Source: Cordylochernes scorpioides (lineage: Eukaryota; Arthropoda; Arachnida; Pseudoscorpiones; Chernetidae). Taken from it: a stretch of DNA of 64,000 bases. The stretch lies in assembly GCA_030710605.1 (NCBI GenBank), contig CP092880.1:11387639-11451638 (forward strand), given 5' to 3'. The notes beneath the pieces are model-generated. The model worked only from the letters and a program-made list of their open reading frames with translations. It was not told the origin of the DNA and did no database searches. The translations under genes and the position numbers were made by a program. Below are positions 1-64,000 of the stretch, piece after piece; position 1 is the first letter of the stretch; the number at the start of each line of letters is the position of its first letter.

Positions 1-717
1 AGCGAAAAAATTTATTCATTACCTTTTATATTTTTTTCACTATGTTTCTAATGTCCTCTAATGTACATGGATGCTTTGCTCATATATGATTGTCCCTTTT
101 AAAGCGCTAATAAGATCTGCAACTGTTGTAACTGTAAATATGCATATTTTGTGTGGTATTACAAAAGTTTCAATAAATATCTTTTTTAAATATTTTCTCT
201 TCAAGCCCATCATACACACATGCTACATTTTTCACATGTTTCAATGTGTAGGGTTTTAAACCTTCATGGTAAGGTATTCTTACTTAAGAAGTATACTGTG
301 TTAGAAAAATTTATGGTTTTTCATTATTGGTTATTATTGTGTTTATTTTACATACATGTGTTTATATTACATAGTATATGTTATTTTTTGATAATTTGAT
401 TGGAAATATTAGTTTTAGCACAACTTGCTTCATACCGTAATGTTATATCTGTGTTGGCTTGCTGAACAATACTGGCCCAACATGAATTTACCTATGTTTA
501 CCCAAATTACCATTTTAGCATAAGTATACATCTTGCACCTAATAAGAGACCTAAACAATGTGTAAGGTTGAACAAAGAGTGGTCTAACATACTCATTGTT
601 TAGGTTTCAGTGAACAAAGAGGTCAGTAAATTTTATTAGAAAAAAAAACTATTCCATGTAATGTAATAGAAACAAAATAAACCTCATCCTACCTAATATA
701 CATTACTAATGAGGAAG
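1..717. other. AT-rich stretch, nothing recognised
   Basis: I see no coding, RNA or repeat signal. Short open frames here have low complexity and no family resemblance. Confidence 0.5.
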
Positions 718-1034
718 AGGGGTCGGTGGAAGGCTGGTTAAACCGTTTGGTTTACGATCACTACGACCCGGGTTCGCTCCCCGCATTGGACACTTTTTTC
801 TGTTTAAAAAAAAAAATGCTCCAATGGCCCCCCGATTCTTGCAAAAGTCCAACCCCACCAGCGAGTGCAAGTAACCAAACGGGGCTCTGGCACATTTGTA
901 AGTGCAAAGTCGAACTGCTTTCACATGTGTAGACATGTGGTGCGCTTACAGTAAAAAGCAGTCGCTAACTACCCACCATGCTTATCATGGCCTGTACCAC
1001 GTGTACTAGGGATAAGCAAAAAAATAAAAAAATA
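718..1034 (+). repeat. tRNA-derived SINE, copy 1
   Basis: The head resembles a tRNA: GGTCGGTGGAAGGCTGG near the start (A-box region) and CCCGGGTTCGCTCCC (B-box region, about 766-782). A conserved body of about 200 bp follows, ending in GGGATAAGC and an A-rich tail. Two further copies (50594-50906 plus strand, 55535-55838 minus strand) share head, body and tail, which fixes the boundaries. Such elements are transcribed by RNA polymerase III and moved by a LINE in trans. The B box of this copy has drifted (TTCGCTCC instead of TTCGATTCC). Confidence 0.8.
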
Positions 1035-1251
1035 ATGAGGATTAAAGATTTTGATTTGTGTTGAAAATTTTGCATGCATTTCTTTATTTCTGTTCTTATC
1101 TTGCAAAGCTAATGGATTGTTTAGGTTGCTTATTTTTGACTCGACAATTTGTTTAGTGATAAAGTGGTATAGCGTTCTTTTTCAGAGCATCACCCTACAA
1201 AAAAATTACCTGACCTTTCCTAATATTCAGATAGATTGATTATATCAACGT

Positions 1252-1376
1252 ACTAGACTACAAACATTCCCTCGAGTAAAAACAATTATTAAAAAAAAAA
1301 TCTTATCTAAATATATATCACTCGGGTAGATATGCACACGGGTCAATCCCGGGGCGAAGCCCGGGTCGGCGTCTAG
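1252..1376 (+). mobile_element. Helitron 3' end (element A)
   Basis: The segment ends in a GC-rich hairpin (CCCGGGGCGAAGCCCGGG, about 1348-1366) followed by CTAG at 1373-1376, the standard Helitron 3' signature. The subterminal ACTAGACTACAAACATTCC is repeated in element B at 2034-2052. The 5' end was not found. It is a rolling-circle transposon remnant with no Rep/helicase coding. Confidence 0.75.
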
Positions 1377-1379
1377 TAA

Positions 1380-2091
1380 TCTATATTAATAAAATGGAAA
1401 TTTCATAAGTGGACACCACTAAAAACTTTCGTTACAATGCATCAATTTCGACCAAATTTTCAACATTTATGTAAAACGAGATGGAGCAGGTTTTGCTTAA
1501 CATCAAAATATATTTCCTAACATTAACATGCGTAACTTCGCTGTTATCGATTAAATACAAAAAAAAATCAACAGAGTTAATTTTATTTATATATAAATAC
1601 AAAATTAAATTTCAACAGAGTTAATTTTTTTTACATACTAGCTAATAATCTCAATCTAAAAAATATTCAAAACAAGCAATTTTAAGATAACACCATATGT
1701 AAAACAGTCGGCCAAGAAAACAACAACGATATTACATCTTTCTCACATATTAACACACAATCTTGATTAATAATTAAAACTAATCTTTAACATTGTTTAT
1801 TATACTTCATCTTTTTTTTTCTACATTTGTTTTTAAATACCCAATTGTTTTATCATGTTTCTAATTTCGCCTAACAAATATACAAATTTATAGTGACCAA
1901 CATATGCAAATTTTATCTTTGTTTTTATTTAACTTGATATCGTAAACATAACATCCATTGTAAGCATTTTTCTGTTCACCTTCGTGGTTTCTCTTTTCTC
2001 TGATAGTTTTTAGGTGTAGTATATTTTCTTATTACTAGACTACAAACATTCCCTCGAGAAAAACCTGGGCGAAGCCGGGTACATCCGCTAG
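1380..2091 (+). mobile_element. non-autonomous Helitron (element B)
   Basis: It starts with TCTATATTAATAAAATGG, the usual 5' TC end of arthropod Helitrons, and ends with a hairpin (2064-2080) and CTAG at 2088-2091. The flanking bases are A at 1379 and T at 2092, as expected for insertion between A and T without a target duplication. About 712 bp, with no coding capacity. It begins three bases after the CTAG of element A, so the two are head-to-tail neighbours. Confidence 0.8.
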
Positions 2092-2823
2092 TATTATATA
2101 TATAGTTAAAGTTATTTGATGTTGATATAAAGACATATTGTTGGCAGTTGAATAACTGGTTATGGATAATAAATTGATAATACATTCATCTGTAAGCAAT
2201 AAATAAACAACTAATTAACATTCACAGAAATTTAATGCTTTCATCCTACAAAAAATAGTAGATGCCAAGAGAATTTTATTTTATTTTATTATTACAGAAG
2301 CACGATGTCTATCAGACTATTGTGCTATATTAGAATTATTTACATATATATCTTTAATTATTTACACGATGAATTAGTAGTGATTTATAAATTTGTGTAC
2401 AAATTGCTTTAAACTTACAAAAGTGTTCATAAGATTGAGTATATACAGAAAGATGGCATTATGTCAAAGTAAACAAGTACAATTTGGTTAGTCAGAGGGC
2501 AAGCCAACAAAAGGTGCTCTGGTGTTTCAACTGGTGTTGTCAAGAGAAGAAATTCACGAATAAATAACACAAATCTATAATTCCAAAATACAATAAATAA
2601 CATCTACATTAAATTCAAAGCTTTATACCAACATATATAAATGAATAGAATTCAGATTTATCTGTTTTAATGAAACTCTGAATGAACTGTATCGTACAAA
2701 TATTGAAAGACATCATCTGTATGTTTTTGTGCAAGAGCACATGTCGGGGAGATCTGTCTGACTTCAGGGCTAGACATCATACCAGACGACCATCAGTGGG
2801 ATTCGTCTGATGAAAATAATATT
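2092..2823. other. AT-rich stretch, nothing recognised
   Basis: No gene or repeat family could be assigned. Confidence 0.4.
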
Positions 2824-3096
2824 TGTTAGTTAGTTATGTAAATGTACTTTGTATTTATATTTTATTTAAATAGCTATTTTGCATTTTTTTCTATTGTTTT
2901 ATCTTTTGCCTATAAAAAAGGCGATGTTGCCTGTGCCGGCAGTTGTCGTAGTAGTAGTCGTAGTGAGGCTGGTAGAGTAGAGCCCACGGCTTGCTTGATG
3001 AGATGGACGTACTTCTTCGCTAGGCCTTATGTAATCTACGGGAAAAATAAAACCAGTTGTTTTATTCGATTTTAGTTTGCTTTTGTATACAGCGTT
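2824..3096 (+). promoter_or_regulatory. LTR-like promoter segment cut by the gap
   Basis: A TATA box (TATAAAAAAG, 2911-2920) precedes a GC-richer stretch and then a polyadenylation-type AAATAAAACC at about 3044-3053. TATA, transcribed block and poly(A) signal over roughly 270 bp is the layout of a solo LTR, and TGTTAG at 2824 could be its 5' end. The sequence runs into the N gap, so neither the 3' end nor a target duplication can be checked. A host core promoter is the alternative. Confidence 0.35.
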
Positions 3097-3196
3097 NNNN
3101 NNNNNNNNNNNNNNNNNNNNNNNNNNNNNNNNNNNNNNNNNNNNNNNNNNNNNNNNNNNNNNNNNNNNNNNNNNNNNNNNNNNNNNNNNNNNNNNN
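3097..3196. other. assembly gap, 100 N
   Basis: Exactly 100 N, the conventional placeholder for a gap of unknown size. Confidence 0.99.
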
Positions 3197-4111
3197 TTTT
3201 AATACAAAGCTAGGTCATAGTATGAAATAGAAATAAAATTCTAAGTAATATTATCCCTTTAATGATTTAAGCATCTTAAATAGAATATTTTCTATCCATA
3301 TAATTAAATAATAAAAATTCTTTTACATATTAATAAAGAAACCTAGCCCTAAATTCCTTATTATTTTGTCAAAGTGTAATTAAATACTTTACATCTTCTA
3401 AAAGTTAAATTGATATTAACTATATATATAGGATCAAACACTGAATTTTTTTCCTTTAACGAATTCTATGAAAATTTATTTGAGCAATGATTTTAATATA
3501 GAGTACGTATAAAAATATAGAGCAATTTCAATATGATAATATTTTATTTAGTTCTAGTTTGTGTAGACGAAAATATATAAATATAATATTGTCAAATAGT
3601 TACACCAGGCTGCGGTTTGGCAAATCCTTCAGTCTTGATTCTCTCCTCAGACGTGTCTTGAATCTTTCCAGAACGTGTCTCAACAATCCTACAAGGTTAA
3701 CCCAGTCAATAATAAGACAAACTATATATTTAGGTAACACCTAGAATCTCTCTTTATTTATCACATCAAAGTTTAAAGCAGGTTGTGTATTCAGTGTATC
3801 AAAATATTAATTATTTTATAGTACATATTATTTCATAATGATATTCTGTTTTATAAAAATAAATAAATATAAAATTTAGATTAGAAATATATGGAAAATA
3901 ATATTATAAATTGTCGCATACCTCGAGATATTTGCATAGTATTGTTCTGTTTTATATATTTTTACATTTTGTTTCTTATGAAAGGATGATATATTTGCAT
4001 GAACGCGAGAAGCGCGATGTATATATATAGGTAGGAAAGATAATAAAGTTAGAGTTTCTTTTGCTATGAAGCTTCTCATGTCTCGTAAAACTCGTTCTTC
4101 TAGAATAGAAC
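3197..4111 (-). repeat. inverted copy of 18416-19329
   Basis: The reverse complement of this block matches 18416-19329 almost base for base, with only a few single-base indels noticed. It begins at the first base after the first gap; its partner begins at the first base after the second gap. The content is AT-rich and unrecognised. It is most simply a missed contig-end overlap; see the findings. Confidence 0.9.
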
Positions 4112-4445
4112 ATCACATAAATAATTTGAAAATTATGCGCATTAATCATGATGCAACAATATGTACGTATATATAAATATTGCTTAATGAGAATAATATA
4201 ATTTTTGACACAGAATAATCCTAACCTTTGATTTAATTTTGTTTGACGACAAAAAATATATATATATAGTTATCATTGTTTTTCTTTATTTTATCTTAAT
4301 ATTGATTCCTTTCAACTCTTTGTCTTTCTTATGTTTTGACTGTGATTCACTAAAGGTGCATTCTCTCCAAGTTTTAACAGAGACATTTGAAATACAAGAA
4401 ATCTTAGAATATAAATATTTATCATTAAAAAATAATATTTATATA
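4112..4445. other. AT-rich flank of composite element 1
   Basis: Nothing recognised. The bases just before 4446 are TA, the transposon target site. Confidence 0.4.
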
Positions 4446-4868
4446 CAGGGTGATCCAAAAGTCCCGCACTATTTTAAAAATTAATAACTCCGCGAATATT
4501 TGCGCTAGAGCAATGCGGTAAACACCATTGTATTCAGGATGCAATGGGATTTTTTATGGCAAATAATGAAAAATTCGAAATTGATTTTAGTTACAATTTT
4601 ATTCGCCAGATGGCGCTCTACCAGAATTAGAGATTCAGCGGCCAAATTGTTTGATAAATTGAAAAATATAACTGATCGACACGTATTTTTCCTTTTTGAA
4701 TACCAGGAAAGAACCCTAATAATATCAAATAACAAATTAATAAAACACCACTTCGCCAAAAGTATGAAGAATTGTTTAACAATTTTAAATACAATCAGAG
4801 ATATGTAAAATAGGTAAATGCAAATTAAAACATGTAGCAAAATATTTATTTTTATATGAGGTTTTGTG
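4446..4868 (+). repeat. left terminal inverted repeat of composite 1
   Basis: It pairs with 15622-16046 over about 420 bp, with scattered substitutions. The same sequence forms the ends of composite 2. Short open frames inside it on both strands are by-products. Confidence 0.85.
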
Positions 4869-5579
4869 AAATAGATTGAATGTTTGAAAAACACTGCTGA
4901 TATCAATACACGAATTTTTGAAATGTTAATATAGTACCAAAAATTATGATGGCACTATTAATAGGATTTCTTGCTATAAGAAATGTGTAGTTTCTTGACT
5001 GATTGGCGACCCTTGACTATTTAACTGGATATTTGTCATGATCCAACAAATGAAATATAGAGGGGGAGTGACAAAATATATTTGTCGTACTTTATTCCAA
5101 ATATCCTATGGGCTTGTCAAATGTTATCATTGTTTATTATACTGTACACAATTTTAAAAATGTGCCCCCTCAAATAAAAATAAATTTTAAATCGCCTTTT
5201 GCGTTGAAAAACGTGGTAGTAAAATCATTTTGTATTTTTTTTTCACAAAATTTCTAAAGTTATTAGTGTACAGAAAATATTCCTTATGCTACATGTATTT
5301 CTTATGTATGTATTTCTATGTTATCTATTATTTATTATCTATGTATTTCTTCTAATGAGCGAAAAGCGAAAAACTAAACATAAGGGGTAAAATTGTGTGT
5401 ACCAGTGTTATTCGAGAAGTTATAACACTCTGGTTTGCACGACATAATATGTGAGCAAATGACAAACAAAATATTACTGTTCACAAAAAAAAAGAGTCAA
5501 GATGTGAGGACAGCATTTATTATCCCCATATCCCAACACAAAGAGCTGCAAAATATTGATAGATAATATAATACATGGC

Positions 5580-6362
5580 GGCTTATACAACACATGAGGT
5601 AACTGCCTTCTCTCTTGTATTAGGTCACAATCCTTGCTCAATGTGGCACCCTTCATTCTCAATCACCGCCTGCAGACGATAAATGACAGAATGGACAGCA
5701 TTAAATAACATATCTGTTAAATTGATAAAGCGTGCCATCTGATAGAAGCCTTCAACATGGCCAATGTGGTAGGCCAGCATCGATAAACACACGATTTAAT
5801 GTATCCCCATAAACAAAAATCGCAAGGCGTCAAGTCTGTTGATCTTGGAGGCCACTGGTATATAAAGTGGCGACCTATCACACGATTTTCACCGAACGTA
5901 TCCTTCAGCAATTGTTTGGCACCTCGGGAGATATGAGGAGGTCCTCCATCTTTCATGAATGTTATTTCGCTTAGTGCTTTTACCCTGCAATATGGGAATA
6001 CCCTTTTCTCATAACGTTCACCAGTTACAAAAACGGTTTTAAAAGTTCTTCCATTGATTTTTCAAAGAAAAATGACCCAATAATAAAAGAAGTGAACCCA
6101 CACAAAACTGTAACTCTAGGCTGGTAAAGTGGCATTTCTGTGAAAATCCTAGGGTTCTCTGTTGCCCAAATGCGGCTGTTTTGAATGTTTAATTCTCCGT
6201 TTAGAGAAAAGTGAGCATCATCTGTCCACAGAACATTCGACAGCCAGTTTTCATCAATATCAATTTGCCGGAAAACCCATGCAGCGAATTCTTGACGCAT
6301 CTCAAAATCGCCAACTTTCAGCTCGTGAAATCTTTGCATTTTGTATGGGTACACACAATAGA
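5580..6362 (-). pseudogene. transposase remnant, IS630/Tc1/mariner superfamily (composite 1)
   Basis: The C-terminal two thirds of a DDE transposase, broken by frameshifts. Reading leftwards: HPYKMQ-like entry, WTDDAHFSLNGE (first catalytic Asp), CGFTS and IIGSFFFEK, DGGPPHIS (second Asp), then WPPRSTDLTPCDF (third Asp), followed by LWGYIKS and a basic tail. About 41-42 residues separate the second and third Asp, wider than the 34 of mariner and Tc1, which suggests the DD41D-type group. The helix-turn-helix N-terminus is deleted: at about 6365 the sequence jumps into LINE A endonuclease code. The enzyme would bind the inverted ends and cut at TA. Non-functional. Confidence 0.75.
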
Positions 6363-6372
6363 GACATTAAGT

Positions 6373-8255
6373 GAAGCGTCTTCGGATATCACAATCATAC
6401 TTCGGCGAATTTAACGCCAAAAGTTCAATTCGGGGATCACCTGTCCAGGATAACAAAAGTCAGCAGGTTGAGGACATGCTAACCGACCTCGACCTTACAC
6501 CGTTAAATAACGGAGAGAACAGCTATCTATCTAAGTCCACAGGCACAGAATCCGCAATAGACATCACAGCGATAAATTACAACATCGCACCCACAACACA
6601 ATGGAAAATCCTGAGAGGTGCAATCAGTGACCACAGACCAATTTTAACAACCCTAAACTTCAAAATTGAGAATGTCCATTAGAATAAAAGAACATGGAAC
6701 TTTAGGAAAGCCGACTTGAAAAAAATTCACAGAAAAGCTTGAAGAACTGTGCAACGAAAAATTGAATTACAGAACGCTTGACAAAAGCTTGGAAAAATTC
6801 ACTTCGAACATTTAAAAAGCTGCAAAAGAGCATCGATAACTAGAGGTAGACGTAAAGACCTGTGGATACCTTACTGGAAGGACCACAACATCGAGGCAAT
6901 GATTTCAGAGAAAGAGACAATATCAATGGACTTCTTAAAACAAATAAAACAGAAAGGAACTCATTGAAATTATTCACAAAATATAACAATAAATTTGGAT
7001 ATTCAAACAAGAAAAATGGCATAATTCTGCGAAAAAAATGGATCCAAGAAAGGACAGCCAACACTGGAATATAATTAGAGTGTTAGAGAACAATCAAAAC
7101 CAACACCAATCCTCCAATACTCTAACCGATATGAATAGAACAGCGAGAACGAGAACAAACAGATGGCTGACATAATTGCTGAATATCTTTCAAGCACTTC
7201 CATACTCAACTATACGAATGAAGACAGGACTCTAAAAATAATATAAACCAGTTAGTTAAACAAGCAAGAAACTTCCATCAACAAGATATTTTCTCGAGAG
7301 ACTTCACACTGAATGAGCTAAACTCATCAATAAAAAAATCCAAGAGGTCACCAAGAGATAATCTAATCTTTGGTCAAATGATTAAACACTTTGAAGTCAA
7401 AGCTAATAATCAACTCCTACGAATACTGAACATTTCATGGCAAACTGGTAAACTACCAAAGAATTGGAAGATATCAATTATAGTGCCAATACTGAAGCCA
7501 AACAAAGATGCCAAGGAATACAAGAACTATCGGCCAATTGCTCTCGCCAGCATACTTTGTAAAATTCCAGAACAAATTATCCACTCTAGGCTCATAGTCT
7601 GGCTCACAAAAAATAATAAAATAAACCTCTACCAAACGGCCTATAGATCCCAGCACTGTACAACTGATCAACTGTTCTACTTCTGTCAATCAATAATAGA
7701 TTCTTTCCGGGAAAAACCGCCAAAGAAGACCACGGCTATATTCCTTGATATGACCTCAGCTTTTGATCGAGTATGGAGGGAGAAATTACGTGAAAAGCTG
7801 CACAACATCGGAGTAAGAGGAAAAACCTTAATCTGGATTGCAGACTTCTTAAGGGGAAGAAGGTTAAAGGTTTGGGTCAATGGAGAATTTTCCAAGGAAA
7901 GAAGAACATGGGCTGGTGTACCTCAGGGATCTGTGCTCAGTCCTCTACTCTATCTGCTATATATTAACGACATACATCCTTACCTCACTGAAGACACAAA
8001 GGTTGCCTGTTATGCAGATGATAAAGCCATATGGCACACAAGTAGCAGCATAGAAAAATCGTAAAAGATACTGAAGACATCAATGAGAGGACTGGAGAAG
8101 TGGGCAATGGAACTCCAAATGACCATAAACCCAATAAAACCAAACCTATGCGTCTTCTCCACTCCCAGGGAAAAAGGCATAAATATAACAACAAAATAAG
8201 CATAAACAAACCAATAATTGATAAAATTAGAAATCCATAATACCTAGGTGTGATA
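6373..8255 (+). pseudogene. LINE A, copy 1: endonuclease end, linker and reverse transcriptase
   Basis: Non-LTR retrotransposon ORF2, 5'-truncated by a deletion. 6371-6682 holds the last part of an APE endonuclease ending in AISDHRPIL (the catalytic SDH motif). A frameshifted linker follows, then a reverse transcriptase in one 228-codon frame (7378-8064): KNYRPIAL, FLDMTSAFDRVW, GVPQGSVLSPLLY and the active site CYADDKAIW at about 8010-8036. A stop closes it at 8064. The enzyme would nick chromosomal DNA and copy its RNA there. RNase H and a CCHC tail lie far downstream at 14542-15363, split off by later insertions. Type: Jockey/I superfamily. Confidence 0.85.
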
Positions 8256-8525
8256 CTGCAGTCCTGGATCTTTCCAGTTGGTCTCGAGGACCACGCCATC
8301 ACCATCTCCTAAGCGGCGAAGTACGCGATCTATGTATTCATCGTAGATCGCAAAATACGTGGTGTCGCTGGAGACCCACTGGCGATTCTCCACCAAACTC
8401 TGCAGCGCTGGCAGAGGCGCCATATTCATTGTACATAGTGTATATAATGCATATTATATTTTTTTAATAGTGCAGACTGTGTATGTATTGACAAGATGTC
8501 AACAAAATTATTTTAATTATTATTT
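8256..8525 (-). pseudogene. exon-like insert of unknown protein, start codon included
   Basis: About 270 bp interrupt LINE A between GTGTGATACT and ATGAGGAATT, which are adjacent in copy 2 (about 47530). On the minus strand there is an AT-rich leader, an ATG at 8429, then about 58 codons with GC-rich third positions, unlike the surroundings: MNMAPLPALQSLVENRQW at the start and DGVVLETNWKDPGLQ at the end. The frame runs into LINE sequence exactly at the insert edge. It looks like a promoter-proximal first exon of a host gene. I do not recognise the protein. Confidence 0.5.
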
Positions 8526-8855
8526 ATGAGGAATTTTAATTTTCATAGCACATAATTAGCACCTCAAATAGAGCTATCAGAAAACTAAACATTCTGAGAA
8601 GGCTATGTGGAACAAATTGGGGAGCAAAACCCAGAATTCTCAGAAACAACATATACCACCTTAATAAGACCGGTAATGGAATATGCAACACCGGTCTGGG
8701 CTCCCTCAAGCTCATCACTAAAAGTAAGAATAGACAGTGTTCAAGCAAAAGCGGCCAAAATAATCACTGGTGCTGTTTCATCCACCAACAATGAGAAAAT
8801 TCAGAGAGAATGTGTTCTAGACCTACTCGCTCGAAAGCAGAAGACAAAATAAAAA
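8526..8855 (+). pseudogene. LINE A, copy 1: segment after the reverse transcriptase
   Basis: Continues LINE A after the exon-like insert. It encodes the stretch typical after the RT palm, with RPVMEYATPVWAPSSSS and VQAKAAKIITG in one frame (8607-8852). The matching part of copy 2 is 47545-47870. It stops at 8855, where an R1-like LINE begins. Confidence 0.8.
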
Positions 8856-11227
8856 CAACTTGGATCGGCACTTCGGAAACGAGGAACCAGAGGACGAGAT
8901 CTCTCTGACCACTTGTGGTTTGGTGGATCCGCCCTTTTCTGAGAATGAGGTGAAACTGACGGCTTTCAAGTTCGGGAAAAGGAAATCTTCTGGTCCCGAA
9001 GGGATCGTTAACACGGTCGTGAAAGCCCTGGTAAGGATGCACCCATCGCTTCTTTCCAGGTTATTCAATAAGTGCCTGGACACTGGTACATTTCCTGAGG
9101 CATGGAAGGTTGCCCGAGTAGTGCTTCTCGAAAAGTCTGGTAGAAAGGGTAATTTTCCTAATGATTATCGTCCGCTTTCTTTACTAGTGTGTCTAGGTAA
9201 GGTCCTGGATAGCCTACTAGCTCAGCGACTGAAGCACTGGCTAGAGAGTAATGAGCTCCTTTCCTCTTTCCAACATGGTTTTAGGGAAGGGAAGTCCACA
9301 ACCACAGCTCTGAACGAGGTGTTAGAGGGGGTTGAGATGGGCTTAAATAAGGGTGCTTGGGTTCTTTTCGTGGCCCTGGACATTGATGGCGCGTTCAACT
9401 CCATGAGCTGGAACAAGTTGATGAGAAATTTGATGGACATGGGTTGTCCTGATAATTTGTGCAGCTTGATTTGTGACTTCCTGAGGGATAGACGGATTAG
9501 CCTCAGTTTTGGTGGGCGGAAGTTGGAAAGAAACTGTGCTAGGGGTTTCCCCCAGGGCTCTTGTTGCGGACCTATTCTGTGGAATATCCTGGTAAACACC
9601 GTTTTCCAGGAGGGGCTTAATGAGGGAGCCAGGCTGGTTCTCTATGCTGACGACCAGTTCCTCATCATTGAGACTGCTTCGAGAGCGAAGGCTGAGAAGT
9701 GTGTTGAAACTTCTCTCCAAATTTTCTCGATCTGGGCCCATAACTCTGGCCTTAAGTTCAATGTCTCCAAAACTAAAGCCCTCAGCCTAGGGACATAAGA
9801 ACTAAAAGGAAACACAAGTCGGCTATCCGGATGGAAGGACGGAGGGTAGCGTTGGTCAATAGGATGACCATCCTGGGGGTGGTCATTGATGACAAGATGG
9901 GTTGGCAATACCAGGCGGAGGAGATGGTGGCGAGAGGCAGGGAGGCGTTGTGCAGGCCTGTCCTGGTTGGCCCTCAACAGGGGGGGGGGGGAGAAGAAGG
10001 GTACTATTTTTAGGAACCTCTGCCTCTCCTGTGTCGAGCCAATCCTGCTATATGCTTCCAGGGCTTGGTGGCGCCGAAACAGGGATCAGAAGGTGGCAAC
10101 AACTCTAGAGAGAGTGCAGAGGACAGCGGCACTCAGAATCACAGGGGGATATCGCACTACCAGCAGGTAGGCCTTATTGGTCCTCGCTGGGCTTATTCCC
10201 CTGGGATTGAAACTAGAGGAGGAGACCATCAGACAGAAGATCTGGGAGAAAAGGGAAGATGCCCTGGGACTTTAAGCGGGGGCCCTGGAATCGAAGAGGG
10301 ACTCAAGAAAGCCTCCGCAGTGGTTGCCAAAGTGGAATTGGAGTCCTAGAGGGCCGACGGAAATTGGCACGGAGGTTTTCACTGATGGTAGTAAGTCTGG
10401 AACCAATACTGGAGCTGGGGTAGTGATATACACTAATGGAGAGCTGATCTTCCAAGAAGGTTTAGCACTCAGAGTGGACGAATTGGTCTTTTCAGCCGAG
10501 CTGGTTGCGATCAGGGAAGCCCTCAGAGTGTGTGCCGAGAAGAACTTCAGCCCCTGGACCGCCTCTATTCAGATTGTATGTCGGCCCTCGTCGTTATCAA
10601 TCTGGAGAAAGGGCAACTCGCGCATCAAATAATCCAGGAGCTGGAGATGATGACGCGGGCCCAGGAGCTCCTTTGGTTTAGGAGACACAGCCTCATCGAA
10701 GGTAATGAGTTCGCAGACAGGATCGCTAAGGCAGGATGCTTTAGAGGTAGATCACTGAGGACCCCAGTGACCAAGAAAGAAGTTTATAGGAGGATCAGGG
10801 GTCACGTCCAGGACTTATGGTTGGACAGATGGAGGAACAGTGTGAAGGGGAGAGAGGTATTCAATGGGGTAACAACACCCAAGTACCTATGTAAGGTAAT
10901 GTCCCACAAACTCATTAGGGTAGTTCGGGACATGGGCTCTCTTCCCCAAGTCTCTACAGATTTAAAATTAAGAGAAACCCTGATTGCGTCTATGGAGAAA
11001 GGGATGTGAATGCACGCCACTACGTCTTGGATTGCCCAAGGGTAGTGGGTGTGCAGGAAGAGAGAAGGAGGGCGAGGGGCGCGATCGAGAGTAAGCTGCT
11101 GAGAAATCACAGCAAGCTTCTTGAGAAAGCCCACGACGTGGCAGCTGAGCTTTTCCTCAGCTGTGAGTGAACAGAGTCTACCGGGGGCTGCCTCCCCGCG
11201 GTCCCTGCTGGACACAGTAGATAGTTT
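8856..11227 (+). mobile_element. R1-like non-LTR retrotransposon, 5'-truncated
   Basis: Reverse transcriptase, RNase H and C-terminal region of a second LINE, lacking ORF1 and endonuclease. After the RT frame (8860-9798) the code is frameshifted. RNase H is at about 10324-10740 (EVFTDGSKSG, FSAELVAIREAL, EGNEFADRIAKAG). The C-terminal zinc-knuckle-like stretch (RHYVLDCPR, about 11010-11040) leads to a TGA at about 11167. It is markedly more GC-rich than LINE A, and it replaces about 320 bp of LINE A together with the next element. Confidence 0.85.
8860..9798 (+). CDS. R1-like reverse transcriptase domain, open fragment
   Basis: A single open frame of 312 codons covering the whole RT palm. 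Motifs in order: KRKSSGPEGI, NDYRPLSLL, QHGFREGKSTTTAL, FVALDIDGAFNSM (motif A Asp), RGFPQGSCCGP and the active site LYADDQFLI, with the SGLKFNVSKTK motif near the end. All catalytic residues are present. It starts inside the old ORF2 because of 5' truncation, so the ATG at 8860 is not the natural start. The best-preserved RT in the window. R1 relatives often insert at fixed targets; this one sits in another LINE. Confidence 0.8.
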   Translation: MDRHFGNEEPEDEISLTTCGLVDPPFSENEVKLTAFKFGKRKSSGPEGIVNTVVKALVRMHPSLLSRLFNKCLDTGTFPEAWKVARVVLLEKSGRKGNFPNDYRPLSLLVCLGKVLDSLLAQRLKHWLESNELLSSFQHGFREGKSTTTALNEVLEGVEMGLNKGAWVLFVALDIDGAFNSMSWNKLMRNLMDMGCPDNLCSLICDFLRDRRISLSFGGRKLERNCARGFPQGSCCGPILWNILVNTVFQEGLNEGARLVLYADDQFLIIETASRAKAEKCVETSLQIFSIWAHNSGLKFNVSKTKALSLGT

Positions 11228-14200
11228 CCTATTTTGCTGTGATTAAAGGCCACCGGTATAGAAATCCTTCCAAACACGTTGTCTGGGAGGTGGTGTTTCC
11301 AGGTACAATGTCCAAGCACTAGCTTGGATACCGTTACTTGGCTTATGAGTTGAACAGAATAGCAGCGAAGGGCATGCTTCGCATGCCGGCTTGTGGACTG
11401 AAAGGTCTGGGTGGCCATCTGCTTCTAGGGTGTACCAACTGTGCTTAGGTGGGATCCTCCAGTTCTTGTTTATTTTGGCTACTGTTTCTATTTCTTTAAA
11501 AGTAAGTTTATTTTTCTGTAGCAAGGGTTATTTTGTGCCCTTTTTCGCTAGCGCATCAGCAGCTTCATTGCCTTCAATGCTAACATGTAAGGGTATCCAT
11601 TGAAGGTGAATTTTTGAGGTATTGAGAGTTTTTGGAGATAACCAATTATGTTCCTGCTTACTTTGTCTCTAAGTTCCCCTGTGTGACTCAAGTGTTGTAT
11701 GGCACTTCTACTATGAGTAAAAATCCATATATCGTGATGTTTAGTATTTCTGATGGATTTTAAGACTTCATAGATGGCTATAAGTTCTGATCTGAAGATT
11801 GAGCAAAAATCTGGGTTTCTTCTGTTCATTTTCTCATTGCCATTTGTGGGTTTAATGAGAGAGCCACTGCCAGTGTGTCCCAACTCGTCTCTGCTACCAT
11901 CGGTATAGATAGTTATTGCATTTTTAGGAATTTTATTAATTATTTCTAATGATAATTGTTTTAAGTATTCTGGATTTTGGTATTGTTTGTTGGTGGGTTC
12001 GTTTAAAGTGGCATTAAAAATAACATTTTGTTAGTGGTTCGCATGTAGATATTTTTTCAGCTAAATAATATTTTTTCACTTTATATTTTAAAAATCCATT
12101 TCTTTTGGCCAGGTGTAGAGGGCCTTCTTTTTTGAGTCTTATTTTGGGTTCCCAAATAAGTATGTAATTGAAAGTTCTGTGTTTATTTTCATAACTCTTG
12201 ATTTTGTTTATATATTTTGGCAGATTGTAGCTTATTCTATCCTTTAAGGGCATAATGTCTGCCTCGCAAAGTACAATATTATTAGGGCAGGTATTTCGAA
12301 GACCTGTAATAATTCTAGGTGCATTTAGTTGTATCATTTCCAGTGTTTTTAGATTTGTTTCAGATGCTGTACCATAGATTTGATATCCATATTCCAAGAT
12401 AGGTCTCATTAGAGATGTGTAAGTTAATTTTAGTGTTGTTGCTTCAGCTCTTCACTCTTCCTGAAATATATTTCAAGATTTTTAGTCGGTCTCTTCCTTT
12501 TCTAACAACTCCTTCAATATGTTTACTGGAGTTAATTTCTGGATCCAGGGTGTAGCCGAGATATTTAGGATGTTTATTATATTGCAATTGTTGTTCTTTC
12601 AGAATAATATTTGGTCTTATTTTGTATAGTTTCTTATCGGTAGTAAAAAGACAGGTTTCAGATTTTTGGGGGTTAAATTCTAATTTATGTTTATTAGCAA
12701 AATTTTCTAGGTGGAGAATTATCTTGGTCAAATCTCTTTCAGCTTTTTTTTCCAGTTAGTGTTGCTGCTCCATAGAATAATGTCATCAGCGAAAAGTCCA
12801 ATATTGGTTTTATGTGAAAATTTGTCTTCTATGCCTGCAATAAATAGGGTGAAGAGAGTTGGGCTAAGGACTGATCCTTGTGGTAATCCTTGGTACAATT
12901 TGAAGGTTTTAGATAGAGTGCCATTATATTTGACCCTGATGTATATATTTTTAAGGGAATCATTTATCCAAGTGATAGCTTTTCCATCAATTTTGAAATG
13001 TTTGTATAATTTTGTAATTAACTTGTTTTTCCATACCTTATCAAAAGCTTGTGTAAGGTCTAAAAAGCAGCTATGGTGTGGTTAGTTGGCTTTTTGTTTT
13101 GTGCATCTTTTACCTTTTGTGTGAAAAATAAGAGTTGGACTATTGTCCCATGTCCTTTCCTAAATCCATATTGTTCTTCTGGTAAGAGATTTCTTGTGTC
13201 GGGGTGGTAGGTGAGTCGTCTGAATATAATTTTTTCCATTAATTTGCAGCAAATATTTGTGAGGGAGATAGGTCGGTAGTTTTTTGGGTCATCAGCAGAT
13301 TTGTCAAGTTCTTTAATGGGAATTATTGTTGCATTTTTACAGTCTTGAGGCAATTTTCCAGTTTTCCAGGAGTTATTGAAAATATTAAGAAGTCTTTGCC
13401 AATTTTGCCCAAGTTTGATATCATTCGGCCATGGATTCCATCTGGCCCAGGAGTCTTGTTTAGGTCAGTGTTTTCTAATGCATAAGCTAGCTCTTTCATA
13501 TTGATTTTTTTCATGGAAAATATTATGAGTGCTGGTGACATTTTTACAGTCATGAATAATCTTTCGGGCCTTTTTTCAACCTTGATTTACTACTTATTTG
13601 ATATGAATTACCTAAAGATTGGCAGCAATTTTGTCATTAGTTGCTGGTGTACCATCTGTATTCTCAATCATATTTGTGTTTTCAGTTTAGGCTGGACTCT
13701 GCCAATTTTTTTTACCAAATTCCAAAGTTTTGTATTTGGGTTTCTTGGGTTCAGGGTTTCACAAGTTTGTTTCCATTTTTCCTTTTCACATTTACGTATA
13801 ATCTTTTTATTTTTTCAATCACAATGTTCAGTTCTACAATTTGTTTGGTTTTGGGTGCACTTTTTTGTAGTTCATTTCTTTTAGTTATAAGTGTTTGAAT
13901 ATTTTTTGCCTGGTGTGTATAATTTGGAATCCATTTCTTAATATAACCTCTTGGTATTGACACTTTGGCTGCTTTAATAATGGTGTTTTCGAAAGATATC
14001 ATATTAGCCTTTTTGAAGTTCCATAATTTTTCTTAATTGAGCTAGTTTTGGTCTTGGTGCTAATTTCTATCAAATTAGGCAAATGATCACTTTCAAAACC
14101 TATTAATATTTGCTATTTGCATTTGTGGAAAATGTCAGGATAGTAAAAACTTATATCAAGGGCTTGTGCAGTATTATAGCTGTAGGAATGATGGGTAGTA

Positions 14201-14541
14201 TTCCCATCATTTAAGCACATGAGAAGGCATTGTCGTCAAATATGTTTGATAGTATTTTGCCTCTTGGGTTTGGCGTAGAACATCCCCATAGTTGATGTTT
14301 GGCATTAAGGTCACCTAAAATAATAGTGTTGTCTGTAAGAAATTGAGCCATTGTTCCATCGTCAATAAATGTATTGTTTGGAGGGTGATACATATTGTAT
14401 ATGTTGATGGCTTTGTTTTGATTTAGGTAGACTTTGATACCTTGGGTTTCGAGGTCTAATGTGTTTGGAATATTAACGGCTATGTCCTCATAGTACAAAT
14501 TATTTATTAAAAATGCTAGGCCACGCCCTTTAACAGCATAT
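11228..14541 (-). mobile_element. Jockey-superfamily LINE on the minus strand, 5'-truncated and decayed
   Basis: Read from 14541 leftwards. Endonuclease end at 14541-14211 (TIILGDLNAKHQLWG, NPRGKILSNIF). Linker with several frameshifts to about 13550 (NKTPGPDGIHGRM). RT at 13550-12730: NYRPISLTNICCKLMEKI, EEQYGFRKGHGT and an FADD active site near 12790. The RT-to-RNase-H connection at 12731-12014 includes MRPILEYGYQIYG. RNase H at 11883-11548 (FRSELIAIYEVLKS). C-terminal domain to 11243 (CEACPSLLFCSTHKPS). The endonuclease N-terminus is missing. Many stops and frameshifts; dead. It lies opposite in direction to its host LINE. Confidence 0.8.
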
Positions 14542-15363
14542 ACAGATGGATCTTCAGACCTTACCCTGAGTAATGGAGGGGCCGGAATTAACATAATACT
14601 GCAAGATGGAACAAACATCAAAATCAAAGAAGGAGCAGGACAGATTTCGTCAAACTTCACTTGTGAACTGACAGCTATCTGGAAAGCCCTTGATGTATGC
14701 CTTAACCAACCATCCCTGCATCAAGCAGAAGGAATTTTAATATACAGCGACTCCATATCCGCTCTAGAAGCAATTCAGAAGGGCAATACTAAAATCACAC
14801 AGAAAATACACTCGTTACTTACCCAACTGGAACCATTGGAGAATAACTGCATTCTACATTGGATCCCTGCCCATGCTGGGATCGGGGGTAATGAAATGGC
14901 ATTTGAATTGGCAAAGGAAGCCAGAAAGTTGAGCCAAAGGAAAGAACAAATGTCATTATTTGACGCTGATTCTTTGTCAGAATACAAGATAATTAAACAA
15001 AAAAATAAGAAAAGATCAAAATGCGAAATAAACTCTGAGAGAAAAATGACAAAACTATAACAAGACTTAGAACAAAACACTATAAAGGAATGACAATACA
15101 TCCAGATGGCACAAGAACCTATAGGGCATGCAACAATTGTCCTGGTGTGGAACTTACACCTACCCACATATTCTCATGTCCAGCAATGGCCGCAGCCTTG
15201 CAGAAATTTGACATAGACCCAGAGCAGCAGCTTTACACACCCAAGATAGTGGACATTGCTGCTGATGTGATGGAGATGCATGGTACATCTGAGGCTCTTT
15301 ATTGGACACGACAACAACAACGGCATTCCAGAGTAAAATAAATTATCAGAGATAGATACATAT
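14542..15363 (+). pseudogene. LINE A, copy 1: RNase H, CCHC tail and 3' end
   Basis: LINE A resumes at AACAGCATATACAGATGG. RNase H motifs: YTDGSS, the equivalent of FTSELTAIWKALDV, and WIPAHAGIGGNEMAFELAKEA (14865-14935). A separate frame (15090-15341) gives the terminal zinc-finger-like module CNNCPGVELTPTHIFSCP and a conserved LINE C-terminus ending at about 15341. The 3' end has a short GATA-like tail and is followed by the target duplication TTTTCAAATGAA (15364-15375). Confidence 0.8.
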
Positions 15364-15421
15364 TTTTCAAATGAATTAAAATAAATATAATCGATACTGA
15401 GTGAGAGTTGAATTAAAAATA

Positions 15422-15593
15422 CAGTAGAACTTGGATAATTCGAACTTCTTTAATTCGAAAACCTCTTTAATTCGAATATTTATCTTGGTCCCTAGAATTT
15501 CCTATAAATATAATTTCCATTTTTAATTCGAATTTTTGGTTAATTCGAATTTTTTTATGGTCCCTTGGGGTTCGAATTATCCAAGTTCTACTG
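15422..15593. mobile_element. pogo/Tigger-like MITE
   Basis: 172 bp with inverted ends CAGTAGAACTTGGATAATTC, flanked by TA on both sides. Inside are several AATTCGAA repeats. No coding. Copy 2 of the composite has no such element at the matching place (about 49036), which gives an empty-site comparison. The ends match the pogo/Tigger style of Tc1/mariner-superfamily MITEs. Confidence 0.85.
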
Positions 15594-15621
15594 TATTAGA
15601 AATATATTATCTTCAGAAACA

Positions 15622-16046
15622 AACCGTATCTAAAATATCATTTTTCTTTTTGCTACATGTTTTAATTTGCATTTACCTATTTTACATATCTCTGATTGTA
15701 TTTGAAAATCGTTAACCAATTCTTCATACTTTTGGCGAAGTGTGTGTTTTATTAATTTGTTATTTGATATTATTAGGGTTCTTTCCTGGTATTCAAAAAG
15801 GAAAAATACGTGTCGATCAGTTATATTTTTCAATTTATCAAACAATTTGGCCGCTGAATCTCTGATTCTGGTAGAGCGCCATCTGGCGAATAAAATTGTA
15901 ACTAAAATCAATTTCGAATTTTACATTATTTGCCATAAAAAATCCCATTGCATCCTGAACACAATGGTGTTTACCGCATTGCTCTAGCGCGAATATTCGC
16001 GGAGTTATTAATTTTTAAAGTTGTGCGGGACTTTTGGATCACCCTG
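15622..16046 (-). repeat. right terminal inverted repeat of composite 1
   Basis: Reverse complement of the left end 4446-4868. It ends in GGGACTTTTGGATCACCCTG, followed by TA. Confidence 0.85.
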
Positions 16047-16849
16047 TATATAGAATACTTTGATTAATGTTTTTCCCTAACATTTTAAAAATTGTTATGA
16101 TTTATTTTTAACACTTTGGAACTCAAACATAAACCTAAAATATAAATTGGCTTCGAAATAAAATCATATTTCATAGAGTAAAAAGTCAATAAAAATCACG
16201 GCAATAATTTCCCCCGCACAGCAGTCCCAGAGGAGAATAAATCTTTGATCGGTGTCAAACAAAATTAAAATATGAAAAAATAGAGAGTATATAAATCTTT
16301 GCAAGACAAAACTGATAAATAAAATATTTTACAAGTAGGACATCGCACTTTTTTACTGGATTTATTTTTTTCCTGATTTTTCTTTTTACAATTTTGAGTA
16401 AGATTGTTGTCGAAGCGTCGCACTTTATTCTAGTCAAATCCTATTTTTTTCTGAAAATATTTTCCAGCTTCATAGATTACCTTGTGTTCCTTTTCTATAC
16501 AAATATGGAATCCGGTAGCAATCAATTTTATATCGATATTGCTGAAAAAATAAATTTACAAACAAGACTATGTATTCTAATCAAACATGTTAAAAAATAA
16601 CATTTTTATTGTTCAAAATTAATAAAAGAACAATATATTTATGTTTTTTTAATAAACAAAAGATTATTTTTGAATTAAAAGCACTTTCAACGACTGTTTC
16701 TTTTATTGATCTATAATATTAAGCAAGCTTTCGAAAACAACGGGCCTAAATTTAAATTTGCATAAAATAAGTCGATTCTAAAATATAGTCTAATTTTTTT
16801 TAATAAAGATATTAAACAAACAACTTAAATAAAATAAATTTAACTTTAT
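16047..16849. other. AT-rich stretch, nothing recognised
   Basis: Very AT-rich with low-complexity runs; no gene or repeat assigned. Confidence 0.4.
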
Positions 16850-17250
16850 ATATATGTAAAAAGTACATCAGGATATGGCTCTTATATTTTTAATATCAAC
16901 ACCTGATCTTTTGTTTATTTTCCTATTGTTTATTTCATGTGTTAAGAGTATATACGCAAATTTGGTCTTAAATACCCATATATTGGTTTCTCAATAAGCC
17001 TCTGGGACCAAAAATATTTTTGGTCACAGTGGTACAGCCTGCTCCACACTGACGAGTGCCAACAACGTGGAACGCGTTCGTGGATGGCTTTTCTTGATTT
17101 ATCAAGAAATTGGGTTGGTCAAATATCAGGGAACAGGTTAAATCAATGTTTAGTTGATTTCTGTTCCACTAGATGGCGCACTGCTATCTAAAAGGCAGAT
17201 GTGCTCCTGGTCAGGATATGCCTCTTTTATTTTTAATATCAGCACCTGAC
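16850..17250 (+). mobile_element. ribozyme-bearing repeat (TCAGGATATGCC family), decayed hammerhead
   Basis: It contains the blocks seen in the copies at 22925-23525: GGTACAGCCT, a hammerhead region, TTGATTTATCAAGAAATTGG, GAACAGGTTAAATCAA, GATGGCGC and a 3' TCAGGATATGCC. The hammerhead part (17044-17085) has CTGACGA and the stem I pair CCAC/GTGG, but GAAA has become GGAA, so it is predicted inactive. No protein coding. Probably non-autonomous, related to Penelope-like retroelements, which are known to carry hammerheads. Confidence 0.6.
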
Positions 17251-17930
17251 CTTTTTATTTTTTTCTATTGATTTCATATATATATTAATTTTTAAAAAAG
17301 CATATTTTGGATCTAAAATAAAAACAAAACATTTTATTTAATGCAAAATGCTAATATTTTATATTATATAATCTAAAATGCAAATATTTTATTTTTTAAA
17401 ACATATATTTTATTTTCATTTATTGACTGTTCTACATTTTTGACCATAGATTTAGAACATAACATTTTTTGAATATTTGTTGTAAATATGTATAGTTAAA
17501 ACCTACCTATTTTTTAATTCACGAATATAGAATTCATTTTATAAATTCTATATTACTGTGAAAAATATTTAATGTGTAATTTATTTTCAAGTAAATTCAA
17601 AATTAAACTACTTGATAAGTAAATAATTATCTTTCCTATTTTCACGACTGCACCTTCAATTCTCTATAATTTTCAACAACAAAACAAAATATTCATAACA
17701 TATATACATAATCTAGCGCTTGCTCTATCAAATCTCTAGTTTCACTTCTAGTCACCAGGGAATAAAGTAATAGTCGCCAAATGATATTGGATTCACAATT
17801 GGATAAAATATTACCTTGTATCAAAATTAAGGTGGAAATATCAAGTCTTTAGAGATATGTTTTTTAATATATTAAAATATGTATCAATATATTAAATGTA
17901 ATAGTCATATAAGCTTATGTCCATGGCTTG
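17251..17930. other. AT-rich stretch, nothing recognised
   Basis: AT-rich, no assigned feature. Confidence 0.4.
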
Positions 17931-18315
17931 ATATGGCTAATATGGTCCCCTGATCTCAAGGGACCGTGGCAGTCTTTCTATGATCTATCCTGGTGGCTCC
18001 TCGATAAAATTGTCCCTTTACCTTGACCTATCTTCATTCTTGGTTGTCAGGTCTAGGTCGTTATTATGAATCTATTCTATTGTTTTCGAATCCCTATGGT
18101 CTATGACCGAAGGCGTTTCGGGCTGTTGGCTTTCGTCAGCGGGGTACAGGCTGTACTTCTACGATCAAAGCTTTTTAAGAAACAAGAAATGGGTATTTAA
18201 TTTTGGTTGGTAAAATATTAGGGAACAGGCTAAATCAACATTTAGTTACATTCTTTCCCATTAGATGGCGCTCTGTTATCTAAAAAGTTAATGTTAACGC
18301 AGCCAGGATATGCCT
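17931..18315 (-). mobile_element. fragments of the TCAGGATATGCC repeat with a decayed hammerhead, cut by the gap
   Basis: On the minus strand around 18103-18142 the order CTGACGA, a weak stem II, CCCGAAACG and GGTC is visible, but the first two stem II pairs are lost. A plus-strand fragment (18240-18315) holds AGATGGCGCTCTG and ends in AGGATATGCCT at the gap edge. Confidence 0.5.
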
Positions 18316-18415
18316 NNNNNNNNNNNNNNNNNNNNNNNNNNNNNNNNNNNNNNNNNNNNNNNNNNNNNNNNNNNNNNNNNNNNNNNNNNNNNNNNNNNNN
18401 NNNNNNNNNNNNNNN
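18316..18415. other. assembly gap, 100 N
   Basis: Exactly 100 N. Open frames crossing it are meaningless. Confidence 0.99.
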
Positions 18416-19329
18416 GTTCTATTCTAGAAGAACGAGTTTTACGAGACATGAGAAGCTTCATAGCAAAAGAAACTCTAACTTTATTATCTTTCCTACCTAT
18501 ATATATACATCGCGCTTCTCGCGTTCATGCAAATATATCATCCTTTCATAAGAAACAAAATGTAAAAATATATAAAACAGAACAATACTATGCAAATATC
18601 TCGAGGTATGCGACAATTTATAATATTATTTTCCATATATTTCTAATCTAAATTTTATATTTATTTATTTTTATAAAAACAGAATATCATTATGAAATAA
18701 TATGTACTATAAAATAATTAATATTTTGATACACTGAATACACAACCTGCTTTAAACTTTGATGTGATAAATAAAGAGAGATTCTAGGTGTTACCTAAAT
18801 ATATAGTTGTCTTATTATTGACTGGGTTAACCTTGTAGGATTGTTGAGACACGTTCTGGAAAGATTCAAGACACGTCTGAGGAGAGAATCAAGACTGAAG
18901 ATTTGCCAAACCGCAGCCTGGTGTAACTATTTGACAATATTATATTTATATATTTTCGTCTACACAAACTAGAACTAAATAAAATATTATCATATTGAAA
19001 TTGCTCTATATTTTTATACGTACTCTATATTAAAATCATTGCTCAAATAAATTTTCATAGAATTCGTTAAAGGAAAAAAATTCAGTGTTTGATCCTATAT
19101 ATATAGTTAATATCAATTTAACTTTTAGAAGATGTAAAGTATTTAATTACACTTTGACAAAATAATAAGGAATTTAGGGCTAGGTTTCTTTATAATATGT
19201 AAAAGAATTTTTTATTATTTAATTATATGGATAGAAAATATTCTATTTAAGATGCTTAAATCATTAAAGGGATAATATTACTTAGAATTTTATTTCTATT
19301 TCATACTATGACCTAGCTTTGTATTAAAA
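18416..19329 (+). repeat. reverse-complement partner of 3197-4111
   Basis: It starts at the first base after the gap and matches the reverse complement of 3197-4111 to base 19329, then diverges at CAGGCCTAAC. The length is 914 against 915 bp, with the few differences noticed being single-base indels, as expected from sequencing error between overlapping contig ends. Confidence 0.9.
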
Positions 19330-19559
19330 CAGGCCTAACAATACAAACAAAGGTTGTCCCATATATTTAGACAAAATAATTATATTACCAAAACATACAC
19401 AACAATGCTCAATAAATAAACAACAAACTAATCACCGAAATTATATGTCATTGTTATTTTTTCCAACAATAAATTTACGTAATATTTCAAGAATGTTAAA
19501 ATCTATATCAGTATAATTTATATGTGAATCTACTGTCCTAAAATCTTATTTCCATAGTT
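19330..19559. other. AT-rich stretch
   Basis: Nothing recognised except a weak likeness to the leader of the repeat that follows. Confidence 0.35.
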
Positions 19560-19785
19560 TCTTAAATACCATTTCTAAGATTCCACTCTTCAGTGTAACA
19601 TATATAAGCAGAATCGTCTAATACAGTATTAGAGCTCTAAAGAAGCGGTCTGGTGGATTAAATTAGCGAAACCGCTGGGAGAGTTCACCACTGATGAGCC
19701 AAGCCCTTCCAATAATTTTTTCATCACAGTAAGGACAGTAGAAGTTTGATGTATGTATAAAAGAAACATTCGTGTCTACATGTTT
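19560..19785 (+). mobile_element. hammerhead-permuted repeat (family P), oldest copy
   Basis: Divergent member of family P. A TATA-like TATATAAG (about 19601) lies about 40 bp before the ribozyme-like core, which is followed by the family tail (CAGTAAGGACAGTAGAAG). No coding. This copy helps most because it differs from the others in ways that preserve or improve pairing. Confidence 0.65.
19645..19702 (+). ncRNA. strand-permuted hammerhead-like core, GTC variant
   Basis: Three strands in order. First GCGGTC then TGGTGGAT: half of stem III, the cleavage triplet GUC, and half of stem I. Then TTAGC GAAA CCGC: half of stem II, the conserved GAAA, and the other half of stem III. Then GTTCACCA CTGATGA GCCAA: the other half of stem I, the conserved CUGAUGA, and the other half of stem II. 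Stem I pairs over 7-8 bp, stem III over 5, stem II over 5 with one A/C mismatch. Every core base of a hammerhead is present, but the substrate strand is upstream instead of between GAAA and CTGATGA. Self-cleavage is not shown by sequence alone. Confidence 0.55.
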
Positions 19786-19899
19786 TTATTTGTTATATTT
19801 AGATGACGTGTTATTACAATTTATTAAACAAAGGTGTTATTCCATATATTTAGGAAAATAATTATATTGCCAAAACATACAACAATTATATATTTATAA

Positions 19900-20165
19900 T
19901 TATATGTAATTCTGATGTCCTTAAAGCTTATGTCCATAGTTCATCTAAAATATCCATTCCAAGAACCTAGCATCAGTATCATCATAAAAGGAAGTTCCAA
20001 AAATGCAATATAACAGCGGTATGGTAGATTAAACTGACGAAACCGCTGTGAGGGTTCACCACTGATGAGCCAGGCCCTCCCTTTAATTTTTCCATTGCAT
20101 TAAGGGCAGTATAAATTGTTTAATTTTTTAAAAGAATCATACGCGTCTATAATAGTTTCGAATTA
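19900..20165 (+). mobile_element. family P repeat, copy 2
   Basis: Holds the leader GCTTATGTCCATAG, TAAAAGGAAGTTCC, the permuted hammerhead core, the tail AATTTTTCCAT...TAAGGGCAGT and part of the 3' block ATACGCGTCTATAATAG. No coding. Confidence 0.7.
20016..20073 (+). ncRNA. strand-permuted hammerhead-like core
   Basis: Same layout: GCGGTA TGGTAGAT, CTGAC GAAA CCGC, GTTCACCA CTGATGA GCCAG. Stem II has one mismatch (A opposite C). Cleavage triplet GUA. Confidence 0.5.
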
Positions 20166-21381
20166 AAAATATATAAACAATAATTAATATTCGCAAGAAT
20201 TATCTGCCATTGTTTTTTTCCCAACAATTAACTTACATAACATTTTCAGAATGATAAAATCTATAACAATATAATATTATTAGGCCTTTTTTTTATTAAA
20301 AAAACAACTACAGATATATTACAATTATATGAATACTTTCAAAAAATAATATTAAAGAATATTTACTTCACCACCTAATACACGAAGTACTTAATATTTT
20401 GGGCGTGTATTTGTTTATTTCTCCGTAAATTGATTAATTATGTTTATTTGAATGAAATGTGATTATCAAAATTAATCGTTTGATATTTAATAACAGGAAA
20501 ATCTTCAAATTAATTACTTTATTCATTCTTAATATTATCAATCAAAAGAAATTAAATTTTATTTCCACTAACGTTCAGAAATTTTGATTAATTTTATCTT
20601 TCGAATAAATCGAACTTTTTTTTTTAATTTCATTAATTAATATATATCCCAACAGAATGGGTAATGGCTTTATCACGGCATTACATGAATTGAATTTTGT
20701 CTAGCGAGTATTGTGTTTAAACAAAGATTTTATGAAAAAGCTATATCCTGTTATTGCAACTAAAATTTGCTGATGGCTTGCGCCATCTGTCGGAATAAAT
20801 ATCAACTAGTCATATCCCTAAACCTTTTATTCAAATATTAATAGTAAGTATAACGTTCTGGTGTTTGTTTAGTTGACGTTAAACAGCAAGAAGTATCTAA
20901 AGGTTTAAAAAGAAAAAGTCTTTATTTTTTAGGCTGACATCAGACATAAGTTTACATATGGATATATATTACAATAAGTCAACTCCACAGAGTAACATCA
21001 ATGATGTGCTCACTGATAATTTACTATACAGGCATGCCAGCTGCCGTTACAGTAAGTACAGAAGTTCTTGAAGCCTTAGTCTCCATTAAGTATAACAGAC
21101 ATATAGAAATCCCATATATTTATAATAGTTTAATACAGATTCATAGATTTTAATCTTTCTTCTAATTTGTCTACAATAGAACTTTTATTTTTCTTCTAAT
21201 TTGTATTCAATTGTAAAATTAAGTGATTGTAAAACGATATTTTAAACTTATCCCGCCTGTGTTTCTTTTGAACGAAAAATCGAAATTTATTTTAAGGAGA
21301 AATTACGATTATTTCTAACCTTAGGGATGAAGTATGAAAGGATGAATTGTTAAGAGTAATGATAAACGGAAAAATAAAAGT
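20166..21381. other. AT-rich, with one repeat fragment
   Basis: 20733-20815 is a fragment of the repeat family marked by GTTGCTGATGGCT and CGGAATAAATATCAACT (family E, see 60303). The rest is unrecognised AT-rich sequence. Confidence 0.4.
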
Positions 21382-21454
21382 ATCCAGGGATGGGAATCGA
21401 ACCCACAGTGTTCCGCTTACCGGGCAGATGCCATGTCCACTAGGCTACCCTGGA
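21382..21454 (-). tRNA. tRNA-like gene, anticodon GGT, possibly a pseudogene
   Basis: 73 nt folding as a complete cloverleaf on the minus strand. A perfect 7-bp acceptor stem (TCCAGGG/CCCTGGA); an A box TAGCCTAGTGG in the D arm; anticodon stem TCTGC/GCGGA with loop CCGGTAA; T arm with GGTTCGATTCC (B box). TTTTATTTTT just downstream could terminate Pol III. The anticodon would be GGT (Thr), but position 33 is C instead of the near-universal U, so either it is a pseudogene or tRNA-derived repeat head, or the identity is wrong. ACGGAAAAATA and its reverse complement flank it on the two sides. Confidence 0.6.
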
Positions 21455-22924
21455 CGTATTTTTCCGTTCGTAAATATTATATAAAGCAATTCATAATACA
21501 ATATAATGCGGCTTATGATTGTAGAAAGGTATTTTAAACTTAAGTCATATATGTTAAATAGTTGTCTATTGAAGTTATGTAAATATCACTTATATATATA
21601 TACTTGTATATTGAACAGCTAAGATTCATTTCATATTTGATAATCCTGTAGAAGGGTCATTATACCAGAAAGCTCGATGTGTTAGTAATAAAAGAATACA
21701 TTTATTCTTGGAGACCTGTGGTTGATTCTGATAAATATCAACTATTCCTTGATTTTTAATTATTCCAGAATTGGCCAAATATCCTTTCTTGATTAATCAT
21801 ATTGTCAAGTAGCTCTACAACCACAAGAAGCTCCATGGGACACCTGTCAATCATCACTGGACTCCGGGGGGACCACAGGTGTGAGGGGTTCTCGGAATCT
21901 TATCTGCAAATAAGGAAAACGGGACGGTGGCTGACCACTCTCATTATTATTATCTTTACCTTGGGATAAGTTGTTCTTCCTATAAATACCTCTTGTATAT
22001 AATTTTATTGGAGAACTAAAAGGTAAATACCCTTTATAATAAATTAATTATCCCCAAATTTGCCCTTCCTTTATTTATCTCCGTGAAAATATCGTTCAGA
22101 GTTATTGTCTAAATCCCGATATACATGACAAAATGATAAACTTTCTTAAGTTTTTTCAATGAGTGTATTCGCGATCGAACGTTGTGGCCCACTGTACGTT
22201 TTACATTCTAAACACGATGTCAGCCATCTCTGTATTTATATGTTTATAATTATTAATAATTCGTTTACTCCGATTTTAATTTAAAATATAGTACACACTT
22301 TGAAAGAATATACAAAAAACGATTTATAAAAACAATGAATATTTCATACATGAAGATTTAAAAAAACCTTCAGGGTCTTATCAAGGTCTTATAACATATT
22401 TAATGTGTGTCAACAACTTTATTTATGTATTGCTCTAGTTTCAAAAATATATATATTCATATACAGCAGTTGTACATACTCGTGAATTGATACGCGAGCA
22501 TCTTAAACAATCTTGTTCCTCAAAGATGTTTGGCGAGTTGCCATACGAAATATTGGAAAATAAAATATATGATCCAAAATAAGCATTTTTAAATAATTAT
22601 ATTGTACATATATAAATAGAAAATTGTTTACTATCAATTTAACCAGGTTATAACATATTTTGTTATATTCGAGGTATGCTCTAATTAAGCAAGTTAGAAG
22701 TCCCCATAAAACACAAAAAGAAGGAAGTAAATATGTCGTTAAAGGTTTTTTCCACCGTCGTCTGCGTTAGTTGGTTCATTATCACAGTTGTTTGTACACG
22801 GCCGCCGCCATATTGACTCTCTTCAATATCTTTTGGTAACTTGCCGATTTTGGATTTTATTCACTTGTGCTGCTGAGATTTATATATGCTCAATATATAT
22901 GTTTATATATATTTTTATGTTATT
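21455..22924. other. AT-rich with repeat fragments
   Basis: 21646-21675 has a hammerhead-derived motif, CTGTAGA then a hairpin then GAAAGCTCG. 21722-21800 is a family E fragment (GATTTTTAATTATTCCAGAA). 21810-22090 is moderately GC-rich with AATAAATT near its end and could be an LTR remnant, without proof. 22720-22830 is a small GC-richer patch (GGCCGCCGCCATATTG), unassigned. Confidence 0.35.
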
Positions 22925-23032
22925 TTTTCACATGTTAAGCGTATTTACGCAATTTGGCCCTTAATACCCATTTCTTGGTTTTTCAAGAAGTCTGTGGGAC
23001 CAATCTTATTGGTCGCAGTGGTACAGCCTGAT

Positions 23033-23072
23033 CCACGCTGACGAGCGTTAATAGCGCGAAACGCGTTCGTGG
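23033..23072 (+). ncRNA. hammerhead ribozyme, minimal type I
   Basis: Order is canonical: CCACG, CTGACGA, stem II GCGTT-AAT-AGCGC (5 bp, one G/U), GAAA, a tiny stem III (AC, GC loop, GU) and the cleavage triplet GUU, then CGTGG, which pairs perfectly with CCACG. Position 7 of the core may be any base, so CUGACGA is allowed. The 2-bp stem III is typical of hammerheads in Penelope-like retroelements. All catalytic residues are present. Confidence 0.8.
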
Positions 23073-23440
23073 ATGGCTTTTCTTGATTTATCAAGAAATT
23101 GGGTTGGCCAAATATCAGGGAACAGGTTAAATCAATGAATAGTTGATTTCTGTTCCACCAGATAGCGCTCTGCCATCTAAAAAGCACATGTGCTTCTGGT
23201 CAGGATATTCCCTTTTTATTTTTAATATCAACACCTCACCTTATTATTTTTTTCTATTATATATTTTTTTCATATATATAGACATATATTAAAAACAAAG
23301 TAGGCATATCCTGACCAGGAGCACATGTGCTTTTAGAAGGCAGAGCGCCATCTGGTGGAACAGAAATCAACTAAACATTGGTTTAGCCTGTTTCCTGATA
23401 TTTTGCCAACCCAAATTCTTTATAAATCAAGAAAAGCCAT

Positions 23441-23480
23441 CCACGAACGCGCTTCGCGCTGTTGGCGTTCGTCAGCGTGG
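23441..23480 (-). ncRNA. degenerate hammerhead, minimal type I
   Basis: CCACG CTGACGA ACGCC-AACA-GCGC GAAG CGCGTT CGTGG. Stem I is perfect, but the first stem II pair is broken and GAAA has become GAAG, so it is predicted weak or dead. Confidence 0.65.
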
Positions 23481-23525
23481 AGTAGGCTGTACCACTGGGA
23501 CCAAAAAATAATTTTGGTCCCAGTG

Positions 23526-24042
23526 GTTTCTTTATTTTATTTTTTTCTATTGTTTTTCATATACATACATATATATACACACACTTTATTTATATAGAAA
23601 TTTCGAAACACTATTATATATGTGTATTAAACTTTTAAAAATTAAACAATTTTCCTTGTAAGGGCCTGCCTTATAAGGGCAGTAGACAATTCTTCAAATT
23701 TTAAATGAATCATACGCGTCTATAATAATTTTAAATTTTCATAACAGATGGCGCGCTAATGCATCATATAAATAGATATTTAATTGAATCGCACTCGGGA
23801 ATAGATTTCCAAAAAATTTTATTAGACAATTAAATGAATAATGATGACCGCTAATACACTGTAAAAATATGGTTTTAAGTAGTTGATTTTACAATGCTAT
23901 ATTTGAAATATTGAATTATTATCTGTATTGTTACGTCTTCCTGTAAGACTGATCCATTGTTCTATTGTAAACAAGCCCCCCCAGAGCGGGTAGTCATAAA
24001 ATAATTGTATATTAACAAGTATTTAAATATTTTGAGATATAG
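23526..24042. other. AT-rich with a family P tail fragment
   Basis: 23640-23765 resembles the family P 3' block (AGGGCAGTAGACAATT, ATACGCGTCTATAATA, AGATGGCGCGCTAATG). Otherwise unrecognised. Confidence 0.4.
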
Positions 24043-24212
24043 AGTAAAACCTTCCAGTAAAAGACACCTAATTGAAAATACAAAGTGTCCTTTAGGAAAA
24101 GATGTCCTCTCACTGGCGAGTTGCTTAATAGTAAAAATCATAATTTTGCAACTGAAAACTGTCCTTAGTAGAGAGGTGTCTTCTAGCCTGAGGGTCCTTT
24201 CATGGAGGTTCT
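24043..24212. mobile_element. pogo-like MITE, decayed
   Basis: Imperfect inverted ends: GTAAAACCTTCCAGTAAAAG on the left; the right end reads inward AGAACCTCCATGAAAGGACC. About 170 bp, no coding. Confidence 0.5.
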
Positions 24213-25507
24213 AATATATAAACAAACTATTTACATATATAAAATGATGATTTAGCATCACGATGATGATATTGATGATGATTTACTGAGTACCACAGAT
24301 TATTGTGTGTGACAATAGCAATAGGAATTTGATTGAGGAATGTTTAAAAGTAATTGAATTTTGGCAACCATAACTCATGATCATATCCCACATTCAGCAA
24401 TATTTCTGCCTCATTTGTCTTCGTTTCTTGAATAAGTTTTAAGTGTAGTTAAGAAAATAAGACCTAAACTAACTTTATTTATTTATTTAACAGTTGCAAA
24501 GACACGCCATATCCACAATTAGGATAATTGCGTGTAAATCTGAAATTATATATATACAAATCAAATCATCGTAAAATTAACATAGTTAAACATTGGGAAG
24601 CATGTAAATTACAAATTCGATGTCAAATTTTGCATATAGTAATTAGAAATAGTAGCTTGAAATATGTACACCGTATAATCATGAAATATGTGCAAAAAAA
24701 TGCCATTTACAACAGATGGAATAACGTCTAGACTAAATAAATTAATCTCCAACAGTCAATACTTTCGTCTTAAAATGTACAGCCTGCAGAATCTATTAAA
24801 CTTGTACTTTGTACTTGTACTTTAACTCACTTGAAAATGTAAAAGTCGAACTTCTTTCTACATTTGTGGACATTTAGTGAACTCAATCCACAATGGATTA
24901 AAGCTACTGTTTGGTTAAAAATGTATGTTTTATTCTTATTTGTTATTAATTGTTAATTATTGTATAAATTGTTGTTAAATATTATTCATTGATGTTATTC
25001 TATTCTTTATTGTTAATTTATATAATTATTTGTTTTACATAATTAAGTCTTTATTGTTTTATTTCAATCTGTAAATATATATTTTTTGATTCGGCAACAG
25101 TGTATTGTCGACATATTGTTTGTTTACTCGTCAATCAGTCTAGTTTAAATCAGCCATAAAATTCATGTAGCTTATTCAAAGACCATTAAATTCAAAGGTT
25201 CCTTGATCAATTTGCGTGGAGTTTCCTTTACTCAATTCTACATAATCAATTCAAATTATTCATCGCAGTACCTTAGCTCATAGAATTTGAGCTCGGTAGT
25301 TATCGCGAACACAGCTACCTTCAAAATTTGTCAAAGAGGTGTTCAGATGGCCATCCCTTTGTAAATTCTCTGATTGAACTATCAGTGAATAACACTTTGT
25401 CACCTATCCGCGTTTACTACTTTGTTAAGACAGTTGGAACCTAGGAGGGGGGGTTTACGTTTATTCAGACGGGACATATAGGTGACCTTTAATTTTATTG
25501 ATAAATA
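24213..25507. other. AT-rich with a possible SINE relic
   Basis: 24815-24880 (CTTGTACTTTAACTC, AAAGTCGAACTTCTTTC, CATTTGTGGACAT) resembles the body of the tRNA-derived SINE, diverged. The rest is not recognised. Confidence 0.35.
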
Positions 25508-25715
25508 CACTCATGGACAAAACTTAAAGAAGATATACCTTTTAGTATTATATCGGAATTCAGATAATAACTCTGAAAGTTATTGATACACAGTGACCTT
25601 TATTGAAGACACACGAGATATCCAAATGTGAACAAAATTGCTTCTGTCTCCTTAAAACAAACTAAAGACTGTCGATAAAAAGAATTTGCACTTCCTTAAG
25701 TTTTGTACATGAATG
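25508..25715. mobile_element. Tc1/mariner-type MITE
   Basis: 208 bp flanked by TA. Inverted ends: CACTCATGGACAAAACTTAA on the left and, read inward, CATTCATGTACAAAACTTAA on the right. No coding. Confidence 0.75.
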
Positions 25716-27107
25716 TATTGTTATAGTATGTTGTTTCTCTCTTTTAAACTTCTAGAGCTATATACCAGTTTGAAATTAATCCGTTTCTTGAAATCTTTGT
25801 TTAAAATAAGAGAAAATGCACTTCCTGATATTCCTACTATACGAGTAAGTATCAGAAAAAAGAAAGAATACTGTAATCAGATATTTAATTGAGAATAAGG
25901 CATATGATGGTGCAACTTGAAGTTGATGTTGCACCATCTATCGGAAAATTTTCCAACAAATCGTCGATTTCTTTAAATATTTTTTAGATATTCAAATAGA
26001 TGGTCTTACAGTTGCACAATTACGATATGTTTTCAATATAATTTCATTATCTAAAACCATACATTTGTTGCTCTATTCATTCCTATAATGTCTCATACAT
26101 TTTTACTCTATTTTATTCCTATAATGTTTTAATTTATCGGGGCAAAAGTTATAAGAAGATAGATTAAACAAATGTATCGCTTCAGTTAAAGAGATTACCA
26201 AGTGTTTCCACTTCTATATGTGTAACAAGCTAAAGTATTTCGATATAAGGTAACACTATAAATGACTAATCCAACCGAAACACATGTAGAATTAAATTAA
26301 TTTCACTGGCAAAGGTCCAACTGCCATGGGCAATGTTTCCAATTGCTAGCTCCCTTATTAAAACATTCCTGGAAGGACATTGTTATTCTGAAGAAAAAAA
26401 GAATTTCTTTTTTATTCCCTTTCAGTAGATTCAAATTCCAGAGGGAAATCCAACTCATTTATCTGTGAGGAACCAATATCCTCAGTATTTGTATAGTCAT
26501 CACTTTCATCAAACTATTTCACACATTCTCTACCGAATTGCTAAACTGCCTTGTGCAATTTAAAGTGGGAGAAACAATTGTAGAAATATTTCTACTGTTC
26601 TCTTAGTCTATGTCCATATATTCATTGAATACTTTAACAACAACAAAAAGGCTTTTATTAGGGCCCATTGCCCTGTATGGATTCTCCACACAACAACAAA
26701 ACAATACAGTATTTTTCTCCTTTTCTCCTTGTGCACGCGAGTCTTTGTTTAAAAAGGGATTTATTTACATATCTGTTCTAAAACTTTCCTCACTACCTCT
26801 TTTGTGTATGAATCTATTTACAATTGATCTGTAGAAATTAATATTTTAACAAAGAATTTCGTTATTTTTCCGGAAATAAATGTAAAAGAGCTTAATATCA
26901 TATTAGACGCGTGAATGCGATTCTAATTGGATTTCTCTTTGGATGTGAAGCCCTTTATATAGTTCCATATGTAAATATTATTTATTCGAGTACTATTTAT
27001 TGTTGGTAAGAAAAACCTTTGTGGATAATTTAAAAACTTTGAAATTTTGTAAATTGTAATTTTTGACTCTTACTGACTCAAAAGTTTGCCGACTCCTGTT
27101 CTATTGT
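25716..27107. other. AT-rich with a family E fragment
   Basis: 25880-25975 holds GGCATATGATGGTGCAACTT and CCATCTATCGGAAAAT, a diverged family E piece. A 74-codon frame at 26610 has no recognisable domain. Confidence 0.35.
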
Positions 27108-27156
27108 ATTAAACATCTGTCAGGGTTTACCACTGATGAGCTAAGCTCTTTAAATA
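27108..27156 (+). repeat. family P fragment beside a mariner
   Basis: TTACCACTGATGAGCTAAGC matches the third strand of the permuted hammerhead; the first two strands are missing. Confidence 0.5.
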
Positions 27157-27158
27157 TA

Positions 27159-28475
27159 CAAGGTGCGTTCATTAATTTCCAGGACTTCTCTGTGTCTTTG
27201 AAAAAATAAAACAAATAAAAAAACTAATTTAATATTTTTCAAAATATGCCCCTCCTGCCTCAATACACCTGTTCCATATTTTTTTCCAATTGTCGAAGCA
27301 GGAGATAAAATCAATTTTTGAGAGGTTCCTCAAGGTTGCCTTCGATTCAGCTTGTATCATATCAACGTTGTCAATTTCCTTCCTTTTAACTTCATTTTCA
27401 ATTTAGGATAGAGGAAAAAGTCATTGGGGGCTAAGACGGGGGAATAGGGTGGATGAGGGATCTGTATGGTTGAATGCTTGGCCAAGAACTGCAAAACAAC
27501 ATGGGCTGTGTGCGGCCGGCATTATCGACGTGAAGTATCCAGTCATTGTTTTGCCATCTTTCAGGTCTTTTAAGGCGTACTGCCTCCCTTAAGCGCCTCA
27601 TTATCCCCAAATAAACCTCTTGATTAATTGTACGTCCGAAAGGAATAAATTCATGGTGAACCAAACCATTAATATCAAAAAATGTAACAAGCAATGTCTT
27701 GACTTTGGATTTTGTAAATCTTGCCTTTTTGGGTTTCGGTTCCCCTCTTTCAATCCATTGGCTGGATTGACGTTTGGTTTCCGGGTCATACTGATACACC
27801 CATGTCTCATCCCCGGTAATGATTTTTTGCATCCATTCTGGATCGGTCCGAGTCATTTCAACCATGTTTTTGCAGACAGTCATTCTAACCTCCTTTTGTT
27901 CCTCTGTTAGAATCCGGGGAACAAATTTTGAAGTCGTCCGGATCATGTCCAAATCTTTTGTTACTATTTGATGACACAGTCCTACAGATAGTCCAGTCTC
28001 TGAAGATAAGTCTTTAATAGAAATTATTCTGTTATATTTAATTAATGCCTTTATTTTGAGCTTGTTTTCCTCGCAACGTAATGATCTTGGACGCCCAGTA
28101 TGCTGATCATCGCTTACCTTTTCCCAACCTTTTAGGAAGGGTAAAAACTATTCAAAAGTTCTTGAACGGGATAAAGCTGCATCGCCAAAAGCTTCTTTAA
28201 TCAATTCATACGTCTTAGTAGAACTTTTTTCAATTTAAAACAAAATTCAATGCAGATTCTCTGCTCTTCGAAAATGGCCATTTTAAAATTATAAATGCGA
28301 ACCTTACAAGGAAGTTGTTTTGTTCTATTTTTAGATCGGCGCGTGCGCCACGAGACTCGTGCTTTCAGTCAGGTGTGGTCGAATGTCCAATATTTAACTC
28401 TTTATACATTTTTTTCTTTAGCTTTTTTATTTATTTTATTTTTAAAAAGTCCTGAAAATTAATGAACTCACCTTG
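27159..28475 (-). mobile_element. mariner-like transposon (DD34D type), inactive
   Basis: 1,317 bp with TA on both sides. Ends: CAAGGTGCGTTCATTAATTT on the left; read inward from the right CAAGGTGAGTTCATTAATTT. It holds one minus-strand transposase pseudogene. Confidence 0.9.
27225..28281 (-). pseudogene. mariner transposase, broken
   Basis: ATG at 28281 (MAIFEEQRICIEFCFKLKKS). A stop after about 45 codons (FGDAALSRSRTFE then TAG). The longest clean frame is 27431-27952, with FVPRILTEEQK, IITGDETWVYQYDPETKR (first catalytic Asp), VTFFDINGLVHHEF, and HVDNAG (second Asp), where a frameshift follows. The C-terminal end resurfaces in another frame (IDFISCFDNWKK). At least two disabling changes, so dead. 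It would bind the inverted ends and insert at TA. Confidence 0.85.
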
Positions 28476-28480
28476 TATAT

Positions 28481-28794
28481 TGGTGAACCTTACCATCGAT
28501 TTCACCAATTTAATTCACCCTGATCGCTACAACGATTGTAATAAAGAAATGGAACTATTTAAATTTGATGCTTTCTTTATTTCACAAATACAACGTTTAC
28601 TACTGTTTATTCATGCAATGAAAAATATAAAGAGGGCCTTGCTCATCAGTGGTGAACCCTTCCAGCGGTTTCGCCAGTTTAATCATTCATATCTCTATTA
28701 AATTATATAGATGTATTCTATACTGTATATACCCATCACATGGCAGAAATTCTTGGTTAGCGAACTTAATTATGGACATAAGCTTAGAAGATAA
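28481..28794 (-). repeat. family P fragments
   Basis: On the minus strand, 28638-28690 has CTGGC GAAA CCGC and GTTCACCA CTGATGA GCAAG, without the upstream substrate strand. An older piece at about 28481-28515 shows a diverged version. The remainder is AT-rich. Confidence 0.5.
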
Positions 28795-29110
28795 TAGAAT
28801 TATACATTTTATATTAAATAAAAACAAACGATAGCAATGCGTCTCTTTATACATAAAATTTTAATATGCTAGCTTTCGGATCTTATCGATCCTTCAACAG
28901 GCCAAGCTGTAAATTGAGAGAAAGAATATATATATAAATGTAAAATATTATTTATATACACCAACGAAGATAGAGAATAAAAATATATATTCTTTCTCTC
29001 AATTTACAGCTTGGCCTGTTGAAGGATCGATAAGATCCGAAAGCTAGCATATTAAAATTTTATGTATAAATAGACGCATTGCTATCGTTTGTTTTTATTT
29101 AATAATTTAT
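28795..29110. mobile_element. foldback element with hammerhead-derived hairpin
   Basis: Two nearly perfect arms (about 28800-28943 and 28985-29105) surround a short AT centre. Each arm has CTGTTGA, the hairpin AGGATC-GATAA-GATCC, and GAAAGCTAGC (plus strand 29016-29048; minus strand 28870-28900): the strand order of a hammerhead, but with A6 of the core changed to U. Confidence 0.7.
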
Positions 29111-29699
29111 AGCAATTCTTTTGTCTATTTACATTTTATATTGTTTCTCTTTTTACATAGTTTACATTTACAAATGTTTATTCCGTGATGAAAGTGTTGA
29201 ACGAAACTATGAGATTTCAGATATTGTTGAAAGTTTTCAATGTATCAATTCACTATTTACTTATAGTATAATTTTCCACGAGAGACCATAGCTTTGAAAC
29301 AAAAATCAATTAAACGTTTATTTAAGTTTGTTCCATAATATTTGACCTACCCAATTTCTTGATAAATAGAAAAAGTCAACCACCTTCGCGTTTGTTTTAG
29401 CTATTTATATATAAATCACTGAAACATTATTTTTTATCAGACATTCTACTTCATATATATATTACTTTTATATAGTTACAGAGAGAGAGAGAGAATTAGC
29501 TTGTCATTATGACTTTACCACATATTAACAATGTATCATGACATACCACTATATTACACAAAATATCATAAAAATTCCTACTTAATAAAAAAACAATATT
29601 TTCGCCCATATAAGTACAAAGATCACAAGAAATTAGTATTGAAAAATAGAGACAAGATATATATTACGAAAAATATATTCTCAATAATATATATATAAG
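29111..29699. other. AT-rich with a decayed repeat and a short GA run
   Basis: 29335-29400 is a faint relic of the GAAAAGCC...CGCG repeat block. A (GA)n run sits at about 29481-29494. Confidence 0.35.
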
Positions 29700-29910
29700 A
29701 TATGAAAAAGGCATCTCCTTATCGTGCAACTGAAAGTTGCTGATGGCTTGCTCCATCTATCGGAATAAATATCAAATATTCTCGTTGATTTTTAATTATT
29801 TGGCCAATTCTGGAAGAATGAAAAAATCAACGAGAATAGTTGATATTTATTCCGATAGATGGCGCAACCCATCAGCAACTTTCAGTTGCACGATAGGAGA
29901 TTCCTTTTTC
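29700..29910. mobile_element. family E foldback
   Basis: Both ends read AAAAAGGCATCTCC or close to it. Arms carry CGTGCAACTGAAAGTTGCTG, CCATCTATCGGAATAAAT and ATCAACG-type blocks, meeting near 29800-29820. No coding. Confidence 0.65.
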
Positions 29911-30172
29911 ATAATTTATGCACCTTGTTCTTATATACATGTATATAATAAAATAGTACAAATGTGATAATGTACTGGGATAGGAATTGGAATATACTAG
30001 ATGTAAATAAAAACAGTTTATAGTCAAATATAAAAGAAGTCCAATAGGAAGAATACAAGCGAACATCTTAGCGGAAAATTCGACTTTACTGGATTTATTA
30101 CAATTTAACAACCAATATATTTGGAAACCTTCAAGTATAATGTCGAAGGATTTGTTAATATAGAAACATATA
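29911..30172. repeat. diverged minisatellite-type sequence
   Basis: 30040-30115 (GAATACAAGCGAACATC, TTAGCGGAAAATTCG) and 30130-30150 are related to the 96-bp unit at 33463. The mariner that follows landed within this. Confidence 0.5.
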
Positions 30173-31492
30173 CACGGTAGTATAAAAAAGTTCCCGAACT
30201 TTTAAAAATATATATTTATAAAACATCTTTTGAAAAATGTAAAATCAATTTTACTGTAAAGAACAAAGCCTAAACTATAATTTAATTTAGCAACGCCAGA
30301 GTAGATGCGCATGCGTAGTTTTCATTTTTGGCATATTTTTGTTGCAAGTATTTAGCTCGCGTCGGTTTCTGCAATGTCATCATTTGAGCAAAGGGCAAAT
30401 ATTAAATTTTCTGTAAAATTAAAAAGGTCTTTCACAGAGACATAAGCATTAATGAATGAAGCTTATGAAGACGAAGAATTGTCACGAAAGCAAGTTTATT
30501 TCTGGTATAAACGTTTTAAAGATGGCCGTAAGAGCATCGCAGATGATTCAAGGTCAGGTCGGCCATTGACGTCAACAACGGATCGCAATATTGGACAGGT
30601 ACGTGGATTAATTGTTGCTGATAGGAAATTTACTATTGGTAATATATCAGAAATACTTGGAATTTCGTATGGTAGTTGCCAAAAAATTATTGGTGAACAT
30701 TTAAACAAGAAAAAACTTTGTGGTTATTTTGTCCCACGAAATTTAACAGATCAACAAAGAGAAACCAGATTATAAATTTTCAAAGATTTAATTGAGACTG
30801 CAGAAATGATTCTGATTTTTAAAAATAATTTCAACTGGTGATGAAACATGGTGCTTTCTTTTTGATCCACAAACCAAAAAACAATCACTCGAATGGCACA
30901 CACCAAGTTCTCCTAGGCAGAAGGAAGTTCGTCTTGACAAGTCCAAAGGAAAAGTAATGCTTGTAGTGTTTTTCGATTATCAAGGACTTGTCTATTATTA
31001 ATTTATTAAAGAGGGGGTTACTATTAATAAACAGGCATACAAAAAAATACTTGTGCGCCTTCGTGATGCGATAAGAAGAAAAAGAAACCAACTCTTTAAA
31101 TCAAAACAGCGAAAATTGCTACATGATAATGCCCCTGCTCATAGAGCCATTATTGTTCAAGACTATTTAGCCAAACACTCTGTATCTGTCTTGCCGCATC
31201 CTCCTTACTCTCCTGATATCGCCCCATGTGATTTCTTCGTTCCAAAACTTAAAAAGACTCTAAAAGGGAGGCGCTTTTCATCATCATCAGAAGTAATTGA
31301 AAATGCGACAGTGGAGCTAAACAATCTTAGAAAATTTGACTTTGAACTAGCATTTCAACAGTTTTTTTCACGCTGGAAAAAATGTGTAGATAACCAAGGC
31401 TTCTATTTGGAAAATTTTGGTGTTTAAATTAATATACTATGAATAAATAATTAATTAAAAAGAAAGTTCGGGAACTTTTTGATCCTAGCTTG
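30173..31492 (+). mobile_element. mariner-like transposon, inactive
   Basis: 1,320 bp between TA dinucleotides. The inverted ends share AAAAAGTTCCCGAACTTT just inside each terminus; the outermost bases have diverged. One plus-strand transposase pseudogene. Confidence 0.85.
30374..31427 (+). pseudogene. mariner transposase, broken
   Basis: ATG at 30374 (MSSFEQRANIKFSVKLKRS), a TAA at codon 24, then an open frame (30452-30775) with the helix-turn-helix region and SRSGRPLTSTTD. A decayed middle includes STGDETWC (first catalytic Asp, about 30830). A second open frame (31053-31427) has LLHDNAPAHRA (second Asp) and YSPDIAPCDFF (third Asp) with DD34D spacing, then the usual C-terminus. Several stops and frameshifts; dead. 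Confidence 0.85.
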
Positions 31493-31493
31493 T

Positions 31494-31583
31494 ATAAGAA
31501 GTCCATGGATACAAGCAAACATCTTGGCGGAAAATTCGCCATTACTTCTCAAATAACATTTTGGGAACCAATATATATGGCTA
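31494..31583 (+). repeat. left part of the 96-bp minisatellite
   Basis: One diverged unit (ACAAGCAAACATCTTGGCGG, CATTTTGGGAACCAATATAT) lies between the mariner and the LTR element, so the array is older than the LTR insertion. Confidence 0.7.
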
Positions 31584-31926
31584 TGTGGCGACCGCACTTT
31601 GCTTCAGCGAACAAAGCTTCAAAACACATACGGGCAGAAAAGTGGCGACCCCACTTTGCCTCGGCAAGCACGTGTTTTAAGAACACTTCACTACGCATGC
31701 GCGGGCGTCATCCAGAACTTTCTAGCGGCTGGCTTCTTCCGACACACTTGATCTGGCCACACTGCAGCGGTAAACATCTAGGGCTAAAACTCCAACGGCC
31801 GTTACTTCAACCGTTGCTTCTTTTCTCTTTTAATTTCTTGCTTTAAAATAAATTAATTTTAATTATAATTTTATCAGCAGCCTTTCCACAAGCCACACAA
31901 CACAGCACACCAACAACCATCCTACA
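31584..31926 (+). repeat. 5' LTR of the gag-only element
   Basis: 343 bp; near-identical to 33119-33462. It has two internal TGGCGACC..CACTTTGC repeats about 50 bp apart. Confidence 0.9.
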
Positions 31927-32004
31927 AATTGGTGAGCCGGACGACTCGAATGTAGAATTAACGGCCAACGTCAAGGGCAAATCTTGGAATCTCAAACATT
32001 CACG

Positions 32005-33369
32005 ATGGAACTCACCCCATCTCAAATATCAAAATTGATTTTTCGAGCTCCACCCTTCTTGCCCAAAGACATTCCATTGTGGCTCAACCAACTGGAAGCT
32101 GCCTTTAATTTTGCAAACATCGCCAGCGACGACGATTTCAAGTATAACACAATAATCGTTAATTTGGATGAACTGGCTCTCATCTGCGTCTTCGACATTG
32201 TAGAGAACCCACCAGTTTCAGGAAAATATGCGGCGCTCAAAGAACGACTTCTCCTGCGATTTGGCCGGTCACGCCAGGTAAGAACAGCTCAAGTCTCAGA
32301 AACTAAGCCCATTGCTGATCAGAGACCCTCGATTATCCTGGTTGAATTGTCCAAACCACCTCCATCTCAGCACTGTGGTCCCTGTACTCCCACCTCCAAT
32401 AGCCTCCAACACCTGGAGCAGACGGATTTACCCCGTGACATGAATGTCACAACAACTGCCCCGGTGACTACAGTCCATAACGTTGAAGACACCAACTCAA
32501 GCGCCAACTTTCCTTCTCTCTCCAGCTCTCTGAGTGACTCTTCATCCCTGGACTCCTCATCGTTCTGCTCCAACCCTCCTTCAAACACCATCTCGTGCCC
32601 CCCTGAAACTGTTTTCTCCACCCCAGTGCACAGTGACAATCCCTTGCCCCAGCAGCCGCCGTCTCACGAAGAGCCCTTGCCCCAGCAGCCGCCGTCTCAC
32701 GAAGAGGACTTGCCTCCATCCTGCGATCAGAAACATTCACTCTTCCTAGAAGAAACCATTAACGCTGCTGCAACGACTCCTCTCCACTTGCAGCCCGCCC
32801 AAACTTCGGTAACACAACCTCTCCAACCTCAAAACTCTCTCCAACAGTCATTACCTCCCATTGAAGCAAGAGTCACTACTTCCCCAAAACCAATAGCTCC
32901 ACCGGTACTCGCGGCGACTACACCCATCGCTGAGCAACCCATCGTGTCCCTGCAAGCTGACAAGATGGTCGCCACCCATTACATCCGGACAACATTTGAA
33001 AAGGGCAGGTGCCTCCCTCAAGCCCCCAAGACCAGATCCCAACCCAACAAGGCACCCTACCAGGAGTTCCCTCTACGACTACATAGGATCTTCAAGGATC
33101 CTACTGGAGGGGGAGTAGTGTGGCGACCGCACTTTGCTTCAGCGAACAAAGCTTCAAAACACATACGGGCAGAAAAGTGGCGACCCCACTTTGCCTCGGC
33201 AAGCACGTGTTTTAAGAACACTTCACTACGCATGCGCGGGCGTCATCCAGAACTTTCTAGCGGCTGGCTTCTTCCGACACACTTGATCTGGCCACACTGC
33301 AGCGGTAAACATCTAGGGCTAAAACTCCAACGGCCGTTACTTCAACCGTTGCTTCTTTTCTCTTTTTAA
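32005..33369 (+). CDS. Gag-like protein with proline/serine-rich tail, 454 aa
   Basis: Start taken at ATG 32005 (MELTPSQISKLIFRAPPFL), just downstream of the primer site. Residues about 1-90 match the N-terminal capsid-like domain of arthropod gypsy gag (PLWLNQLEAAFNFANI, LKERLLLRFG). From about residue 100 the protein is low-complexity Ser/Pro/Thr-rich, with a doubled unit PLPQQPPSHEE (about residues 212-233). No CCHC knuckle and no pol motifs. The frame stays open through the polypurine tract and into the 3' LTR. Probably gag joined to a distal piece of the parent element by internal deletion. It might package its own RNA with helper pol, but that is inference. Confidence 0.75.
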   Translation: MELTPSQISKLIFRAPPFLPKDIPLWLNQLEAAFNFANIASDDDFKYNTIIVNLDELALICVFDIVENPPVSGKYAALKERLLLRFGRSRQVRTAQVSETKPIADQRPSIILVELSKPPPSQHCGPCTPTSNSLQHLEQTDLPRDMNVTTTAPVTTVHNVEDTNSSANFPSLSSSLSDSSSLDSSSFCSNPPSNTISCPPETVFSTPVHSDNPLPQQPPSHEEPLPQQPPSHEEDLPPSCDQKHSLFLEETINAAATTPLHLQPAQTSVTQPLQPQNSLQQSLPPIEARVTTSPKPIAPPVLAATTPIAEQPIVSLQADKMVATHYIRTTFEKGRCLPQAPKTRSQPNKAPYQEFPLRLHRIFKDPTGGGVVWRPHFASANKASKHIRAEKWRPHFASASTCFKNTSLRMRGRHPELSSGWLLPTHLIWPHCSGKHLGLKLQRPLLQPLLLFSF

Positions 33370-33462
33370 TTTCTTGCTTTAAAATAAATTAATTTTAATT
33401 ATAATTTTATCAGCAGCCTTTCCACAAGCCACACAACACAGCACACCAACAACCATCCTACA
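33119..33462 (+). repeat. 3' LTR of the gag-only element
   Basis: 344 bp, partner of the 5' LTR; the gag frame ends inside it. Confidence 0.9.
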
Positions 33463-34437
33463 GCTACATTCAATTATAATGTCGAATACAAGTAAAACAT
33501 CTTAGCGGAAAATTCGCCATTACTTGTTCAAATAACATTTTGGGAACCAATATATATGGCTACATTCAATTATAATGTCGAATACAAGTGAAACATATTA
33601 GCGGAAAAATCGCCATTACTTGTTCAAATAACATTTTGGGAACCAATATATATGGCTACATTCAATTATAATGTCGAATACAAGTAAAACATCTTAGCGG
33701 AAAATTCGCCATTACTTGTTCAAATAACATTTTGGGAACCAATATATATGGCTACATTCAATTATAATGTCGAATACAAGTAAAACATCTTAGCGGAAAA
33801 TTCGCCATTACTTGTTCAAATAACATTTTGGGAACCAATATATATGGCTACATTCAATATAATGTCGAATACAAGTAAAACATCTTAGCGGAAAATTCGC
33901 CATTACTTGTTCAAATAACATTTTGGGAACCAATATAAATGGCTACATTCAATTATAATGTCGAATACAAGTGAAACATCTTAGCGGAAATTTCGCCATT
34001 ACTTGTTCAAATAACATTTTGGGAACCAATATATATGGCTACATTCAATTATAATGTCGAATACAAGTAAAACATCTTAGCGGAAAATTCGCCATTACTT
34101 GTTCAAATAACAATTTGGGAACCAATATATATGGCTACATTCAATTATAATGTCGAATACAAGTGAAACATCTTAGCGGAAAATTCGCCATTACTTGTTC
34201 AAATAACATTTTGGGAACCAATATATATGGCTACATTCAATTATAATGTCGAATACAAGTAAAACATCTTAGCGGAAAATTCGCCATTACTTGTTCAAAT
34301 AACATTTTGGGAACCAATATATATGGCTACATTCAATTATAATGTCGAATACAAGTAAAACATCTTAGCGGAAAATTCGCCATTACTTGTTCAAATAACA
34401 TTTTGGGAACCAATATATATGGCTACATTCAATTATG
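33463..34437 (+). repeat. 96-bp minisatellite, about 10 units
   Basis: Head-to-tail units beginning GCTACATTCAATTATAATG and containing CATCTTAGCGGAAAATTCG and TTTTGGGAACCAATATATAT. Units are almost identical (AAAACATC or GAAACATC, occasional single changes), which implies recent amplification or gene conversion. Confidence 0.95.
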
Positions 34438-35158
34438 AATGAATTGTTAGTATAGAAAGATATATTGTATATTGAGTAAAATTAATCGGACCTCGTCAGG
34501 GAAAAGTAACTGTATTAAAACATTTTTATTGTTCTCTAGCTTTCAGGCACGTACGCCCTTCTACAGGACATGGTATGATGATATAAAATATACTTTTTAC
34601 CTGGAGGCCTGATATATTTCCCTCTATATTCTATATTTCGACTTAGAGCGCTATTTCCCTCTAGGGACACTTGCACTTTAAAGATAAACAAAAATTTTGA
34701 AAGAAAAGAAAGAAAGACAATTTAAATATGTACAAGAATTAGTATGCAAGTTAGTTAGATGAAAAGATAAAAATATATATATATCAACACAATTGATATA
34801 TGTACAAAGGGTTGGTATGCAAATTTAGTTAAATGAAATTAAATTTTAAAGTATTGTGTGTATTCGAGAAAAGCAATTTACAGAGTAAAAAAAAAATTAA
34901 GGAATATTTTAGAATAAAAATATGCAAGATATTAGAGAATTATTCAATTTAAAAAATACTAAAAAGAGTTGAGTTTAAATAAAAGCGTTCCAATGGAATT
35001 TAGTAGTTTTTTTTTTATAAAATTCAAAATAAATCTGCAAAATGAGTTGAATTTTATATATTTGTCTTCGTTGTTATTAGATCAAACGGGTTTGATACAT
35101 TTAGTCCATTGTTTACTCTATATTGATGCAAGGAATTAATTGAATTAAAATATATATA
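34438..35158. other. AT-rich with one hammerhead-derived hairpin
   Basis: On the minus strand 34541-34566 reads CTGTAGA, hairpin, GAAAGCTAGAG, the motif also seen at 21646 and 29016. No coding. Confidence 0.4.
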
Positions 35159-36479
35159 CGAGGTGTGTTCAAAAAGTATCGCGACCTTTGTGTTTTTTCA
35201 AAAATTATTCATTTATTCATGAATACCTATTTTGTCCCCTTCAAAGTAATCCCCATGAGATATTATACACTTGTGTCAACGGTTTTTCCAATCTTCGAAG
35301 CGCTTCAAAAAATCATTTTTTAAAATATTTTTCAGCTCCTCCTTCGATGCCGTCTTTATCTCGTCAAGCGTAGCGTAACGTCGTCCTTTCATGGGCCTCT
35401 TCAGTTTAGGGAACAAGAAAAAGTCACAGGGGGCCAGTTCTGGGGAATAAGGTGGCTGCGGCATCATTAGTGTGTTGTTTTTGGCCAAAAAGTCGCGCAC
35501 AAGCAACGATGTGTGAGCAGGGGCGTTATCGTGGTGCAAAAGCCAATTTTTGTTCTTCCACAAATCCGGGCGTTTCTGGCGGATTGCTTCGCGCAAATTA
35601 CGCATAACTTGCAGGTAATATTCCTTATTGACCGTTCTAATCTGTGGCAAGAACTCATGATGCACCACGCCCCTGCAATCGAATAAAACTGTCAGCAAAA
35701 CTTTCACATTCGACCGAACTTGGCGCGCTTTTTTCGGTCTTGGTTCGTGCGGCAGCTTCCATTGAGATGATTGAGCTTTGGTTTCCACGTCATAACCATA
35801 AACCCACGCTTCGTCACCAGTTATGACCCTCTGGAGCAAATTTGGGTCGTCGCGGACAGCGTCCAACATCTCATTTGCAATGTTCATGCGATGCTGTTTT
35901 TGGTTGCAATTGAGCAATTTTGGTACGAATTTCGCGGCGACCCGTCTCATGCCAAAATCATTGATAGAAATTGAATGGCACGAGCCAATCGATATGTTTA
36001 GGTCCTCAGCAACTTCTCTAACGGTGATTCGACGATTGGCCAATATCATTTTATCCACTTCATTAATTTTTTCGTCTGTTGTTGAAGTGCTCGGGCGTCC
36101 GGCACGCTCTTCGTCGTTCACATCTTCTCGGCCTTCTGAGAACATTTTGTACCACCGATAAACGTTGCTTCGGTCCAAGGTAGCTTCTCCGTAGGCCACA
36201 GTCAACATTCGGAATGCATCTGCGCACTTAATTTCGTTTTTCACAAAAATTTGATACAGGTTCTTTGATTCATTTTTTTTAATAGGTAAAAATCGAAGAC
36301 GATCCAAAACACCTGCAAGCAAAGCAGCTGTCAACAATTAAGTGAACATTCAAAATGGCCGAGCTTGTCGGCATAAGTGAGAGACATGAGTACTAACATA
36401 AAGCCACAAAAAGATCGAATTTCGAATATACGTAACCCGCGAAAATTCAGAATTCGCGATACTTTTTGAACACACCTCG
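35159..36479 (-). mobile_element. mariner transposon, almost intact
   Basis: 1,321 bp between TA dinucleotides. Ends CGAGGTGTGTTCAAAAAGTA are perfect inverted repeats over at least 20 bp. One long transposase frame on the minus strand. Confidence 0.95.
35276..36337 (-). CDS. mariner transposase, one nonsense codon near the end
   Basis: 353 codons open from ATG 36337. N-terminal HTH region (KCADAFRMLTVAYGEATL, RWYKMFSEGRE), linker GRPSTSTTD, second HTH (RITVREVAEDLNIS). DD34D catalytic set: Asp175 (ITGDEAWVYGYD), Asp270 (LLHHDNAPAHT), Asp305 (YSPELAPCDFFLFPK). The frame ends at FEDWKNR with TGA where relatives have Trp; reading on, the normal last 20 or so residues (including the HGDYFEGD motif) follow in frame. 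The first 25-30 residues may also be altered, since the usual N-terminus is not obvious. The function would be cut-and-paste at TA. It is the freshest mariner here. Confidence 0.9.
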   Translation of the reverse strand: MLTAALLAGVLDRLRFLPIKKNESKNLYQIFVKNEIKCADAFRMLTVAYGEATLDRSNVYRWYKMFSEGREDVNDEERAGRPSTSTTDEKINEVDKMILANRRITVREVAEDLNISIGSCHSISINDFGMRRVAAKFVPKLLNCNQKQHRMNIANEMLDAVRDDPNLLQRVITGDEAWVYGYDVETKAQSSQWKLPHEPRPKKARQVRSNVKVLLTVLFDCRGVVHHEFLPQIRTVNKEYYLQVMRNLREAIRQKRPDLWKNKNWLLHHDNAPAHTSLLVRDFLAKNNTLMMPQPPYSPELAPCDFFLFPKLKRPMKGRRYATLDEIKTASKEELKNILKNDFLKRFEDWKNR

Positions 36480-36904
36480 TATATGTTATATGAACATTTT
36501 TCATTTTATTTTGAATTATATTGTTCTAAAATAACTCTGTGAAGTAGACCGCCAGATAACGCCACTTTACACTATATATATACCTAATGTTGTTGTTTTT
36601 CTTTTGACCGGCACAAATGCCTTTGTAAATATACTTAATTTGGGCTTTTATTTTTCCACATACCTGTGAAGTCAGTTATTTCTTTTTCAAATTATTTTAT
36701 TTATTAAAAATAAAGGTATGTCTATTGTCAAGATTTTCTCAAATCCTTTTATCATTAATTCGTTTGTTTTATATAAATTACTATCAGCATCATTAAAACA
36801 GATTATAAATTAAAATCTTAGCATTTTTATATTTATCATGATTACCCAATTACTAACTACTACCTATATTTAATATAACACACACACATATATATATATA
36901 TATA
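36480..36904. repeat. TATA-bearing interspersed repeat (copy 1) and AT-rich flank
   Basis: 36531-36660 (ACTCTGTGAAGTAGACCGCC, TATATATACC, CCGGCACAAATGCC) matches copies at 50200, 50907 and 60811. The rest is AT-rich, ending in a CA/TA simple repeat at 36880-36905. Confidence 0.55.
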
Positions 36905-37275
36905 TGTCGTAAACCCGGGTAAGCCAACAAGTGAGTTGGAAGCAGTCGGGGTTGAGTGGCAAGGCGTGCAGAGTGGGAAGTCCGCACGGGACAGTAAGGA
37001 CAAAGTTTGGGATCAAAAGACGCTCTCCTAGTACGTCTCACGTGGCACCAGGACCAGGGGAAGTTGAGGATTAACTGAGGAAAGCTCGGCGTCATGCATG
37101 AATCCGCGGAGGCAGAGAGGAGCCAAAACGGCGGCCACGAGGACCGCCGTGAGACCTAGCACTGAGCGGGCCCTGTCCGAAAATATCCACTGTAACCTAA
37201 CTGTCATCATCCGGACCAACGCCCTTTTTGTCCCTCTCTGGATCCCCCGGGTGTTCGGTGGCAAGCTGGTGTCAC
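36905..37275. other. GC-rich island, unassigned
   Basis: About 370 bp, strongly GC-rich against AT-rich flanks (GGGTAAGCCAACAAG, CGGCGGCCACGAGG, GGATCCCCCGGGTG). Overlapping frames of 60-80 codons exist on both strands but none resembles a known protein. It could be the 5' region of a retroelement or a captured host segment. Confidence 0.4.
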
Positions 37276-37386
37276 TTTGAGAAGACTAGAAAAGACGTAA
37301 TACTTTATTACTTACATATCACATTGTTTAAATTACGATATATATATATATATATATGAATAAAAAGACCGTTTTGCGTTTATATA

Positions 37387-38262
37387 TGTCATAATTTGTA
37401 TATAATTGTATGCCCCCCGACCCACTATGCATGTACAATGTATGATTTTCAAAGATTTAATAAAGAATAAGGTAACTGGAGGAAAGGAAGTGGCAACAAG
37501 ACATAGGAAGCAGGCTAAAAGCGGACACAAGTATAAATAACTTGTACAGTCAATACTTCCTGGCAAGCCCGGACGTATCTGGTATCCGCAGAAGTTATGT
37601 TAGTAGAGAGACGCCCAATATTTCCGGACAGGACCGGACGTATTTGATACCGCGGAAGTAAAATAGAGTCGAACACACCCGATACTTCCTGACCAGGCCG
37701 GGCGTAACTAACACCAAAGAAAGCCGCCGGTCCAATTAGAAAGTCTCCCCTAAATAGGTCAACCAATAGAAAAACGGGCACGTTACATCCTTCGACCAAT
37801 GGGAAGGAAGACGACTCGTGGTGTTAAATCGAGAAGTAAGAATTGTCAGTAACGTTTTCGCTCTCATAGGAACAACACCTACAGTTGCTCCTTCGCTCCC
37901 AACGAGGTGACATCTGCTCTGGACCTCTCTCCCTCTGCTCATCCCATAGCTAAGTACAATCACCGCCATGTGATCAGATAATTAACAATCAAAATCGCTC
38001 CGCTCTTCTCAAGCTTTCTTTCCTCCAACCCAGTTGCCTTTTATTTTCAAACCCCATCACGTGTCCTGATTATTCCTAACTGTATGCTTCAACTTCCACT
38101 CAAACGACTTCGTTTCAACCAATCCTCACCATTCAAATCGAACAACAAGAAATTTCGCAACGATATTGTCACAGAACGGTTAAGTCGACAATATATATTA
38201 CCACATAACTTGAAGAGTCGACAGGATTCTACAACAGTGTAATACATCAAATATTGCAGTGT
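37387..38262 (+). repeat. LTR-like repeat with CCAAT boxes, copy 1
   Basis: Starts TGTCATAATTTGTATATAA and matches the reverse complement of 62065-63074 throughout. Contains TTAATAAAGAATAAGG (poly(A)-like), repeated ACTTCCTG..CCGGACGTA blocks, and several CCAAT motifs (CAACCAATAG, GACCAATGGG). Homology between copies runs on past a possible CTACAACA end (38236), so the exact termini are uncertain. Likely a long solo LTR or retroelement 5' region. Confidence 0.55.
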
Positions 38263-38456
38263 AATAACTTTGGATATATTACATATATATATATAACAAT
38301 AAATAGTTGTTTAGTTTTGTATTAAAATTATCTTCATTATTTTGATTATTTAAATTCAAATTATAAAATTTGTAAAATGTTATTATTTAGTAGAGAGAGA
38401 GAGAATCACTGTTATATTTTTGTCATATAGTTTTTACACTATATATATATATATAT

Positions 38457-38644
38457 ATCTAAAGAGACAAAGGTCGCCTCTCCCGTCAAAATAGACGTCT
38501 AAAACAGACGCCATCTACGCCATCGCCAGCTGGTGTTGTGGCTTTGTCACCGACCCGAGGCCGCTAGTTGCGGCGACGGTCAATATATGGCGTCTGTTTT
38601 AGACGTCTATTTTGACGGGAGAGGCGACCTTTGTCTCTTTAGAT
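38457..38644. mobile_element. MITE with 57-bp perfect ends
   Basis: Left arm begins ATCTAAAGAGACAAAGGTCG and the right arm is its exact reverse complement over about 57 bp, through GTCTAAAACAGACGCCAT. The 70-bp centre is GC-rich. TA simple repeats lie on both sides, which hides any target duplication. Total about 188 bp. Confidence 0.8.
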
Positions 38645-38670
38645 CATTTTCCTCCCGGCAAAAATTTCCA

Positions 38671-38704
<34 letters not shown>

Positions 38705-38727
38705 AAAATAGAGCAATCCATAAATAA

Positions 38728-38944
38728 ATCTTTAATTAAAAAGGCATATATTGGATCAAAATGTCATTTATTTTACCAATATTTCAGTTGGCTGAATGCC
38801 AACCTTTATCAAGGTGTTCTAACATACAGATTGACATACATTAAAATGTTATAATACCTTGATAAAGGTTGGTGTCCATCCAACTGAAATATTGGTAAAA
38901 TAAATGATATTTTGATCCAATATATGCCTTTTTAATTAAAGATT
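38728..38944. mobile_element. foldback repeat with altered hammerhead core
   Basis: Arms start and end with AATCTTTAATTAAAAAGGCA and its complement. Each arm has TTGATAA, a hairpin built on AGGTTGG, and (C)TGAAATATTGG (plus strand 38859-38894). Related to 51760-51860 and 56396-56592. Confidence 0.75.
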
Positions 38945-39027
38945 TATATACAGTATATAAATATATGATACAATTAAGATAAGTTCAAACACACTATAAA
39001 TATATATTTATTTTATAATTTAAAATA

Positions 39028-39450
39028 CAGGGTGATCCAAAAGTCCCGCACAACTTTAAAAATTAATAACTCCGCGAATATTTGCGCTGGAGCAATGCGG
39101 TAAACACCATTGTGTTCAGGATGCAATGGGTATTTTTATGGCAAATAATGAAAAAAAAATCGAAATTGATTTTAGTTACAACTTTATTCGCTAGATGGCG
39201 CTCTACCAGAATCAGAGATTCAGCGGCCAAATTGTTTGATAAATTGAAAAATATAACTGAACGACACGTATTTTTCCTTTTTGAATACCAGGAAGGAACC
39301 CTAATGATATCAAATGTTAAATTAATAAAACACCATTTCGCCAAAAGTTAGAAGAATTGGTTGACGATTTTTAAATACAATCTGAGATATGTAAAATAGG
39401 TATATGCAAATTAAAACATGTAGCAAAAAATATTTATATTTTAGATGGAG
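39028..39450 (+). repeat. left terminal inverted repeat of composite 2
   Basis: Pairs with 49090-49515 over about 420 bp and matches the ends of composite 1. Confidence 0.85.
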
Positions 39451-40103
39451 GTTTGTGAAATAGATTGAATGTTTGAAAATAACTACTGATATCAATACAC
39501 GATTTTTTTTGAAATGTTAATATAGTACCAAAAATGATGATGGCACTACTAATAGGATTTCGTGCTATAAGGAATGTATAGTTTCTTGACTAATTGGCGA
39601 CACTTGACTATTTAACTGGATATTTGTCATGATCCAAAAATGAAATATAAGGGGAGTGACAAAATATATTTGTCGTACTTTATTCCAAATATCCTATGGG
39701 TTTGTCAAATAGTATCATTGTTTATTATACTGTACATAATTTTGAAAATGTATCCCCACAAAAAATCATTTTTAAATCGACCTTTTGCGTTTAAAAACGT
39801 GGTAGTAAAATCATTTTGTATTATTTTTTGCGCAAAATTTCTAAAGTTGGGGGGGGGGGATACAGAGAATATTCCTTATGCTATTTCTTCTAATGAGCGA
39901 AAAGCGATAAACTAAACATAAGGGGTAAAATTGTGCATACCAGTGTTATTCGAGAAGTTATAAAACTTTGGCCTGCACGACATAATATAAGATGTGGGCA
40001 AATAACAAACAAAAAAATTACTGTTCACAGAAAAAAAAAAAGAGTCAAGATGTGAGGACGGCATTTATTATTCCCATAACCCAAAACAAAGAGCTGCAAA
40101 ATA

Positions 40104-41238
40104 TAACACATGAGGTAACTGCCTTCTCTCTTGTATTAGGTCCCAATCCTTGCTCAATGTGGCGCCCTTCATTCTCAAACACCGCCTGCAGACGATAGAT
40201 GACAGAATAATTACAATTAAATTGTTGAAATTTATAAAACGTGCCATCTGATAGAAGCCTTCAACATGGCCAATGTGGTAGACCGGCATCGATAAAAACG
40301 CGACTTAATGTACCCCCATAACCGAAATTGTAAAGCGTCAAGTCTGGTGATATTGGAGGCCACTGGTATATAAAGTGGCGACTTATCAACGAATTTCACC
40401 GAACGTATCCTTCAGCAATTGTTTGGCACCGCGGGAGATATGAGGAGGTCCTCCATCTTGCATGAATGTTATTTCGCTTAGTGCTTGTCTGTCCTGCAAT
40501 ATGGGAATAACCTTTTCTCTCAAAAGTTGAACATAACGTTCACCAGTTACAAAAACGGTTTTAAAAGTTCTTCCATTGATTTTTCAAAGAAAAATGGCCC
40601 AATAATAAAAGAAGAAGTGAACCCACACAAAACTGTAACTCTGTGCTGATGAAGTGGTATTTCTGTAAAAATCCTAGGGTTTTCTGTTGCCAGAATGAGG
40701 CAGTTTTTAATGTTAAATTCTCCCTTTAGATAAAAGTGAGCATCATCTGTTCTTAGAACATTTGACAGCCAGTTTTCATCAATATCAATTTGCCGGAAAA
40801 CCCATGCAGCGAATTCTTGACGCTTCTCAAAATCGCTGACTTTCAACTCGTGAAAACTTTGAATTTTGTTAGGATATTTTTATAGAAAAATTCTAAATGT
40901 GTGTTCTCTCCAAACTGTTCCATACGAAATCCCCGTTTGTCGAGAAACTTGTCTAGCACTTACTTCTCCATACGTGGATAACGTTTCAATAGCTTCAGCA
41001 TTCTGCAAAACCGTAACAGCCACTGACTTGCATGTCGATGGTCTTCCACTCAGAGGTTTTGCTTCCAGACACCCAGTTTCCTCAAAACTTTTAATCAATC
41101 GCTTTAATGAGCTCATTGGTCCTTTACCGCTTCGAATATCTTTAAAGGAACGAAACACGCTCGTAAAGCTTCAGTGGATGATTCTGAATCACAATTTAAA
41201 AATTTCACCAAGAGTGCTTTATCCTGTAGTGACGACAT
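40104..41238 (-). pseudogene. transposase of composite 2 (DD41D-like), frameshifted
   Basis: More complete than in copy 1. Start at ATG 41238 (MSSLQDKALLVKFLN). After a frameshift the HTH part runs FRSFKDIRSGKGPMSSLKRL, FEETGCLEAKPLSGRPST, EVSARQVSRQTGISYGTVWR. Then LRTDDAHFYLKGE (first Asp), VTVLCGFTSSFIIG and PFFFEK; the middle with the second and third Asp (about 40270-40470) is frame-broken; C-terminal RMKGATLSKDWDLIQERRQL at about 40100-40180. The combination of N-terminal Paired-like HTH, GFTSSFIIGPFFFE and WPPRS-DLTPCDF is the pattern of a widespread arthropod Tc1/mariner-superfamily group. Several frameshifts; inactive. Confidence 0.8.
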
Positions 41239-41366
41239 TCCAGGGGGAAGGGGAGAAGTCCAACCACACCTCCTTGCGGTCCCCCCTGGACCCTTGGAAT
41301 ATTTGACCAAATTCTGGTGCGTTTCCAAGATGACTAACGTTGCAATGGCACCCATTTTCAAATGAA

Positions 41367-43270
41367 GAGCAAAACTGATATCTCCAGTAATGCTACCGCG
41401 TCCGGGGTAACCGCCGCGTCAGGAGCTGCAGCTCGAGCTCATGATGAGAAATCTACTACGAGGACACAATTCAATCTACTACAACTCAATATAAATGGTA
41501 CCCAGAGGAAAATAAAGAGCTGACTTGTCTTCTCTGTGACAACAATGTACATATTAATTGTCCTCAGGAGACAAAATTGAATCAGAATCTGAGATTCAAT
41601 ATCAAAGATTATACAACACTACGAAAGGACAGACCGGGAAAATTCGGAGGAGAACTTGCCGTTTTGATTAAAACTCTAGAAACCAAATTTAAGGAAATCG
41701 CCTATAATCAGAGTAAGCCTAGAGAAAGCACGACAGAAGCTCAGGCAATAGAAATCTATCTTACAGATAAAACAATTCCAATCATAAATGTTTATCACCA
41801 CGATAATACTAGCATCAATACAGGCCTGATTGAGAAATTAAGTGAAGCGTCTTCGGATATCGCAATCATACTTGGTGATTTTAACGCCGAAAGACCAACT
41901 TGGGGATCACCTGTCCAGGATAACAAAGGTCAGCAGGTTGAGGACATGCTAACCGACCTCGACCTTACACCGTTAAATAACGAAAAGAACACCTATCTAT
42001 CCAAGTCCACAGGCACAGAATCCGCAATAGACATCACAGCGATAAATTACAACATCGCACCCACAACACAATGGAAAATTCTGAAAAGTGCAATCAGTGA
42101 CCACAGACCAATTTTAACAACCCTAAAATTCAAAATTGAGAATTTTTACAACAGAATAAAAGAACACTGGAAAAAAATTCACAGAAAAGCTTGAAGAACT
42201 GTGCAACGAAGAATTAAATCACAGAACGATTGACAAAAAATTGGAAAAATTCTATTCGAACATATCCAGAGCTGCAAAGGTATCGATACCTAGAGGTAGA
42301 CGTCAAGACCAGTGAATACTTTACTGGAAGGACCACAATATCGAGGCAATGATTGCAGAGATACACAATATCAATGAACTTCTTAAAACAAATAAATCAG
42401 AGGATATCATAAAGGAACTCATTGAAATTAGTTACAAAATGAACAAGAAATTTGGATATTCACACAAGAGAGAGAAAAATGGGCAGAATTCTGCGAAAAA
42501 AATGGGTCCAAAAAAGGAAAGCCATCACTGGAATATAATTAGTGTTATAAAACACTCAAAACCAACACTAATCCTCTAATACTCTAACCGATATGAATAG
42601 CGAGAACGAACAAACAGATGGCTGAAATAATTGCTGAATATCTTTCAAGCACTTCCAGACTCAGCTATACGAATGAAGGCAGGACTCTAAAAAATAATGC
42701 AAACAGGTTAGTTAAACAAGCAAGAAATTACCATCAACAAGATATTTACTCGAGAGACTTCACACTGAATGAGCTAAACTCATCAATAGTAAAGTTAAAT
42801 CCAAGAGGTCACCAGGAGATGATCTAATCTTTGGTCAAATGATTAAACACTTTGGAGACAAAGCTAAAAATCAACTCCTACGAATACTGAACATTTCATG
42901 GCAAACTGGTAAACTACCAAAGAATTGTAAGATATCAATTATAGTGCCAATACTGAAACCAAACAAATATGCCAAGGAATGCAAGAACTATCGGCCAATT
43001 GCTCTTACCAGCATACTTTGTAAAATAACAGAATGAATTATCCACTCTAGGTTCATAGTCTGGCTCACTAACAATAATAAAATAAACTTATACCAAACTG
43101 CCTAAAGGTCCAGACACTGTACAACTGATAAACTGTTCTACATCTGTCAATCAATAATATATTTCTAGGAAAAACCGCCAAAGAAGACAACGGCCGTATT
43201 ACTGGATATGACCTTAGCTTTTGGTCGAGTGTAGAAATATTTGAAAGGCTGCACAACATAGGAGTAAAAA
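41367..43270 (+). pseudogene. LINE A, copy 2: endonuclease and first part of RT
   Basis: Begins straight after the target duplication. The endonuclease opens at about 41475 with LLQLNINGTQRKIK, loses frame at a TGA, continues in the 205-codon frame 41577-42194 with PQETKLN (41567 region), IIINVYH-type motif, AIILGDFNAERPTWGSP (catalytic Asp/Asn) and SAISDHRPIL. A broken linker (42195-42830) follows. RT starts at 42839: KISIIVPILKPNK, KNYRPIALTSILCKI, then decays. Here the element lacks any ORF1, so it was 5'-truncated on arrival. Confidence 0.85.
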
Positions 43271-43681
43271 GAATTTAAAAAGAATATTACGCCTCTTAAA
43301 TAGTTTTATAATTTGATAACAGATGGCGCTCTAGTACATCGTAACATTATTGTTCTAATAAAAGACACAATTTGATATTTGCGGAAGAGCGATTGCTCGA
43401 AGCATATTATATATTTATAATTATATTTAATTCTGCTGTCCTAAAAGCTTATGTCCATAGTTCTTCTAAAATACCCATTCCAAGAGTCTTACAACAGTCA
43501 CCTATAAAAGGAAGTTCCAAAAATGCAATATAACAGCGGTATGGTAGATTAAACTGGCGAAACCGCTGGGAGGGTTCACCACTGATGAGCCAGGCCCTCC
43601 CTTTAATTTTTCCATCGCAGTAAGGACAGTAGAAATTATTTTATTTTAAAAAGAATATTACGCCTCTTAAATAGTTTTATA
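43271..43681 (+). mobile_element. family P repeat inserted in LINE A, with target duplication
   Basis: The unit starts and ends with the same block, AAAAAGAATATTACGCCTC (43277 and 43651), 374 bp apart, so it is slightly more than one unit of a tandem. ATAGGAGTAA stands on both sides (43257 and 43682) where LINE A copy 1 has a single CATCGGAGTAAGAGG, giving a target duplication of about 12 bp. Inside: TATAAAAGG (43503), the permuted hammerhead core and family tail. Confidence 0.75.
43536..43593 (+). ncRNA. strand-permuted hammerhead-like core
   Basis: GCGGTA TGGTAGAT, CTGGC GAAA CCGC, GTTCACCA CTGATGA GCCAG. Stem III 5 bp and stem II 5 bp are perfect; stem I is 4 bp perfect, extendable to 8 with one mismatch. 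Cleavage triplet GUA. TATAAAAG lies 33 bp upstream, so a Pol II transcript would begin near the first strand. Confidence 0.6.
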
Positions 43682-43682
43682 A

Positions 43683-43846
43683 TAGGAGTAAGAGGAAAAA
43701 CCATAATCTGGATTGCAGACTTCTTAAGTGGAAGAAGGATAAAGGTTCGGGTCAATGGAACATTTTCCAAGGACAGAAGAACATGGGCTGGTGTACGTAC
43801 CTCAGGGATCTGTGCTCAGTCCTCTACTCTTCTCGCTATATTTAAC
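43683..43846 (+). pseudogene. LINE A, copy 2: RT middle
   Basis: Continues RT (GVRGKTIIWIADFLSGRR, TWAGV..PQGSVLSPLL) with a small duplication (GTACGTAC) that shifts frame. Interrupted at 43847 by the gypsy LTR. Confidence 0.8.
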
Positions 43847-44105
43847 TGTTGTGTATGTAAATAGGTGAATATTATTTGTATTATTTAAAGCCTCATTATG
43901 TAAAAATATATGTATATATAAATTGGACATTTGTTGTTGGCCATGGTCAAGTTTGAGCTCGTGTACGTCTAATTACGACACAACAAAAGTGGCGACGAGG
44001 ATGCGCGATCTACAGAGCCAGTAAAAAGCTGAGGAAAGCGGCGTCTATGCAAGTATAACAACTACATCTTTTAATCTATCTGGATCAAGAAAACAAAGGA
44101 GTAGA

Positions 44106-44606
44106 AAATATCAGCATGACAAGTTCAAAGTTAATAGTACCTTTTAGATGCTATAGCCCAGTGGAGGACACTTCGATCTTTTTGTACAAAAATTTGAGGA
44201 TTTCTTTTTGGCATCTGAAGGAGGAGATTAAAGTGCTGATTTTTACCTCGCTACCAGATTCTGAAACTATAAAGCAGGGAAACGACATTTTCTTCCTGGT
44301 CTAATGAAAGATCAACCCTTGATACTATCATTCTAAGAATTAAGCTGCATTTGGATCCAAAGAAGAAAATGATACCACAGCGATGCAGAACGACAGGAAG
44401 GAGAATCAATTTCGGAATATCTTAGAGAATTGAAACATTTAGCAATAAATTGTAATTTCGGCGAAATGCTGGGAACCATGATGCGAGATCGTTTTGTGGC
44501 TGGAATCAAGTTGGAAAGCCTGCAAAAGAAGCTACTACAAGAAAACGACGATGTCACTCTGGATAAAGTTTTGCAGTGGCGATCTCGTTCGAACTGGCGG
44601 AGATAA
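44106..44606 (+). pseudogene. gypsy gag, frameshifted
   Basis: Fragments in several frames: LKEEIKVLIFTSLPDSE (about 44215-44270), then SISEYLRELKHLAINCNFGE and RDRFVAGIKLESLQKKLL (44405-44545), the gag retrotransposon domain. No zinc knuckle recognised before the deletion. Confidence 0.7.
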
Positions 44607-44666
44607 ATACAAGAGATGTACAGCTAATAAAGCAATAGAATTAGGTATCCCATTCCATCGATCGAT

Positions 44667-45887
44667 GAGATCTTTTCAAAATTATCTGCCAGCATCGTAC
44701 TTTCGACTCTAGGCCTATCACAGGCTTACTTACAAGTAATGTTAGCGGAAGAAGCCAAAGCTGTTGTTAATATAAACACAACAAAGAGGTTGTTTTCTTA
44801 TAAAAGACTACCATATGACGTAGCGGGAGCACCAAATAAATTTCAGAGGATTATGGAAGGTCTATTTGCTGATTTGCCAGGTGTGGCCTGCTACATAGTT
44901 GATATTTTGGTTGCAGAAAAAGACTTCGAAGATCATGAACAAAAGTTGGATCTAGTGTTTAGATGATTGCTAGAAAAAGGTTTAAAGTTAAACAGATATA
45001 AATGTAAATTTGAAAAGAAATCGGTGGAATATTCAGGGTTTAAAATGGATAAATATGGACTGCATCCCTTAGAAAATAAAATTAAAGCAGTGATAGAGGC
45101 GCCTGAACCTAAAGAATGTTTCGCAATTAAGATCTTTCATAGGACTCTTAATTTATTATTATAGATTCATAAAGAATATAGCAAACATTTTAACGCTATT
45201 CTATCAACTTTTGAATAAAAATTGTAGATGGAATTGGACGAAAGAATATCGAATGTTATTTAAAAAATGTAAATCATTATTAATGGACTATGGACTAGGC
45301 GTAATTTTGAGTCATAGAAATGGTAGAAAGGAAGAATGCCCTATAGCTTTTGCTTCTAGAACATTAACTGAAGTGGAAAAACGTTTCTCTCAACTAGAAA
45401 AGAAAGCGTTGAGCATAACTTTTGGCGTTGAGAAATTCAGACAATACTTACTGGGACGAAAATTTTTATTGGTCACAGACAACCGACCCTTAATTCATAT
45501 ATTTTCACCTCATAAACCAATTCCCATATGTGCATCATCCAGAATTAAAAGATGGTCCTTAAAATTAGCTGCATTTAATTATACTGTAGAATTTCGAAAA
45601 ACTAGTGATAATTCCAATGTTGACGCATTGTCACGTCTTCCTTTAGAATCGAGTGTCAGGGAGTCTCTTGATGAAGACCAGGTACTTCTTCTCAGGAAGT
45701 TGAATGAGGTACCGTTCTCTTTTATGGAGGTGGCATATGAGACGCCCCAAGATAAAATACTGTCTATAGTATCAAGGAATGTTAGAGAAGGCAACTGGAA
45801 ATTCACAAGGGTACCGAGGGAAAACCCACTAGCTCCTCATTATAAGATCAATGAGGAATTAAGTTTGAAGTTTGGTTGTCTTCAATG
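44667..45887 (+). pseudogene. gypsy reverse transcriptase and RNase H, broken
   Basis: RT palm from LGLSQAYLQVMLAEE and FSYKRLPYDVAGAPNKFQ to CYIVDILVA, where the family has YxDD: the first catalytic Asp has become Val, so the enzyme would be dead even without the stops at 44965 and 45164. RNase H and connection in a clean 225-codon frame (45211-45888): CPIAFASRTLTEVEKRFSQL, LVTDNRPLIHIF, DNSNVDALSRLPL. The first RNase H Asp region is shortened (MDYGLGVILSH). Confidence 0.8.
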
Positions 45888-45924
45888 ACGTGAAAGAGTG
45901 GTAATTTCCCAAAAATTAAGATCT

Positions 45925-46516
45925 TTAATTTCAAATGACTTGCATGAAATACACATGGGGATTGTTAAAATGAAGATTATTGCCAGACGGTATTTTCTGG
46001 TGGCCAGGCATAGACAGTAACATCGAGGAGTTAACTAGAGAATGTAGAGTATGCCAAGAATCGGCAAGCATGCCCCCGGCTACCATCTCGGAATGGACTT
46101 GGCCCGAAAAACCGTGGCATCGACTTCATCTTGATCTAGCGAGTCCGTTCATGGGAAGAATGTTTTTGGTTCCCGTGGACGCATACTCAAAGTGGATAGA
46201 AATTTTTATCATCAAAGATATTACCAGCAAAACGATTATAAATAATCTTAGAGAAAATTTTGCCAGATTTGGATTGCCCTAAGTTTTGGTTACAGATAAC
46301 GGAAGACAGTTTGTCTCCGGTGAATTCGAGCAATTTACCAAAATGAATGGTATACGGCACACTAAGACCAGTCCGTATAATCCTAGTACAAATGGTTTAG
46401 CTGAGAGATATGTAAGAGAGTTTAAAAACCTTTTGAGAAAGAATAATGGGAAGGATGATTTAGAGACGAATCTACAAATATTCCTATTTGCTCATAGAGC
46501 ATTCCCCAAACTGTAA
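45925..46516 (+). pseudogene. gypsy integrase, one internal stop
   Basis: HHCC zinc domain (LHEIHMG, then CRVCQE) and the catalytic core LHLDLASPF (Asp), LVTDNGRQFVSG (Asp), NPSTNGLAERYVREFKN (Glu), all three acidic residues kept. A frameshift at about 45970 and a TAA at 46280 break it; the C-terminal part after 46516 is frame-lost. Confidence 0.8.
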
Positions 46517-47093
46517 TAAAGGAATTCCCCCGCGGAACTGCTAATGAAGATAAGTTTAAGATCAAGATTCTCGAATTTAATACCAAGATGGGAAATCCGC
46601 GAGAGGTATTTCATGAGGCCGTAAGAAGGCAGGAGCAGTTTACTACAGGTTGCGAGGTTTATTTCCGCAACTATGCAACTGAACCTAAACGGTAAAAAGG
46701 TACCATTTTGAAATTATTGAGCTACCGTCACTACCTTATAAGTTGCGAGGGCGTCGTGTATAAGAGGCATATCAATCAATTGCGACCTGTGAGAAAGAAA
46801 CAAGTGGAGACAAGAAATTTGATACTTCCTCGAACATCAGGAGAGAAGCCTGTAGGTGGAAGTCAGAAATAAAGTAAAGAGGAGGTTCCAGAATTACATC
46901 AGGAAACAAGGAGGAGACTGCTTCTGTGCACGTACCCTCTTGCACTCCTAGACCAGGGCCTGTTGCTGTGCACGTGCCCTCTTGCACTCCTAAAACCGGA
47001 GCCTGCCGCTGTGCAAGTGCCCGTCCGCAGTCCTAGACCTCAGAGAGCCAGGTAACCCCCAGACCGACTGGAGTATTATTAAGGGGGGAGATG

Positions 47094-47247
47094 TGTTGTG
47101 TATGTAAATAGATGAAGATTATTTGCATTCTTCAAAGTCTCATTATGTAAGAATATATGTGTATATAAATTGGACATTTTTTGTTGGCCAAACGAAAAGA
47201 GTCATGGTCAAGTTTGAGTTGTTGTACATCTAATTACGACACTACCC
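47094..47247 (+). repeat. 3' LTR of the gypsy element
   Basis: Partner of 43847-43985, with a 12-bp insert (AACGAAAAGAGT). Its 3' edge is blurred (CGACACTACCC). Confidence 0.75.
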
Positions 47248-48984
47248 TAACAACATCCATCCTAACTGAAGACACAAAAGTTGCCTGTAATTCAGATTAT
47301 ATAGCCATATGGCACACAAGTAGCAGTATAGAAATATCAGAAAAATACTGAACACATCAATGAGAGGACTTGGAGAAGTGGGCAATGAAACTCAAAATGA
47401 CAATATAAACCCAATAAACACAAACCTATAGGTCTCCCTCACTGACAGGAAAAAAGGCATGAATTTAACTCCAAAATAAGCATAAACAACCATATAATTG
47501 ATAAAATATGATCTCCAAATTACCTAGGTGTGATACTTGATGAGGAATTGCGAATTACAGAACACATAATTAGCACCTCAAATAGAGCTACCAGAAACCT
47601 AAACATTCTGAGAAGGCTATGTTCCAACAAATTGGGGAGCAAAACCCAAAATTCTCAGAACAACATATATCACCTTAAAAAGGCCAATAATGGAATATGC
47701 AACACCTGTTTGGGCTCCCTCAAGTTCATCACTAAAAAGAAGACTAGACAGTGTTCAAGCAAAAGCGGCCAAATTAATCACTGGTTCTGTTTAAAATACC
47801 AACAATTAGAAAATTCAGAGAGAATGTGGTCTAGACCTACTTGAAAGCAGAAGACAATTAAAAACAATAAAATTCACTAATAGCTTAAAAACTAAAGAAA
47901 CCGAACACATATCCCATAGAACCTATTTAAACTGGTCACAAAAAGAAATGCTCAAAAGATCTTCAACACTTCAGTACGACAACAATATTAGAAAGAGCAT
48001 AAATATGAAACATAATGAATTCCAAATTCGATAATAACCAATATTTCCTACCCCATTGCCATCAAATGTAATCATCAATCTTAACCTCAATGAACCCTGC
48101 AATTAAAAAAAAAAAAAGAGAGAACAAAAACATACTTAAAAAGAAAGGACTTGACACAATTGGTTTATGCGATCAGATAAATTATTCAACAGCATATACA
48201 GATGGATCATTAGACCTTACCATAAGTAATGGAGGGGCTGGAATTAACATAATACTGCAAGATGGAACATACATCAAAATCAAAGAAGGAGCAAGAAAGA
48301 TTTCGTCAAACTTCACTAGTGAACTGACAGCTATCTGGAAAGCTCTTGATGTATGCCTTAACCGTATATACCGTACAACGACTTCATATCCGATCTAGAA
48401 GCAATTCAGAAGGGCAATACTATAATCACACAAAAAATACATTCGTTACTTACTCAAATGATATCATTGGAGAATAACTGCATTCTACAATGGATTCCTG
48501 CCAGTGTTAGGATCGGGGGTAATGAAATGGCAGTTGAATTTGCAAAGGAAGCCAGAAAGTTGAGCCAAAGGAAAGAACAAATGTCATTATTTGACGCTAA
48601 TGCTTTTGCAAAATACAATATAATTAAACAAAAAATAAGAAAAGATCAAAATGTGAAATAAATTCCGAGAGAAAAATGACAAAATATAACAAGATTTAGA
48701 ACAAAACATTATAAAGGATGACAATACATCCAGATGGTACAAGAACCTATAGAACAAGCAACAACTGTCCTGGTGTGGAACTAACACCTACCCACATATT
48801 CTCATGCCCGCAGCCTGCAGAAAATTGATATAGACCCAGAGCAGCTGCTTTACACACCCAAGATAGTGGACAATGCTGCCGCTGTGATAGAGATGCATGG
48901 ATACATCTGAGGCTCTTTATTGGACACGACAAAAACAGCAACGGCATTCCAGAGTAAAATAAATCATCAGAGATAGATAAATAT
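47248..48984 (+). pseudogene. LINE A, copy 2: RT end, RNase H, CCHC tail
   Basis: The RT active site is changed here (ACNSDYIAIW for ACYADDKAIW). The post-RT segment lies at 47530-47870, then about 320 bp absent from copy 1. RNase H 48180-48640: AYTDGSLDLT, FTSELTAIWKALDVC, WIPASVRIGGNEMAVEFAKEA. The CCHC-like terminal module (NNCPGVELTPTHIFSCP) spans about 48760-48815 with a small deletion. Tail ends at 48984 before TTTTCAAATGAA. Confidence 0.82.
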
Positions 48985-49089
48985 TTTTCAAATGAATTAA
49001 AATAAATATAATCGATACTGAGAGAGAGTTGAATTTAAAAAATTAGAAAATTATTATTTTCGAAATTTAAATAGCTAAGAGGATTCCAG

Positions 49090-49515
49090 CAAACCGCATC
49101 TAAAATATCCGTTTTTTTTTCTACATGTTTTAATTTGCATATACCTATTTTACATATCTCAGATTGTATTTAAAAATCGTTAACCATTTCTTCTAACTTT
49201 TGGCGAAATGGTGTTTTATTAATTTATAATTCGATATTATTATGGTTCTTTCCTGGTATTCAAAAAGGAAAAATACGTGTCGTTCAGTTATATTTTTCAA
49301 TTTATCAAACAATTTGGCCGCTGAATCGCTGATTCTGGTAGAGCGCCATCTCTAGCGAATAAAGTTGTAACTAAAATCAATTTCGAATTTTTAATTATTT
49401 GCCATAAAAAATCCCATTGCATCCTGAACACAATGGTGTTTACCGCATTGCTCTAGCGCAAATATTCGCGGAGTTATTAATTTTTAAAGTTGTGCGGGAC
49501 TTTTGGATCACCCTG
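49090..49515 (-). repeat. right terminal inverted repeat of composite 2
   Basis: Reverse complement of 39028-39450, ending GGATCACCCTG then TA. Confidence 0.85.
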
Positions 49516-50199
49516 TATAAGAGGTTGTTTTTCAATATATGTTTAATAAATAATTATATATACTTATGCGGTGAAACTTTAAGTGTTGTTTTATAATCAT
49601 ACGCCGCAGTCCTTTATGATGAGTAATACTTACCTATAATTCATTTGAAAAAGAAACAATAAAATTGAGGTAAAGAATTTCTCTTAATTTTGCAAGCTTT
49701 CGAGCAAATCATCTGCTCTTCAACGGGCTATACTTTTATGTACAATATAAAGTTGATCACTAAACATTTTATATAAATATTTATATAGAAAAACATTTTT
49801 TTCAATTACCTTTGTATATAGATCATCTTGATATTGTACATAGATGTATTTGCCCATTGAAGAACAGAAAATTTGCTCGAAGGTTTACAATAATCAAAAT
49901 TAAAAGAAAATCTTTACCTGAATTCTATTTTTCTTTTTAAAAATTAGATAAATACAAAAGAAAAAGAAAAATATTCAACGGTGCTTCGGCGGTTACGCGT
50001 CATATGCTGAGTCAAAAAAGGAATAAGCGAAGAGATAGGTTTATAGAAAAGGGCAAGGACAAAACTATGATAATAATTGTTCAATAATTAAATATAAGCC
50101 AAGGTAAAGAAAGAAAATCATATTTTACCCTATTTTCCCTCTATTTTAATATTATTTCAATTTTAAATAAATTTTCTAGAACAACCTACTCTGTGAAGT
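49516..50199. mobile_element. foldback repeat at 49660-49925 in AT-rich sequence
   Basis: Arms begin AGGTAAAGAATTTCTC and end with the matching TTTACCTGAATTC. On the minus strand 49699-49725 reads CCGTTGA, a hairpin, GAAAGCTTGC, the hammerhead-derived motif seen at 29016; the right arm has a weaker version. The remainder is AT-rich. Confidence 0.55.
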
Positions 50200-50593
50200 G
50201 AACAATCAGATAGCGTTGCTCTCCACTATACTCCTTTATTAATGATAAAATTGTGAAAAAAGTTTTAATAATTTGTAATTTTAAAACTATACTCCTTGTT
50301 GTTGTTTCCTGTTGGCCGGCTCAAATCTTTATGTATATATGTAAATACGTAATATTTTATTTTATTTATTCTTAACGCCTCAAGTCAGGTATTATTTGTT
50401 CTCAAATGATGTCTTGAATATTTATATCAGTATAATTAGAGGTAAAAGTTGTTTTTATTATATTTTTAAAATATCACGATTGCATCCCATAATACTCATG
50501 TATTCCTAAATCAGCTAATAATTTTATATCTATAAAAATTTTCATTTACTTCAAAGAAAATCACCAAATAATTATCTATATCAAAATATAATT
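50200..50593 (+). repeat. TATA-bearing interspersed repeat, copy 2 (split)
   Basis: ACTCTGTGAAGTGAACAATC, then after an insert TTGTTGTTTCCTGTTGGCCG and GGCTCAAATC. Same order as at 50907 and 60811. Confidence 0.55.
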
Positions 50594-50906
50594 GGGGGTC
50601 GGTGAAAGGATGGTCTAAACCGTTGGTTTTCGACCGCTACAACCCGGGTTCGATTCCCCCAATTGGGCACCTTTTTCTGATTGAATAAAATGCCACAATA
50701 GCCCCCGATTCTTGCAACTCCAACCCCACCAGCGAGTGCAAGTAACCAAACGGGGCACTGGCACATTTGTAAGTGCAAAGTCGAACTGCTTTTCACATGT
50801 GTAGACATGAGGTGCAACTTACAGTAAAAGCAGTCGCCTACTTCTACCTTCCATGATTATCATGGCCAATTCCACGTGTACTTGGGATAAGCAAAAAAAA
50901 AAAAAA
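50594..50906 (+). repeat. tRNA-derived SINE, copy 2
   Basis: Head GGGGGTCGGTGAAAGG, a good B box (GGGTTCGATTCC, about 50647-50658), the shared body and GGGATAAGC plus A tail. Confidence 0.85.
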
Positions 50907-51040
50907 CTACTCTGTAAAGTCGACCGCAAGATGTCGCGGTTTCTACTATATAAACCCATTGTTGTTTTTCCCGTTGGCCGGCTCAAATCTTTTTGTAGAT
51001 ATGTACATAAGTTATCTTTTATTTATTCTTCACACCTTAA
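50907..51040 (+). repeat. TATA-bearing interspersed repeat, copy 3
   Basis: ACTCTGTAAAGTCGACCGC, CTATATAAACCC (TATA box), CCGTTGGCCGGCTCAAATC. It follows directly on the SINE A tail, so the SINE probably inserted at its edge. Confidence 0.65.
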
Positions 51041-51759
51041 TTCAGGTATTTCTCACTTAAATTATTTTAATCAACATAATTAAAGCAAATTATGATGAAA
51101 ACTATTTTATTGTATTTTCCACGACTATACAACAATAACATTGACTATATACTCGAGTACTCAAAACAAAAACAAGCTAATAATTCCTAGCTCAACATTA
51201 TTTTATATAATAGTAAGAGGAGATAGAGATCCGACAAATTTATCATAACATATATATATAGAATTTTTAAAATAATCATAAGTTTCTATAATAGTTTCGA
51301 ATTCTCATTACAGATGGCGCGCTAATATATCATACATATATATATGTTATAAATAGAAAAAATGAGATTTCTGCTGATTTTTGATTATCTTGAGGATTAT
51401 GCTATGGTAATGCAGTCGTGTGTGGTTGAAAATCTTGAAAGTATATTAATATAAAATAGTTTTGATCAGTAATATTTTTAATTGAGCTAAGAAATATATA
51501 TAAAAATCATAATTTGATAAAAGTACTGCCTGGCTTAAGGCGTAAGAATAAAAAAATGAATAACTTATTTACATAATGTACAAAAGTTTTTGACGGCCAG
51601 CGGGAAATAACAACAATGAGTTTTTATAGGGGAAGCGTGACCTCTGGCGGTCGTTTTAACAGAATATTTGAATCTATGAAATATAATATAAATAAAATAA
51701 TATTTGTATATAACATGTATATATTGTATATAACACTATGCGGCGCTGAGTTTGTGTAT
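51041..51759. other. AT-rich with a family P tail fragment
   Basis: 51280-51325 (AAGTTTCTATAATAGTTTCG, AGATGGCGCGCTAATA) is a family P tail. 51590-51660 resembles the TATA repeat read on the minus strand (CGGCCAGCGGGAAA). Nothing else. Confidence 0.4.
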
Positions 51760-51860
51760 ACAAAAATGTAATGCCTTGATAAAGGTTGGCGTTCAGCCAA
51801 CCGAAATATTGGAAATGAATATTTTATTCGATCTAATATATGCCTTTTTATCATCTAACA
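51760..51860 (+). mobile_element. single arm of the AAGGCATATATTGG foldback family
   Basis: TTGATAA (51777-51783), hairpin AGGTTGGC-GTTCA-GCCAACC, GAAATATTGG, then the family end AATATATGCCTTTTT. Confidence 0.7.
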
Positions 51861-51889
51861 TATATATGTATATAATATGAGTAGTCCAC

Positions 51890-52250
51890 GGTCCAGAAAA
51901 GATCCACTCGAGGCCGTTATAGCGCAATAATGTATCAGGGCGGGCGGTCCGTCATGGTTTTTTGACTAGGACCCACTCCATCATTATGATTGGATCGCTT
52001 CTTTTTGTGGCCAAGACTGATGAGGCTCGAGAGACCTTTGACTTTCTGGAGTAGCCAGCGGGTTATGATCTGTGTACGGATTGCTTATTGCTTAACTACC
52101 TATTGTATTTGTTGTGAATGTTATTGTCAGTCTGTATTGGCTACATTGTAATGTATTCTATTAATGTCATAGACCTAACTGTACACTGTAAGGTAGAATC
52201 CTTATACGGGCAGACAATATGTAAAATAAATCTTTTACTATCAGCAATCA
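51890..52250. other. unassigned moderate-GC block with poly(A) signal
   Basis: About 360 bp of more balanced composition (CGGGCGGTCCGTCATGG, GGCTCGAGAGACC) ending near AAATAAATC (52226-52235). Could be a solo LTR or captured 3' region. No long frame. Confidence 0.35.
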
Positions 52251-52736
52251 TTGTTTATTTACTCTACTAATTGTTTTGTACTTCTTATTAAAGTTTAAAA
52301 GACGTTTATCCAATGAAAATCAAATATACATTACCATCACAATTAATTATATAACATAACTATATAACATTAAGCCATCTATTTTCAGTTTTGTTTGGTC
52401 ACCAGTCCAATATTTTTATTTTCACAGACTAAATTATGAGATTAATTTATAAATGAAATATTATGCAAAATAAATAAACAACTATATACATCACTAATAT
52501 ATGCTGATTTATTGTAGAAAATAATAAACAATAATTAAATTTATCTAACACAATTAGTAGAAACAAAAAAATTAAAAGGCTAAAAAGATTTCTAGTGTAT
52601 ATATATATTGTCTCTCTCTCTCATGAAGGAATACATGTATTGGGACATTTCACACATATTTAATTGATCTTAGACTTAATTATCTAATAAACGAAATTAT
52701 CTTTGACAAATTTGAACAAGAGATAAGCTAAGAAAA
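52251..52736. other. AT-rich stretch with short CT run
   Basis: A (CT)n run at about 52611-52622; otherwise nothing recognised. Confidence 0.4.
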
Positions 52737-52905
52737 AAGGCATCTCCTTATCGTGCAACTTGATTAATCAAGAATGGGTATTTGGCCAATTCAGGAATAA
52801 TTAAAAAATCAAGGAGAATAGTTGATCTTTATTCCGATAGATGGCGCAAGCCATCAGCAACTTTCAGTTGCACGATAAGCAGATGCCTTTTTCATAATGT
52901 ATGCA
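52737..52905. mobile_element. family E foldback
   Basis: AAAAAAGGCATCTCCTTATC at the left; GATAAGCAGATGCCTTTTTC at the right. Both arms contain the CGTGCAACT block. No coding. Confidence 0.65.
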
Positions 52906-53364
52906 CCTTATCCCAGTACAATATCACATTTGTACTATTTTTTCACAACATGTATATCATTGCTTTGTACTATTGCCTTGACCATACAGTATGTATCGGA
53001 TTTGGTTACATCTTGTGAGGGGAGAGTAAATATCTGATTCATCCAATCTTCTGAAATATTTCACGTTTCCTTCATAACTAATTCTATTCTCTAGTTTTAT
53101 TACAATATATCTTAAAACAAGTATTTTTATGAGATTCCGCACATTTGAGAGAAAATAACACAAAATATATCTAAATAGAAATCAAGCATTTGATAATAAT
53201 TTCACTTTTTTAATTCGATATTTATCTTTGATATATCATGTAAACACAAATTAAACAAATTATAATTTTGAAACAATACACTAATGCTTAACAGCTAAGA
53301 GGTCAATATTTCCCGGATAATAGTATTATCAATAAATTCTCAAGACAGCCACATAAAATAATAT
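52906..53364. other. AT-rich stretch, nothing recognised
   Basis: No assigned feature. Confidence 0.4.
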
Positions 53365-53704
53365 TAAATACAAAAAAGACATATCCTGACCAATAACATG
53401 AGTGTTTGTTAAATGTCAGAGCGCCATCTAGTGTAACAGAAATCAACTAAACGTTGATTTAGCTTGTTCTCTGATATTTGGGCAACGTTTAGTTAATTTC
53501 TATTCCACTAGGCGCTCTGCCAGCGTGGTCCTCTTGTCCTCTTCAGCGTGGTGCAAGCTGTACCTCAACGACCAAAAACCTGCCCAAGCCATCAGCAACT
53601 TCAGTTGCACGATAAGGAGATGCCTTTTTCATAATTTATGCACCTTATCCCAGTACACTATCTCATTTGTACTATTTTTTCACAACATGTATATCATTGC
53701 TTTG
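53365..53704. mobile_element. chimeric fragments of families E and TCAGGATATGCC
   Basis: 53370-53500 carries GACATATCCTGACC, AGAGCGCCATCTAG and AACAGAAATCAACT; 53530-53640 has CAAGCTGTACCTCAACGACC and then a family E end (AACTTCAGTTGCACGATAAG). Hammerhead traces near 53540-53565 are too eroded to fold. Confidence 0.5.
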
Positions 53705-54010
53705 TACTATGAATAAAAGCCAGACGATAGAAGCCAGACCTCCTGAGATCTGGGTCTTGATCGCTTGATCTTGCTCCCTGAAATGATCCTTTAAATATTT
53801 TTGAAGCCTGCGGCGCCTTAGTTGTGCTTGGTGCTGCCTTGGTTCTCTCAAAGTCGGCGCGCACTCGCCCTCCTCTCCCCCGGGGTGCCCACGGCTCTGC
53901 CGTCGCCTCTCCAGCCCTCTCCTTGGCCCTCCCTTGCGGCGGGCGCTTGGAGACACCTAATCATGAGTGATGCCTTAAAATGCTTACCGAAGCTTGTAGA
54001 AGGCAAAACA
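53705..54010 (+). pseudogene. captured GC-rich segment with start codon, copy 1
   Basis: GC-rich and unlike the flanks. A leader (TAAAAGCCAGAC, TGGTGCTGCCTTGG, CTCTCCCCCGGGGTGCCC, GGAGACACCTAA) leads to an ATG at about 53963 reading MSDALKCLPKLVEG, after which similarity to copy 2 (55003-55288) ends. The shape is 5' untranslated region plus the beginning of a coding sequence from a host gene. I do not recognise the protein. No in-frame start precedes it on the plus strand within the leader as far as I can see. Confidence 0.5.
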
Positions 54011-54384
54011 ATTGTATGCTTTGTACTATGATGCTCTAGCGCGCCATCTGTTATCAAAATTCGAAATTATTTAAAAGGCGTAAGATTCTTTATGATATGA
54101 GCGTGATCAGGATGTGTCTTTTTTTTAAATACGAAACTATTTTAGAATGGTAAGATTCTTTTGAAAATAAAACAATTTCTACTGCCCTTACTGCAATGGA
54201 AAAATTAAGGGAAGGGCCTGACTCATCAGTAAGGGCAGTAGAAATTGTTTTATTTTTAAAAGAATCATACCCGTCTGAAATAGTTTTGTATTTTGATAAC
54301 AGATGGCGCGCTAATGCATCATAAAATGTCTTTTTTGATATAAATACCAACACCTGACCTTTTTAAGATTATAATTTTTAAATT
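54011..54384 (-). repeat. family P tail fragments
   Basis: GCGCGCCATCTGTTATC, CTACTGCCC and GGAAAAATTAAGGG on the minus-strand orientation, then a plus-strand piece from about 54224 (AAGGGCAGTAGAAATTG, ACAGATGGCGCGCTAATG). Jumbled, no core. Confidence 0.5.
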
Positions 54385-54600
54385 ATAAAACTATTTTAAA
54401 GCCGTAATATTCTTTTTAAAATAAAACAATTTCTGCTGTCCTTACTGCGATGGAAAAATTAAAGGGAGGGCCTGGCTCATCAGTGGTGAACCCTCCCAGC
54501 GGTTTCGCCAGTTTAATCTACCATACCGCTGTTATATTGCATTTTTGGAACTTCCTTTTATAGGTGACTGTTGTAAGACTCTTGGAATGGGTATTTTAGA
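54385..54600 (-). mobile_element. family P repeat, copy 4, facing copy 5
   Basis: Complete core and leader on the minus strand. Its leader end (ACTGTTGTAAGACTC) abuts the leader of copy 5, so 54400-54780 is a large inverted repeat. Confidence 0.7.
54472..54529 (-). ncRNA. strand-permuted hammerhead-like core
   Basis: Identical in all three strands to the core at 43536-43593. Confidence 0.6.
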
Positions 54601-55002
54601 ACAGTCACCTATAAAAGGAAGTTCCAAAAATGCAATATAACAGCGGTATGGTAGATTAAACTGGCGAAACCGCTGGGAGGGTTCACCACTGATGAGCCAG
54701 GCCCTCCCTTTAATTTTTCCATCGCAGTAAGGACAGCAGAAATTGTTTTATTTTAAAAGAATATTACGCCTCTAAAATAGTTTTATAATTTGATAACAGA
54801 TGGCGCTCTAGTACATCGTAACATTATTGTTCTAATAAAAGACACAATTTGATATTTGCGGAAGAGCGATTGCTCGAAGCATATTATATATTTATAATTA
54901 TATTTAATTCTGCTGTCCTAAAAGCTTATGTCCATAGTTCTTCTAAAATACCCATTCCAAGAGTCTTACAACAGTCACCTATAAAAGGAAGTTCCAAAAA
55001 CG
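54601..55002 (+). mobile_element. family P repeat, copy 5, with tandem start of a second unit
   Basis: ACAGTCACCTATAAAAGG occurs at 54602 and again at 54972, 370 bp apart, so this is a full unit followed by the start of the next. TATA box, core, tail, GATGGCGCTCTAGTAC block and leader are all present. The second unit is broken at AAGTTCCAAAAA by the captured segment. Confidence 0.75.
54643..54700 (+). ncRNA. strand-permuted hammerhead-like core
   Basis: Same three strands as at 43536-43593; TATAAAAG lies about 32 bp upstream. Confidence 0.6.
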
Positions 55003-55288
55003 CATGCACTTCCTTCGGGAGGTCGAAAGGTAAAAGCCAGACCTTTGATCTCTGATGATTTCATATTTTTGAAACCTTCAGTGCCGGAGTTGTGCTCGGC
55101 GCTACCTTGGTTCCCTCAAAACGGCGTGCACTCCTCTCCCCCGGGGCGCCCACGGCCTTGCCGTCGCCTCTCCAGCTCTCTCCTTGGCCCTCCTCTGCGG
55201 CGGGTTGCTCGGAGACACCTAACTATGAGTTTTGCCTTAAAAAGCTTACCGAAGCTTGTAGAAGGCTCAACAATAATAGTATATATTC
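55003..55288 (+). pseudogene. captured GC-rich segment with start codon, copy 2
   Basis: Aligns with 53705-54010: TAAAAGCCAGACC, CTCTCCCCCGGGGCGCCC, GGAGACACCTAACT, then ATG at about 55226 reading MSFALKSLPKLVEG. The frame is kept between copies with mainly single residue changes (D to F, C to S). It sits inside a family P unit, between CCAAAAA and AAAAATGCAATATAACAG, which are contiguous in other copies. Confidence 0.5.
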
Positions 55289-55500
55289 AAAAAATGCAAT
55301 ATAACAGCGGTATGGTAGATTAAACTGGCGAAACCGCTGGGATGGTTCACCACTGATGAGCCAGGCCCTCCCTTTAATTTTTCCATCGCAGTAAGGACAG
55401 CAGAAATTGTTTTATTTTAAAAAGAATATTACGCCTTTAAAATAGTTTTATAATTTGATAACAGATGGCGCTCTAGTACATTGTAACATAATTTTTAAAT
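55289..55500 (+). mobile_element. family P repeat, copy 6
   Basis: Resumes at AAAAATGCAATATAACAG after the captured segment and runs through core and tail to GATGGCGCTCTAGTAC. Confidence 0.7.
55307..55364 (+). ncRNA. strand-permuted hammerhead-like core
   Basis: Same as at 43536, except GGGATGG in place of GGGAGGG in the linker, outside the three stems. Confidence 0.6.
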
Positions 55501-55534
55501 TGTTTTTTTTTTTACATAAAATAATATATGATGA

Positions 55535-55838
55535 TTTTTTTTTTGCTTATCCCTAGTACACGTGGTACAGGCCATGATAATCATGGTGGGTAGTTAGCGA
55601 CTGCTTTTTACTGTAAGCGCACCACATGTCTACACATGTGAAAGCAGTTCGACTTTGCACTTACAAATGTGCCAGAGCCCCGTTTGGTTACTTGCACTCG
55701 CTGGTGGGGTTGGACTTTTGCAAGAATCGGGGGGCCATTGGAGCATTTTTTTAAACATAAAAAGTGTCCAATGCGGGAATCGAACCCGGGTCGTAGTGGT
55801 CGAAACCAAACGGTTTAACCAGCCTTCCACCGACCCCC
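55535..55838 (-). repeat. tRNA-derived SINE, copy 3
   Basis: Minus strand: GGGGGTCGGTGGAAGG head at 55838, perfect B box GGGTTCGATTCC, same body, GGGATAAGC and a T-run (A tail) at 55535. Confidence 0.85.
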
Positions 55839-56395
55839 TATATATGATGATTGAAAACATTCAGTGTGCGAATATCTCTTTTTAAAATATAAAACAACTC
55901 TTTCTTCTCTCCATATTTCCATGAAAAATAATGGGAAGTCCTGGATCATCAGATTAATCTAGATAGAGAAACTTCAAACCTCATTTATAAAAAAACTTTC
56001 TTGATTTACCTAGATATATCCCGGGGCACATACTGAAAACTGGAAGACTCTGACTTACTGCTACCACCCACAAAATTAACATTGAAATACTACATGAGAA
56101 TACTGGAAATGGACGATTACAGACATACAAAATTATGCTGGAACCCAATATTTTTAACATGGCAATAATGATATAGTAGGAACTTGTTCAAGAGAGTAAG
56201 AGAAAGATTGAGATTGAAACTACTTCATTACAACGTCCATATGAGAAATATATAGGGTTAAATAGATAGAAAGAGAGAGACAATGGACAATTAACATACT
56301 TTAATTGACATCTTGTCAATACAGGTCAAAGTGCACAGTCCGCCCTATTTAGGTAATGATGAGAAATCCATAAAGATGATAATTATTATTAGATA
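55839..56395. other. AT-rich stretch
   Basis: No gene. 56302-56345 (TTGACATCTTGTCAATAC, GCACAGTCCGCC) resembles the leader of the exon-like insert at 8256-8525 read on its minus strand. Confidence 0.35.
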
Positions 56396-56592
56396 ATAAA
56401 AGGCATATATTGGATTTAATAAAATCTTTATTTTGCCAATATTTCGGCTGGCTGAACGCCAACCTTTATCGAGGCATTACATAAAAAAACAAAACAAATG
56501 TAATGCCTCGATAAAGGTTGGCGTTCAGCCAGCCGATATATTGGCAAAATAAATATTTTATTAAATCCAATATATGCCTTTTATTATCTAAT
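56396..56592. mobile_element. foldback repeat with altered hammerhead core
   Basis: Ends TTAGATAATAAAAGGCATAT and its complement. The arms carry TCGATAA, the hairpin AGGTTGGC-GTTCA-GCCAGCC, then GATATATTGGCA; TGCC before and GGCA after can pair as stem I. The plus arm spans about 56504-56546. Confidence 0.75.
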
Positions 56593-57121
56593 GAATTAAG
56601 TATGGATTGATCTATTTTCAAAATGATTATAATATAATACGAAAAAAAGATAGAGAGGTAAGAAGAGTTGAAAAATTAAAATTATTAAAAATCTTCAATA
56701 TCTATTTTTCCCAAGTATTCTAAATAGATAAATATATCGGCACAATGTTATTAGCATGTACATTAAAGGAATATATACAACATATCTTAGAGATAAACAA
56801 AAGGAAGGAAATAGAGAGATCCAAAGATGCCATAGGATCCCCACAGCCCTAATGTAAGGATTAACTTCTAATTAAACAGGGTTTTGATCAGATCTGCCCT
56901 TCTTCTGCTTTGATGGGGACGTGATAATCAGGGGATTGATCATAGAAAAATATCGTATTTCCTTCAATATATTCTGTGAACAGTTTGGTAAAATTCTTAA
57001 GATAGACATAGGTGTTTTTATACTGTGTATTTTATTCCATTTATATTATATATTATTATATTTATAACTGAATATAGTCTTTATATATTGTTTTTATTTG
57101 TTTAGATCCTTGTATATATTC
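56593..57121. other. AT-rich stretch
   Basis: Nothing recognised. Confidence 0.4.
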
Positions 57122-57133
57122 TACCCCTTTATA

Positions 57134-57163
57134 ATCGCTTCTCGGCCTTTTGGCTAAGATCAA
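57134..57163 (+). pseudogene. U2 snRNA 5' fragment
   Basis: ATCGCTTCTCGGCCTTTTGG plus the next ten bases match the first 30 nt of the highly conserved U2 spliceosomal RNA. Then similarity stops, so the Sm site and later stems are absent. Near-identical 12-13-bp repeats flank it (TACCCCTTTATAA at 57122 and TACCCCTTTACAA at 57173), like target duplications made by LINE-driven retroposition. Confidence 0.75.
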
Positions 57164-57238
57164 ACTATAGTGTACCCCTTTACAATTGATCGATATAAAT
57201 ATTTTTGTGTTGGGAATAAATGTGAAAAAATAGTACAA

Positions 57239-57261
57239 AAGTGTGTGTGTGTGTGTGTGTG
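57239..57261. repeat. (GT)n microsatellite
   Basis: About 11 uninterrupted GT dinucleotides. Confidence 0.95.
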
Positions 57262-57519
57262 AATTGTATTGGGATCAGGTGAATAAATTAAGAAATAGGC
57301 ATTTGTACTCCATGTTAGGAGCGGCTGCACATGGCGTCTGTTCCTCATGTCAGAGGCGGCCATTTCTTTCGGAGCTAAGTTGGCCTGCTACTGAGTAGTG
57401 CTCCCAGTCTTAATAACAAAGGCAGACGTATTCTACTTCACCCAGTCATGTTGGTTGTCAATCTCAAGCTTTACAAGCTTGACACTCTAATATGATTGGG
57501 TGGAGATAAGAAAGAAGAA

Positions 57520-57735
57520 GAAAAATAGGCATCTCCTGATTGTGTAACTAAAATATCCAATACACTGATGGCTTGCGCCATCTTTCGGAATAAATATAAA
57601 CTAATAGTTGATTTTTGATTATTCTAAAATTGGCCAAATACAGTTTCTTGATAAGTGTTGTTAGTTTGTCTTGATTAATCAAGAGTGGGTATTTGACCAA
57701 TTCTGGAATAATTATAAATCAACGATTATGCGTAT
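57520..57735. mobile_element. family E fragments
   Basis: AAAAATAGGCATCTCCTGAT, GATGGCTTGCGCCATC and CTTGATTAATCAAGAGTGGG, partly inverted. No hammerhead left. Confidence 0.55.
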
Positions 57736-58829
57736 GTATACAGTTTGTAAAATTAAGCTGAAGCAGAATATTTATAAATTCAAACAAAGATTCCGCTTAT
57801 ACTTAGGAAAACCTTCGCAGAAACCATAGTATACAGTTTATATAAAAAGGTGTACCTGGATCTGTAAAGAAAAAAAAATTCTTTCAAAATATTTCGAGAG
57901 ATTGCTCCCTCTTTATCAATTTATTGCACAGTACTCTTAATTTACAAATTATTGTAGATCACATGAAAGCAACTTTGTCATTGGTCAAAAATAACTATTG
58001 ATAATATTACATTAAAACTTAAAATTATTAATAATAATAAAAATATTATGAAAATTAAAGATTTTTGTGAAATTAGTAATGCAGTATTTTATATAATGTT
58101 TTTGAAACAAAATGTAAGGAAATAAAATATAGAAATAAATGAAGTTGACTGCGATTATTAGAGAAATAAATTAAGTTAAAAGAGACATATAAGGTTCGGG
58201 GATTTTTTCATATATATTTACACTAGCTAGGTCCTTCATTGATGCTAATATACAGGTTATCTATTTTGTCTGAAATTTCCTAAATAAGGTGTTGTGGCCA
58301 TTTAAGGAATTCAAATATATCCATCTACTTATATAAATAATTAACAGAATTACTTAATTTTAATAAGTTCAATACATTCTCTGTTTCAATATACATATAT
58401 TAAAAGGTAAAGGTACCTTTTTGTGCACATAAATAAGATATTAGACGTTGAAAGATACTATTTACATAGTCTTTGCTAATTAGTAATAACCTAATCTACA
58501 TATATTTTCCTAATTTTTACCAAATATTAATTTGTCCTTATTATTCATTATGCAATCAGTTTAATCCAATCAACTAAGACTTAATTATTCTAATTATTGG
58601 AGACAATTATATCTTTGTGTAATTTCATAAAACTGATATTAACTAATCCAATTATGTAATTAATTATAGAGTCTATATATAACCGCTTGTTATTATTATT
58701 TAATTAGAAAGAGCTTTTTGCTATAGGTCAAAAGTTGTAGCTTTGTTGTGTTGGGGCTAACAACACTATAGCATATGTGAAAAAATAGTAAATGTGATAT
58801 TGTACTGGGATTAGGTGCATTAATTATGA
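57736..58829. other. AT-rich stretch with one hammerhead-derived hairpin
   Basis: On the minus strand about 57886-57920: TTGATAA, a hairpin, GAAATATTTT, like the foldback family. A small gene-like signal was not found in the rest. Confidence 0.4.
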
Positions 58830-60217
58830 AAAAGAAAAAGGCATTTCCTTATCGTGCAAATAATTTGGAATTTACAACATACATTAGCGGAGGTGAGATA
58901 TGCAAATGATTAGAATATCAGCGTAAACGCTCATCACGCGCGCCTGTGGCTCCACTTCAAAGCACTATTTAAGGCTTAGAGATTTCGACGATTTCAAGTT
59001 CGGCAATTGTGTTTTTCTTGTGTTAAAAAAAAGATCAATTATGCCTCGTAGAAAACAGCGATCATCTTTTGATCATGTATCCGAGTTCGACAGAGGAAGA
59101 ATAGTGGCCTACCGAGATTGTGGATTATCTTTCAGGGAAATCGTTACTCGTGTTGGACGAAACCAAACAACTGTAATGCGGTTATGTGATCGTTGGATGC
59201 AGGAAGGTACGACGGACCGACGTGTTCGATCGCATCCACCTCAGTGCACCACTTCACGTGCTGACAGGCAAAATGTGCGCATGGCAGTGACAGATCGCTC
59301 AGTCACATCACGAACCGTAGCACAGCACATTCAGTCTGTAACACATCATCCAGTGTCTGCGCGTACCATTCGACCCCGTTTACAGCAGAGTGGTCTGTCC
59401 GCAAGACGTCCATTGCTTCGTCTACCCTTGACGCTGAACCACAGACATCTCCGCCGCCAATGGTGCGATGAAAGAAGGACGTGGACGGCAGAATGGAATG
59501 AAATTGTCTTTACTGACGAGTCACGCTTCTGTCTTCAACACCAAGATAGTCGGATTCGAGTCTGGATACACTGTGGAGAGAGGATACTGAACAGCTGCGT
59601 CATGTACCGCCACACTGGTCCTGCACCGGGTATTATGGTATGGGGCGGTATTGGATATCACTCTCTCACTCCTCTAGTACGCATTGCCGGTACTTTAAAC
59701 AGCCAACGCTACATCTCCGAAGTGTTGGAGTCATTTTTCTTTCCTTACCTTCAGGACTTGTCCACAGCTATATTTCAACAGGATAATGCGCGACCACACG
59801 TGGCACGCATTGTCCAAAGGTTCTTCGTCAATCGCCAGATTGAATTGCTTCCTTGGCCGGCTCGCTCTCTGGATCTTTCGCCGATAGAAAACATGTGGTA
59901 CATGGTTGCTCAACGATTGACCCAGATTATATCTCCAGCTGCCATACCAGATCAACTTCGGCGACCTGTGGAAGTGGCTTGGTCTGCTGTACCCCAAGAA
60001 CACATCCAAAGTCTCTTTGAATCAATGCCGAGACGTGTGGCAGCGGTAATCTCCAACAATGACGTCAACTCTGGCTACTGATTCTGGCAGGAACCACACT
60101 CCGCAGAAGTCTACAAATTTAATCATTTGATAATTGGTCAACATGTTATCTACAAAATACATTTTGTTGTGATATCTCTTGTCATTATTGGTGTTGCAAT
60201 TTGGGTGGCCAGCAGTG
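58830..60217 (+). mobile_element. Tc1-like transposon inside a family E repeat
   Basis: A family E start (AAAAAGGCATTTCCTTATCG, 58835) is cut off before the Tc1 segment. The right end reads inward CACTGCTGGCCACCCAAATT and is followed by TA (60218). I could not find the matching left inverted end, so the left boundary (about 58865) is uncertain and may be a truncation. Confidence 0.75.
59041..60081 (+). CDS. Tc1-type DD34E transposase, full-length open frame
   Basis: 346 codons. The ATG at 59041 (MPRRKQRSSFDHVSEFDRG) is chosen over an upstream in-frame ATG at 59020 because it matches the usual Tc1 start. Bipartite Paired-like DNA-binding region: LSFREIVTRVGRNQTTVMR (first HTH) and a second around residues 75-125 with RTVAQHIQSVTHHPVSARTI. 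Catalytic Asp159 (FTDESRF), Asp248 (QQDNARPHVAR), Glu283 (SPIENMW): spacing 34, the Tc1 pattern. No stop or frameshift, and normal length. It binds its own ends, excises and reinserts at TA. ARSLDL where relatives have ARSPDL is one conspicuous change. Confidence 0.9.
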   Translation: MPRRKQRSSFDHVSEFDRGRIVAYRDCGLSFREIVTRVGRNQTTVMRLCDRWMQEGTTDRRVRSHPPQCTTSRADRQNVRMAVTDRSVTSRTVAQHIQSVTHHPVSARTIRPRLQQSGLSARRPLLRLPLTLNHRHLRRQWCDERRTWTAEWNEIVFTDESRFCLQHQDSRIRVWIHCGERILNSCVMYRHTGPAPGIMVWGGIGYHSLTPLVRIAGTLNSQRYISEVLESFFFPYLQDLSTAIFQQDNARPHVARIVQRFFVNRQIELLPWPARSLDLSPIENMWYMVAQRLTQIISPAAIPDQLRRPVEVAWSAVPQEHIQSLFESMPRRVAAVISNNDVNSGY

Positions 60218-60302
60218 TAAATTGCTGTGTCATCCTGAAGTTTGTCTTTCCTAATTTTCCACGTGGCAATATATGTTATATAAAATTATATTTATTTATA
60301 TT

Positions 60303-60540
60303 AAGAAAAAGGCATCTCCTTATCGTGCAACTGAAAGTTGCTGATGGCTGGCGCCATCTATCGGAATAAATATCAACTATTCTCGTTGATTTTTAATTAT
60401 TCCAGAATTGGCCAAATACCCATTCTTGATTAATCAAGAAAAGCTAACCACGGACGCGTTTCGGGCTGTTGGCCCTCATCAGCGTGGTGCAAGCTGTACC
60501 TCAACGACCAAAATATTGGTCATTAAGGCATCCTGAAAAA
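60303..60540. mobile_element. family E repeat with canonical hammerhead on the minus strand
   Basis: AAAAAGGCATCTCCTTATCG, GTTGCTGATGGCTGG, CGGAATAAATATCAACT, TTAATTATTCCAGAATTGG, CTTGATTAATCAAGAAAAGC, then the hammerhead and TGCAAGCTGTACCTCAACG. A second partial copy follows 337 bp later. No coding. Confidence 0.7.
60448..60487 (-). ncRNA. hammerhead ribozyme, minimal type I
   Basis: CCACG, CTGATGA, stem II GGGC-CAACA-GCCC (4 bp perfect), GAAA, stem III AC-GC-GU, cleavage triplet GUC, CGTGG. Stem I (CCACG/CGTGG) is perfect over 5 bp. All core positions are canonical and the triplet is the most favoured one. Confidence 0.85.
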
Positions 60541-60639
60541 TCATGAAACGGGTAGTTAAGGCCAGAATTGCGTGAGGACGCTACACAATGTGAAAAAATA
60601 GTACAAATGTAACATTGTACTGGGATAAGGTGCATAAAT

Positions 60640-60765
60640 TAAGAAAAAGGCATCTCCTTATCGTGCAACTGAAAGTTGCTGATGGCTGGCGCCATCTATC
60701 GGAATAAATATCAACTATTCTCGTTGATTTTTAATTATTCCAGAATTGGCCAAATACCCTTTTTT
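60640..60765. mobile_element. family E repeat, 3' truncated
   Basis: Repeats 60303-60430 almost exactly, then ends at a T-run before the hammerhead part. Confidence 0.75.
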
Positions 60766-60804
60766 TTTTCATTTATTTATATAAAAATTATAAATTATAG
60801 AACA

Positions 60805-60960
60805 AAAAAACTCTGTAAAGTCTACCACCAGATGTCGCGGTTTTCCCTATATAAACCTATTGTTGTTGTTCCCCGTTGGCCGGCTCAAACCTTTTTGTAG
60901 ATATGTAACTATGTAATATTTTATTTTTCTCTTCAAGCCTCAAGTAAGGTAGTACTTTCT
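60805..60960 (+). repeat. TATA-bearing interspersed repeat, copy 4
   Basis: ACTCTGTAAAGTCTACCACC, CTATATAAACCTATTG (TATA box), CCCCGTTGGCCGGCTCAAAC, then an AT-rich tail with GCCTCAAGTAAGGTAGTA. Likely the promoter-bearing end of a retroelement. Confidence 0.6.
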
Positions 60961-61141
60961 CAAATTATGTGTTTTATATTCCTTTATCTCAATTAAAGCT
61001 AATTCTGATCTAAACTATTTTTATTATTATTACCGCACATGCAATATAACAAGCATACTCATGTATCCAAAAAAATTCATAATCAGCAAGAAATAATTCT
61101 ATATCTCAATAATATTCCAAATTCATCTTTTCTGTAATGTG

Positions 61142-61318
61142 CAGTTGAACCTGTTTATAGCGTCCCCTCTTGGGACTCACCAAAATAGGGAGATATATAG
61201 AAGGGGTGCTATAGACAGGTCACTTTTAATGCAAATCGCACCGTACAACGTATTTAAAATCGGGCGATATAGAGAGGAAGACGCTATTTACAGGGGGCGC
61301 TATAGACAGATTTAACTG
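61142..61318. mobile_element. Tigger-like MITE
   Basis: 177 bp. Ends CAGTTGAACCTGTTTATAGC and, inward from the right, CAGTTAAATCTGTCTATAGC. Followed by TA on the right. Confidence 0.75.
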
Positions 61319-61663
61319 TATATAAAGCGAAATTTTAAATATAAATCAAAACACGGAATCTATTAAAGCTAATCCGATAAGAAAGGAAAGAAACTATACG
61401 TTCCTACTAAAAATAAGAAAGGAAAAGACTAAATAAACTAGAAGAAGAAAAAGGAGACTATATATGTGGGAGGATCCAATATCTGGAGGGGAGGGAGGGG
61501 CAGTTAAAAAGTCCGGGGCCCAAAGAACAAAAAGCCAGCCGGTCCCAGGTGTGAGAGAATCAATGATAATGATTGATTGGACCCTGGCTCAATTACCGAA
61601 CTAATGGACGCCCTTAATAGGCCCTGCCCCTGAGATAAGGGACCCAGCATCTCCCTGCCTTCT
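61319..61663. other. unassigned, partly GC-rich
   Basis: 61470-61660 is GC-richer (GGAGGGGAGGGAGGGGC, GGACCCTGGCTC) and unlike its neighbours. No gene recognised. Confidence 0.35.
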
Positions 61664-62040
61664 GAAGGGTTAACCGTTTTTTGTGTGTACAATCCTTCTA
61701 ATAAACATCAACTAGATTTGTTTCACTTTCTTTTTATTGATCTTTGAGACATGGGTTTGTTTGGTTGTTTCTTTTATAGCACCCGAGATATAAGGTGTCT
61801 TCCATAATATTCCAGCTTTCTGATGGATTAACTGTCTTTTTTGTGTGTGTACAATCTTTCTAATAAACATCAACTAGATTTGTTTAACTACTTTATTTTT
61901 GAGACAGGGGTTTGTTTGGTTGTTTCCTTTTTAGCCTCCGAGATATAAGGTGTCTTTTATAATCTTCCTTTTTTTTTGAAGGGTTGATCGCTTTTCTACA
62001 ATATTTCTAATAAACATCAACTAGATTTGTATATGTAATA
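61664..62040 (+). repeat. satellite, about 156-bp unit, left part
   Basis: Units marked by GGGTTAACCG-type, TCTAATAAACATCAACTAG and GGTTTGTTTGGTTGTTTC at 61667, 61827 and 61981. Units differ by substitutions and small indels. Confidence 0.8.
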
Positions 62041-62064
62041 TGATGATGCAATAGTTGTTATATC

Positions 62065-63074
62065 ACTGTAATATTTGTTGTATTACACTGTTGTAGAATC
62101 TGTCGACTTAACCGTTCTGTGGCAATATCGTTGTGGAGTTTCTTGTTGTTGGATGCGAATGGTGAGATTTGGTTGAAGCGCAGTCGTTGAGTGGTAAGTG
62201 AAGCACACAGTTAGGAATAATCAGGACACATGGTGAGGTTTGAAAATAAAAGGCAACTGGATTGGAGGGAAGAAAGCTTGAGAAGGCGGAGCGATTTTGA
62301 TTGTTAATTAACTGATCACATGGTGGTGATTGTACTTAGCTATGAGCTGAGTGGGGAGAGGTCCAGGGCCGATGTCACCTCGTTGGAAGCGAAGGAGCAA
62401 CTCCTGATCCGAACTCGGTGAGAGCCAAGTCGCTACTGCAGGTGTTGTTCCTATGAGAGCTAAAACACTACTGACAATTCTTGTCTTTCGATTTAACACC
62501 AAGCCTCAGTGTCTCTCTGATTGGTCGAGAGATGTCACATGATCTTGTCCTATTGGTTGACCTACTTAAGATGTGGTCTTATGATTGGTCGAGCGATGTC
62601 ACATGCTCTTTTTCTATTGGTTGACCTACTTAAGGTGCTATCTTCTGATAGGCCGGCGGCTTCCCTTGATGAAAGCTGTGCCCTGCCTGGTATATCCAAT
62701 TTCGTCAGGAAGTGTTTGGTGGCTTGACGCTTATAGCTTCGAAGGATATTAGACACGTCCTGTTTTTGCCGGAAGTACTGGATGTCTCTCAAACTTTTAT
62801 AACTTCTGGTCACTCGACACGTCCTGTTTGTCAGGAAGTATTGAGTGAATCTTGGCTAAAATAACTTCTGCGGTCACTAGAGACGCCCGGTCTCTGCCCC
62901 TGCAATGTTGACACAGGGGTGCCAAAATAGTCGTGCCAGCTTTAGTCTTACTTCCTATATCTTTTGTTACTTTCTTTCCTCCAGTTACCTTGTTCTTTAT
63001 TAAGTCTTTGAAAATCATACATGATACATACATAGTGGGTCGGGGTTGCATTTAATTATATACAAATTATGACA
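62065..63074 (-). repeat. LTR-like repeat with CCAAT boxes, copy 2, inside the satellite
   Basis: Reverse complement of 37387-38262 with an extra internal duplication: about 62 bp (GATTGGTCGAG, GATGTCACATG, TATTGGTTGACCTACTTAAG) occurs twice, near 62518 and 62580. Each repeat has two ATTGG (CCAAT) boxes. It splits the satellite array, so it arrived later. Confidence 0.6.
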
Positions 63075-63084
63075 TATATTATTT

Positions 63085-64000
63085 TCTTTTATAAATATTT
63101 CTGTTTGAGACGGGTGTTTGGTTGTTTATATTTTAGCCCCGAGATATAAGAAGCCGTATTCTTCCATAATACTCTTTCTTTCTGAAGGGTTAATTGCTTT
63201 CGTACAATATTTCTGATAAACATCAAGTAGATTTTTTATACGAATTTCTTTTATTGATCTTTTTGACAGAGGTTTATTTGGTTGTTACTTTTATAGATTC
63301 CGAGATATAAGGTGTCTTCGATAATATTCCAGCTTTCTGATGGATTAACAGTTTTTTTTTTTTGTGTACAATCCTTCTGATAAACATCAGCTAAATTTGT
63401 TTATCACTTTCCTTTATTGATCTTTGAGACAGGGGTTTGTTTGGTTGTTTCTTTCTTACCTTCCAAGATATGTCTTCCATAATCTTCCTGTTTTCTGAAG
63501 AGTTATAACTGTTTTTCTACAATCCTTCTAATAAACATCAACTTTTTAAAAAATTATCTTTTATTGATCTTTGAGACAGGAGTTTGTTTGGTAGTTTGTT
63601 TTTAGCCCCTGAGATAAAAGAAGCCTTATTCTTCCAAATTATTCTTGTTTTCTGAAGGGTTGATCGCTTTTCTACAATATTTCTGATAAACATCAAGTAG
63701 ATTCGTATATCAATTTATTTTATCGATTTTCTGTTTGAGACAGGGGTCAGGGGTTTGGTTGTTTCTTTTTTAGCACCCGAGATATAAGGTGTCTTCTATA
63801 ATATTCCTGTTTTCTGATGGGCCTACAATATTTCAGATATACATGTACTAGATTTGTTTCACTTTTTTATTGATTTTTGAGACAGGGGTTTGTTTGGTTG
63901 TTTCTTTTTTTAGCCCCGGAGATATAAGAAGCCTTATTCTCCAATATACTTCTTGCTTTCTAAAGGGTTAACCGTCTTTTTTATTTTTTTTTTGACAATT
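63085..64000 (+). repeat. satellite, about 156-bp unit, right part, running off the window
   Basis: Unit starts at about 63187, 63342, 63499, 63657, 63820 and 63966, spacing 146-163 bp. Same landmarks as 61664-62040. Continues past the window edge. Confidence 0.85.

Follow-up and report, generated by a model that had tools for sequence, protein, structure and literature searches.

A probable type-SGC hammerhead ribozyme with crossed stems in a retrozyme-like tandem repeat of the pseudoscorpion Cordylochernes scorpioides

In a 64,000-nucleotide stretch of the Cordylochernes scorpioides genome (the window), every part of a hammerhead ribozyme lies in the order substrate strand, GAAA strand, CUGAUGA strand (blocks S, G and C). 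Does this stretch encode a ribozyme, and if so, what carries it? We conclude that a type-SGC hammerhead, working or at least functional in the past, is very likely what the core at 43534-43601 represents. Judged from its sequence, this hammerhead, with stems I to III crossed and a stem IV added, probably sits in a non-coding, retrozyme-like mobile repeat whose unit is about 370 nt long and may include a TATA promoter.

Direct reading of the sequence and a descriptor scan both found the named hammerhead segments where the original prediction had placed them and in the S-G-C order that it gave, CAGCGGU-A-UGGU...CUGGC-GAA-ACCGCUG-GGAGGG-UUC-ACCA-CUGAUGA-GCCAG-G-CCCUCCC at 43534-43601 (Table 1). 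This copy has the full set of hammerhead core residues. Stem III (CAGCGGU/ACCGCUG) has 7 bp. A fourth helix, stem IV (GGGAGGG/CCCUCCC), flanks block C on both sides and begins directly after stem III, with G43568 common to its 5' strand and the end of stem III. The S-G-C strand order would make stems I, II and III cross, and stem IV would join the other sides of stems I and II, holding the crossed core. An extension of stem I to 8 bp and a cleavage triplet of GUA or GUC had also been named; the long stem I (8-9 bp) and GUC are found in subfamily B, and the copy at hand, which belongs to subfamily A, has the triplet GUA and an uninterrupted stem I of only 4 bp. Other subfamilies, too, have TATA-like strings ahead of block S, as judged by eye.

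Table 1. Positions, within the window, of the predicted hammerhead, the insertion that carries it and further copies of the repeat
Feature	Position	Strand	Basis or remark
Block S	43534..43549	+	Sequence read; scan
Stem III 5' strand CAGCGGU (block S)	43534-43540	+	Sequence read
H17 = A (block S)	43541	+	Sequence read
Predicted cleavage site	Between 43541 and 43542	+	Block S
Stem I 3' strand UGGU (block S)	43542-43545; weakly extendable to 43549	+	Sequence read
Block G	43554..43568	+	Sequence read; outer stem II pair C-G/U-A covariation
Stem II 5' strand CUGGC (block G)	43554-43558	+	Sequence read
G12-A13-A14 (block G)	43559-43561	+	GAAA = 43559-43562
Stem III 3' strand ACCGCUG (block G)	43562-43568	+	Sequence read
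Stem IV 5' strand GGGAGGG	43568..43574	+	Sequence read; in subfamily D, both sides changed (G-C to A-U)
Block C	43578..43593	+	Sequence read; in subfamily D, both sides of a stem I pair changed (G-C to A-U)
Stem I 5' strand ACCA (block C)	43578-43581	+	Sequence read
CUGAUGA (block C)	43582-43588	+	Sequence read
Stem II 3' strand GCCAG (block C)	43589-43593	+	Sequence read
Stem IV 3' strand CCCUCCC	43595..43601	+	Sequence read; comparison with type-SGC as described in PMC10085705
TATAAAA	43503..43509	+	Possible internal promoter of the unit, about 30 nt ahead of block S
Terminal direct repeat, first copy	43274..43312	+	39 nt, identical
Terminal direct repeat, second copy	43645..43683	+	371 nt downstream
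Target duplication, 9-10 nt, (A)TAGGAGTAA, left copy	43257..43265 (approximate)	+	Right copy just after 43683
Subfamily B copy	19630..19746	+	GUC; stem II UUAGC/GCCAA, one mismatch
Subfamily A copy	19988..20117	+	Tandem with copy at 19630..19746
Degenerate copy of repeat	28597..28709	-
Subfamily A copy, intact S-G-C core	54428..54557	-	Head to head with 54615..54744
Subfamily A copy, intact S-G-C core	54615..54744	+
Start of second head-to-tail unit after 54615..54744 copy	54750-55004
Subfamily A copy, intact S-G-C core	55286..55408	+

Is such a strand order new? It had been called unfamiliar, and this claim falls: the type-SGC non-circular permutation and its fourth helix were reported from metatranscriptomes by Eckert et al. 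2023 (PMC10085705), and such ribozymes, which have the same four helices, cleave themselves in vitro as described there. According to the same account, 583 type-SGC ribozymes were predicted, none of them in the genome of a known organism; the only such genomic case among the RNAs of that study is one candidate type-GCS sequence in a bacterium. HRIMA-1 and type-SGC ribozymes, as portrayed in that paper, share with our repeat the substrate-GAAA-CUGANGA order, the crossed stems I-III and a short link between stems I and II, and in both systems the fourth helix bridges the other sides of stems I and II and nearly abuts stem III (the gap being 0-44 nt in type-SGC). The stem I-II link is 8 nt in subfamily A and 4 nt in subfamily B (stem I of 8 bp), whereas in the type-SGC RNAs presented it is typically 3. 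The likeness compared here is one of strand order and helices. The settings differ as well: the published type-SGC ribozymes come from metatranscriptomes, whereas here tens of thousands of DNA copies lie in an animal genome, within a retrozyme-like repeat. A search of the literature in open-licence papers found no pseudoscorpion hammerhead, and found the type-SGC hammerhead ribozyme in one paper only.

Other hammerheads differ from the repeat in connectivity. Classical types I, II and III (Rfam clan CL00010) have the same core residues and stems I-III, but within one unit of the repeat their natural cyclic strand order is reversed, the stems cross and Rfam models find no match, either at the gathering threshold or at E values up to 1. 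The pistol-resembling hammerhead (PMC11300833) also contains a pseudoknot; compared by its published description, its helices have pistol connectivity, and the passages compared make no mention of a permuted strand order. Of the original interpretation as a whole, the pseudoknotted core is supported by the complete core residues, by a fourth helix as in type-SGC and by compensatory changes between subfamilies, and the novelty of the order is not supported; the interpretation had missed stem IV, the 370-nt tandem unit and the scale of the repeat.

How often would such a core arise by accident? The descriptor scan covered all six block orders on both strands and required CUGANGA, GAAA, U-H and at least 4 bp in each stem. 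It found four S-G-C cores in the window, namely the copy at 43534 and those with block C at 54689 (+), 55353 (+) and 54483 (-); these are one repeat family and not independent matches. Sixty dinucleotide-preserving shuffles of the window, searched on both strands, gave 2 S-G-C matches in total (about 0.03 per window). Over all six orders the same shuffles gave 10 matches (S-G-C 2, G-C-S 4, C-S-G 1, S-C-G 3), and type I (C-G-S) matches were absent from the 60 shuffled windows. The window contains 19 copies of CTGATGA where 7.3 would be expected, and 10 of these 19 fall within matches of the hammerhead repeat.

Besides the four S-G-C cores, the scan of the window returned two ordinary type I cores. 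The one at 60433-60498 on the minus strand has the C-G-S order and a minimal stem III. It matches the Rfam model Hammerhead_HH9 with an E value of 1.5e-4 in a 401-base search, at 26.5 bits, below the gathering score of 52, and a 95% identical relative lies at 220-439 of locus L048. The second, with block C at 23038 (+), reads CUGACGA and carries a stem II hairpin of the GCG/CGC type; its relatives (window 16959-17161 and 23363-23504, and loci L036, L046 and L034) form a separate repeat family. Also in the window (33463-34441) is a tandem repeat with a 96-bp unit, present in about ten copies that are 97% alike.

The repeat itself is abundant. Genome-wide counts were made in the C. scorpioides genome (2.62 Gb, 24 contigs), where the exact 15-nt core TTCACCACTGATGAG occurs 88,870 times and its reverse reading 0 times. 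The complete 67-nt core of subfamily B is present in 10,069 identical copies. An unselected sample of 20 stretches of 10 kb, taken at two fixed places on each of contigs C1-C10, contained 3 S-G-C cores and 30 profile matches of the repeat; 19 of these matches reach from block S to block C. Hence, most genomic copies are fragmentary or decayed. Among the unselected copies that span S to C in the window and the random stretches, 13 of 25 keep 11 of 11 scored core residues.

Subfamily A combines the triplet GUA with a stem II of CUGGC/GCCAG. Subfamily B has the canonical GUC, a stem II of UUGGC/GCCAA and an 8-bp stem I, UGGUGGAU/GUUCACCA; the scan counts 9 bp by including a G-U pair, which would compete with stem IV. 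Subfamily D has GUC, UAG/CUA in stem I and AGAGGG/CCCUCU in stem IV. The core elements CUGANGA, GAAA, U16.1 and H17 are kept in the cores of all three, and from the sequences the predicted ribozyme is likely to work today in A, B and D.

Not every subfamily is intact. Some have multiplied without block S (L002, L017, L019, L024, L027), others, at the copies examined, without block G (L001, L006, L016, L018, L023), and copies with a mismatch in each stem have multiplied too (L023 2541, L006 2551). Hence, the ribozyme is not needed by every lineage. Intact copies may have helped these subfamilies to move; otherwise the repeat must have a second way of spreading. The derived subfamilies that lost a block are likely to be dead remnants; block C and its surroundings are still conserved in those that lost S or G. 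In L001, L057 and their relatives, stem II reads ATGG/CCAT instead of CTGG/CCAG, and block G is lost in most of the copies retrieved.

Do the proposed stems change as paired strands would? Compensatory changes across copies, whose absence was to count against the ribozyme, are present between subfamilies: among A, B and D there is one double change each in stems I, II and IV. Five substitutions in the 68-nt core separate A from B, and these comprise a compensatory stem II pair (C-G to U-A), base 17 of the triplet, one change by which stem I gains a pair and one that falls outside the counted stems. Seven substitutions and one deletion separate B from D; they include compensatory pairs in stem I and in stem IV (G-C to A-U in each), and the deletion removes the fourth stem I pair in D. 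Under a random-substitution model that ignores mutation bias, at least one compensatory pair among 5 substitutions arose in 4.1% of trials and at least two among 7 in 0.16%. When stems I, II, III and IV and the pair at column 12 are counted, substituted paired positions changed with their partner or created a pair in 2 of 2 cases from A to B and in 4 of 5 from B to D.

For an alignment we kept 61 of 80 distinct copies, those in which S, G and C could be aligned, and left out the 19 in which a block is missing or scrambled. The selection is biased towards the structure, and parts of block C were fixed by the patterns with which many copies had been retrieved. The covariation set consisted of 50 distinct cores (51 less L073, which has a long A insertion). 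In the crossed structure 85.9% of cells are paired; in slid versions the share is 31-51%. Cells changed on both sides numbered 46 in the 50 cores, against 15.4 (sd 6.6) after shuffling, with 0 of 500 shuffles as high, and the score of the crossed structure was 0.176 against 0.130 for shuffled cores (0/500) and 0.134 for the structure slid by +1. Neither the pairs with two-sided change (7 against 6.2 shuffled; 208/500) nor the further pair types (23 against 23.6; 362/500) showed an excess in these 50 cores. Hence, the signal comes from a few subfamily-level events, about three, repeated by related copies. The unpaired columns 35-46 and 9-66 score as well as true pairs because D-specific changes are linked. 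Stem III varies little (C-G to U-A in 3 of 50, A-U in 2 of 50). RNAalifold, which allows no crossing, gave the 50 copies a nested consensus of -1.6 kcal/mol with 5 pairs, 0 of them covarying.

Genome-wide counts bear on single pairs. When all other positions of the motif are kept constant, the outer pair of stem II is C..G in 20,025 copies, U..A in 21,572, C..A in 674 and U..G in 580, so that 41,597 of the 42,851 copies counted are Watson-Crick (C-G or U-A). A..U occurs in 66 copies against 179 for A..G; by a rough estimate this third pair type exceeds two independent changes, a point to which we give little weight, A..A, C..U and U..U being uncounted. Variants on the C side of stem I pair 2 number 15,254 in the genome. 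Sixteen of 20 retrieved are C-to-U changes, and 8 of these 16 carry a compensating A in block S (L055, L056, L059, L060, L064, L066, L067, L070); the others have a G there (G-U) or an unreadable block S. At the neighbouring stem I position (the second inner pair, 2.3) there are only 3,541 variants, and the 20 retrieved show no compensation, which is the pattern that decay after insertion should leave.

The crossed fold has competitors in local hairpins of about -23 to -28 kcal/mol. A rod-like circular fold of the unit was considered and set aside, being no more stable than 60 shuffles (z -0.81, -1.33). An exact 20-mer of the core occurs 0 times in viral contigs and in 2 contigs of GTDB; the latter have no block S or G nearby, are by estimate about what chance gives for 20 bases and were discarded. 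Possible resemblances to a snoRNA C box, a box A/B promoter and 5S were judged by eye and not retained.

What carries the core? The insertion in the window, at about 43265-43683, is slightly over one 371-nt unit. Set against a related empty site (7744-7968; near 7808-7816), it has a 9-10-nt target duplication with one mismatch, as seen in the one insertion examined, the ends of which are approximate. Units follow one another head to tail at 367-378 nt. Among the matches listed on contig C1, same-strand neighbours less than 1 kb apart are spaced 368 or 367 nt in 15 of 20 subfamily D pairs (2 others lie at 378 nt); in subfamily B, 14 of 16 pairs have a spacing of 372 nt. Arrays among the matches listed reach about 14 units, and L048 has two units of 373 nt. 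The repeat thus shares with retrozymes a short, non-coding unit that is repeated head to tail and carries a single hammerhead. A small conserved hairpin, GAAGAGC-loop-GCTCGAAGC, lies in mid-unit at window 43378-43406 and in L020, L029 and L048 (by eye), and has a symmetric GAA/GAA internal loop.

Animal retrozymes, as characterised by Cervera and de la Pena 2020 (PMC7229834), are tandem repeats with units of about 300 nt (150-450 bp) and type I hammerheads. Like our repeat, the non-LTR retrozymes in that account have a small, non-coding unit of low G+C content with one hammerhead each, and range from head-to-tail fragments to long arrays. They differ in having the C-G-S order, whereas the pseudoscorpion repeat, analysed here as DNA, has S-G-C and frequent head-to-head arms.

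A retrozyme-like life cycle driven by the core is the best-supported reading of the tandem unit. Tandem copies would be transcribed, possibly from the unit's own TATA promoter just upstream of block S. Each transcribed unit would then cut itself after GUA or GUC, the unit-length RNA would be ligated into a circle of about 370 nt, and the reverse transcriptase of another retroelement would copy the RNA circle into tandem DNA at new sites. We further infer that transcription starts inside the unit and reverse transcription at both sides of the target. More tentatively, the repeat may be a retrozyme of a new make, which forms 370-nt circles by means of a triply crossed, non-circularly permuted hammerhead, not a type I hammerhead, and in which two-sided primed reverse transcription leaves outward [-]n[+]m arrays.

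Perhaps the core was once a type-SGC hammerhead, is now dead and is carried by a DNA element, foldback- or MITE-like with inverted arms, that a transposase spreads? Such an element would suit the inverted arms of 267-392 bp and 97-99.6% identity in L029 (267-bp arms) and L031 (a palindromic copy of 392 bp), and the success of subfamilies without block S or G. It would also suit the orientation of close opposite-strand neighbours, which are nearly all head to head: among the matches listed on C1, less than 1 kb apart, 15 of 15 for the stem I C-side variants and 9 of 9 for stem II U..A, and 5 of 6 among the 15-mer matches listed, which share copies with the other lists and include few minus-strand matches in the later part. 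It is opposed by head-to-tail arrays in which at least 10 units follow at a fixed spacing (368 or 372 nt), by insertion ends that fall in different phases of the unit, and by compensatory changes between subfamilies of thousands of copies each, which need past selection on structure. We consider this explanation unlikely.

More doubtful still is action between units or in trans, in which blocks from successive tandem units come together as hammerheads without crossing, closing loops of about 330 nt, or one RNA pairs with another. Tandem blocks do offer S1-C1-G2 or G1-S2-C2, which are ordinary cyclic orders, but many copies consist of a single unit, a local type-SGC layout is what stem IV and the short linkers fit, and loops of about 330 nt should close less readily than the local fold. 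That the strings are conserved for some other reason (a promoter, DNA binding, another RNA fold) and resemble a hammerhead by chance is very improbable, for while block C is conserved where S or G is lost, pointing to another constraint or plain recent descent, and covariation events are few, against it stand the shuffle control, the unchanged core residues of A, B and D amid mostly compensated paired substitutions, and the GUC and long stem I of subfamily B.

We return to the retrozyme-like reading and what it means. The S-G-C order, until now known almost only from anonymous environmental RNA, here has a known animal host. For the questions of what permuted hammerheads do and who carries them, the present case offers a named animal, cultivable in principle, with thousands of identical copies. 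Because intact copies lie beside broken subfamilies and type I hammerheads in the same window, cleavage, circles, spread and the origin of the permutation become directly testable. If the repeat is a retrozyme of a new make, the rise and loss of non-circular permutations could be read from its subfamilies, which lost or kept whole blocks, and circles encoded in DNA could account for some of the type-SGC RNAs that metatranscriptomes contain without a host.
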